Shown piece by piece: positions 1-38,482 of a DNA stretch of 38,482 bases. Position 1 is the first letter of the stretch. Each line of letters begins with the position of its first letter. The DNA lies in the NCBI GenBank assembly GCA_016217695.1, contig JACRHE010000115.1, positions 1 to 38,482 of the forward strand, written 5' to 3'. This DNA is from Nitrospirota bacterium (GTDB lineage Bacteria; Nitrospirota; Thermodesulfovibrionia; Thermodesulfovibrionales; UBA6898). The notes beneath the pieces were generated by a model. It made no database searches, had not been told where the DNA came from, and saw only the letters and a program-made list of their open reading frames with translations. Position numbers and translations under genes: made by a program.

Positions 1-115
1 CATTAAAAAAAGATGCCCCCTCAAATCTCCTGAAAGCCTTCAGGTCTCATTATAGCGCAAAAGCCGGTTTATTTATCTGTCGCGTAATTTCAGCTTCAAT
101 TTCTTCCCCGCCTCC

Positions 116-123
116 TATAAAAT
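116..123 (+). promoter_or_regulatory. Probable -10 element of larC
   Basis: TATAAAAT lies 12 bases before the larC ATG. No Shine-Dalgarno motif is visible between it and the ATG. Transcription from this box would start within a few bases of the start codon, giving a very short leader. I see no convincing -35 hexamer; CTTCAA at 94-99 is the best candidate. Inference only. Confidence 0.4.
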
Positions 124-135
124 AGCCTTGAATAT

Positions 136-1332
136 ATGAAGAAGAAGAGGCCATTAAAGATAGCCTACCTTGACTGTTTTTCCGGCATAAGCGGCGATAT
201 GTGCCTTGGCGCGCTGGTTGACGCAGGGGCTCCCCTTAAAGAGATTGAAAAAAGACTGGCGAAGCTGCCTGTTAAAGGGTACTCCCTTGCAAGCCGCAAG
301 GTAAGCCGCTGCGGTCTGCCCGCAACAAAGGTCGATGTCATGTTGACAGTGAAGGGCAGGAAGGAAGGCGCAAGAAAATGGGAAGATATCGCAAGGATCA
401 TCGAAACCTCCGCATTGCCTGAATCAATAAAAAGAGACGGGGAAAAAATCTTCAGAACTCTCTTCAGGGCAGAGGCCAGGGTTCACGGCCTGCCGTTGAA
501 CAAGATACACCTCCATGAACTCGGCGCCGTAGACTGCCTCGTAGACATCTTCGGCACATTGATAGGACTTAATCTCCTCGGCATAGATGCAGTCTACTCT
601 TCTTCCCTGAACCTGGGCAGCGGCACGGTAAAGACAGAACATGGCATCCTGCCTGTGCCTGCACCGGCTGCGGCAGAGCTGCTTAAGGGTCTGCCGGTCT
701 ATTCCTCGGGGATTCCCCTTGAACTGACTACACCAACAGGCGCTGCAATCGTTAAGACGCTTGCAATGGGGTTCGGCAATATTCCCCACTTTGTCATTGA
801 GACTGCCGGCACAGGAGCGGGCAGCAGAGACTTGCCGGAACAGCCCAATGTCCTGAGGATACTCATAGGAGAGGCGCTGAAGGGCAGCTTACCGGAAGCC
901 GTGACCGTAATAGAGACAAACATAGACGACATGAGCCCCCAGGTCTTTGAGTATCTTGCAGAGAGGCTTTTCAGGGAAGGTGCCCTGGATGTCTTCCTGA
1001 CCCCTATAACCATGAAGAAGATGCGGCCTGCGGTCAAACTCAGCGTTGTATGCGATCATGAGAAAAAGGACAGGATGATTGATCTTATTCTGACTGAAAC
1101 AACCAGCATAGGAGTCAGATATTATGAGACATCCCGGGTTACGATGCAGAGACAGGTCAAAGAGGTAAAAACAAAACATGGAATAATACGGATAAAGATA
1201 TCCGGCTTCGGAGATTCTCCGGCAAGGTTCACCCCCGAATACGATGACTGCAGGAGGGCCGCTGAAAAAACCGGCATCCCGCTCCTTGAGATAATGAAAG
1301 AGGCTGAGGCAGCTGCAAAAAAAAGTTTATAG
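136..1332 (+). CDS. larC: LarC-family nickel pincer cofactor synthesis protein (DUF111)
   Basis: This 398-residue protein has the features of LarC, which inserts nickel into the pyridinium dithiocarboxylate precursor in a CTP-dependent reaction to make the nickel-pincer cofactor of lactate racemase-type enzymes. Visible family motifs are FSGISGDM at residues 15-22, a His-rich HLHELGAVDCLVD stretch near 125, HGILPVPAPA near 168 and ETNIDDMSPQ near 260. In Lactobacillus the protein is made from two reading frames by frameshifting; here it is one uninterrupted frame of full length. No larA, larB or larE is in the window, so the substrate enzyme cannot be named. It is convergent with the next gene, with 15 bases between the stops. 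The ATG lacks a ribosome binding site and sits just after a TATAAAAT box. Confidence 0.93.
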   Translation: MKKKRPLKIAYLDCFSGISGDMCLGALVDAGAPLKEIEKRLAKLPVKGYSLASRKVSRCGLPATKVDVMLTVKGRKEGARKWEDIARIIETSALPESIKRDGEKIFRTLFRAEARVHGLPLNKIHLHELGAVDCLVDIFGTLIGLNLLGIDAVYSSSLNLGSGTVKTEHGILPVPAPAAAELLKGLPVYSSGIPLELTTPTGAAIVKTLAMGFGNIPHFVIETAGTGAGSRDLPEQPNVLRILIGEALKGSLPEAVTVIETNIDDMSPQVFEYLAERLFREGALDVFLTPITMKKMRPAVKLSVVCDHEKKDRMIDLILTETTSIGVRYYETSRVTMQRQVKEVKTKHGIIRIKISGFGDSPARFTPEYDDCRRAAEKTGIPLLEIMKEAEAAAKKSL

Positions 1333-1347
1333 AAATTAATGAGACGT

Positions 1348-2691
1348 TCATCTCGGCAGTATAAAATAGAAGTTATTCCCGTAATCAGTAGGTTCATAGC
1401 CTGCAACCCCGCCGTGGATCTCGACCGCGTTTTTGATAAAGGCCAGGCCATGGCCGGTGCCGGGCCTGTCAGAGGCGTTTGAGCCCCTGAACTCCTCCTG
1501 AAAAAGCCTTTCCCTCTCCTGCGGAAGGATATGCGGCCCTGAACTGAAGACATTGTATTTGATACCATCCCTGCCCGGTCCGAAGAAGTCCTTCATGACC
1601 TCATGCCCGTAGGCCATATATTTCTTCTTCCCGCCGAAGATATCCACCTCATCCGTATATTTCAGAGCATTTGAAAAAAGGTTGGCGTATACCTGGGCTA
1701 TCAGCCCCACGTCGACAACGGTGATGACCTCTTCCTCCGGGATTCCGCTAAGACGGTCATCAATCATAATGCCGGCCCTCTGGAACTGCTCGATGTACCT
1801 CTCAAGCTGGGGCTGTACCACATCCTTCTTCATATTGCAGGGCTTGGTCCGCAAGGTGAGCCTGCCCTGGTCAAAATGGCTCTTTCTGAAGAGCGTCTCT
1901 ATAAAGAGACTCATATTCCTGTAATGCTTCTCTATGTTCTCAAGGTCCCCTGAAAGCCCGCTGTTGACATCAGAAAGCTCCTTCACGACCTCTTCCATGC
2001 CTTCCTTATCGAACTTCAGACCTGCAAGGCGTTCGGCAAGCATTCTCTCTATCTCCTTATTCATCATCACCTTTGCCCTCAGGCGGCGCAGAAAAAGCTT
2101 ATAGACCATGTTCGGAACAATAATATTATGCTCTATATCAGCCACAAGGGAGCGGATGAATCTCAGGTGTTCTGCATTTCTCTCAACGAGGAACTTGTTA
2201 TGCATCCTGAAGCCGATACGGTTGGCGTATTTTTCGAAGAAGAGCTCTGTATGGATATCACGGCTTTTTACCGGAAATACCTCCAGAAGCCCTATGACGT
2301 CCTCTTCAATATGAAACGGGAGCTTATCTATGCTCAGTTTCTTCCCGCGTATTGTCAGCACAAGGCTGTCCTGCTCCGAATAGTAGGGACTGTCGTTAGG
2401 CCGTATATGCGAGGGGGCCGGAGCATGCAAGGCATCTGCCTCGTCCTCTGTTGTCGCCATTAACGAAAGGGCATTGAGTTTGGGATCTGTGATATAAAGG
2501 CGGGCATCGAGATCAAAGAAACTCGCCGGGATCGCGACACAAAGCCGATAAAAATCCTCTATACCGTCAAATTCCTGGGCAAGATCAAAGAACGTCTTGA
2601 GCGCGTCATTTTCCACCCGGGTGAAATCATACCGCTGATAATCCGCCTTTTTCCTTTCTATACGTTCTGTCACATTCATTGGTACAGCCAT
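1348..2691 (-). CDS. Histidine kinase-like ATPase, cytoplasmic
   Basis: 447 residues with no membrane segment. The N-terminal 170 residues look like a divergent sensor domain that I cannot assign. IEHNIIVP near residue 187 fills the position of a phosphoacceptor His box but is not canonical. The C-terminal part is a HATPase: NLFSNALKY near 335 is the N box and GTGHGLAFIKNAVEIHGG near 411 is the G2 region. The usual DTGIGI G1 box is degenerate, replaced by a segment around NVFSSGPHI. A purine-rich GGGAAGGG precedes the start. No cognate response regulator is adjacent, so it is probably an orphan kinase. It lies downstream of rpoD, separated by a strong terminator. Confidence 0.75.
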   Translation of the reverse strand: MAVPMNVTERIERKKADYQRYDFTRVENDALKTFFDLAQEFDGIEDFYRLCVAIPASFFDLDARLYITDPKLNALSLMATTEDEADALHAPAPSHIRPNDSPYYSEQDSLVLTIRGKKLSIDKLPFHIEEDVIGLLEVFPVKSRDIHTELFFEKYANRIGFRMHNKFLVERNAEHLRFIRSLVADIEHNIIVPNMVYKLFLRRLRAKVMMNKEIERMLAERLAGLKFDKEGMEEVVKELSDVNSGLSGDLENIEKHYRNMSLFIETLFRKSHFDQGRLTLRTKPCNMKKDVVQPQLERYIEQFQRAGIMIDDRLSGIPEEEVITVVDVGLIAQVYANLFSNALKYTDEVDIFGGKKKYMAYGHEVMKDFFGPGRDGIKYNVFSSGPHILPQERERLFQEEFRGSNASDRPGTGHGLAFIKNAVEIHGGVAGYEPTDYGNNFYFILPR

Positions 2692-2749
2692 GGCAAAATA
2701 CCCTTCCCCTTCTTCTGATAATTCAGTGCTATCATTTTATCACAAAAAC

Positions 2750-2780
2750 AAAAAGCCCCCGGTTGTTCCGGGGGCTTTTT
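2750..2780 (-). terminator. Rho-independent terminator of rpoD
   Basis: This is a perfect 13-bp inverted repeat, AAAAAGCCCCCGG, with a five-base TTGTT loop. On the minus strand it lies 20 bases after the rpoD stop and is followed by a T-rich run. The symmetry also gives a T-run on the plus strand. Confidence 0.92.
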
Positions 2781-2799
2781 GCGTTAACTTGCTATCAAC

Positions 2800-4233
2800 T
2801 TAAGCTGCTGAAAGCTCTTTCAGAGCCTTGAGCCTGCTTGGATGTTTCAGTTTTCTCAAGGCCTTTGCCTCAATCTGCCTCACCCTTTCGCGGGTCAGAG
2901 AGAGCCGTTTTCCCACCTCTTCAAGGGTGTGGTCACGATCAACGCCTATGCCGAACCTCAGGCAGATCACCTTCTCTTCCTTGGGCGTCAGGGTCTTCAG
3001 GATCATCAGCATCTGCTCAGTCGTCTCGATCTTCTCAGCATCTGCATACGGGGAGGGACTCGTCTTGTCTCCGATGAAATCTTCCAGGCTCGTGTCCTCA
3101 TCCCCGACAGGGGTCTGAAGGGCTATGGGGTCCTGGACCGCCTTGAAGACCTCTTCCACCTTCCTCGTCGGAACCCCTAATTTCCTGGCGATCTCGTCAT
3201 TGCCCGGCTCTCTTCCTATCTGCTGGGTCAGCTCCCTGGATGCGCGGGTGACCTTGTTGTAAAACTCCATCATATGCACCGGAACCCGGATCGTCTTTGT
3301 CTGGTCAATAAGTGCCCGCGTTATGGCCTGGCGTATCCACCAGGTTGCATACGTGCTGAACTTGAACCCTTTCTCATACTTAAACTTGTCCACCGCCCTC
3401 ATGAGTCCGATATTGCCTTCCTGAATAAGGTCAAGCAGTGAAAGGCCCTTGCCCAGATAGTTCTTCGCAATATTCACAACCAGCCTCAGGTTACGGCTCG
3501 TCAGTTCGTTCTTTGCCTCGCTGTAGAGAATCCTCGCCCTTGAGATCCGGTCCCATCTGTCTCTCAGGTCATCTATCCCGATACCGGTTTCGACTTCAAC
3601 CTGTTTGTACAGGCCCCTTGCCTCTTTCTCGATCTCCATCAATTTTGCCGGTTTGCTTCCCTTTTTCTTTCTGGCAGCTATGGACCTTCTCAAGTCCCGG
3701 AGAGATCCGTACTTCGCTATCATCCTGTCTGCCTTCTCAACCTGTTCCATGAGGCCATCAAGCCGGTCCAGGGTCAAACCCAGGGCCTCGTCAGGACCTT
3801 CCTCAGCAACCTCTTCATCCTGCTCTGCTTCATCGACCTCAATGGTCTCTTCCAGCCTACTGTACAAAGGCATGGCTGTGACTATTTCCCGTATGATCTC
3901 CCTTCCCTGTTCAAGTCTCCTGGCTATCTCCGTCTCTTCAGCCCTTGAAAGGATAGTTATATTACCCATAGAATGGAAGTAGGCCTGGACCAGATCCTCT
4001 GACTTCTCGTATTCAGCCGGCTCTTCCTCCCCAGGGGCAACTTCTCCGAATACATCCTCCTCTTCATTGGCAACCACCTCAACACCCATATCCTGAAGGG
4101 TCTCGATAAGCTCTTCCAGTTCTTCAGGAGAAAATGTCTCCGGGGAAAATGCATCGATTATCTCGTCATGGCTCAGCACACCCCGTCTCTTGCCGAGATC
4201 TATCAGCTCCTCGAATATATCACTTTTGTTCAT
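2800..4233 (-). CDS. rpoD: RNA polymerase primary sigma factor
   Basis: 477 residues of sigma-70 group 1. Region 1.1 occupies about the first 80 residues. Region 2 contains [20 protein letters not shown] and the -10-reading stretch [13 protein letters not shown]. Region 4 ends in [20 protein letters not shown], the helix-turn-helix that reads the -35 element. It is shorter than the 613-residue E. coli protein mainly because the non-conserved region between 1.2 and 2 is reduced to an acidic linker. The start is set by a GGAGG just upstream. It is followed by a perfect terminator, so it is probably transcribed alone. It diverges from xseA. Confidence 0.97.
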
Positions 4234-4336
4234 CTAAACCTCCTCCACAATCCTCCCGGCAGAACAACCGCCTCAGGGAGAATTCCTCTTTATATGTAAG
4301 GCCTGAAATATTCAGGCCAATGCTGCTCAACCGTTT

Positions 4337-4366
4337 ATTATATACTTATACCATATATATTGATAA
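4337..4366 (-). promoter_or_regulatory. Candidate rpoD promoter
   Basis: On the minus strand TTATCA and TATAAT are separated by 18 bases, about 100 bases upstream of the rpoD start. The region is very AT-rich, so a chance match is possible. Confidence 0.35.
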
Positions 4367-4421
4367 TTTATAGGAACATTTTGAAGAAAATATGAAGTGA
4401 TCGCCTCCCTTTTGCTGTTCT

Positions 4422-4451
4422 TTGCTATTCCCCTGACCTGTTTTTTATAAT
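4422..4451 (+). promoter_or_regulatory. Candidate xseA promoter, leaderless geometry
   Basis: TTGCTA and a consensus TATAAT are separated by 18 bases. The TATAAT ends at 4451 and the xseA ATG begins at 4458. That is where transcription itself should start, so the mRNA would have no leader. Confidence 0.5.
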
Positions 4452-4457
4452 GAGTGG

Positions 4458-5762
4458 ATGGAAAAGCTCTCCATAAACAGGACCGCCTGCAGCCTTTATG
4501 AACTTGCCGGCCTGATAAAAACTGCCGTCTCTGACTCCTTTCCCGAGTCCTTATGGGTCATCGCCGAGATAGCCGAACTGAAGTGCAACCCAAAGGGCCA
4601 CTGCTACCTGGAGCTGGTCGAAAAGAATAAGGATCAGACCGTCGCACAGATAAAGGCCACTTGCTGGTCCTATGAGTACAGGAGAATCAGTCGCACCTTT
4701 GAAAAGGCAACCGGCGAATCCCTGAATCCGGGGATGAAGATAATGCTGCTGGCCTCTGTTGCCTTCCATGAGGTGTACGGCCTGAGCCTCAATATCAGGG
4801 ACATCGATCCGACCTATACCATGGGAGAAATGGCCCGAAGAAAAAAAGAGGTAATAGAACGGCTTCACAAAGAAGGGGTTATAGGACTGAACAGGGAGCT
4901 GCCCCTGCCCCTCGTGCCCCAGAAGATCGCCGTCATATCCTCCAAAACAGCAGCGGGATATGGCGATTTCTTCCATCAACTCGATACAAACCCCTATGGT
5001 TACAGGTTCGTCCATATCCTATTCCCTGCCCTGATGCAGGGTCGCGAGGCAGAGGCCTCGATCATCTCCAGTCTCCTGCAGATCAGCAAAAAGAGGCGTC
5101 TCTTTGACATCGCTGTTATCATCAGAGGCGGCGGATCAGTGACGGATCTGAGCTGCTTTGACAGCTACGAACTTGCATGCCATATCGCCAGGTCACCCCT
5201 TCCTGTTATCACAGGCATAGGCCATGAAAAAGACGATACAGTGGCCGATATCGTTGCCCATACCAGAATGAAGACGCCTACGGCAGTGGCAGAGTTCCTC
5301 ATATCAGGGATGAGAGAGTTCGAAGAAGGGATCCTGGAGATTCAGCAGAGGATCCATTCATGCACCGGCCGGATATTAAGAGATGAGGGATACAGGCTGG
5401 ACCGGGTCAGCCAAAGGCTTTCCTTCATCCCCTCCCAACTGGCGCTATCAGCAGGAAACAGGCTGGAAATGCTCTCGAAAGACCTGGAGAGCAGGATACG
5501 GGACTGTTTCCGGAACGAGAGAAACAGACAGGGAGGCATGGAGCAGGCGATCAGGCTGCTGGACCCGGCACAGGTCCTGAGGCGGGGTTACAGCATCACC
5601 CGCCATAAGGGAAAGATCCTGAGGGATGCCTCATTAATCAGAAAGGGAGACACGCTCCGGACAACTCTCTCAAACGGAGCAATCACGAGCATCGCGAAAA
5701 TAACAGAGGAGGATAAAGGGCATGAGCAGACAGAAACAGCTTACCTACTCCCAGGCTTCTAG
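4458..5762 (+). CDS. xseA: Exodeoxyribonuclease VII large subunit
   Basis: The 434-residue catalytic subunit of exonuclease VII, which degrades single-stranded DNA from both ends in recombination and repair. The N-terminal OB-fold covers about residues 10-110, from YELAGLIKTAV through WVIAEIAELK. The nuclease core has PQKIAVISSKTAAGYGDF, the family signature IIRGGGSVTDLSCFDSYELA and TGIGHEKDDTVADIVAHTR. A helical C-terminal part follows. E. coli XseA is 456 residues, so this is full length. No Shine-Dalgarno motif precedes the ATG. The end overlaps xseB by 41 bases. Confidence 0.96.
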   Translation: MEKLSINRTACSLYELAGLIKTAVSDSFPESLWVIAEIAELKCNPKGHCYLELVEKNKDQTVAQIKATCWSYEYRRISRTFEKATGESLNPGMKIMLLASVAFHEVYGLSLNIRDIDPTYTMGEMARRKKEVIERLHKEGVIGLNRELPLPLVPQKIAVISSKTAAGYGDFFHQLDTNPYGYRFVHILFPALMQGREAEASIISSLLQISKKRRLFDIAVIIRGGGSVTDLSCFDSYELACHIARSPLPVITGIGHEKDDTVADIVAHTRMKTPTAVAEFLISGMREFEEGILEIQQRIHSCTGRILRDEGYRLDRVSQRLSFIPSQLALSAGNRLEMLSKDLESRIRDCFRNERNRQGGMEQAIRLLDPAQVLRRGYSITRHKGKILRDASLIRKGDTLRTTLSNGAITSIAKITEEDKGHEQTETAYLLPGF

Positions 5763-5985
5763 AGAACTTCAGCAGATCATCAGCGAGATAGAGTCTGAGA
5801 ATGTCGATCTTGACGTGCTCGCGGAAAAGGTAAAGAGGGCCACCTATCTGATTAAATTCTGCAAGTCCAGACTGAGGGATACGGAAGAGGAGGTCAAAAA
5901 GGTACTCACAGAGATAGAGGATAAAGCAGAGGAAACCGGAGCCGGGGATGGAGCTTCGGATAAAAATCAGCAGGACATTACGTAA
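5722..5985 (+). CDS. xseB: Exodeoxyribonuclease VII small subunit
   Basis: 87 residues. LTYSQASRELQQIISEIES followed by VDLDVLAEKVKRA is the standard XseB helical hairpin that wraps on XseA. The start is supported by GAGGAGG inside the end of xseA. The gene begins 41 bases before the xseA stop, an unusually long overlap that suggests translational coupling. The last 20 residues are acidic, low in complexity and probably disordered. Confidence 0.94.
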   Translation: MSRQKQLTYSQASRELQQIISEIESENVDLDVLAEKVKRATYLIKFCKSRLRDTEEEVKKVLTEIEDKAEETGAGDGASDKNQQDIT

Positions 5986-5996
5986 ACGCAGTCAAA

Positions 5997-6692
5997 ATGC
6001 CCTTCAGTCTGAAGAACGAGCTTCAAAAACTTGCAGATCCTGAAAAGGCGAAGTTTCTGGCCGGTTTTTTCAAGACCGGAAAAGGCCAGTACGGAGAAGG
6101 GGATATCTTTCTGGGCATTAACGTTCCCCTTCAGCGCCGCGTGGCCAAAAGACATCCGGATCTGACCCTGCCTGAGCTGAAAGAACTCCTCTTAAGCAGG
6201 GTTCACGAGCACAGGCTGGTGGCTCTTCTTATACTTGTCGAAAAATACAAGAGAGCTGATCTGCAAGTCAAAAAGGAGATATACCGCTTTTATCTTGAGA
6301 ATTCAGCTTCCGTTGACAACTGGGACCTGGTTGATCTTTCGGCTCCGAACATCCCGGGCGACTATTTACTTGAAAGGGACAGGAAAATCCTTTACGTACT
6401 CGCTAAATCAGACAACCTCTGGCACCGGAGGATTGCGATACTTTCAACCTTTGCCTTCATAAGACAGAACCAGTTCGACGATACCCTCGGGATATCGGAG
6501 ATACTCCTAAACGACACGCAGGACCTCATTCACAAGGCAGTCGGCTGGATGCTGAGGGAAGTGGGCAAAAGGGACCAAAAGAGGCTGGAGACCTTCCTGA
6601 AGAGGCACTATAAGAAGATGCCGAGGACAATGCTGAGGTATGCTATCGAGAGATTTGATGAGGAAAAGAGGAGATGGTATTTGAAGACTTAG
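5997..6692 (+). CDS. AlkD-like DNA alkylation repair glycosylase
   Basis: 231 residues made of HEAT-like helical repeats. Family members excise N3- and N7-alkylated purines without base flipping. SVDNWDLVDLSAPNIPGDYL carries the Trp and Asp equivalent to the AlkD catalytic pair, and NLWHRRIAILSTFAFIR and IHKAVGWMLREVGKRD are conserved repeat helices with aromatic residues for backbone contacts. Length matches the 237-residue Bacillus cereus AlkD. It begins 11 bases after xseB on the same strand, so a DNA-repair operon with xseAB is likely. No clear ribosome binding site is visible. Confidence 0.88.
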   Translation: MPFSLKNELQKLADPEKAKFLAGFFKTGKGQYGEGDIFLGINVPLQRRVAKRHPDLTLPELKELLLSRVHEHRLVALLILVEKYKRADLQVKKEIYRFYLENSASVDNWDLVDLSAPNIPGDYLLERDRKILYVLAKSDNLWHRRIAILSTFAFIRQNQFDDTLGISEILLNDTQDLIHKAVGWMLREVGKRDQKRLETFLKRHYKKMPRTMLRYAIERFDEEKRRWYLKT

Positions 6693-6713
6693 ATGAATTT
6701 ATACGCAGGCAGC

Positions 6714-6929
6714 CTAAAACTTTGCAATCCCTGCCAGGCCGCAATAGCCCTTCCTCTGTTCCGGCTCATCCTTCCAGGATGTCTCATAACCGCCGCAGCT
6801 GATACATACCTGGGGGACGTCCTCAGCCCATCTCCAGGCCATGCAGTCGGATACGATGCATTTCATCCTCGAGTTGCCAAACGTCATGTGGCACCATCTC
6901 TCTTTTGCATCTTCTGCTGTTAGAAGCAT
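6714..6929 (-). CDS. Small Cys-rich protein with CMAWRW motif
   Basis: 71 residues. AEDAKERWCHMTF, KCIVSDCMAWRW and GYCGLAG match the pattern of a small conserved protein I have seen in other proteobacteria; its function is unknown to me. It has six cysteines, several in a spacing suitable for a metal or Fe-S ligand set. The start is fixed by GAGGTGA on the minus strand, which overlaps the stop of the upstream gene, so it is the last gene of the FecR operon. It ends close to the convergent alkD-like gene (21 bases). Confidence 0.75.
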   Translation of the reverse strand: MLLTAEDAKERWCHMTFGNSRMKCIVSDCMAWRWAEDVPQVCISCGGYETSWKDEPEQRKGYCGLAGIAKF

Positions 6930-6939
6930 CCTGTCACCT

Positions 6940-7638
6940 CTACCCTAGATAGGCCGAAAAGTAACGCCTCATTCCCTTCAGAGTCGTCTCAGCGGTCAGG
7001 GGGATCATACTGGCAAAGCAGTCGAGGTTGACCAGCGCGTTGAGGTTGGCATCCTTTTTCGCGGCCTCGGCAAGCCTCTGTGCAAAATCCCTGTTCACCT
7101 TGCTCACCTCCGAGTAGATCGCGCTCAGGCCCTCAAGGCTCCAGTTCGCTGCCCTGCCGTCCTGCAGCAGGAAGAACTGGGACATCAGATACATCGAGGT
7201 CATCCTGAAGATCGTCTCCTCTATGGTTGCAAAGGGCAGATGAAACCTCACCATGGGCTTGAGATGCTCCAATACAGGGCATCCGCTGGTGACCATGATG
7301 ATACCTATGAGCGAACTCAGACCTGCCTGTATCGTGGTATCCTTTGTATACTGCCTGTCTTCGGTGGATACAATAACAGTCACACCTTCATACGAAAAAT
7401 AATCCTTAAACTCCTCCACGATCCCTGAGAGGTTCTGCGCAACCGGACAGTAGCTGTTGACAGTCTCGTCGAGCGTGCAGTTAGAGCACCTGTTCCTCTG
7501 GAGCTCTGCCCAGGATGGCGGAGGAAGAAAAGCCCCTGGACTCAGTGAGAGGGTATCCCTGTCAAGGGTGATGCTGAAGGTCTTGTTCCCGCCGTCCCTG
7601 AAGCCAAAGGAATAGTCTATCGCAAACAGCCCAGCCAT
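6940..7638 (-). CDS. Conserved hypothetical protein with CxxC...C motif
   Basis: 232 residues with no signal peptide or membrane helix. The N-terminal third is beta-rich (FAIDYSFGFRDGG, FSITLDRDTLSL). CSNCTLDETVNSYCPVA near residue 52 looks like a metal-binding knuckle. The C-terminal part is helical, ending with TAETTLKGMRRYFSAYLG. I do not recognise a characterised family. Its ATG shares a base with the stop of the FecR-domain gene (TAATG), so the two are translationally coupled. Confidence 0.75.
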   Translation of the reverse strand: MAGLFAIDYSFGFRDGGNKTFSITLDRDTLSLSPGAFLPPPSWAELQRNRCSNCTLDETVNSYCPVAQNLSGIVEEFKDYFSYEGVTVIVSTEDRQYTKDTTIQAGLSSLIGIIMVTSGCPVLEHLKPMVRFHLPFATIEETIFRMTSMYLMSQFFLLQDGRAANWSLEGLSAIYSEVSKVNRDFAQRLAEAAKKDANLNALVNLDCFASMIPLTAETTLKGMRRYFSAYLG

Positions 7639-9440
7639 TATTTCCTGCCCCTGCCCTCCACGTCGAATAACTTCGGCTTCTCTATCGCTCCGCCTTCGGT
7701 CCGCTTTTCCTTTTTCTCTTCAACCTCCTTTGTCTGCCTGGTCACGCTCCTTCTCTGTGAAGATGACGATGATTTTACCTCACCCTTTGTCCTCGCCGGC
7801 TTCTCAGGTAGCGAAAGTCCCTTCCCGGCCTTTTCCCCTGAAGATCTCTCTTTGACCCTTCCCTGCTTTTTCAAGGGAGCAACAGGAAGGTCTGAAGGAG
7901 CGGACGGCTTTACAGGAAGCCTCTCCTGAGGCGGCTTTCCTATGCCCTTTCGGGTTGTTGTGGCCTCATCGTCACGCCCTGGCAGGCCCTCAAGCGGCTG
8001 CACCTGTCTGCGGGGAGCAGTATCTTTCTCCGGCATTCGCAAATCCCCGCCGGTCCTCTCTTTTACCCTGTTAAAGGGCATGGTCTTTTGAGGCGCATCA
8101 GGCCTGAACACTGAGCGATTCTGTTCCCTGACAAACGGCCTGGCTTCTCTCAGCTCTTTCGGCTTCAACCTGCTTATGGGTGCAGGAGGCAGCTTCGCCT
8201 GCGGGATATCTCTTACCACAGGCATAAAGGTCGCTCTTTCAGGCCGTAACAGGGGTCTGCCGATGCTCGGCCTATCCCTGAGAAAGGGATTATCCTTGAT
8301 CCTGATATCCACATGCCTGCCCCTGAGAAACGTATCAGGATGGAGAATCGTGACAGCATGGGGAATACGGGCATGCCTGTATATCTGGTTTATGCTGATA
8401 TTGGCTATATTGATGTTTATCAGGTTCACGCTGTGCGGCCCATAATTGCCGTAGCCGTAGTAAATCTCGCCGGGAGCAAGAGGCACCCAGGCAACATAGT
8501 TCGGCGTGTTAACCCATCCTACGAATCCCGGCCCCCAGTAAACAGAGCCCCTCACAGGCGGCACCCAGAACCATCCGATGGAAGCGACAAACGACCATCT
8601 GCCGTAATGATAGGGTGCCCATCCCCAGGGTTCATAAGATACCCAGACGTAGTCCCCGCCTATCCATGTCCATCTGCCGTGGCGGTAAGGCGCCCATCCG
8701 GCAGACACCATCACAGTCGGGGTCCAGACATATCCATAGTCTCTTGTATATACCCATTTGCCGTTATCGTCAAAATCGTTCGAATATGTCTCAAGCTCGT
8801 CCGGCAGGTACCTGGAGCTGTATCTCCGCTCGTAGAGCCTGCGATTTCGCTCCTTATTCCACTCTTCCCAATCATCTGCCGGCCCTATAGCCCCCAGCTC
8901 CGCGCGCGTCTCCCCTGTCAGGGCCAGGGTATAGTTTTCGGTCACCTTTATCCTGCCGTTTCTGTTCTCGGCGTATACATAGCCTCTCAAAACCGAGACA
9001 TCGGTATCCCCGTCTTTGTCGACGTCCACATTGAAGATCGATTTCTCAAACCCCCTGACAGAGGAAACAGGGGTATCCAGCTGGATAACATCCTTTTTCG
9101 AGCCCCTGAAATATACATAAGCCCTTCCGCTGTTCAGATAGAGCTGGGAAGAATCACTCTCCAGCCTCAGTATTTCGAGAGAAGAATTCCCATCAAGCCT
9201 CACGGACGTGCCGTTGCGCAGCTGAAGCTCCACCCTGCCCTCTTCAGGCACCCATATCATGTCTTCTTCCTTTAAAGGCATGTTTATGGAGGCAGGAACC
9301 CAGTCCGACGTCTCATCCGTCTTTATCTGTACATCTCCCTCGACAAGGGTAACCCTCAACTCACCGAGGCCTGAAGCAAAGGAATAGGAAGGCAGCAAAC
9401 ATAATAACAACGCCACAAAAAAAACCTTGTGCATCTTCAT
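7638..9440 (-). CDS. Exported FecR-domain / DUF6600 protein
   Basis: About 600 residues from the chosen start. That start begins MKMHKVFFVALLLCLLPSYS, a clear signal peptide, and has GAGGAGG eight bases upstream; the frame is open a further 30 codons without these features. A FecR-like domain follows (LVEGDVQIKTD, VPEEGRVELQLRNGTSVRL, DTPVSSVRG). The middle carries DUF6600 repeats rich in Trp, Tyr and Gly, such as AGWAPYRHGRWTWIGG and WGWAPYHYGRWSF. The last 200 residues are Pro-, Arg- and Lys-rich and look disordered. The basic tail may contact a polyanionic surface or cell wall; that is inference. It leads a three-gene operon. Confidence 0.85.
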   Translation of the reverse strand: MKMHKVFFVALLLCLLPSYSFASGLGELRVTLVEGDVQIKTDETSDWVPASINMPLKEEDMIWVPEEGRVELQLRNGTSVRLDGNSSLEILRLESDSSQLYLNSGRAYVYFRGSKKDVIQLDTPVSSVRGFEKSIFNVDVDKDGDTDVSVLRGYVYAENRNGRIKVTENYTLALTGETRAELGAIGPADDWEEWNKERNRRLYERRYSSRYLPDELETYSNDFDDNGKWVYTRDYGYVWTPTVMVSAGWAPYRHGRWTWIGGDYVWVSYEPWGWAPYHYGRWSFVASIGWFWVPPVRGSVYWGPGFVGWVNTPNYVAWVPLAPGEIYYGYGNYGPHSVNLININIANISINQIYRHARIPHAVTILHPDTFLRGRHVDIRIKDNPFLRDRPSIGRPLLRPERATFMPVVRDIPQAKLPPAPISRLKPKELREARPFVREQNRSVFRPDAPQKTMPFNRVKERTGGDLRMPEKDTAPRRQVQPLEGLPGRDDEATTTRKGIGKPPQERLPVKPSAPSDLPVAPLKKQGRVKERSSGEKAGKGLSLPEKPARTKGEVKSSSSSQRRSVTRQTKEVEEKKEKRTEGGAIEKPKLFDVEGRGRK

Positions 9441-9539
9441 ACCCGCATCCTCCTCACGCTTGATATTAAATTGTATCACGCATTCATTCAAACACAAAAT
9501 TTCGAAGGAACTGTGAATTTCAGCACACATTATTCATAA

Positions 9540-9883
9540 ATTTCACGGGTATGCCGAAAAAAGCTTTTCGTCAGTATGGGGCATGTCTTTATCCTAAATC
9601 CGGCAGTTGGGGACAGATGCAAGAGCGACCTGGCCCGTATATCGTTGCGGGTCTTGGCGAAATGAAGCGGCCGCAGCCGTGACTGTCCGAACCCAAAGGG
9701 TGAGTTTCACGGCTGCAGCGGACTGAGCCGTAGAGCCGCAGAAATCGGGCCTTTTGAGCGATTGTGTCTATCCTCAACTGCTTTTCAGGTTTATACGGCT
9801 TTGCACAGTCTGCTCCGATCAAACAGGAGAATAATCCGATAACTGGAGCTTACGAAAAGTTTTTGAGATAGTGGCCGTAAACT
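9540..9883 (+). repeat. Repeat family B, copy 1, carrying a nested family A copy
   Basis: The left end runs from ATTTCACGGGTATGCC into a stretch around AAAAAAGCTTTTCGTCAG. The right end is CTTACGAAAAGTTTTTGAGA running to CGTAAACT. The same two ends, in reverse orientation, bound copy 2 at 32729-32867, and CCGATAACTGG and TTGCAC.GTCTGCTC are shared inside. The ends are imperfect inverted repeats of one another. The copy is longer than copy 2 because a 179-bp family A element lies within it. This stretch and the rest of the 9441-9913 gap contain no gene I can support. Confidence 0.75.
9603..9781 (+). mobile_element. Repeat family A, copy 1 (179-bp MITE-like element)
   Basis: The element begins GCAGTTGGGGACAGA and ends TCTATCCTCAACTGC, imperfect inverted repeats. 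In its centre GCAGCCGTGA (9673-9682) pairs perfectly with TCACGGCTGC (9707-9716) around a loop containing AACCCAAAGGGTG. A second copy at 18023-18201 has exactly the same length and the same central hairpin. It has no coding capacity for a transposase. It sits inside family B copy 1. Confidence 0.8.
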
Positions 9884-9913
9884 AATATTTGATTCGCAAA
9901 CAAAATGGCGAAT

Positions 9914-12391
9914 CTAGACCGCGGGTCTGAATCTTCTCAGTCTAAGCGCATTGGTCACTACAGTAACCGACGAAAGCCCCATCGCAGCAGCTGCAAACAT
10001 GGGGTTCAGGAGTATGCCGAAAAACGGAAAGAGAACGCCCGCGGCAACGGGTATCAGGATGACATTATATGCAAAGGCCCAGAAAAGGTTCTGCCGTATG
10101 TTCCTCATGGTCGCCTTTGAGAGCGCAAGCGCAGTTACCACGGCCTTGAGATTCCCGCCTATAAGCGTAATATCCGAGGCCTCTATTGCTACATCAGTGC
10201 CGGTGCCTATAGCGATCCCTATATCCGCCTGCGCCAGTGCAGGAGCATCGTTTATCCCGTCTCCCACCATCGCAACGACCCTGCCTTCTGCCTGGAGTTT
10301 TTTCACCTCATTGGCCTTGTCTACAGGCAATACCTCGGCAAGAACCCCGTCGATCCCTGCCAGCCTGGCTATGGCCTCCCCTGTTCTCCTGTTGTCCCCG
10401 GTGATCATCACGACCTCTATGCCAAGCCCGTGAAGCGACTTCACCGCATCAACCGAGTCCTCCTTCAGGGTATCGGCGACTGCTATGATGCCGCATACTG
10501 AATTGTCGACGCCTATGAACATCGGCGTCCTGCCATCCCCGGCGAGCCTTTCGGCCTCCTGCCTCAGCACAGCCGTGTCCAGGCCTTCATCTCTCATAAG
10601 CCTTTCATTGCCGAGAAGAACAGACCTGCCTTTGATCTCTGCCTTGATGCCGTGACCTGGGACAGAGCGGAACTGTTCAGCATCTTCGGCCGTGATCCCC
10701 TTTTCCTTCGCCTTCTTCAGGATCGCCTCGCCAAGGGGATGCTCTGAGCCTTTTTCAGCTGAAGCAGCATAAAACAACACCTCGTCCTCAGTCAGACCGC
10801 GCGCGATGATGTCAGTCACCTCTGGCCTGCCCTTTGTCAGCGTGCCTGTCTTGTCAAAGATAATCGTATCGACCCTGTGCGCAGTCTCAAGTGCCCCGCC
10901 GCTTCTTATCAGAATCCCGTTCTCGGCGCCCTTGCCTGTACCTACCATGATCGAGGTTGGGGTCGCAAGACCGAGGGAGCAGGGACATGCTATGATCAGG
11001 ACCGCTATAAAATTCAGTATCGCGTATGTTAATGCAGGCGTGGGGCCGAAGCTGTACCATACAGTGAATGTCAGCGCAGCGATAAGCATGACGGCCGGAA
11101 CGAAATACGAGGCGATAAGGTCCGCAAGCCGCGCTATCGGAGGCTTTGACCCCTGGGCTGACTGCACCATGTCTATAATATGGGAGAGCATCGTATCCTT
11201 CCCGATCTTTGTGGCCTCGAACTTAAAGGAGCCGGTTTTATTGATAGTAGCCCCGATGACGCTGTCGCCTGCATTCTTTTCAACCGGGATCGACTCGCCG
11301 GTTACCATTGCTTCATCCACAGAAGAATACCCCTCCCTGACTATGCCGTCGACAGGGATCTTTTCACCCGGCCTGACTACAATGACATCGCCGATCACCA
11401 CATCTTCCACCGGTATGTCGGCTTCCCTTGCATCCCTGATAACCCTTGCAGTCCTGGCCTGCAGACCGATCAGTTTCTTTATCGCCTCGGAGGTCTGGCC
11501 TTTTGCCCGTGCCTCAAATAGTCTGCCCAGCAAAATCAGGACGATGATCGTTACCGAGGTGTCGAAGTAAACCTCAGCCGAGTACCCCTTGATCTCAAAG
11601 AAGGAGGGAACAAAGGTTGCTGCCACGCTGTAGACATAGGCAGCAGAAGTGCCCACAGCGATAAGGGTATTCATATTCGTTGTCCTGTGGCGCGCTGCAG
11701 CTAAGGCGCCGCTATAGAACTGCCGGCCGATCCAGAACTGCACCGGAGTGGCGATCAGAAGCTGTATAAAAAAATTGACCTGCTTCGGAAGGTCGATAAG
11801 CCCTGACAGGCCGATATGCTCCCACTGCATGAGCAAAAACAGCGGCAGAGCAAAGACAGCGCCGGTTATCACCCTTGCCTTAAGATTCCTGTACGCGGCC
11901 TCCCTCTCCTTCTGCTCCCTTTCGACAATGTCCTCTCCCTTTCCTATCTCAAGGACATCATAACCCGCATCCCTGATGGCCTTCCTGAATTCGCGTATGC
12001 CTGTCCGGGAAGGAAAATACTCAATAGTTGCAGTTTCAGCTGCGAAATTAACAGAGGCGCTTATCACTCCATCAAGCAAATTCAGGGCATCCCGGACATT
12101 CGCAACACATGAGGCGCAGGACATGCCCGTTACAGGCAAGGTTACTTTCGCAAGCATCACGTTATAGCCGAGGTCTTTTATGACCTTTATGAAATCGTAT
12201 ACAGTGACAACTGATCTGTCATATAGAACGGTCGCCTTTTCAGCCGCAAAATTGACCGAGGCTCCGGACACACCCTTAAGTCCGGCAAGGGACTCCTGGA
12301 TATGCGCGGCGCATGAGGCGCAGGACATGCCTGTTACAGGCAGGTCTATACGGCTTTCCGATTCTGACGACCCCTCAGCCATTTCCGCCAT
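9914..12391 (-). CDS. copA: Copper-exporting P1B-type ATPase
   Basis: 825 residues. Two N-terminal heavy-metal domains each carry GMSCASC (near residues 21 and 87). The membrane metal site is CPC at about residue 468 in [24 protein letters not shown] near 512 holds the phosphorylated Asp, GESIPVEK is the actuator loop, EHPLG is the nucleotide-binding His-Pro motif and [20 protein letters not shown] is the hinge. This places it in the Cu(I) export group. ATG at 12391 or 12382 is possible; both lie within the end of the upstream glutaredoxin-like gene, so the two genes overlap and are probably one operon. No copper-responsive repressor is visible. Confidence 0.97.
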
Positions 12392-12641
12392 CCCGAATAC
12401 CGGCGAGGGCCTTTTCTATCTCCTCCCTGTTCTGCCGGAAGCCCAAAAAGACCTTATCTCCTATAACCAGTGTCGGCGTAGCCATCCTGCCGTGTTTATT
12501 CACAAGCTCCTCCCTCACCTCTTTAACCGAAATATCCCTGTCAGTAAATCGTAAGCCTTTAGCTGAAAGAAAATCCTTCAGTGCATGACAGTCGTGTCAG
12601 TTGGGCGCAGAGTAGACTATTATTTCGACATCCTGCTCCAA
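12375..12641 (-). CDS. Glutaredoxin-like selenoprotein, UxxC active site (UGA read as Sec)
   Basis: An 88-codon frame runs from a TTG (12639-12641), preceded at six bases by GGGGG, to TGA at 12375. It is interrupted by one in-frame TGA at 12597-12599. The flanks read [25 protein letters not shown], then [20 protein letters not shown] and [11 protein letters not shown]. These are the beta-alpha start, cis-Pro TPTLVIG and terminal helix of a glutaredoxin/NrdH-like thioredoxin fold. The UGA falls exactly on the first redox cysteine, giving UxxC with the second Cys intact. A hairpin with G in its apical loop lies about 20 bases downstream. It overlaps copA, suggesting a role in thiol or copper redox handling. 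A nonsense mutation or sequence error is the alternative. Confidence 0.8.
12563..12581 (-). promoter_or_regulatory. Candidate bacterial SECIS hairpin
   Basis: On the minus strand CTGAAGGA and TCTTTCAG can pair over eight positions, with one G-U, around a short U loop. Opened by three pairs, it gives a five-pair stem with GGAUUUUC plus U in the loop. The loop guanines lie about 20 bases after the UGA, in the range where bacterial SECIS loops act. Folding is judged by eye. Confidence 0.55.
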
Positions 12642-12722
12642 AAAATGCCCCCATATAGTTTCGAAGTTTATTGATTATATCACTAAAGCCCGGATTATAT
12701 CTCTCTCCTGCATCATTCATAG

Positions 12723-12822
12723 ATTTCACGGGCATGAAGAGAAAACTTTTCGCCTGTAACAGAAATGCCTACATGAATCTGCATTGTTTGCTCTGAACAG
12801 GCAGCAGAATATGCCGCTAACC
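12723..12822 (+). repeat. Repeat family B, copy 3 (decayed)
   Basis: It starts ATTTCACGGGCATG and continues with GAGAAAACTTTTCGCCTG, then TGCATTGTTTGCTCTGAAC and ATGCCGCTAACC, in the same order as copies 1 and 2. The right inverted end is no longer recognisable. It lies between the selenoprotein gene and the PAS-kinase gene. Confidence 0.55.
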
Positions 12823-12849
12823 ATAGGACACCTCAGATGCTGTCCGCAA

Positions 12850-14073
12850 TCAGGAGTCTGATCCCTCATTTCCGGAAGACTCCTGAAGGTCCAGTATCCG
12901 GAGATCGTCGGCATAATGCATCACCTTGTACTGCGTCAGTCTGTTTATCTTCCTGATGATATCGTCCATCCTGTAGCAGCTTTCCTCAACTATGTCGCAA
13001 TAGGCCTTCATCTTTTCATCAGAACCGAGTTCGTCCGCCAGAAGCGAGATTGCGCCGATTATAATCTGCAGCGGCTGCCTTAACTCGTGAGCCGCGGCTG
13101 TCGCGAGCTTTACAGCTGCGTCGAGCTTCTCGAACGTCACATCCCTGAATACGATCACCTCCCATATCTCCCTCCTGTCACCGAACTCGATAAAGGAAGA
13201 GACTGCAGAGATTGTCCTGTTGCCGATCTCCAACTCCCTCGGTTTTTCCAGGTATGACCTCACCTCCGTGTACTGCCTGCAGTCAGGGCAGGCTGTACCT
13301 CTGTCACGGCAGGCAGAGCCTTCCCGTCCGAAGATCCAGCAGCGGCAGAAACGCAGGGTCTTCTGGGGGCAGTCCAGGCCTTCGGGACAGTTATTCCTCT
13401 CCCAGCAAAAAGGGCCGCGGAAGCTGGAGTCCTCCCTGAAGATCCCCTGCCTGAGAAGACTTTCCCTGGGCAGTGAAAAGATGCTTGCATTAGTCAGATC
13501 TTCGTTTATATGAAACATTTCGAGTATGGTTCTGTTACAGATGTTTATTGTCCCTGTGTTATCGATGAAGACTATCCCGTCGCTGATGTTATCCAGCACA
13601 ATCTCGAGCTTCTTTTTCTTCTCTTTCAGCAGATTATCCTTGTTACGCCTTTCGGAGATATCACGGAACGTCTCGATCCCGCCGATGACCCTTCCTTCCC
13701 GGTCAAGCAGGGGGGCTGTCATCACCTCAACCGGTATTTTATAGCCGTCTTTGTGACGGAGAAAGATTTCATGGGGACCGCTCAGGCAGGAACCGGCCAT
13801 AGACTTCTCAAGAGGACACAATTCCCGGCAGAGGAGTGTCCCTTCACCGTCCGTATGGGCAAGTATGTTGTCACAGCAGTTGCGACCGAGAACCTCATCC
13901 CGCAGAAACCCGGTTATCCTCTCTGCAGCCCGGTTCCAGATCAGGAAATTCCTCTCTCTGTCCGTGACATAGATCCCCTCATTCGCAGAGTCGATGATCT
14001 TGCGCAGATAATCATTCTCTTCTGTAATACCGTGGGTTCTTTTAACTTTCTTCGGCACTCTCTCTTCTCCCAT
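12850..14073 (-). CDS. PAS / two-CW-like / HisKA signalling protein lacking HATPase
   Basis: 407 cytoplasmic residues. PAS 1 covers about 20-140 (SANEGIYVTDRERNFLIWNR, GGIETFRDISERR) and PAS 2 starts near 150 (LDNISDGIVFIDNTGTI). Inside PAS 2, around 225-275, is a cysteine cluster with CWERNNCPEGLDCP, CRCWIFG and CPDCRQY that resembles a two-CW domain. HELRQP, with His at 329, is a HisKA phosphoacceptor, but only 78 residues follow and no ATP-binding domain exists. The ending (RLTQYKVMHYADDLRILDL) resembles proteins known to stop here, so I read it as a natural architecture. It could be a phosphotransfer partner for another kinase, possibly sensing redox or metal through the cysteines. Confidence 0.8.
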   Translation of the reverse strand: MGEERVPKKVKRTHGITEENDYLRKIIDSANEGIYVTDRERNFLIWNRAAERITGFLRDEVLGRNCCDNILAHTDGEGTLLCRELCPLEKSMAGSCLSGPHEIFLRHKDGYKIPVEVMTAPLLDREGRVIGGIETFRDISERRNKDNLLKEKKKKLEIVLDNISDGIVFIDNTGTINICNRTILEMFHINEDLTNASIFSLPRESLLRQGIFREDSSFRGPFCWERNNCPEGLDCPQKTLRFCRCWIFGREGSACRDRGTACPDCRQYTEVRSYLEKPRELEIGNRTISAVSSFIEFGDRREIWEVIVFRDVTFEKLDAAVKLATAAAHELRQPLQIIIGAISLLADELGSDEKMKAYCDIVEESCYRMDDIIRKINRLTQYKVMHYADDLRILDLQESSGNEGSDS

Positions 14074-14169
14074 ATCATCCTGAGACAGGATAATCAGCCA
14101 TTACACCCTTACTAACGCACGATTATATTGTACTACAGCAAGGTATGCCTGAATCAAAACAGGAGGGGA

Positions 14170-15990
14170 TTAATTCTCCGCCGCATCTGCCGTAGACTTT
14201 TCGCATGCATAATGCCTTAGATTGCCGTTGTAATCTCCGACGGAGATCTCTATATTCCCGTTCTTCGCCACCGCAGAAGGAGAGCTGTGATTGTTCACCT
14301 TAATGCCTGACAGATAATCACCCCGGGAAAAAACCGGAAGGCCGTGACCGTCAGGATCAGAAGTAAAGGCATATATCCTTCCGTCCTGCTGGCCAGCAAG
14401 GAGATAAAGCCTCTCAGCATCCCTAAAGAGGGTCGGAGCCGCAAAACGATCGACCCTGACAGAACTGAAGCTTTCCCGGATCATCTGCCATTGGGGCAGC
14501 CCGCCTCGTACCGTCTCGTACCGAAATCCGTTTACTGAGCCGTCTTCCCCTCCGACAATCAGTTCCCATCTGCCGTCCCCATCGATATCAAAAACAAAGG
14601 GAGCGGCATGGGCTATCTTCGGTATATCCATGAAGAAGTCCTTCTCCTCACGCCATATGGGACTCTGGAACGTCCCGGAGTTCAAAAAAGCCCGAATTAT
14701 ACCGTCCTGCTCGCCTGTGATGAGAAACAGCCTGCCCTGCCACTCTGTCAGTACCCCCCTTGAAAAACCCGGAAGCTTGATGTCCCTGAAAAAACCTGTC
14801 CTTTCCTTCCAGGGCAACCCTTTAACTGATGGCGTATACTCAAAGAGCCTGATCTCACCCATGATGTTACCCACAACCATGAAAGACCCTTGTCGAGTTT
14901 CAGCCATTGCAGGCGCACATGCAGGTCCGGGGAGAATCCTTCCGTTGAAAAATTCAGGCCGTTCCTCCCATTCCCGGAATCTGTCTTTCCTGTTATTGAA
15001 GTAGGAGAGCTGACCGTTGCCGTCAGAGACAATCATGTCCATTCTCCCTTTTACGTCGCCTTCGAGGAAGGTCGGAGCAGCAAAGCTGGCTACCGAGACA
15101 GCAAGCTGTTCCTTCCTCCATTGGGATTTCCGGTTGTTTGTCCTTTCGAGAAGATAAAGCTTACCCAGGCTGTTACCCGCAATTATCGAGACATGCTTCC
15201 CGCTTACCGATACAGCAGGAACAGCATACATTCCGAGTTCTACCCCGCTGAAATATTCGGCGTCCTTCCTGAAGACCAACTCTTTCTTTACCGTGATATT
15301 TCTGAAGAGAAAAAGCCTTCCCTCTGAATTGCCGACAACGAGATCAGGTCTGCCGTCGTTATCGACATCGGCCAGTGAAGGGGTTGCATCGTTACCGACA
15401 TCTATTTCGGGCATTTCTACCCTTCTCCAGATAGGCCTGGACGGCATCCCGAAATTCTTGTAAAGGATAACCTTGCCGGAGCCGGACGAAAAACCTCCTG
15501 TGCCGACGAATATCTCAGGGTAACCGTCGTTATCTATGTCGCCGGCTGCCGGGGAAGAAAAAGCTGCAGCCTCAACTCCATTAAAGAAGTTTCCCTCAAG
15601 CCTCCATTGAGGCGCAACCGCAGTTCCATCGTTTTTATACAGACGGAGGGACCCGTCCCTGCTGCCTGCGATCATCTCCAGATGACCATCTCTGTCCATA
15701 TCGAAAAAAAGCGGCCTCACAAACGGCAGGGCATCGATACCACAACTGTTGAACATATTTTTCGTAATATCCACGCACCTGAGCGCCGTTTTCAGCTGAG
15801 GAGTTGGTACTGTATGCGGCAAGGGGGAAACCCCGACCGCAGGCGGCCTGATCTCGGGGAGCGGCTTTTCCTGCGGGGGAGGAGAAACAGGAGTCAATAG
15901 CCGGGCAGATTCCTTTTCCGTCACACATGAACAGAGACAGAGGAAAGCAAGAAGTACGGCTGAAAACTTCGTTGGGACTAATTTTTTCAA
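14170..15990 (-). CDS. FG-GAP/VCBS-repeat lipoprotein
   Basis: 606 residues starting at TTG. MKKLVPTKFSAVLLAFLCLC leads to an S-C lipobox-like site near residue 22, then a Pro-rich linker. The rest is a series of beta-propeller repeats with Ca-binding DxDxDG-type loops: DMDRDGHLEMIAGS, DIDNDGYPEIFVGT, DVDNDGRPDLVVGN and DIDGDGRWELIVGG. Intervening blades have lost the acidic loop. Such propellers act in surface adhesion or protein assembly, but the sequence gives no partner. It follows the OmpA gene on the same strand across a stem-loop, so both are probably cotranscribed. The TTG start lacks a strong ribosome binding site. Confidence 0.85.
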   Translation of the reverse strand: MKKLVPTKFSAVLLAFLCLCSCVTEKESARLLTPVSPPPQEKPLPEIRPPAVGVSPLPHTVPTPQLKTALRCVDITKNMFNSCGIDALPFVRPLFFDMDRDGHLEMIAGSRDGSLRLYKNDGTAVAPQWRLEGNFFNGVEAAAFSSPAAGDIDNDGYPEIFVGTGGFSSGSGKVILYKNFGMPSRPIWRRVEMPEIDVGNDATPSLADVDNDGRPDLVVGNSEGRLFLFRNITVKKELVFRKDAEYFSGVELGMYAVPAVSVSGKHVSIIAGNSLGKLYLLERTNNRKSQWRKEQLAVSVASFAAPTFLEGDVKGRMDMIVSDGNGQLSYFNNRKDRFREWEERPEFFNGRILPGPACAPAMAETRQGSFMVVGNIMGEIRLFEYTPSVKGLPWKERTGFFRDIKLPGFSRGVLTEWQGRLFLITGEQDGIIRAFLNSGTFQSPIWREEKDFFMDIPKIAHAAPFVFDIDGDGRWELIVGGEDGSVNGFRYETVRGGLPQWQMIRESFSSVRVDRFAAPTLFRDAERLYLLAGQQDGRIYAFTSDPDGHGLPVFSRGDYLSGIKVNNHSSPSAVAKNGNIEISVGDYNGNLRHYACEKSTADAAEN

Positions 15991-16011
15991 GGGGTATATG
16001 TTCCTGGATAA

Positions 16012-16039
16012 CCTCCGGCTGCCTGACGGCAGCCGGAGG
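16012..16039 (-). terminator. GC-rich stem-loop between ompA-like and FG-GAP genes
   Basis: A perfect 12-bp stem, CCTCCGGCTGCC, with a TGAC loop. No T-run follows on either strand, so it may be an RNA stabiliser or weak terminator that sets the ratio of the two gene products. Confidence 0.5.
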
Positions 16040-16052
16040 TCCTTGTGAATGA

Positions 16053-17054
16053 TTATTTCACGATAATCTCAAAATGGACCCTTCTGTTGGTCTTTGCCTC
16101 TTTAGACTCCTTGTTACTGGGAGTAGGGATCTCGGGCATGGCAAGCCTTGTTTCCCCGTAGCTGATGGTAGTAAGCCTGTCAGCTAAGACCCCTTCTTTT
16201 ACGAGATACTCTTTTACTGCAGTCGCCCTTCTCTCACTTAAGGCCATATTATGAGCCTCTGTTCCGTGAGCGCAGGCATGGCCTTCAATCTGGACCCTGA
16301 CGCCTGAGTTCTCCTTCAATGTCTGAATATTTTCCTTCAGTATTTCTTTAGCAACAGGAGTAAGGGTTGCCTTATCGAAATCAAAATGGATGTCTTCCAG
16401 TAAAATCTTTGCAGGCTCAGGCGCGGGCGTCGGAGCAGGTGCAGGCGCGGGTGTCGGCGCAGGAGGAGGAGGAGGAGGAGGACTTACCGGTTCAGGCTTC
16501 GGTTCAGGTTTTGGCTCCGGCTTTGGCTCAGGTTTCGGCTCGGGTACAGGCGCCGGTGCAGCTGCCTTGCCGCCTATGGAGAATGTCATACCGGCAGTAA
16601 CGATCATGCTGTTATGGCTGGTCAGGACATCTCTGAGATCGGCCCTGAACGCGATGTTAGGCGAGAAGAAATATTTAAATCCGAGGCCGAGATTGCCCAT
16701 CATCCTGTTGCGGGCTTCCTGTCCGTCCCGCTTGTTGAAATGTGCCTCGCCGATGCCGGCGACAAAAAAGGGATTGTAGTTCTTCTCAGGCATAAAATGA
16801 TACAGGACATCGGCATGATATATCTCGCCCTGGGAATCGATGAAGTTGAACGCGCCCTCCACGGCCCATCTGTTGGTGATGTTATAGCCGGCCCGGAAAC
16901 CGTACACGGCCCTGTCGCCGATATCATGTGCTGGGAAGTAATAGCCTATAAAGGGGCTGATATCGAAGCTGCCTTGCCTTATTTCGGCAGATGAAACGAC
17001 AGGAAACAATACAAAGATGAAAAAGACTGCAATAAGCAATGAAGTTTTTCTCAT
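16053..17054 (-). CDS. OmpA-family outer membrane protein
   Basis: 333 residues. A signal peptide (residues 1 to about 23, ending VVSSAE) is followed by an eight-strand beta-barrel type domain (FDISPFIGYYFPAHDIGDR ... GLGFKYFFSPNIAFRADLRD). A long linker of PEPK and PAPAPTPA repeats comes next. The C-terminal OmpA/MotB-like peptidoglycan-binding domain has DIHFDFDKATLTP, VQIEGHACAHGTEAHN and LSERRATAVKEYL; the last 20 residues contain the conserved TNRRVHFEI. The second half of the linker is strongly repetitive at DNA level (about 16430-16560) and could vary in length between strains. It anchors outer membrane to cell wall. Confidence 0.93.
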   Translation of the reverse strand: MRKTSLLIAVFFIFVLFPVVSSAEIRQGSFDISPFIGYYFPAHDIGDRAVYGFRAGYNITNRWAVEGAFNFIDSQGEIYHADVLYHFMPEKNYNPFFVAGIGEAHFNKRDGQEARNRMMGNLGLGFKYFFSPNIAFRADLRDVLTSHNSMIVTAGMTFSIGGKAAAPAPVPEPKPEPKPEPKPEPKPEPVSPPPPPPPAPTPAPAPAPTPAPEPAKILLEDIHFDFDKATLTPVAKEILKENIQTLKENSGVRVQIEGHACAHGTEAHNMALSERRATAVKEYLVKEGVLADRLTTISYGETRLAMPEIPTPSNKESKEAKTNRRVHFEIIVK

Positions 17055-17177
17055 ATGCCCTCCTTAAGATTTTTTATAATCATATCCCCAAACAGCCCCC
17101 CTGTCAACCGACACCGCTCTTATCTCGGGGGAATCATATCAGGGGAAAAGGCAAGTTCTGAGCCGAGGGCGGCGTGA

Positions 17178-17918
17178 TCAATACTTCAGTATCTCGATAT
17201 AGTCTTTTATATCCTTCTCGTCATTTCCCGTGGCCCTGAGGCCTCTGAGAGTCAGGTCTTCAGCCGCCTTCGCCTTGTCGCCGTTATACTCAGGGTCCAG
17301 GGCTATCGCCTGTGTCATCGCGGTGGAGGCCTCTCCGTATCTTCCCATGGCATTATAGCAGAGGGCCAGCCGCAGATAAGGAAGGCTGTTGGCAGGAGCT
17401 CTCTTAATCGCCTCCTTGAACGACTGAAGCGCGACATCGAACTTTCCGAGGCGGTAATTGGCGTTTCCGATATTGATATATGCCTTCTCCGCAGTGGCAT
17501 ACATCGGATTGGCAAGGGCCTTTTTATAAAAGGATATCGCAGTATCATAGCTGCCCATCTTTTCATAGGCATATCCCAGATTGTTATAGGCCTCGGAATA
17601 ATCATGATCCACGTCTACCGCCTTCTGAAAATATGTGATCGCCTTCTGTGTCTCGTCGAAATTCAGAAGGTAGATAATCCCTATGGCGTTAAGGACTTCC
17701 TTGTTCTTCGGGTCAAGCTCATTAGCCTTGTGGAACTCCACATAGGCCTGTTGAACCTTATTGTCATTGAGATAGGCAAGCCCTATCTTGAAATGGGCGC
17801 CGGCATTTTGGACGCGCGTTTCATAATCTACCGAAGCACAGGCAGGAACAAGACATACAGCCAAAAAAAGAACGATACTGTTGATTCCTTTCAATGCGGT
17901 CAGCCTCCTCTTAATCAT
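17178..17918 (-). CDS. TPR lipoprotein, PilF/PilW-like
   Basis: 246 residues. The N-terminal hydrophobic stretch INSIVLFLAVCLVPAC ends in a lipobox with Cys at about residue 27. Five to six tetratricopeptide repeats follow, for example AYVEFHKANELDPKNKEVLN, AITYFQKAVDVDHDYSEAYN and AISFYKKALANP. The domain order and size match PilF/PilW, which helps type IV pilus secretin assembly. No other pilus genes are in the window, so the role is by resemblance only; NlpI-like proteins share the architecture. Confidence 0.8.
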   Translation of the reverse strand: MIKRRLTALKGINSIVLFLAVCLVPACASVDYETRVQNAGAHFKIGLAYLNDNKVQQAYVEFHKANELDPKNKEVLNAIGIIYLLNFDETQKAITYFQKAVDVDHDYSEAYNNLGYAYEKMGSYDTAISFYKKALANPMYATAEKAYINIGNANYRLGKFDVALQSFKEAIKRAPANSLPYLRLALCYNAMGRYGEASTAMTQAIALDPEYNGDKAKAAEDLTLRGLRATGNDEKDIKDYIEILKY

Positions 17919-18022
17919 CTCGAAGTCTCAGGATAAACGTATTCATAAGCTATCAAAAGGCGATGCTGCAAGTAAAGAGAAATATACACGGGGCAGAGGC
18001 GCACAATATAATACTAATAACC

Positions 18023-18201
18023 GCAGTTGACAGAGCTGAATTGAGCGACTTCGCTTTTTTTTCGTTGCCGTGCTTAGCGAAATACAGCGTTAAGCAGCCG
18101 TGACTGTCTGAACCAGAAGGGTGAGTTTCACGGGTGCAGCGAAATGAGCTTAGAACGGCAGAAAAAAGGCGTCCGGAGCGAAAGGCAGATCCGTCAACTG
18201 C
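18023..18201 (+). mobile_element. Repeat family A, copy 2 (179-bp MITE-like element)
   Basis: Perfect nine-base inverted ends, GCAGTTGAC and GTCAACTGC. The central GCAGCCGTGA (18094-18103) pairs with TCACGGGTGC (18128-18137) with one mismatch. It has the same length, orientation and central block as copy 1, but the flanks differ from the family B context. It ends 14 bases before the rlmN stop on the opposite side, so it also sits at a transcript 3' end. The rest of 17919-18215 holds no gene. Confidence 0.82.
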
Positions 18202-18215
18202 AAAATACAGGATGG

Positions 18216-19241
18216 TCAATATTCAGCCTTAAGCTGTCCGCAGGCAGCCAGGATATCGCTGCCCTTGCTCTCACGTATCAGTGCGGTAAGGTCATGCTGC
18301 AGCAGGATCTTCTGAAATTCAAGGACAGCGCTGTCTGACGGCCGTTTAAGGTCACTTCCGGCATGAGGGTTCAGAGGTATGAGATTAACCTTGCAACGGA
18401 GCCCCCTGAGCAGTTGCACAAGCCTGCGGGCATCAGCAGCAGAGCTGTTTTTCCCGTCGATGAGCACATATTCAAAGGTTATCATCCTCCTGGGACTCAG
18501 CGGATATCTTCTGCAGGCCTCAAGCAGAGAGCGGAGCTTATACGTCCTGTTGACTGGCATAAGCTCATCCCGTGTTGCATCCGTGGTCGCGTTCAGAGAG
18601 ACTGCCAGATTCACCTCAGGCGCCTTCTGCGGCAGCAGGAGCATCGCAGGGACAAGTCCTGCAGTTGACAGGGTTATCTTCCTCTTTGAGATGCCTATAA
18701 ACCCTGTGATCCTCCAGAGCGCGTCGACAACCTCCTCAAGATTTGCCAGAGGCTCTCCCATGCCCATGAAGACTATATTGGTTACCCGCTTTGCAGGATG
18801 GAGCATTTTGTTTACGGAGATGACCTGATCCACGATCTCAAAGGCTCTGAGGTTCCTGATAAGACCGAGCCTTCCTGTGAGGCAGAATCTGCAGCCCATT
18901 GCGCATCCCACCTGGGAAGATATGCAGAGGGTAAGGCGGTCTTCGTCAGGTATCAGGACGCTCTCTATGGTATTGCCGTCTTCAAGTGAAAAGAGGAACT
19001 TCCCGGTGCCGTCGGCCGAGCTCAGCCTTTTTGCTGTCTTGAGGCTGCTTATATAGGCAACTCTGCTGAGCGTCTCCCTCAGGTCCTTTGAAAACTCCGT
19101 AATATCACCGAGGTCCTCTGCAAACTTCTGATAGATCCAGTGGAGGAGCTGATCGGCCCTGTAGCGGGGCAGCCCGAGGTCCCTGAAAAAAAGATGTGTC
19201 CCTTCTTTGGAGAGCGATTTAAGATTTGTCTTTCCCGGCAT
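18216..19241 (-). CDS. rlmN: Dual-specificity 23S rRNA / tRNA adenine-C2 methyltransferase
   Basis: 341-residue radical SAM enzyme that methylates C2 of A2503 in 23S rRNA and of A37 in some tRNAs. CAMGCRFCLTGRLG carries the CxxxCxxC cluster ligands. GMGEPLANLEEV and KITLSTAGLVPAM are conserved core motifs, and the C-terminal ILAACGQL holds the second methyl-transfer cysteine. The start MPGKTNLKSLSKEG leads directly into the accessory domain (LGLPRYRADQLLHWIYQK). It starts 16 bases after the FKBP gene ends, so they form an operon. Confidence 0.96.
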   Translation of the reverse strand: MPGKTNLKSLSKEGTHLFFRDLGLPRYRADQLLHWIYQKFAEDLGDITEFSKDLRETLSRVAYISSLKTAKRLSSADGTGKFLFSLEDGNTIESVLIPDEDRLTLCISSQVGCAMGCRFCLTGRLGLIRNLRAFEIVDQVISVNKMLHPAKRVTNIVFMGMGEPLANLEEVVDALWRITGFIGISKRKITLSTAGLVPAMLLLPQKAPEVNLAVSLNATTDATRDELMPVNRTYKLRSLLEACRRYPLSPRRMITFEYVLIDGKNSSAADARRLVQLLRGLRCKVNLIPLNPHAGSDLKRPSDSAVLEFQKILLQHDLTALIRESKGSDILAACGQLKAEY

Positions 19242-19257
19242 TCAGAAGAACTTCTCT

Positions 19258-19686
19258 CTATACTATCTCCTCAAGCGTAACATCGAAAACCAGATCTTTT
19301 CCTGCAAGGGGATGATTGCAATCCAGGGTTACGGTTGAATCAGCCACTCCGACAATCGTGACAACGACTGGCTGGCCGTCTGCCCTGTACATCTGGAACT
19401 GCCGGCCGGTCTCGACCGAAAGGTCCTCAGGAAGCCTGCTTTTGTCATACTCGAATACCCTTTCCTTGTGGTGAGGGCCATATGCCTCTTCCGCCTTCAT
19501 GTTAATAGTCTTTGATTCGCCGAGGCCCATGCCGACAACCCCCTCTTCAAGTCTGGCAAGGAACTCTCCGTCTCCTACCTTGAATTCAAGGGTAGCGCCT
19601 TCCCTGGAGGAGTCAAAGACCGTGCCGTCTTCGAGCTTCCCTGTATAGTGGATCCTTACGGTATCACCTTTTTTAACAATTGTCAT
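19258..19686 (-). CDS. FKBP-type peptidyl-prolyl isomerase, SlyD-like
   Basis: 142 residues. GDTVRIHYTGKLEDGTVFDS and the terminal GKDLVFDVTLEEIV are FKBP core strands. An insert in the flap (EAYGPHHKERVFEYDKSRLP ... VTLDCNHPLAG) is the chaperone domain of SlyD proteins. The His/Cys-rich metal-binding tail of E. coli SlyD is absent. Cytoplasmic folding helper, first gene of an operon with rlmN. Confidence 0.93.
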   Translation of the reverse strand: MTIVKKGDTVRIHYTGKLEDGTVFDSSREGATLEFKVGDGEFLARLEEGVVGMGLGESKTINMKAEEAYGPHHKERVFEYDKSRLPEDLSVETGRQFQMYRADGQPVVVTIVGVADSTVTLDCNHPLAGKDLVFDVTLEEIV

Positions 19687-19870
19687 ACAATACTCCTTAT
19701 TTTTATTGATTGATTATTATACCTGAAGGCGGCTCTGCTTGTCGTATGTAGGGCTCGGCAACGGGTTATGCCTTATAATTTTCATCTGTCTCCCGGTTTA
19801 AAGGATTATTGACGATGTATTCCCGACGCCTGTTCAATTCAGGATCGCTGCGAATAATGCTTTACAGGCG

Positions 19871-20083
19871 TTAAGGAACAGCCACATATTCGGCAAAGGA
19901 GGTAGACTCTGGAATAGGCAGTTTGTCCTCTATCATGCCCTTCACGTGCAATTCAATTGCCTCGTACATGTTCTTCTCCGCCGCTTCACGTGTCGCACCG
20001 GTTGCAACGCACCCCGGCAAATCCGGTGAGTAAGCGGAGTAGTTACCTTCTGCTTTTTCAATCACGATCAGAAATCGATGCAT
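19871..20083 (-). CDS. hicB: HicB-type antitoxin
   Basis: 70 residues. FLIVIEKAEGNYSAYSPDLP and GCVATGATREAAEKNMYEAI are the partial RNase H-like HicB fold; it ends soon after (FAEYVAVP) with no DNA-binding tail, so autoregulation may need another factor. Its ATG shares a base with the hicA stop (TAATG). It neutralises HicA in this family. Confidence 0.9.
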   Translation of the reverse strand: MHRFLIVIEKAEGNYSAYSPDLPGCVATGATREAAEKNMYEAIELHVKGMIEDKLPIPESTSFAEYVAVP

Positions 20084-20277
20084 TATTTCACCTCCTTGAG
20101 TCGCGCTTGCTTCAAAATACTGTTCAGCGTGCCGGGTGCCAAGTCGTCATTTGGATGTCCTGCTATTGTCACCCTGCCCGGTTTTGACGAATGTTTATAC
20201 TGCCGGTGACTGCCTTTTGTGTCCACCTGATACCACCCGTCAGCCTCAATCTGCTTTATAATATCACGCACCTTCAT
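20083..20277 (-). CDS. hicA: HicA-type mRNA interferase toxin
   Basis: 64 residues. MKVRDIIKQIEADGWYQVDT and KGSHRQYKHSSKPGRVTIAG form the dsRBD-like HicA fold with the catalytic His in GSHRQY; GTLNSILKQARLK closes it. Length is typical. GGAGGAG nine bases upstream is the ribosome binding site and comes from the very end of a clipped DUF3800 frame. Confidence 0.92.
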   Translation of the reverse strand: MKVRDIIKQIEADGWYQVDTKGSHRQYKHSSKPGRVTIAGHPNDDLAPGTLNSILKQARLKEVK

Positions 20278-20283
20278 CTTGTT

Positions 20284-20406
20284 TCACTCCTCCACAACCT
20301 GCCTATCCGCCTCTTCAGGGCACCATATGCAGCCGATGACCATGATCGGCTGTCTGTCATGCTCAAGGTGGCAGTTCTCATCACAGTAGATATTATATTC
20401 AGTCAT
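20284..20406 (-). pseudogene. 5' remnant of a DUF3800 gene
   Basis: 40 codons reading MTEYNIYCDENCHLEHDRQP then IMVIGCIWCPEE, the usual start of DUF3800 proteins (typically YCDES.H). It stops at codon 41, where the family normally has over 200 residues. The ATG overlaps the stop of the preceding remnant as ATGA. Its last codons supply the hicA ribosome binding site. This looks like a deletion scar. Confidence 0.65.
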
Positions 20407-20573
20407 GGTTTATTGCCGTCCCCTCCTTTGCCGGTTTCCTGTTCGCACTCATTCCGGCTCGTCCGGCATCCTTCTGAACAAGGCAGGTCAGCGACAAGTG
20501 AGATATTAAACGCACCGTATCTGTCGAGGGCTTTGGTGGAAACTTCGAATATGTCCGAAAAGTTTAAGTGCAT
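20403..20573 (-). pseudogene. 5' remnant of a YGAFNISL-type island gene
   Basis: 56 codons. MHLNFSDIFEVSTKALDRYG and AFNISLVADLP match the start of a family whose intact members continue with a LFIDPFLLF-type motif. Here the sequence turns into unrelated CSEGCRTSRNECEQ and stops. The family is often found beside DUF3800 genes in defence islands, and here its remnant directly precedes one. The identification rests on memory of the family pattern. Confidence 0.5.
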
Positions 20574-20587
20574 TATCGTGCTTGATC

Positions 20588-21157
20588 CTATGGTCGTGCC
20601 GTCCGCTTCAGCTCTCTATATCGGTGCAAGGCAGCCGCTTGTAGTGTGCTGTCTGCTGAAAGCTTCTCAATAAAGGCATTGACTGAACTCCTGAGCGCAT
20701 CAAATAAATTCAAGAGGCCAAGATTTATTGTGCCCTTGGCTTCGGATATAGTCCGATTGTCAGCCCACATAGTTGCTTCAAAGAGATTCCAGTTATGGGC
20801 AATAGAATTGCGATATAACTTATAGATGCGTTCTGCGAAAGGCTGATACTCGGAAGGGAAAAAAGACTGCACATAAGTCCTGTATCGGTCACCAACCGTA
20901 CTGGAGTTATAAGCATAAGCAGCTATGGCGTCGATAGCACATAAGATAGAGAGTGCTACAACATGACCCTTGTGAATCACATTAGGGGGATTGCCTATCA
21001 CATTCCCAATCTCGGCAAGCAGAGACTCATTGAATATCGTTCCAAGTGTGGCCCTGAATTCCTCATTAAATGATTCAGGCGGTTCCGGCCATGTGCTCGG
21101 CTGCCAGGCATAGAAGCTTTGCTTTCGCATGGTATCAGGTGAAGTGGGGTATTTCAT
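20588..21157 (-). CDS. Putative HEPN-like protein with RxxxxH motif
   Basis: 189 residues, all-helical in appearance. LYRNSIAHNWNLFEAT near residue 112 contains R-NSIA-H, the RxxxxH pattern of HEPN ribonucleases, at the end of a helix. No membrane segment or other domain is visible. It overlaps the 332-residue gene as ATGA and ends a coupled cassette that contains a nucleotidyltransferase, the common partner of HEPN toxins. Function as an RNase or abortive-infection effector is inference. The motif can also occur in non-catalytic HEPN proteins. Confidence 0.65.
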   Translation of the reverse strand: MKYPTSPDTMRKQSFYAWQPSTWPEPPESFNEEFRATLGTIFNESLLAEIGNVIGNPPNVIHKGHVVALSILCAIDAIAAYAYNSSTVGDRYRTYVQSFFPSEYQPFAERIYKLYRNSIAHNWNLFEATMWADNRTISEAKGTINLGLLNLFDALRSSVNAFIEKLSADSTLQAAALHRYRELKRTARP

Positions 21158-22152
21158 CTGCCAGAATAGCCCTCGTCAGCAGATAATTCTAACGTTTTTA
21201 CTTTCAGTGAAGTTATTTTCCCTGCCTTATCTCTCTTTGCCGACCCAGCCAGTCTCACCCTATCGCCAAGCGCAGCCTTTGCTTCCTCAAGCATTTCGTC
21301 ACTGACAGAACAGTGAAGAGGCTGTTCATTGTTCGGGCGTTCCCTGAGATAGAATTTTTTGGAGTCAAGGTCAATTTCTCTGATTGTCCCGACAGCTTCT
21401 ATATATTCTGCTCCGGGTTCCTTTGCTATTGCATTGCGCAAACGTAAGCGGGCGCCCTTCGTAAGAAGTGGGACTTCCCCCGCGTGAACAAGATTACCAG
21501 AAAACTCAATAGTTTCAACCGGCAGCTTATTTGAAGGTGCCATATTCATTACCTGCCGGAGAATATAGTCCCTGAATGGCGAATCTGAAATTGAAGCAGG
21601 CAGTGTAGAAGGCCTCTCAGATGCCGAAGCCCATGAGGCAACTTCCATAAAGGTATCGATAGCCTTCATGACCGGATCTTCGTGTGAATCAAACATGCTG
21701 ATCTGACGATCAGGTGGAAGGCCCAATCCGACGCGCAAACTGCCAGTCTTCAACCCTATGATTACCAAGTCGGAGGAACGCTCCACATCTTTGCTAATTC
21801 CACCTTTTCGATAAGGCAATTCACCCTTCATTATGGACGTAATAGATCGAATGCTCTTCCGGAAATTTTCGATTGTGCTTGTGAGTATAGAGGCAGATGC
21901 TGAACCTAAATGAAGTGACGGTCCTATCAGCCTCAGCCATACACCCTGAAGTTTATCCTGATATGACTTGACTCCTATATATTCATCAATCTGAGAACGC
22001 AATTCTATAATATGGTCAACATATGCCTCTGCCATTAAATGAAAACGCTCGGGATTGATGGGATAGACTTCTCGCTGCAGTGATATTAAGTCGTCTTCAA
22101 GCCGATTAAGCGCTTCACGAGTCTGCGTTAATTGCCTGTCGTTTAAAATCAT
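21154..22152 (-). CDS. Unknown island protein with OB/SH3-like C-terminus
   Basis: 332 residues that I do not assign to a named family. MILNDRQLTQTREALNRLED and LMAEAYVDHIIELRSQIDEY form a helical N-terminal part resembling the start of some toxin/antitoxin-type regulators. The middle has LGLPPDRQISMFDSHEDP. The C-terminal 110 residues are beta-rich (VGTIREIDLDSKKFYLRER, DRVRLAGSAKRDKAGKITS) and look like an SH3 or OB barrel. ATGA overlaps link it to the genes on both sides. Confidence 0.7.
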   Translation of the reverse strand: MILNDRQLTQTREALNRLEDDLISLQREVYPINPERFHLMAEAYVDHIIELRSQIDEYIGVKSYQDKLQGVWLRLIGPSLHLGSASASILTSTIENFRKSIRSITSIMKGELPYRKGGISKDVERSSDLVIIGLKTGSLRVGLGLPPDRQISMFDSHEDPVMKAIDTFMEVASWASASERPSTLPASISDSPFRDYILRQVMNMAPSNKLPVETIEFSGNLVHAGEVPLLTKGARLRLRNAIAKEPGAEYIEAVGTIREIDLDSKKFYLRERPNNEQPLHCSVSDEMLEEAKAALGDRVRLAGSAKRDKAGKITSLKVKTLELSADEGYSGR

Positions 22153-22595
22153 AGTTTTATCCTAAGCAGCCCCTTTGTAAGTTCAGGATTCTCCTTAACA
22201 CAATGAAAGAACCGAAGCCGATTATTAAATCGCTCTGATCCCACTTTCTCAACAAACACATCGAAGCCATATTTGCGTTTCACGGCCCTATTGGATGCCA
22301 GAGTGTACTCATACGGATTAACAGGGGCTGAATAATCAAGCTCTTGCTCAAGTGCCAAGATTAAATCGATATCGCCGGGATCATCCTTCTGGGTAACATA
22401 GCTTCCGTCTATGAGCAACTCAGTGCCGAGACCAGTTCGTTGCAACTCTTGAATGTATTCCTTCAATTTTCTTGTTAAGTTTATGCGACAATCTGTACGC
22501 TGAAATCTGCCAAATACGCCTTCCATTTCTTCAAAAGTACAGTCATGAATACTGTTCGGCAGCAGTCCATCTTCTGTGAATTCAGGTATTGGCAT
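22149..22595 (-). CDS. Minimal nucleotidyltransferase (DUF6932-like)
   Basis: 148 residues. ELLIDGSYVTQKDDPGDIDL has the GS-x(n)-DxD signature of the polymerase beta-type nucleotidyltransferase fold, with DID at about residues 76-78 as metal ligands. The rest, such as NRAVKRKYGFDVFVEKVGSE, has the third-strand Asp. Proteins of this group in toxin-antitoxin pairs transfer nucleotides to a HEPN partner. It sits 23 bases after the helicase stop and overlaps the next gene as ATGA. Confidence 0.75.
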   Translation of the reverse strand: MPIPEFTEDGLLPNSIHDCTFEEMEGVFGRFQRTDCRINLTRKLKEYIQELQRTGLGTELLIDGSYVTQKDDPGDIDLILALEQELDYSAPVNPYEYTLASNRAVKRKYGFDVFVEKVGSERFNNRLRFFHCVKENPELTKGLLRIKL

Positions 22596-22618
22596 TATGC
22601 GTCTTGTACAATCTTACG

Positions 22619-25165
22619 TTAAGCACCTTTAATGAGATGCTCAAATTCCTTATACGTCTTTTGAGCACCAAAAAGCTGACGGACGACCTGAACATTATCG
22701 CCCTTCTCATTCAATACCGCACCTATGTTTTTCCACTCCGTTGGTCTACCATTCCTAGAAACGCTCTGTCCGGTAATAAGCGCTGCCATTTTATCTGCAA
22801 GCTCTCGGCTAATTCCCACGGCTTTTTTCGTATACAAAAATTCTTCACCTGTCATTGTTAAGACCGTGGCTTCTTTTTCATGGGTTACCCTCATGGGGTA
22901 TGGCATTGAAAACTCGTCTATTAAGCTCAATTCTTCATGCTCAGACCATCTTGCTAATACAAAAAAAGTCTCACAGTCAGTCAATAAATTTGATTGTATA
23001 CTGGAATATGAAACAATAAGCGACAATTTTGCTCGAGTCATTGCAACATAAAACTTACATATCTCACGATACCATTCCGCAGGAGGGGACACAGGATTCG
23101 GAATCACATCATCGTTACAATTAAGAATTGCCATTACATCGAATTCAAAACCCTTGGTCTGCTCGAGATCCGAGAGAAATATATTGTTGTTATCGATACT
23201 TGTATTGCCGTCCAACACAGGTAGGCCAAGTCTCTCTCCTATAACTTTAAGGTCATTAACAGAGTACCCGCACAGGGCAATGCATGCCTTCTGATGCTGA
23301 TTGAGATTCTTTTTTAAATAGTTATAGCATGATCCAAATTCAGCATCCAGCGAATCAGCCTCCAGAATCAAGGGCTTGGGTGAAGAGAAATTAGCATATT
23401 CAGGTTCAAGTATTTCAAAATCTTCGCTCTTAAGCTTTTCGAAGTCAACATTTTTCTGGAGAATAGCATGTGCCGCGCCAAGTATTTCGCGGCTATTTCG
23501 ATAATTTTTGCGTATAGATAATGAGCGGCCGGCGACCGAAATCCCAGCCTGCGACAATTTGTGATGCTTCGAATAAACCTGTTGCGCAACGTCACCGCAC
23601 AAGAAAAGGTCATTTTCCTGATCCAATACCAGACGTCTAATAATTTTTAATTCGAGTGTGCCAAAATCTTGAACCTCATCAACCAAAATAGATCTATACA
23701 GTGGTTTTAGCTGCCGCACATGGTGATACAAGGCGTTCGACAACCCTATGTAATCAGTAACGCCGACGAACTCCATCATATCCTCCCAGGCCTTTAGTCC
23801 TTTAAGAATATGTTTGCGAAAATCCTGTGTAAATGGTTCTGATCTTCCTTCACGATCTATGTCTAAATAGTCGTTTCGTTCCTTCTCAGAGAAAGTACTT
23901 CTTATCCAGTCGAACTCCTGTCTTATATAGTCCTTAGGAAAAATACCTCTGACCAGAAGCGACCTATTGACGGAAGCAAGAACTCTAGCGTCATGATTAT
24001 TATTATGACCTTCAAAAAACTCATCCCAGACCTCATCGACATGCTCATTTAGCTTCCAAGTTATATCGTTGTATAGCTTTTGATTAGCAGGCTCATATTT
24101 GAGAAGTTGCTGTTGACAAAACTTCCAGAAAGAATAGACTTCAATGCGGCTACGAATTCCATCCATACAGACATAGTTCATTAGAGTTTCGATTAGATTC
24201 GCCAGTGAGGGATTGAGAGTAAGTACGAGAATCTTTTGATCCGGATATTGTTCAGCAAGATATACAGCACGTTTAACAATAATACAGGTTTTCCCCGAGC
24301 CGCTGACCCCCACAAGCTTGGCAGCACCATTAAAGTTTCGCTCAACAATCTTACGCTGATCAGGATGCATGAAGAGCATCCATCTCTGGAAGGGAGCAGT
24401 TTTAACAAAATGTTCAAATAAGTCAGGGGGCAAATCATCTATATTTATAAAGCTGTCACCAGCTTCGATCTGATTAATGACGTCAGGAGCCGCGGAAGAT
24501 ACAGGAACAAGACTTTCAAGATACATTTCTATACTTCTCTTTGCTCCGTCTATGTCATCATTCCGCAATTTGCAAAAGACATCAAAGAACAATATTTTCT
24601 TTTCTTCATCGGGAATCTCAGCAGCAATTTGTTCAATTTCATCTTCCGTAGCAGTAGATTTAAGTGCAGTAAACTTATTAAGTAGCGACCAAGGAACATC
24701 GGTTGATATCTTATTAAGATGTCTTTCAGATATCTTCTTTATTAATAACTCGGTTGATCGTCCAACATCGGTATTGATTCTTCTATCTTCGACAGTGATA
24801 TCTTCCGAACAAAAAACCTCAGTAAGTTGATTCTTTTCATTTAGAGTTAGGCTTAGTCCGCGATTTTTATCAAGCCATGAATCAGTATCAGCATGTATGC
24901 CGGCAAAGCAAAGCACATGAAGACCATTATCACAAATAGTTACAAGCCTGCAACCACCACCCAATTCATATTTCAAGCAGTGCTTAATTCGAGATTCTCC
25001 ATGATCAGTCAGGCTAAGGCCCTGCATGGGGTCTGAATCCACTAATTTCTTGTCTATTTTCCCCAACACGGCGTAGACCTTATCTGCCGCCTTTTGATAA
25101 ATACCACTTTTTTGATATAGAACAGCTACAGCATCGCGAAAATCCTCATAGATAAAGTATTTCAT
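22619..25165 (-). CDS. UvrD-type SF1 helicase with possible RelE-like N-terminus
   Basis: 848 residues. Helicase motifs in order: Walker A GVSGSGKTC near 288, LTLNPSLANL, Walker B LVDEVQDFG near 495, motif III GDVAQQVY, motif IV RKNYRNSREIL, FDVMAILNC and motif VI FYVAMTRAKLSLIV near 735. This is the UvrD/Rep superfamily 1A. The first 110 residues (YQKAADKVYAVL, LTDHGESRIKHCLKYELGG, FAGIHADTDSWLDKNRGL) read like a RelE/ParE-type fold, an inference from pattern. The gene is AT-richer than its neighbours. It overlaps the 79-residue gene upstream as ATGA and leads the NTase-HEPN genes. Confidence 0.88.
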   Translation of the reverse strand: MKYFIYEDFRDAVAVLYQKSGIYQKAADKVYAVLGKIDKKLVDSDPMQGLSLTDHGESRIKHCLKYELGGGCRLVTICDNGLHVLCFAGIHADTDSWLDKNRGLSLTLNEKNQLTEVFCSEDITVEDRRINTDVGRSTELLIKKISERHLNKISTDVPWSLLNKFTALKSTATEDEIEQIAAEIPDEEKKILFFDVFCKLRNDDIDGAKRSIEMYLESLVPVSSAAPDVINQIEAGDSFINIDDLPPDLFEHFVKTAPFQRWMLFMHPDQRKIVERNFNGAAKLVGVSGSGKTCIIVKRAVYLAEQYPDQKILVLTLNPSLANLIETLMNYVCMDGIRSRIEVYSFWKFCQQQLLKYEPANQKLYNDITWKLNEHVDEVWDEFFEGHNNNHDARVLASVNRSLLVRGIFPKDYIRQEFDWIRSTFSEKERNDYLDIDREGRSEPFTQDFRKHILKGLKAWEDMMEFVGVTDYIGLSNALYHHVRQLKPLYRSILVDEVQDFGTLELKIIRRLVLDQENDLFLCGDVAQQVYSKHHKLSQAGISVAGRSLSIRKNYRNSREILGAAHAILQKNVDFEKLKSEDFEILEPEYANFSSPKPLILEADSLDAEFGSCYNYLKKNLNQHQKACIALCGYSVNDLKVIGERLGLPVLDGNTSIDNNNIFLSDLEQTKGFEFDVMAILNCNDDVIPNPVSPPAEWYREICKFYVAMTRAKLSLIVSYSSIQSNLLTDCETFFVLARWSEHEELSLIDEFSMPYPMRVTHEKEATVLTMTGEEFLYTKKAVGISRELADKMAALITGQSVSRNGRPTEWKNIGAVLNEKGDNVQVVRQLFGAQKTYKEFEHLIKGA

Positions 25166-25401
25166 TTGCGCCTCAGAAAGTTATATTTTCGTTCCAAGAT
25201 ATCCTGTCGAAGCAACCCGTTTAAAACGGACTTGAATGACTCCTGAATTGCAGAACCTGTACGGCGAATGCCAAGATGACGCGCGACAGTCTTAATTGCT
25301 TCATCTTGATTCCACCAGGCTGAACCCATTGTCGTGAGTAAATAATCTTTCAATAGGTCGCGAGGGTAGTCCTTTATTGTTCTGCAATCCAGTTTCAGCA
25401 T
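25162..25401 (-). CDS. Small winged-helix-like protein of the island cassette
   Basis: 79 residues. Residues 31-70 (DEAIKTVARHLGIRRTGSAI ... LNGLLRQDIL) form a helical pattern with RTG-x-x-I, typical of winged-helix tails seen in helicase-associated and restriction proteins. It is coupled to the helicase by an ATGA overlap, so it is probably translated with it. Residues 43-69 align with the tail of the next ORF upstream. Confidence 0.65.
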   Translation of the reverse strand: MLKLDCRTIKDYPRDLLKDYLLTTMGSAWWNQDEAIKTVARHLGIRRTGSAIQESFKSVLNGLLRQDILERKYNFLRRK

Positions 25402-25413
25402 GCCATTTTCATT

Positions 25414-25707
25414 CTATAGTATTCCTCTTCTCACGGCAGCGATTAGATCCCCACCCAGCGTCTCCTTTATGCGAGGACCGGTGCGCTCAAAACCTATTGC
25501 CCGTAACGTCCCGAACTGCTTCAAAAGGTTGCGCCCCAACTCTACAGCGTTTGTACCTTCAAACCCTACTCTGATCAAAATGGCAAGCAACTCAGCATCC
25601 GTAAGCGCATTTGTCCCCCGGCTGAGCAGCCGTTCGCGCGGCCGCTCATCTTCGGGCCACGTGACAATTCCTTTGGAAGCTTTCTTCGCTTTAGTGTCCA
25701 TAAGCAA
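25414..25707 (-). pseudogene. Truncated RadC N-terminus fused to winged-helix tail
   Basis: 97 residues. Residues 1-68 ([45 protein letters not shown]) are the N-terminal UPF0758/RadC region. The JAB/MPN metallopeptidase-like domain, about 130 further residues, is missing. Residues 69-97 ([20 protein letters not shown] then IAAVRRGIL) do not continue RadC but resemble residues 43-69 of the following gene (LGIRRTGSAIQESF). The junction looks like a deletion fusion. It may still be translated, but a RadC function is not expected. It ends 12 bases before the 79-residue gene. Confidence 0.65.
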
Positions 25708-25728
25708 AAGATGTCAGATATTATTAAA

Positions 25729-25938
25729 TCATTGCAAAAAAATAACCCCGCCAGAGGCCCAAGGGCTGATCCGACGGGGAGCAGATAACATACAAATATT
25801 CGATGTCTTAAAATAAATTACTTTGATGATTTTATCAAGGGGAAACGTAGAACCAACATGAATCTTATCCTTGAGAAAATCCCCGATTATTCCCCTCCCC
25901 TGGTTATCACGGATCGAAGAAGAGAGTTCAAGGGCCAT
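25729..25938 (-). pseudogene. Possible helicase/PLD-type gene remnant
   Basis: 69 codons. The N-terminal LSSSIRDNQGRGIIGDFLKD resembles the start of island helicases with a phospholipase D-type domain, but the similarity lasts about 30 residues and the frame then runs through a terminator hairpin. GAGGGG lies about 10 bases upstream. Low confidence; it could be chance. Confidence 0.25.
25735..25779 (-). terminator. Terminator at the island edge
   Basis: On the minus strand CCCCG and CGGGG close a stem holding an inner GCCC-TT-GGGC hairpin, followed by a T-run (TTATTTTTTT). It would end transcription entering the island from the 26-kb side, so the RadC-like ORF probably uses its own promoter. 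From 25939 to 26122 I see no gene. Confidence 0.65.
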
Positions 25939-26122
25939 AGGAAATTGCCCCTCTTTTTACAGCCCCTTTATGCTGACAATGTTTATCCATAACCTCGCAA
26001 TGAATAACCAATTTTATACTAAAGAGATTCTTTTTTACAGCCTCGGCTGTGTCCAGATCAGAAAAGTCATTGAAGCGCTTTAAAGCGGCTCAGAAAAGTA
26101 CTGGCGGCGGAGCTTAAAATAG

Positions 26123-26154
26123 AAAAGGGGAGCGGATCACTCCGCTCCCCTTTT
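26123..26154 (-). terminator. Rho-independent terminator of the Spy-like gene
   Basis: A perfect 14-bp inverted repeat, AAAAGGGGAGCGGA, with a four-base loop, 30 bases past the stop. TTTTCTATTTT follows on the minus strand. Confidence 0.92.
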
Positions 26155-26183
26155 CGGAACAAAATTGCTGCACAGCAGTGAGA

Positions 26184-26792
26184 TCAGTGCTGGTGACCGC
26201 TGCTGGCTGGAGGAGCTTTTTTGTCATCGTCGTCCATACCCTGCATCATCCGGCATTTATCGCACTTTCCACCCATCATACCCATACCGCCGCCCATCAT
26301 GCCTCTGCCCTGCATCATGCCCATGCCTGCCATCGGCATCTTCTCCATCATCTCTGCAAGCTTTTTCCTCTGCTCAGGAGTCAGCCTTGCCTTGATCTCC
26401 TCGTGAGTCCTTATATGGAGCATTTTCATATCAGACTTCAGCGCCTCGATCTGCTTGACCTTGGCCTCAGCAGCCTTTATATCCACTGCGTCCTTTCCGA
26501 GGATCTCCCTTAATTCGATCTCGGCAACCTCTATGTCGGCCTTTTTCCTTATTGTCTCTTTTTTGCACTGGAGGTGGATGGTCCTTATTTCCTGCCTCTG
26601 CTTCCCATCAAGCCCGAGGGACATAATATGCTCCATCATCTGATGCATACCTCCTTCGTCATGCATCGCCATCATACCCATACCCATGCCTCTACCCTTA
26701 CCCATTTTTTTCCCGTGCATCTTCGCCTCGGATGCGGCAATCCATCCCAACATTAAAACAGACGCAAACAAAAGAACATACACCTTTTTCAT
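26184..26792 (-). CDS. Periplasmic Spy/ZraP-like metal-stress protein
   Basis: 202 residues. The signal peptide is MKKVYVLLFASVLMLGWIAA with cleavage near EAK. The middle is a helical hairpin with QRQEIRTIHLQCKKE and ARLTPEQRKKLAEMMEKM, which contains the LTPEQ signature of Spy/CpxP proteins. Met- and Gly-rich segments flank it (MGKGRGMGMGMMAM, GRGMMGGGMGMMGG), and the C-terminus has CDKC and GHQH. These suggest binding of copper or other soft metals. It is the last gene of the signalling cluster and may be regulated by the upstream two-component pair; that is inference. Confidence 0.85.
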   Translation of the reverse strand: MKKVYVLLFASVLMLGWIAASEAKMHGKKMGKGRGMGMGMMAMHDEGGMHQMMEHIMSLGLDGKQRQEIRTIHLQCKKETIRKKADIEVAEIELREILGKDAVDIKAAEAKVKQIEALKSDMKMLHIRTHEEIKARLTPEQRKKLAEMMEKMPMAGMGMMQGRGMMGGGMGMMGGKCDKCRMMQGMDDDDKKAPPASSGHQH

Positions 26793-26811
26793 ATTCTCCT
26801 CCTGTAATAAA

Positions 26812-27141
26812 TTAATAAATGGACCTTAGCCTTCCAGTCTTCCTGTCAAAGATTACCTTGTCGACTTGCCTGCCGTGCTTGTATATCTCCGCCTCGATGA
26901 ACCTGCCCTTATGGTTAACCACTTCCACCCTGTAGCCTCTTTGCCTGTAGTATCTGTCTATTGCCCTGACAGCCTCACTGGGAGGGATAATCTCAGGGCA
27001 GTTGCCGTAAATCGCGCAGTCCCTGCAGTAATCACCATAGGGTGTGACCTTATCGCCTTCAGCGTATGAGGCCGCAATAACCGAAAACGAGAATAAGAGG
27101 ACTAAAACGATGACTCTGTTCATGTCAAATAGGTTCTGCAT
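26812..27141 (-). CDS. Small exported PepSY-like protein
   Basis: 109 residues. A signal peptide ends near SYAEG; an in-frame Met at 27123 gives the tidier MNRVIVLVLL start, so the start is open. CRDCAIYGNC follows maturation, with three cysteines suited to a disulfide or metal site. The C-terminal half (RAIDRYYRQRGYRVEVVNHK, IEAEIYKHGR, FDRKTGRLRSI) has the conserved pattern of a single PepSY-type domain. A TATAAT box ends 11 bases before the first ATG. It lies 19 bases upstream of the Spy-like gene. Confidence 0.75.
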   Translation of the reverse strand: MQNLFDMNRVIVLVLLFSFSVIAASYAEGDKVTPYGDYCRDCAIYGNCPEIIPPSEAVRAIDRYYRQRGYRVEVVNHKGRFIEAEIYKHGRQVDKVIFDRKTGRLRSIY

Positions 27142-27197
27142 CTTGCTGCATCATTATAGTAATTTATTCATGAAGAAAATATGAAGAAGGCCGGGAA

Positions 27198-27464
27198 TCA
27201 GACCTCACTCACACCCTTTATCTCTACAGCCTTTCTCTTCGATGACACACCCCTGACAATTCTGATGTCGGATTTACGAATACCCGTTACCCCGGAAATC
27301 ACCTCGATCAACTGCTCGTTTGCGGCATTGTCAACAGGAGGGGCGGTTAGCTTCACCTTCAGGACATTTTCCATAACGCCGGATATTCCCTTTTTCGAGG
27401 ACCTCGGCTCAACCTTGACTTCGATAACTATCCCGTCTTTTGTCTTCTTAAATGGTATCTTCAT
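27198..27464 (-). CDS. DUF167 (YggU-family) protein
   Basis: 88 residues. VEVKVEPRSSKKGISG, LKVKLTAPPVDNAANEQLIE and IRIVRGVSSKRKAVEIKGV are the signature strands and helix of the small DUF167 family, whose exact function is unclear. The start lies just after the kinase stop, so it is cotranscribed. Confidence 0.92.
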   Translation of the reverse strand: MKIPFKKTKDGIVIEVKVEPRSSKKGISGVMENVLKVKLTAPPVDNAANEQLIEVISGVTGIRKSDIRIVRGVSSKRKAVEIKGVSEV

Positions 27465-27467
27465 ATG

Positions 27468-28826
27468 TCATGTGATTTTTTCATTCGGCAGCCATACCCT
27501 GAATACTGAACCCTCACCCTCCCTGCTTTGCAGTTCTATGCGGCCACCCATTGCATCCACCAACTCCCTGACGATCGCCAGCCCGAGGCCTAGCCCCTTT
27601 GACTCATCGCCGTGGTAAAATCTCCTGAAGACAAGAGAGAGTTTATCCTCAGGTATGCCGATGCCTGTGTCCCTTACCTCTATTGAGAAGATGTCCCTGT
27701 CAGCGCTGTAATCTATCCTGATGCCCCCTGTCTCGGTATTTTTGATGGCATTGGTTAGTATGTTCTGAATAATCCGCTCCAATTTCTCAGGGTCCGTGAA
27801 GACCGTAACAGGCAGCCCATTGAGTATACGAATCTCAAGCCCCTTTTCAGCTGCTAGAGGGCTCAGCTTTGCCACAAGTCCTCTAATAAAATCGCGGAGC
27901 TCTATCCCTGCATTTTCCCTTTGTGAAAAAAAACTGGCTTCCGCCTTTGTTATGTCTTCAATGCCCTCTACAAGCCTGATGAGCTTTTCGACCTCCAGCC
28001 TTATACTCTCAAGCCCCTCATCGCGGTTTCCGACTACGCCGTCTATTATGCCCTCCACATTGGCCTTCATGATCGTCAGCGGAGTCCTGAGCTCGTGTGC
28101 TATATTCGAGGTAAGGTGCCTTCTCAAGGCCTCTTCTCTCTGGAGCGCCTCAGCCATGAAATTGAAACTCTCGGCAAGCCTGCCGATCTCGTCCCTCTTT
28201 GAACCAATCTGTACCCTGGCACTGAAATCTCCGAGAGCAAGGGATTCAACCGCATTTTTCATTCTCTTCAGCGGCCTCGACAGGAAAAGGCTGAAGAAGA
28301 CTGCCAGAAACGCAGCTCCTCCGCCGGCTATAACAAAGGAAATGATGAGAAATTCCCTGCCCCGCCTCTTAAAAACAGCCTCTTTCCCGTACCCCACACC
28401 TGTCCTGTTAATCGACCTGATATGCATCGAACCTATCTCCGTGCCTCCGAGAAAGAGAGGATAAGGCTCATACTCTCCCTGCGCTGTTTTTATGTCCGCC
28501 ATCCCTTCCATTCTCCGCAACATCGAAGGCGAGAGCATCTTCAGAACCTCTACGGAAGTAATGACATTCCTGCCCTCCCCGTCTTCAATCTTGAGATCGA
28601 ACCCGAGCATCATGGCCCAATGCACAGTATCATGGAGGGATTTCGTATCCCACTGTCCCTTGATATAACTTCCTTCAACGGACGCAAGGATCCAGTACAG
28701 CTTGTCCTCCCTTGTTCCGGCCACATAGCCTTCAAAGTCCCTTACCATGAACCGCTCGAAGATAAGATTTGAGACGAGGGCTATGATGATTACCGCGAAA
28801 AATGCAAAGAAAAGCTTAGTCCGCAT
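27468..28826 (-). CDS. Sensor histidine kinase, membrane-bound
   Basis: 452 residues. TM1 is KLFFAFFAVIIIALVSNLIF and TM2 FLIISFVIAGGGAAFLAVFF near 165, flanking a periplasmic sensor of about 130 residues. HAMP follows (LSRPLKRMKNAVESLALGDF). HELRTP near 245 has the phosphorylated His. HATPase boxes are NILTNAIKNTE, VRDTGIGIPEDKL and GLGLGLAIVREL. It overlaps the response-regulator gene by 11 bases, a standard pair. Targets are unknown; the nearby Spy- and PepSY-like genes point to envelope or metal stress. Confidence 0.95.
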   Translation of the reverse strand: MRTKLFFAFFAVIIIALVSNLIFERFMVRDFEGYVAGTREDKLYWILASVEGSYIKGQWDTKSLHDTVHWAMMLGFDLKIEDGEGRNVITSVEVLKMLSPSMLRRMEGMADIKTAQGEYEPYPLFLGGTEIGSMHIRSINRTGVGYGKEAVFKRRGREFLIISFVIAGGGAAFLAVFFSLFLSRPLKRMKNAVESLALGDFSARVQIGSKRDEIGRLAESFNFMAEALQREEALRRHLTSNIAHELRTPLTIMKANVEGIIDGVVGNRDEGLESIRLEVEKLIRLVEGIEDITKAEASFFSQRENAGIELRDFIRGLVAKLSPLAAEKGLEIRILNGLPVTVFTDPEKLERIIQNILTNAIKNTETGGIRIDYSADRDIFSIEVRDTGIGIPEDKLSLVFRRFYHGDESKGLGLGLAIVRELVDAMGGRIELQSREGEGSVFRVWLPNEKIT

Positions 28827-29520
28827 CAGGGATACCTATGAACTTGTATCCAACGCCGTAGACCGTTTTAATGAACTCCGGCTCGCGGGAGTCCTTCTCT
28901 ATCTTGTGCCTCAGATTCTTCACATGGGCGTCTATAGTCCTGTCATATCCCTCAAAATCATATCCCTGAACGATTGTGACCAGCTGCTCTCGGGAAAGGA
29001 CCCTTCCGGAGTTGTCAGCCAGGGAAAGAAGTATCTTGAACTCAGTTGGTGTAAGAACAACCTGACTGCCTTCCAGCATAACCTCATGAAGTTCCACGTC
29101 CATCCGCAGTCTGCCCCGGTTGTAGCTGAAGCTTTTCTTTTTCGTTTTTCCGGCCCTTCTCAGAAGAGCCTTTACACGCGCGACAAGCTCCCGAGGACTG
29201 AAGGGTTTTACAACATAGTCATCGGCCCCGATTCCAAGTCCCCTGATCCTGTCTTCCTCCCCGCTCTTGGCTGTAAGCATAATCACAGGGACATCGGAAT
29301 TTTCGCGGAGCCTGCCGCAGATCTCCTCGCCCCCCATGTCAGGGAGCATCAGGTCCAGGATAACGAGGTCAAAGGCCTCGGAGAGAAGCCTGAGAGCCTG
29401 TTCCCCGGTTTCGGCAGTTGTTACCCGGTAACCTTCACGCTCAAGATATCCCCTAACGATTCCGGAGATCTTTTTTTCGTCCTCAACGACTAAGATCGAC
29501 TCTCTTTGCCCTGTATCCAT
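28816..29520 (-). CDS. OmpR-family response regulator
   Basis: 234 residues. Receiver: VVEDEKKI acidic pair, phosphoacceptor Asp in VILDLMLPDMGG, MLTAKSG and VVKPFSP. The C-terminal winged helix has VVLTPTEFKILLSLADNSGR, LSREQL and RTIDAHVKNLRHKIEKD. It starts 38 bases inside the PAP2 gene, so expression is coupled to it. It pairs with the adjacent kinase. Confidence 0.95.
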   Translation of the reverse strand: MDTGQRESILVVEDEKKISGIVRGYLEREGYRVTTAETGEQALRLLSEAFDLVILDLMLPDMGGEEICGRLRENSDVPVIMLTAKSGEEDRIRGLGIGADDYVVKPFSPRELVARVKALLRRAGKTKKKSFSYNRGRLRMDVELHEVMLEGSQVVLTPTEFKILLSLADNSGRVLSREQLVTIVQGYDFEGYDRTIDAHVKNLRHKIEKDSREPEFIKTVYGVGYKFIGIPDAD

Positions 29521-30367
29521 AAAGCGCCTCTCCCAGTAAAAGGGTTATAAAAAAAAGAAGAATGCCTGCTATTACATCTACCACATAATGGTACCTGCAG
29601 TAAACCGTCGAAAATATCAGTGCTGCCACACAGGGCAGAAATATCCAATACAGCCTCTTCTCAAACCTGAAGGCAAGATAAAGCACTGTGAGCGCTATGC
29701 CTGTATGGCCGCTTGGGAAGGCGTCCCTCTTCACACCTTCCAGTCTGTTAAGTAACTCCTGTATAGGCATGGCAGCAATAAACCCTTCAAGCTCCCGGGT
29801 CTGAAGGTGGTTCATGGTGTACCGGGGGCCCAAGGCCGGCATCAGCATGTAGCCGAGATAAGAAAGATAAAAGCAGAGCATGATGAGAAACAGCGAGCGG
29901 TCGAAGGCCGGCTCATCCCGTTTCATCCTGAGCACGAGCCCCAGCGTCACCGGGAGGAAATAATAACTTGAATAGGCGATCTGCAGGATATCGGTAAGAA
30001 CCGGGAAGATTATCTTCTCCATCATGATTGTCGGATACCCGTTAAAAAGAAGATAATCAAGACGAATCAGCAGTGGGTCTATGTCCCTCGGATTTATGAA
30101 ATGGACTATGCCTTCGAGGCTGTCAAAGATAAAGAGGATACAGACAGTCGGAAAGACAAGATCATAAACAAGACGGATAGCAGAACCCCTCTCTCTGAAA
30201 AGGATCAGCAGCACCTGTATCAGGATCAGTCCTGAATAGATCAGGATAAGCGTCTCAGAACTCTTTACCTTTTCGTGGAAGACAGTGGTAACCGCTGTGA
30301 GAAAAAGCAGGAAGACGACGTTAAGCAGATCAGCCGGTCTGAGACTTAAGAAGATCTTTGCGATCAC
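29483..30367 (-). CDS. PAP2-family membrane phosphatase
   Basis: 294 residues with about eight hydrophobic segments. Catalytic motifs are AFPSGHTGIALTVLYLAF near 220 (C2) and CRYHYVVDVIAG near 262 (C3); the first motif is degenerate (MPALGPRYTMN). The family removes phosphate from lipids such as phosphatidate, undecaprenyl diphosphate or inositol phospholipids in the envelope. Its 38-base overlap with the response regulator and 4-base overlap with the NYN gene put it in one operon with the two-component system. Confidence 0.85.
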   Translation of the reverse strand: MIAKIFLSLRPADLLNVVFLLFLTAVTTVFHEKVKSSETLILIYSGLILIQVLLILFRERGSAIRLVYDLVFPTVCILFIFDSLEGIVHFINPRDIDPLLIRLDYLLFNGYPTIMMEKIIFPVLTDILQIAYSSYYFLPVTLGLVLRMKRDEPAFDRSLFLIMLCFYLSYLGYMLMPALGPRYTMNHLQTRELEGFIAAMPIQELLNRLEGVKRDAFPSGHTGIALTVLYLAFRFEKRLYWIFLPCVAALIFSTVYCRYHYVVDVIAGILLFFITLLLGEALYGYRAKRVDLSR

Positions 30368-30933
30368 AATTTTTTCAATACCCTCAACATGGCCTTCTCT
30401 TTTTTAGACGGCATTCTTGGATTACCCTTTCTCTGATGAGGCTCGTCTTCTTCGATCAGATCATACCCACCGCCGGGAGACCGGTCTGCATTTCCAATAA
30501 TCTTCCTGAACTCGTCCGAAGGAACAGGAACGCAGCCGTTCGTCCAGGCAGAGGAGATGATCTCCCTGTCGGAGCTTATGACGATCCATTCCTTCTTCTC
30601 CCTGCTGATGATCCTCCTGATCACTGAATCCGCAGTATCCCCCAGCCTTGTATAGATGATCTTCACCCCTGTAACAATCAGGGATTCTTCCCTGGCTCCC
30701 CCTGATTTCCAGCCGTCAAAGACAACAGTGATATCATGGCCTTTCACCTGCCTGTATGCTGCGAGGCGACTTACCAGGCCTTCCCTCTCTGCGCGCAGGT
30801 CTCTGTGCGAAATACCGATAAGGTTATACCCGTCTATAATGAGAGAAGAAATGCCGACCACCTCCTCGCTTCTTCTGCGGTCCGGGGCCGCAAGGCCTTT
30901 TATTATATCATCATTCCTTGACAAATCATCCAT
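30364..30933 (-). CDS. NYN-domain nuclease, YacP-like
   Basis: 189 residues. LIIDGYNLIGI (acidic plus NYN signature), HDITVVFDGWKSGG and VIVSSDREI with TADSVIRRII match the YacP/Rae1 PIN-like ribonuclease family, with metal-binding acids at D-Y-N, FDG, D in GDTAD and SSDRE. The last 45 residues are acidic, then basic. First gene of the operon leading to the PAP2 and two-component genes. Its start overlaps the candidate promoter region of the divergent DEAD-box gene. Confidence 0.88.
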   Translation of the reverse strand: MDDLSRNDDIIKGLAAPDRRRSEEVVGISSLIIDGYNLIGISHRDLRAEREGLVSRLAAYRQVKGHDITVVFDGWKSGGAREESLIVTGVKIIYTRLGDTADSVIRRIISREKKEWIVISSDREIISSAWTNGCVPVPSDEFRKIIGNADRSPGGGYDLIEEDEPHQRKGNPRMPSKKEKAMLRVLKKL

Positions 30934-30947
30934 CTCTCATCCATAGT
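30918..30947 (+). promoter_or_regulatory. Candidate promoter of DEAD-box gene
   Basis: A consensus TTGACA at 30918 is separated by 18 bases from CATAGT at 30942 (four of six matches). It overlaps the start of the divergent NYN gene. It would give a leader of about 80 bases that includes the hairpin at 30973. Confidence 0.4.
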
Positions 30948-30972
30948 AATACAATGCTTTACGAATGACTGA

Positions 30973-31004
30973 CCTCAGAGACAAAAGCTCTGGGGTTTTA
31001 TTTT
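30973..31004 (+). terminator. Terminator-like hairpin in the leader of the DEAD-box gene
   Basis: CCTCAGAG pairs with CTCTGGGG (one G-U) around ACAAAAG, followed by TTTTATTTT on the plus strand. No plus-strand gene ends here, so it is probably an attenuator in the 5' leader and not an ordinary terminator. Confidence 0.6.
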
Positions 31005-31035
31005 GCACAAAAAAAGAGGAGAATAAGTACAGATA

Positions 31036-32703
31036 ATGATGAAGCGTTTTGAAGATCTCAAGCTAAGCCCCGAAGTGGTCAGGGCTATACAGGAGATGGG
31101 TTTTGAAGAGCCCACTCCCATACAGGCAGCAACTATACCTCCGGCGCTTGAGGGACGTGACATAATCGGACAGGCCCAGACAGGCACCGGCAAGACCGCA
31201 TCCTTCAGCATCCCCATCATAGAAAAGACCTTTACAGGGAAAAAGCCGGTGGCGCTCATCCTCGAACCGACCAGGGAGCTCGCGATCCAGGTATCAGAAG
31301 AGATCGGCAGGCTTTCACAATACAAAAAATCCTCTGTGCTTACCATCTACGGAGGTTCTTCGATGGAACGCCAGATAAAGGCGCTCCAGAAAGGCACGAA
31401 TATCGTTGTCGGCACGCCAGGCAGGGTGATCGACCACATTTACAGGAAGACCCTTTCACTGAGCGAGATCTCTATGGTCGTGCTTGACGAGGCGGATGAG
31501 ATGCTCGATATGGGATTCATCGACGACATCGAAAAGATACTCAGTCTGATGCCTGAGTCCAGGCAGATGATGCTCTATTCCGCAACCATGCCGCCCGCAA
31601 TCATGAAGGTCTCGAAAAAGTATATGAAGGACCCTGTCAAGATAGCGATCAATGTCAAGGATATCGTTGCTCCGAAAATAAAGCAGGTCTTCTACGAAGT
31701 GCTGCAGAAGGACAAGACAGAGGTCCTCACGCGGCTCCTTGACGTCGAGTCGCCGGAGCTTACGCTGATTTTCTGCCATACCAAGCGCGAAGTCGATGAT
31801 GTATCGGCGCGGCTTCAGCAACTTGGCTATAACGCTGGTGCGCTTCATGGCGATTTCACCCAGTCACACAGGGAAGAGATGATGGGGAAGTTCAAGGGGG
31901 GAGATATCGATATCCTCGTTGCCACTGACGTGGCTGGCCGGGGTATAGATGTCGAGAATATAAGCCACGTAATCAACTACAGTATCCCCCAGAACCCTGA
32001 AGGCTATATCCACAGGATCGGACGTACAGGAAGGGCGGGACGCTCAGGAATAGCTGTCACCTTTGTGACGCCGAGGGAATACCGGCAGCTCCAGCTTATC
32101 GAAAGGATCGCCAGGACAAAGCTCAGCAGAAAAGAGATCCCTACAGCGAAAGAGGTGAAGGAGGCCAGGCAAAGGCTGATAAAGGAAGACCTCTCTGAAA
32201 TAATAGGTGAAGGCGGTCATAAGACATATCTGAAGGTCGTGAGGGAGCTTTCTCAAGTAATGGATATCGAAGAGATCGCGGCAGCTGCGTTTTCCATCGC
32301 CTTCGGAGAGATGGAAGTGCCGGAGATTCAGAAACAGCAGCGACAGCAGGGAGGTTTTTCCGGCCAGTCGCGTGAAAAGGGAATGACGAGGCTTTTTCTG
32401 ACCGTGGGCCGCAAGGACAAGATACAGACAAACGAGATACTGCGCACAATAGCTGAAGAAGCCGGGATTCCGGGCCGCAGTGTCGGCAAGATAGATATTA
32501 TGGACAACTTCACCTTTGTCGAGGTGCCGTCCGACATTGTCGAAAAGGTGATCGCTGCGATGAACAACGCGGTCATAAAAGGGAAAAAGGTTGCCATGGC
32601 AAAGGCAAAACCCAAGGCCGGCGAACCGGCAAAATATGAGAAAAAGTTTGAGAAGAAATACGAGCAAAAATACGAGAAAAAGAAGCGTCATAAAGAACGC
32701 TGA
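31036..32703 (+). CDS. DEAD-box ATP-dependent RNA helicase
   Basis: 555 residues. Helicase motifs: Q motif in EEPTPIQAATIP, Walker A AQTGTGKT, PTRELAIQ, VLDEADEMLDMGF, SATMPP, TLIFCHTKREVDD, ATDVAGRGIDVENISHVINY and HRIGRTGRAGRSG. The C-terminal part has a DbpA-like RNA-binding domain (TRLFLTVGRKDKIQTNEILR) and a Lys/Glu-rich tail. It fits the DeaD/CshA group acting in ribosome assembly or mRNA decay, often at low temperature. GAGGAG lies about 15 bases before the ATG, which is far. Its leader contains a terminator-like hairpin. Confidence 0.95.
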   Translation: MMKRFEDLKLSPEVVRAIQEMGFEEPTPIQAATIPPALEGRDIIGQAQTGTGKTASFSIPIIEKTFTGKKPVALILEPTRELAIQVSEEIGRLSQYKKSSVLTIYGGSSMERQIKALQKGTNIVVGTPGRVIDHIYRKTLSLSEISMVVLDEADEMLDMGFIDDIEKILSLMPESRQMMLYSATMPPAIMKVSKKYMKDPVKIAINVKDIVAPKIKQVFYEVLQKDKTEVLTRLLDVESPELTLIFCHTKREVDDVSARLQQLGYNAGALHGDFTQSHREEMMGKFKGGDIDILVATDVAGRGIDVENISHVINYSIPQNPEGYIHRIGRTGRAGRSGIAVTFVTPREYRQLQLIERIARTKLSRKEIPTAKEVKEARQRLIKEDLSEIIGEGGHKTYLKVVRELSQVMDIEEIAAAAFSIAFGEMEVPEIQKQQRQQGGFSGQSREKGMTRLFLTVGRKDKIQTNEILRTIAEEAGIPGRSVGKIDIMDNFTFVEVPSDIVEKVIAAMNNAVIKGKKVAMAKAKPKAGEPAKYEKKFEKKYEQKYEKKKRHKER

Positions 32704-32728
32704 AGCCAGATATTATGAAACAGCGATT

Positions 32729-32867
32729 ATTTCACGTCCACTGTCTCAAAAACTTTTCGTAAGCGCCAGTTATCGGAATATCCTCCTCTCTGCTCAGAGC
32801 AGACAGTGCAAAATCATTCAAAGCATGTCTGTACTGACGAAAAGCTTTTTCGGCATACCCTTGAAAT
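32729..32867 (-). repeat. Repeat family B, copy 2 (139 bp, intact)
   Basis: The ends ATTTCACG and CTTGAAAT are inverted, then CAAAAACTTTTCGTAAG faces CTGACGAAAAGCTTTTTCG. In reverse orientation it aligns with copy 1 throughout, apart from the 179 bp inserted in copy 1. It fills the gap between two convergent genes and the AT-rich palindromic ends could serve both as a terminator. Confidence 0.75.
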
Positions 32868-32883
32868 TTATAAATAATGTCGG

Positions 32884-33471
32884 CTAAAGCCTGCCGGATT
32901 TGTCATATTCCTGAACATAGACCTTGATCGCCCTGAGTATCAGCCAGTCCACTGTAACGCTGTTGTCAGACGCTATCCTGATCAGCCTGTCAATAACGTC
33001 CTTTTCTATTACAGGCGCATTGCCGGAAGGCTCCTGAGCAGCTGACTGTTCGCCGGCGTCCGCCCCAGGAGAACGTCTCTTATGCTCCCTTGCAAGTATT
33101 TCCTTCAGCCGGTTCATATCTCCGGCGCCGGCGGCGCTCATCAGGTCCGCAGGAAGGACGTTGGAATCAGAAGGCTCCTGAGATTTATCTGCCTTGTCGC
33201 GACCCTCATCTGCTGCATATTTTTTCTCCTCGGCAGGAGGAATGTCCATTGAAGGCATCATCCCGGTCATGCCCATCATCAGGGAAACGAGTTTTCTTGC
33301 CTGCTCATTATCAGGCATTTCGCTCTGCATAAACTCATCAAGCCTCCCCTCAGCCATCGCCTGCGCTATCTTGTCAGCCTTCAGCTCTGTCACCTCTTTG
33401 TCGTCAAGACGTTTCCCTGAGCCAAAAGGAGTTTTAGGCGGCCTCGGCAGAGTTTTTCTTTGATCTGGCAT
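32884..33471 (-). CDS. Hypothetical protein with helical C-terminus
   Basis: 195 residues, not recognised. The N-terminus is basic and proline-rich (RKTLPRPPKTPFG), the middle is low in complexity with a Met patch (MMGMTGMMPS), and the last 45 residues (DVIDRLIRIASDNSVTVDWL, ILRAIKVYVQEYDKSG) form helices like a ribbon-helix-helix or adaptor end. A second helix pair in the middle is PADLMSAAGAGDMNRLKEIL. Cytoplasmic, same strand as the solute-binding gene. Confidence 0.7.
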   Translation of the reverse strand: MPDQRKTLPRPPKTPFGSGKRLDDKEVTELKADKIAQAMAEGRLDEFMQSEMPDNEQARKLVSLMMGMTGMMPSMDIPPAEEKKYAADEGRDKADKSQEPSDSNVLPADLMSAAGAGDMNRLKEILAREHKRRSPGADAGEQSAAQEPSGNAPVIEKDVIDRLIRIASDNSVTVDWLILRAIKVYVQEYDKSGRL

Positions 33472-33518
33472 ATAATATCCTCCTGCTGTTTAGCAGTTTC
33501 GGACGGCACTGGTTCGCA

Positions 33519-34460
33519 TCATGCGGCAATACCGTTCCGGTAATGGTCCTTTTCCGGATGCAGGGTCCTGATCAGCGAGGTGTCGAATATCTCATCCCGC
33601 CTGACAGACCGTCTGATATAACCCAGTCTCTTCAATGTTGACACAAAATCCATGGTCGATGAAATATATGCCTCAGGAAGCTGCGCGCAATATTTTGGAG
33701 ATATCATCAAGGTATCCATCACGAATTCCTCATCTATGAAACCTACAAACGAAGCTATTATCCGGCTGGCCTCAGCAGGCCTTTTCCGTATCATCTCTGC
33801 AGCATCTTCGTGGGCACTCAGAAATTTCTCGACCACCGCCCGCTTCTCATCAAGAAGATCCTTACGCGCAATGATTCCATAGCTTGGGTTCCAGGGCCAG
33901 AGCAAAGATGGAGGATAAAGAACCTTTCCCCCGGCAAAACGCCGAACTGCAACTGCAAGGGCAGGTGTCCCGACAGCAGCATCCACCTCATCTCTGGCCA
34001 TCGCCTCTGTCACCAGGTCAGCCCACGCGAAGTTGACCAGCTCGACATCATTGTCAAGGTTCAACCGGGAAAGATATTCCCTAAGGATCACGTCATGTAT
34101 AGAGCCCTTGCCAGGCACTCCGATCCTGAGGCCCGCAAACTGTCTCAATATAGCCTGAAGGTCTTTCAGCTCGGGAAACCCCCGATATTGAGCCTTGGCG
34201 CTTATGACTGTGCCTTCAATATGCCCTCCTGCTATGCACCGGATATCAACACCCCGGTCTATGCCGATTATCGCGGGAGGAAGTCCGATATATGCAAGGT
34301 CAAGCTCATCTTTCTCAAAGGCGTTCACTATAGCCGGGCCTGTGCCAAAGAGCCTCCATGATACGCCGCAGCCAAGATTTAGGGGGAAATCGGGACGTGA
34401 CATCAGGAGTATGGCCGTATGATAAAACGTTGAGAGATGGCCAATCCTTATGCTATACAA
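33519..34460 (-). CDS. NMT1/SsuA-like solute-binding protein without signal peptide
   Basis: 313 residues. GHLSTFYHTAILLMSRP, AFEKDELDLAYIGLPPAI, LRIGVPGKGSIHDVILREYL and AMARDEVDAAVGTPALAVAV show the two-lobed type II periplasmic binding fold of the NitT/TauT/NMT1 group. It has no signal peptide or lipobox and no transporter permease or ATPase nearby, so it may be a cytoplasmic sensor or enzyme using this fold. The ligand is not predictable. It follows the 158-residue gene by 67 bases. Confidence 0.8.
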   Translation of the reverse strand: MYSIRIGHLSTFYHTAILLMSRPDFPLNLGCGVSWRLFGTGPAIVNAFEKDELDLAYIGLPPAIIGIDRGVDIRCIAGGHIEGTVISAKAQYRGFPELKDLQAILRQFAGLRIGVPGKGSIHDVILREYLSRLNLDNDVELVNFAWADLVTEAMARDEVDAAVGTPALAVAVRRFAGGKVLYPPSLLWPWNPSYGIIARKDLLDEKRAVVEKFLSAHEDAAEMIRKRPAEASRIIASFVGFIDEEFVMDTLMISPKYCAQLPEAYISSTMDFVSTLKRLGYIRRSVRRDEIFDTSLIRTLHPEKDHYRNGIAA

Positions 34461-34527
34461 GATGTCCCCTTATCTGCTTCCATCCTTCACCCAGCCTCCT
34501 TACAGACGGGATTGGAAAAATCGCAGC

Positions 34528-35004
34528 TCAGTCCTGCCAGCGTATCTTCTGCACCCCGGCTGACTCGATCAGCTTTATCCCCATATGAAAAGCATTCCTT
34601 ACCGAGTCGTCCACAGGATGTCCGAAATTATTCTGGTCGAAAACCGGGATATGAACCGTTACATCAGGCCTCATCTTTCTGTCAGGGGAATAAGTTATCC
34701 TGCCTGGCTCGATAGTCGTGGACTCGCACATATGAATCGGATCGCAGGTATTCGAGAGAGCCTCTGCAAGCAGTGTAACATCCCTCTCGACTCCCCCATA
34801 TTCGGCAGAGTCTGCAGTCCTGTCTTCAACATTTTCCGGCAAAGTGGCATAGAGATTGATCTGAAACCCTATCTGGATGAGTTCGCCTTTTTTGGTTGTT
34901 ATATAATAGGGCTCATGATCATAGCAAATCTTTCTTTTCCTGACCATATCCCGCAGTTCCTGCTGGTCCCGGAATAAACCCTTTATATTAAGAAGCAGTT
35001 CCAT
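34528..35004 (-). CDS. Conserved hypothetical protein
   Basis: 158 residues, function not recognised. Beta-rich pieces (YYITTKKGELIQIGFQINLYA, RITYSPDRKMRPDVTVHIPV) surround LAEALSNTCDPIHMCESTTI. Three cysteines and several histidines occur without a clear spacing motif. No signal peptide. Same direction as the solute-binding gene, probably one operon. Confidence 0.65.
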   Translation of the reverse strand: MELLLNIKGLFRDQQELRDMVRKRKICYDHEPYYITTKKGELIQIGFQINLYATLPENVEDRTADSAEYGGVERDVTLLAEALSNTCDPIHMCESTTIEPGRITYSPDRKMRPDVTVHIPVFDQNNFGHPVDDSVRNAFHMGIKLIESAGVQKIRWQD

Positions 35005-35044
35005 GGCATTTCAGATAAACAGGGTGTGAACAAAAAAGAAACAT

Positions 35045-35623
35045 CTATACAGCGGCTTTTTTCATCTTCCTGAAGGTGGACAAAAGAAAATCATACTTGT
35101 GTTTCAGGTCAACAATCGACCGCAGAAGCACAGCATATAACGGATTCAGCCGGAGATACGGCTTCAGTGTGTTTGCCATCTTGACGAGATGTGACTCGCA
35201 CTCCTCAACGCAGCTCGATGCGCGGTCCTGCACAATTTCGTCATATGTGTAGAATATTTCGAGGAAGATATCCGTAACAAGACAGAACTCGTTGAGGACT
35301 GTCTGGGATATCGCCTCATCCTGACTGATCCTCTTCTTTCTGAGCCTCCGCATGAACTCGACCTGCTCCGCCTGGATATTCTTGAGCTGTTTGATGATCA
35401 CCTTAAGATCGTCCGGCTTGCGGTTAAACAGGTTCCTGTAAACGAATGACTTCGTTATCTTTTTCCAGTGTTTTAGATGGTTCTTTTTCCACTCGGCCAT
35501 GTCCGACCAGAAAAAGACGAGAACCCTGTCGAAGTCTTCCCTCTTCGAAAAAAGGCTGTAGGTCTCGTATGAAAGCTCATCAAGACGCCTTCCCATATCA
35601 ATTATTTCCTTAATCTCTTTCAT
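35045..35623 (-). CDS. Helical hypothetical protein
   Basis: 192 residues, almost entirely helical and charged (MKEIKEIIDMGRRLDELSYE, KKNHLKHWKKITKSFVYR, CLVTDIFLEIFYTYDEIVQD). The pattern of acidic and His residues is consistent with a four-helix bundle but I cannot place a family. Two adjacent cysteines of the SSCVEECES stretch could bind a metal. It has a 360-base upstream region with a structured element. Confidence 0.6.
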   Translation of the reverse strand: MKEIKEIIDMGRRLDELSYETYSLFSKREDFDRVLVFFWSDMAEWKKNHLKHWKKITKSFVYRNLFNRKPDDLKVIIKQLKNIQAEQVEFMRRLRKKRISQDEAISQTVLNEFCLVTDIFLEIFYTYDEIVQDRASSCVEECESHLVKMANTLKPYLRLNPLYAVLLRSIVDLKHKYDFLLSTFRKMKKAAV

Positions 35624-35794
35624 GCTCTCTCTTATTATGTTTCGATTTATGTTTCGATCCCGCGTACTAAAAGACCAGAGCGGCTACAGTTAAAGATTAC
35701 CATATTGCGGAATAAAAATATATAACAAATCTTCCTCCGCCTGTCCTGGGCCGCCATCCCCTATCCTTAAAGTCGGAAAGATTTCATGTGGGCG

Positions 35795-35851
35795 GGTGGG
35801 TGGTCCGAGAAGCCTTTCGCAAAGCTTCCTCACGGCATCGAAAGCCACACC
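35795..35851. ncRNA. Candidate structured RNA with a three-way junction
   Basis: Stem 1: GGTG 35795-35798 with CACC 35848-35851, and TGG 35801-35803 with CCA 35845-35847. Stem 2: GAGAAGC 35807-35813 with GCTTCCTC 35824-35831. Stem 3: GGC 35834-35836 with GCC 35844-35846. The loops contain CTTTCG (35814-35819) and CGAAAG (35839-35844), which are complementary. Both strands fold alike, so the strand is undetermined. As part of the 35623 gene leader, the minus strand is likely. I see no gene in the remaining 35624-35984. Confidence 0.3.
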
Positions 35852-35984
35852 TGAGAACCATAGGCGGAAACGTTATTTTACGGCAGACGAAATATGCGCC
35901 TGCTTACGCGTCTGACTACAGGAACTGAAATAAAGTCGCCTTGCATATTCCGGTATCAGTAAAACAACCCTGCGAAAAAAACTG

Positions 35985-36269
35985 TCACCTAAAGGAGACT
36001 GCTGCCTCTCCCTGCAGTTTATGGTGCCTCTTCATCCTCTGTTTCACAGGACGGGTCACCTTGCCGGACGCTTTCTTTTCCCTTTCGATAACGTCCCTGA
36101 CGAGGTTGAGAAGCCTTACCTGGTCGTGCAGGCTCATCCCGGCGATCTTCGAGCAGGTGAGGAAATCTTCCCCCTTAAAGAACGCAACACAATCATCCCT
36201 GTGATTTTCATTCCATAAATCCTCGATAGACTGAAGTATGATGCCTTCTGCAAGTCCTTTCAAGCCCAT
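35985..36269 (-). CDS. Small hypothetical protein
   Basis: 94 residues, not recognised. LAEGIILQSIEDLWNENHRD and CVAFFKGEDFLTCSKIAGMS precede a helix (HDQVRLLNLVRDVIEREKKA) and a basic tail of about 25 residues. Two cysteines lie near residues 27 and 39. No signal peptide. It is separate from the regulator gene upstream by about 75 bases. Confidence 0.65.
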   Translation of the reverse strand: MGLKGLAEGIILQSIEDLWNENHRDDCVAFFKGEDFLTCSKIAGMSLHDQVRLLNLVRDVIEREKKASGKVTRPVKQRMKRHHKLQGEAAVSFR

Positions 36270-36343
36270 TTCTTCCTCCCTGAAAAATAAGGATATTCAA
36301 ATTTCACTGAATTACCAGACGCCCTGTCTTAGAAGAACCATCT

Positions 36344-36760
36344 TTAAGCCTCCAGCCTTTTCACCATGCGCACCAGCTGCTGAGGTATAAAGGGTTTTGC
36401 GATCCAGTGGGTTATTCCTGCATTCTCCCCTTCCCTCTTCTTATAGCCCTGAAATTCCGACGTCAGCATTACGATAGGGACGGAACGATAATCGGGTTTT
36501 CCCTTCAGCTGCTTTGCGAATTCAATTCCATCCATGTGAGGCATGCGAAGGTCGGTTATTACCATGCTGATGTCATTGCCGTTCATCTTGTTGAGGGCAT
36601 CCCTGCCGTTGATCGCCTCAATCACCGTGTATCCTTCGGTCTTCAGGATAAGAGACAGCAGTTGCCTGACATGATTTTCGTCATCCACGATCAGAATATT
36701 CTTTGTCTGGGTCGGTCCCTTCTCTTCTGCAGCACTGACTTTTCCAGGACTCTGAATCAT
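36344..36760 (-). CDS. Single-domain CheY-like response regulator
   Basis: 138 residues. ILIVDDENHVRQLLSLILKT has the acidic pair, VITDLRMPHMDGIEF the phosphorylated Asp near residue 74, VMLTSEF the Thr/Ser and HWIAKPFIPQQL the Lys. No output domain follows, so it works through a partner protein. Its ATG overlaps the stop of the 54-residue Cys-rich gene as ATGA, linking it to the two small genes upstream. Confidence 0.92.
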   Translation of the reverse strand: MIQSPGKVSAAEEKGPTQTKNILIVDDENHVRQLLSLILKTEGYTVIEAINGRDALNKMNGNDISMVITDLRMPHMDGIEFAKQLKGKPDYRSVPIVMLTSEFQGYKKREGENAGITHWIAKPFIPQQLVRMVKRLEA

Positions 36761-36921
36761 TGAAAAACCTCAACGGTGTTCTTTGTTCCGAGATAGAACG
36801 GGCAGCGCGCGTATTGTCCGCAACTGCAGTACTCGGCCAGTTCGAAGATGCTGGGGACATAAGGCTTCTCACAGGCGCCGCAGGATGATATTACCCATTT
36901 CACAAGATGAGGACACCGCAT
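36757..36921 (-). CDS. 54-residue Cys-rich protein
   Basis: The frame reads MRCPHLVKWVISSCGACEKP, YVPSIFELAEYCSCGQYARC then PFYLGTK, with seven cysteines including CGAC and CSC. That spacing suggests a zinc or Fe-S site. It is coupled on both sides: its ATG shares a base with the stop of the 72-residue gene (TAATG) and its stop overlaps the regulator ATG (ATGA). Function unknown. Too short for most gene callers. Confidence 0.72.
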   Translation of the reverse strand: MRCPHLVKWVISSCGACEKPYVPSIFELAEYCSCGQYARCPFYLGTKNTVEVFQ

Positions 36922-37139
36922 TATCCGCCGCCCATTTCCTTCAATTTTTTCCCATAGATCTCACACTGCTTGTAATTTCCGCCGCAATAAAAGATGGTTG
37001 CCTCCGTATAAAGGCTGCTTGTGCTCGTACAGTAACACCCGTCAAAAGGCTTCATAATAAATGGACATAGAGATCTATTTATAGCCTTTTCCGACACCTT
37101 TTTTTCCCTTTTTGTCAGTTTTTCCGTCACAATCTGCAT
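36921..37139 (-). CDS. 72-residue Cys-rich protein
   Basis: After a basic N-terminus (KLTKREKKVSEKAINRSLCP), CPFIMKPFDGCYCTSTSS and FYCGGNYKQCEIYGKKL give five cysteines. The pattern resembles small proteins that accompany signalling genes in sulfate-reducing and related bacteria, but I know no function. AAGGATATCATC lies just upstream as a weak ribosome binding site. First gene of an operon with the 54-residue protein and the CheY-like regulator, behind a candidate sigma-54 promoter. Confidence 0.72.
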   Translation of the reverse strand: MQIVTEKLTKREKKVSEKAINRSLCPFIMKPFDGCYCTSTSSLYTEATIFYCGGNYKQCEIYGKKLKEMGGG

Positions 37140-37213
37140 GATGATATCCTTTTTTGCTCTTACAGAGTTTAAATATCAAAAAATTGTTACCTCAACTGTC
37201 CTGAATTTTATAT

Positions 37214-37230
37214 AACAATAAATATGCCTG
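37214..37230 (-). promoter_or_regulatory. Candidate sigma-54 promoter of the Cys-rich/CheY operon
   Basis: On the minus strand CAGGCATATTTATTGTT fits the -24/-12 layout: GG, ten bases, then GT in place of GC. It lies about 75 bases before the first gene, and an NtrC-type activator gene is next door. Confidence 0.45.
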
Positions 37231-37323
37231 AAACAGATCAAAACGGGATTTTATTATTGCCTTTAAAAACAGCGGGTTAGATAATCAGGGCAAGTCAGAA
37301 TGGATATTTACAAAATCACTTCC

Positions 37324-37367
37324 TGTGGCATGACTCAATACGATCTGTCACACTTATGTGGCGTGAC
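37324..37367. promoter_or_regulatory. Paired direct repeats, possible activator binding sites
   Basis: TGTGGCATGAC at 37324 and TGTGGCGTGAC at 37357 differ at one base and start 33 bases apart, about three helical turns. The second lies in an imperfect dyad (TGTCAC ... GTGACA). They are 95-150 bases upstream of the candidate sigma-54 promoter. Confidence 0.45.
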
Positions 37368-37380
37368 ACATATTTCATAA

Positions 37381-38482
37381 CTATTCAGAGCTGTTCTCTT
37401 CTATCTTATATCTCTCCATCTTTCTGTAAAGAGTCTTCCGGTCAATACCCCGGAGCCTTGCAGCCATTGCCTTATTCCACGCCGTCTTTTCTAGTGCCTG
37501 CAGAATTTCCCGCTGTTCAGACTCAGCATTGCCTGCCCTGGACAGGGAACTCCTGCCACCTGCAGATTCCTTGAAATTCCTCGGCAGGTGATCGACAGTG
37601 ATTGTATTTTGACGGCATAATATAAAAGCGTGCTCAACGGTATGTTCAAGTTCTCTGATATTGCCCTTCCAGGGATAGTCCATAAAAATCTTCTGCACAT
37701 CCGATGATACAGCTATGATCTCCTTGTTCATCTTTTTATTGAATTTCTCAAGGAAGTGTCCGATAAGAAGGGGGATATCTTCTGTGCGTTCCCTGAGAGG
37801 CGGAAGGGTAATTTCTATCACCTTCAACCTGTAGTACAGGTCTTCCCTGAATTCACCAGTCCTGACCTTTTCTGTAAGGTCCTGGTTTGTTGCTGCAAGT
37901 ACCCGCACATCCACCTTCAGAGGCGTTGATTCACCCACCCGCTCAAACTCCATCTCCTGAAGCACCCTAAGAAGCCGGAGCTGTATCCGCGGAGATATAT
38001 CTCCTATTTCATCAAGAAATATCGTCCCGCCGTCTGCACGCTGAAAGCGCCCTATCTTATCTTTCATTGCTCCGGTAAAGGCTCCCTTTACATGCCCAAA
38101 AAGTTCGCTCTCAAGGAGGTTCTCCGAAAGGGCGGAACAGTTGACCTTCACAAGCTGTTTGTGACTGCGGCCCCCCCGATAATGCAGCGCTTCAGCTACA
38201 AGCTCCTTTCCTGTGCCGCTCTCGCCCGTGACAAGCACCGTTGTCTGCACATCTGTAAGGTCTTCGATGAGGGCATAGATCTCCTGCATCCTTTTGCTCC
38301 CGCCGACTATCTCGTGGAAATGCCTTCTTTCCCCGAGGTCCCGCTCCAGACCTGCCAGCCGCGTCTCATCCCTGATGATCATAACAGCCCCTGAGAAGAT
38401 CTGCTGCATGTCGAGAAGAGGCGAAGCCGAAATGCTCACAACGCACCCGGATCTTGTACCGTTTCTGCACTCAATACGGTAA
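37381..38482 (-). CDS. Sigma-54-dependent NtrC-family activator (5' end beyond window)
   Basis: At least 367 residues; the frame is open to the window edge and upstream residues (YRIECRNGTRSGCVVSISAS) read as the end of a PAS sensor domain, so the start is outside. The AAA+ core has Walker A GESGTGKEL, the sigma-contact loop GAFTGAMKD, Walker B TIFLDEIGDISPRIQLRLLR and the R-finger region. The C-terminal Fis-type helix-turn-helix is WNKAMAARLRGIDRKTLYRK. GAFTGA is intact, so it can act on sigma-54 polymerase. The target is probably the downstream operon. Confidence 0.95.
   Translation of the reverse strand, partial: YRIECRNGTRSGCVVSISASPLLDMQQIFSGAVMIIRDETRLAGLERDLGERRHFHEIVGGSKRMQEIYALIEDLTDVQTTVLVTGESGTGKELVAEALHYRGGRSHKQLVKVNCSALSENLLESELFGHVKGAFTGAMKDKIGRFQRADGGTIFLDEIGDISPRIQLRLLRVLQEMEFERVGESTPLKVDVRVLAATNQDLTEKVRTGEFREDLYYRLKVIEITLPPLRERTEDIPLLIGHFLEKFNKKMNKEIIAVSSDVQKIFMDYPWKGNIRELEHTVEHAFILCRQNTITVDHLPRNFKESAGGRSSLSRAGNAESEQREILQALEKTAWNKAMAARLRGIDRKTLYRKMERYKIEENSSE

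Follow-up and report, generated by a model that had tools for sequence, protein, structure and literature searches.

The repeat at 9519-9908 of the window, the 38,482-nucleotide stretch of Nitrospirota DNA analysed here, is read, with a probability of about 0.93, as two unrelated non-autonomous elements lying one within the other: element B, a MITE probably moved by an IS1380-type enzyme, and element A, inserted into it in trans at the target TTTAT. The window is contig C66 of an assembly of 3.04 Mb (221 contigs, 87% complete). Comparison of the window with itself and alignment of the B copies divide B copy 1 (plus strand) into two arms, 9519-9592 and 9790-9908, split by A at 9593-9789 (Table 1). 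An exact 5-bp duplication, TTTAT, directly borders A on both sides, with the insertion point at 9592/9593. In the alignment, a typical uninterrupted B copy reads GGGCATGCTTTTATATGATTTTGC, with a single TTTAT, and copy 1 reads GGGGCATGTC-TTTAT-(element A)-TTTAT-ACGGCTTTGC across the junctions; the motif that is single in the typical copy is thus doubled in copy 1, the pattern expected of a 5-bp staggered insertion. The original prediction had placed a family A element inside B copy 1, near position 9600 in the interior of B, with copy 2 as the empty state, and had proposed aligning the B copies, locating the boundaries of A and looking for a target duplication. This alignment bears out the placement and finds the exact duplication beside the terminal inverted repeats of A, and the inserted segment, put at 179 bp in that account, is in fact longer, at 197 bp.

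Table 1. Features of the nested A and B elements and of their other copies in the window.
Feature	Position	Strand	Basis and remarks
B copy 1, left arm	9519..9592	+	Includes outer terminal repeat and left TTTAT; 92% to B consensus positions 1-73; 32 other copies aligned
Target duplication, left TTTAT	9588..9592	+	Sequence; single copy in uninterrupted B copies
Element A, 197 bp	9593..9789	+	Boundaries by B alignment; other copies in genome
A left terminal repeat CCTAAATCCGGCAGTTG	9593..9609	+	Sequence; exact pattern match; same end type in G004 MITEs
A core hairpin, 147 nt, covarying across the order	9619..9765	+	Match to model R1; pair counts
A right terminal repeat CCTGAAAAGCAGTTG (read on minus strand)	9775..9789	-	Sequence
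Target duplication, right TTTAT	9790..9794	+	Sequence; B alignment
B copy 1, right arm	9790..9908	+	85% to B consensus positions 69-187
B copy 3, truncated, unbroken at the A site	12711..12821	+	76% to B consensus positions 10-122
A second copy, outside B	~18011..18211	+	BLASTN, 72% over 194 bp; model match 18039-18185
B copy 2, uninterrupted (empty state)	~32715..32888	-	91% to B consensus positions 1-176, E 2.6e-58

Element B is a repeat with a consensus of about 193 bp and is without coding sequence. Searches with A plus B and with the left end of B gave at least about 50 copies in the window's genome, a lower bound with further candidates unscored; the copies are 80-93% identical to the consensus and amount to about 0.3-0.4% of the genome. 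BLAST rows against the B consensus show 47 copies besides copy 1 crossing the insertion point unbroken. Within the window, BLASTN aligns copy 1 (plus strand) with the uninterrupted copy 2 (minus strand) at 83% identity over 96 bp (E 7e-24) and at 90% over 58 bp (E 4e-14). The truncated copy at 12711-12821 has its right third swapped for other sequence. Because 47 B copies lack the interruption and A occurs elsewhere without B, A and B are separate elements, and B was present first at this locus. The predicted order of events, B before A, therefore holds here, with the exact TTTAT as further evidence, and the A insertion at 9593-9789 is younger than B copy 1. The idea that such nests help to date activity survives in part: the nest orders the two insertions at this locus and leaves the two families unordered, since the core of A is spread across the order and the interior of B is known from one genome, so that A as a family is not thereby younger than B.

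Element A has no long open frame assigned to it, carries terminal inverted repeats (CCTAAATCCGGCAGTTG / CCTGAAAAGCAGTTG) and has about ten further matches in the window's genome, mostly away from B; its copies are mutually diverged, the best other copy being 95% identical over 115 bp and the rest less so. A pattern search of relatives found A-type ends concentrated in the genome G004, where ten elements of 141-236 bp have the ends CCTAAAAA..GCAGTT and an interior unlike that of A; their 5-bp duplications are exact in nine and agree at 4/5 bases in the tenth. In the genome G006, one A element, of 199 bp, has perfect ends and a duplication agreeing at 4/5 bases, and a 165-bp element with A-type ends lies between two copies of ATAAA. 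Since the G004 MITEs share the ends of A, differ in their interior and show exact 5-bp duplications in 9/10 cases, A is best classed, from its sequence, as a MITE, and its terminal repeats seem to form a transposition module in which the interior can vary. Among 87 A copies drawn from the whole order, those with an exact 5-bp repeat where their ends are expected were no more numerous than among shuffled pairs (21 versus 17.3), so most A copies are too old, or have their ends elsewhere, to show a duplication. At the G004 loci L217-L227, many MITEs of 141-236 bp have A-type ends enclosing a palindrome, TGTCATTGCGAA...GCAATCTC, and almost all of them are flanked by an exact 5-bp duplication; at another locus of this genome (L219, G004:C125:9200-9900), an element with B-type ends (105-298) and one with A-type ends (320-460) are separated by a gap of 21 bp.

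Two further A-type elements lie inside B-type elements of the window's genome. On contig C47, a 64-bp element with A-type ends interrupts a B copy in its left terminal repeat and is bordered by ATTAT and ATTGT (4/5; L281, G000:C47:10900-11700, ~383-446); on contig C6, the right end of a short B-like element harbours an A copy, between ATAAA and CTAAA (4/5; L297, G000:C6:11900-12800). On contig C7, a truncated A end adjoins a B copy. The 64-bp element consists of almost nothing but A-type ends, and the C6 copy has a 28-nt GC-rich insert in its apical loop in common with the copy at L003. Given roughly 15 A-type elements known in this genome and the small share of it occupied by B, three A-type elements inside B would seem, on a rough comparison, to exceed chance; an AT-rich target together with an intergenic bias could explain the excess.

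In the proposed mechanism, a transposase acting in trans would recognise the terminal repeats of A, of the type CCTRAANNNNGCAGTTG, and make 5-bp staggered cuts at TTTAT within the existing B copy, where A would be inserted, and gap repair would then leave the TTTAT duplication flanking it. The enzyme was presumably of the DDE type, its gene having been lost or lying outside the genomes sampled. Neither a transposase nor an autonomous element with A-type ends was found among the inspected loci. IS1380 was considered as the helper of A and set aside: its transposase domain (PF13701) was not found in the window's own assembly or those of G004 and G006, all rich in A-type MITEs, nor was PF01609 detected in these three assemblies, each of which is incomplete or fragmented. 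The IS1380-type genes of G017 and G011 have no A-type ends, and the genes adjoining solitary A-type ends in G006 and G012 are ordinary cellular ones.

The IS1380 connection concerns B. Matches to B in 60 relatives mostly cover its outermost ~25 bases only, and its interior is seen only in the window's genome. In the genome G012, an element with a broken IS1380-family (PF13701) transposase has the B-type 22-bp outer repeat as its ends and AAAAG on both flanks (L270, G012:C276); the B consensus agrees with these ends at 20/22 positions for the better end and 17/22 for the other. The only further matches with at most three mismatches, in 673 kb of other loci, lie in two 194-bp G004 elements, which have B-type ends and an interior unlike that of B. 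The agreement of the B terminal repeats with both ends of the G012 element makes an IS1380-type MITE, probably moved by an IS1380 enzyme in the past, the best reading of B. The 4-5 bp target duplication looked for at B itself did not appear, a 5-bp repeat being present in 0/22 copies that have both ends, so B is termed IS1380-like, its membership of the family being unproven. Loss of the duplication by age is possible, the copies having diverged from the consensus to the extent given above.

The A copies of the order fold as a single long interrupted hairpin, in the alignment of which 38/49 pairs have changed on both sides. A covariance model of the core (E 0.01) matches in 70/150 sampled Thermodesulfovibrionales genomes, with up to 20 matches per genome, and, outside the order, more weakly in families f21-f23 of the phylum. 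It finds both window A copies with E values of 1e-36 to 1e-38, well beyond chance; the copy at 9619-9765 was among the sequences from which the model was built, its independent support being the BLAST match. In 87 distinct rows, pairing is kept in 94.2% of cells, 40/43 pairs have two-sided changes, and compensatory cells number 511, versus 126 when shuffled and at most 96 with the partner slid. This alignment was fitted to the model, and so leans towards structure, and the copies are related, which makes the slid controls the better guide; these lie far below the observed value. Conservation is as high in the unpaired core columns (29/60 at 90% or more) as in the paired columns, and the outer stem varies among lineages while the core is kept. 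The core is mostly intergenic at the 38 loci inspected, with no orientation bias relative to genes there. Rfam gave no family match in the window, the best below-threshold hit over 9540-9890 having an E value of at least 4. Because its 147-nt core covaries strongly and is present in 70/150 genomes of the order, A as a family is not young.

The nest could also be explained as one composite element comprising A and B, of which the uninterrupted copies are deletion derivatives. The two other A-type elements within B-type elements would suit this explanation, but they occupy different positions in B; A stands at the present position in only 1/48 B copies (copy 1 alone), not at the same place in many unrelated loci as a single element would have it; A is found without B, and across the order where the interior of B is absent; and independent deletions would not restore a single TTTAT-like target each time. 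A composite origin is thus exceedingly improbable. An assembly chimera, in which repeat-bearing loci were wrongly joined, is conceivable in a 221-contig assembly that is 87% complete, A and B both being repeats, but is very unlikely: an exact 5-bp duplication precisely at the ends of A, together with complementary and lossless B arms, would be an odd accident, and the A copies are diverged from one another (95% over 115 bp at best, then less).

A further alternative, that the core of A is primarily a structured RNA or DNA hairpin with a function, its mobility in the window's family being secondary and the hairpin having been captured between transposon ends, concerns the cargo of A and is compatible with the nested insertion. 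Besides the covariation far above both shuffled and slid controls, the conservation of unpaired columns and the constancy of the core within a lineage-variable outer stem, it draws support from five pairs of cores, each from different genomes within family f2, with homologous flanks on both sides. Two of these ortholog pairs (L197/L177 and L198/L208; G039, G068, G059) are 97.3% identical in the core versus 78-83% in the flanks, and a third is 99.3% versus 92%; the remaining two, with flanks at 95-98%, tell little. Since no paralog in the same genome is more than 88% identical to any of these cores, the identity of the orthologs is not explained by gene conversion among copies. Against it stand the small sample of two well-separated ortholog pairs, the lack of gene-orientation bias at the 38 loci, the dispersal of as many as 20 copies per genome and the fitting of the alignment to the model. 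A primarily functional core is a serious possibility, if somewhat short of an even chance. The fuller proposal, that the core is an undescribed Nitrospirota family of structured nucleic acids under purifying selection at individual sites, to which transposon ends were added in the window's family, giving a functional hairpin that moves as a MITE, is offered tentatively and is less likely than not.

For the insertion of A into a pre-existing B copy, the clean footprint gives the exact ends of A and a link to MITEs with the same ends and other interiors. A small transposon nested in another is ordinary for bacterial MITEs; the conserved hairpin within A is the interesting part, since it belongs to a covarying hairpin family that close to half of the order's sampled genomes contain and that Rfam lacks. 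If the constraint persists in more orthologs, the core would be either an undescribed RNA or a DNA hairpin that a mobile system uses, and both possibilities are testable.

The open-licence literature on Nitrospirae MITEs, nested bacterial MITEs, IS1380 MITEs and Nitrospirota structured RNAs contained nothing on A or B. With the IS1380 family (PF13701), B shares its 22-bp outer repeat, which ends the AAAAG-flanked element of G012, but B is non-coding and shows no visible duplication, and no IS1380 transposase was found in its own assembly. MITEs inserted within other mobile elements have been described (PMC2229807), and among them RUP of Streptococcus pneumoniae resembles A in being a MITE that uses an IS transposase in trans and inserts into other mobile elements; RUP, however, has IS630-type TA targets (PMC2229807), whereas the target of A is 5 bp and its helper was not found. 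Like bacterial MITEs such as Correia/NEMIS, ERIC and RUP (PMC2229807), A is short, non-coding and dispersed, with terminal inverted repeats, a target duplication and a stable hairpin. It differs from them in its 5-bp duplication and its ends starting with CC, in place of the 5'-TA-3' motif, and in a core that is conserved, with compensatory changes, throughout an order and in some other parts of its phylum.
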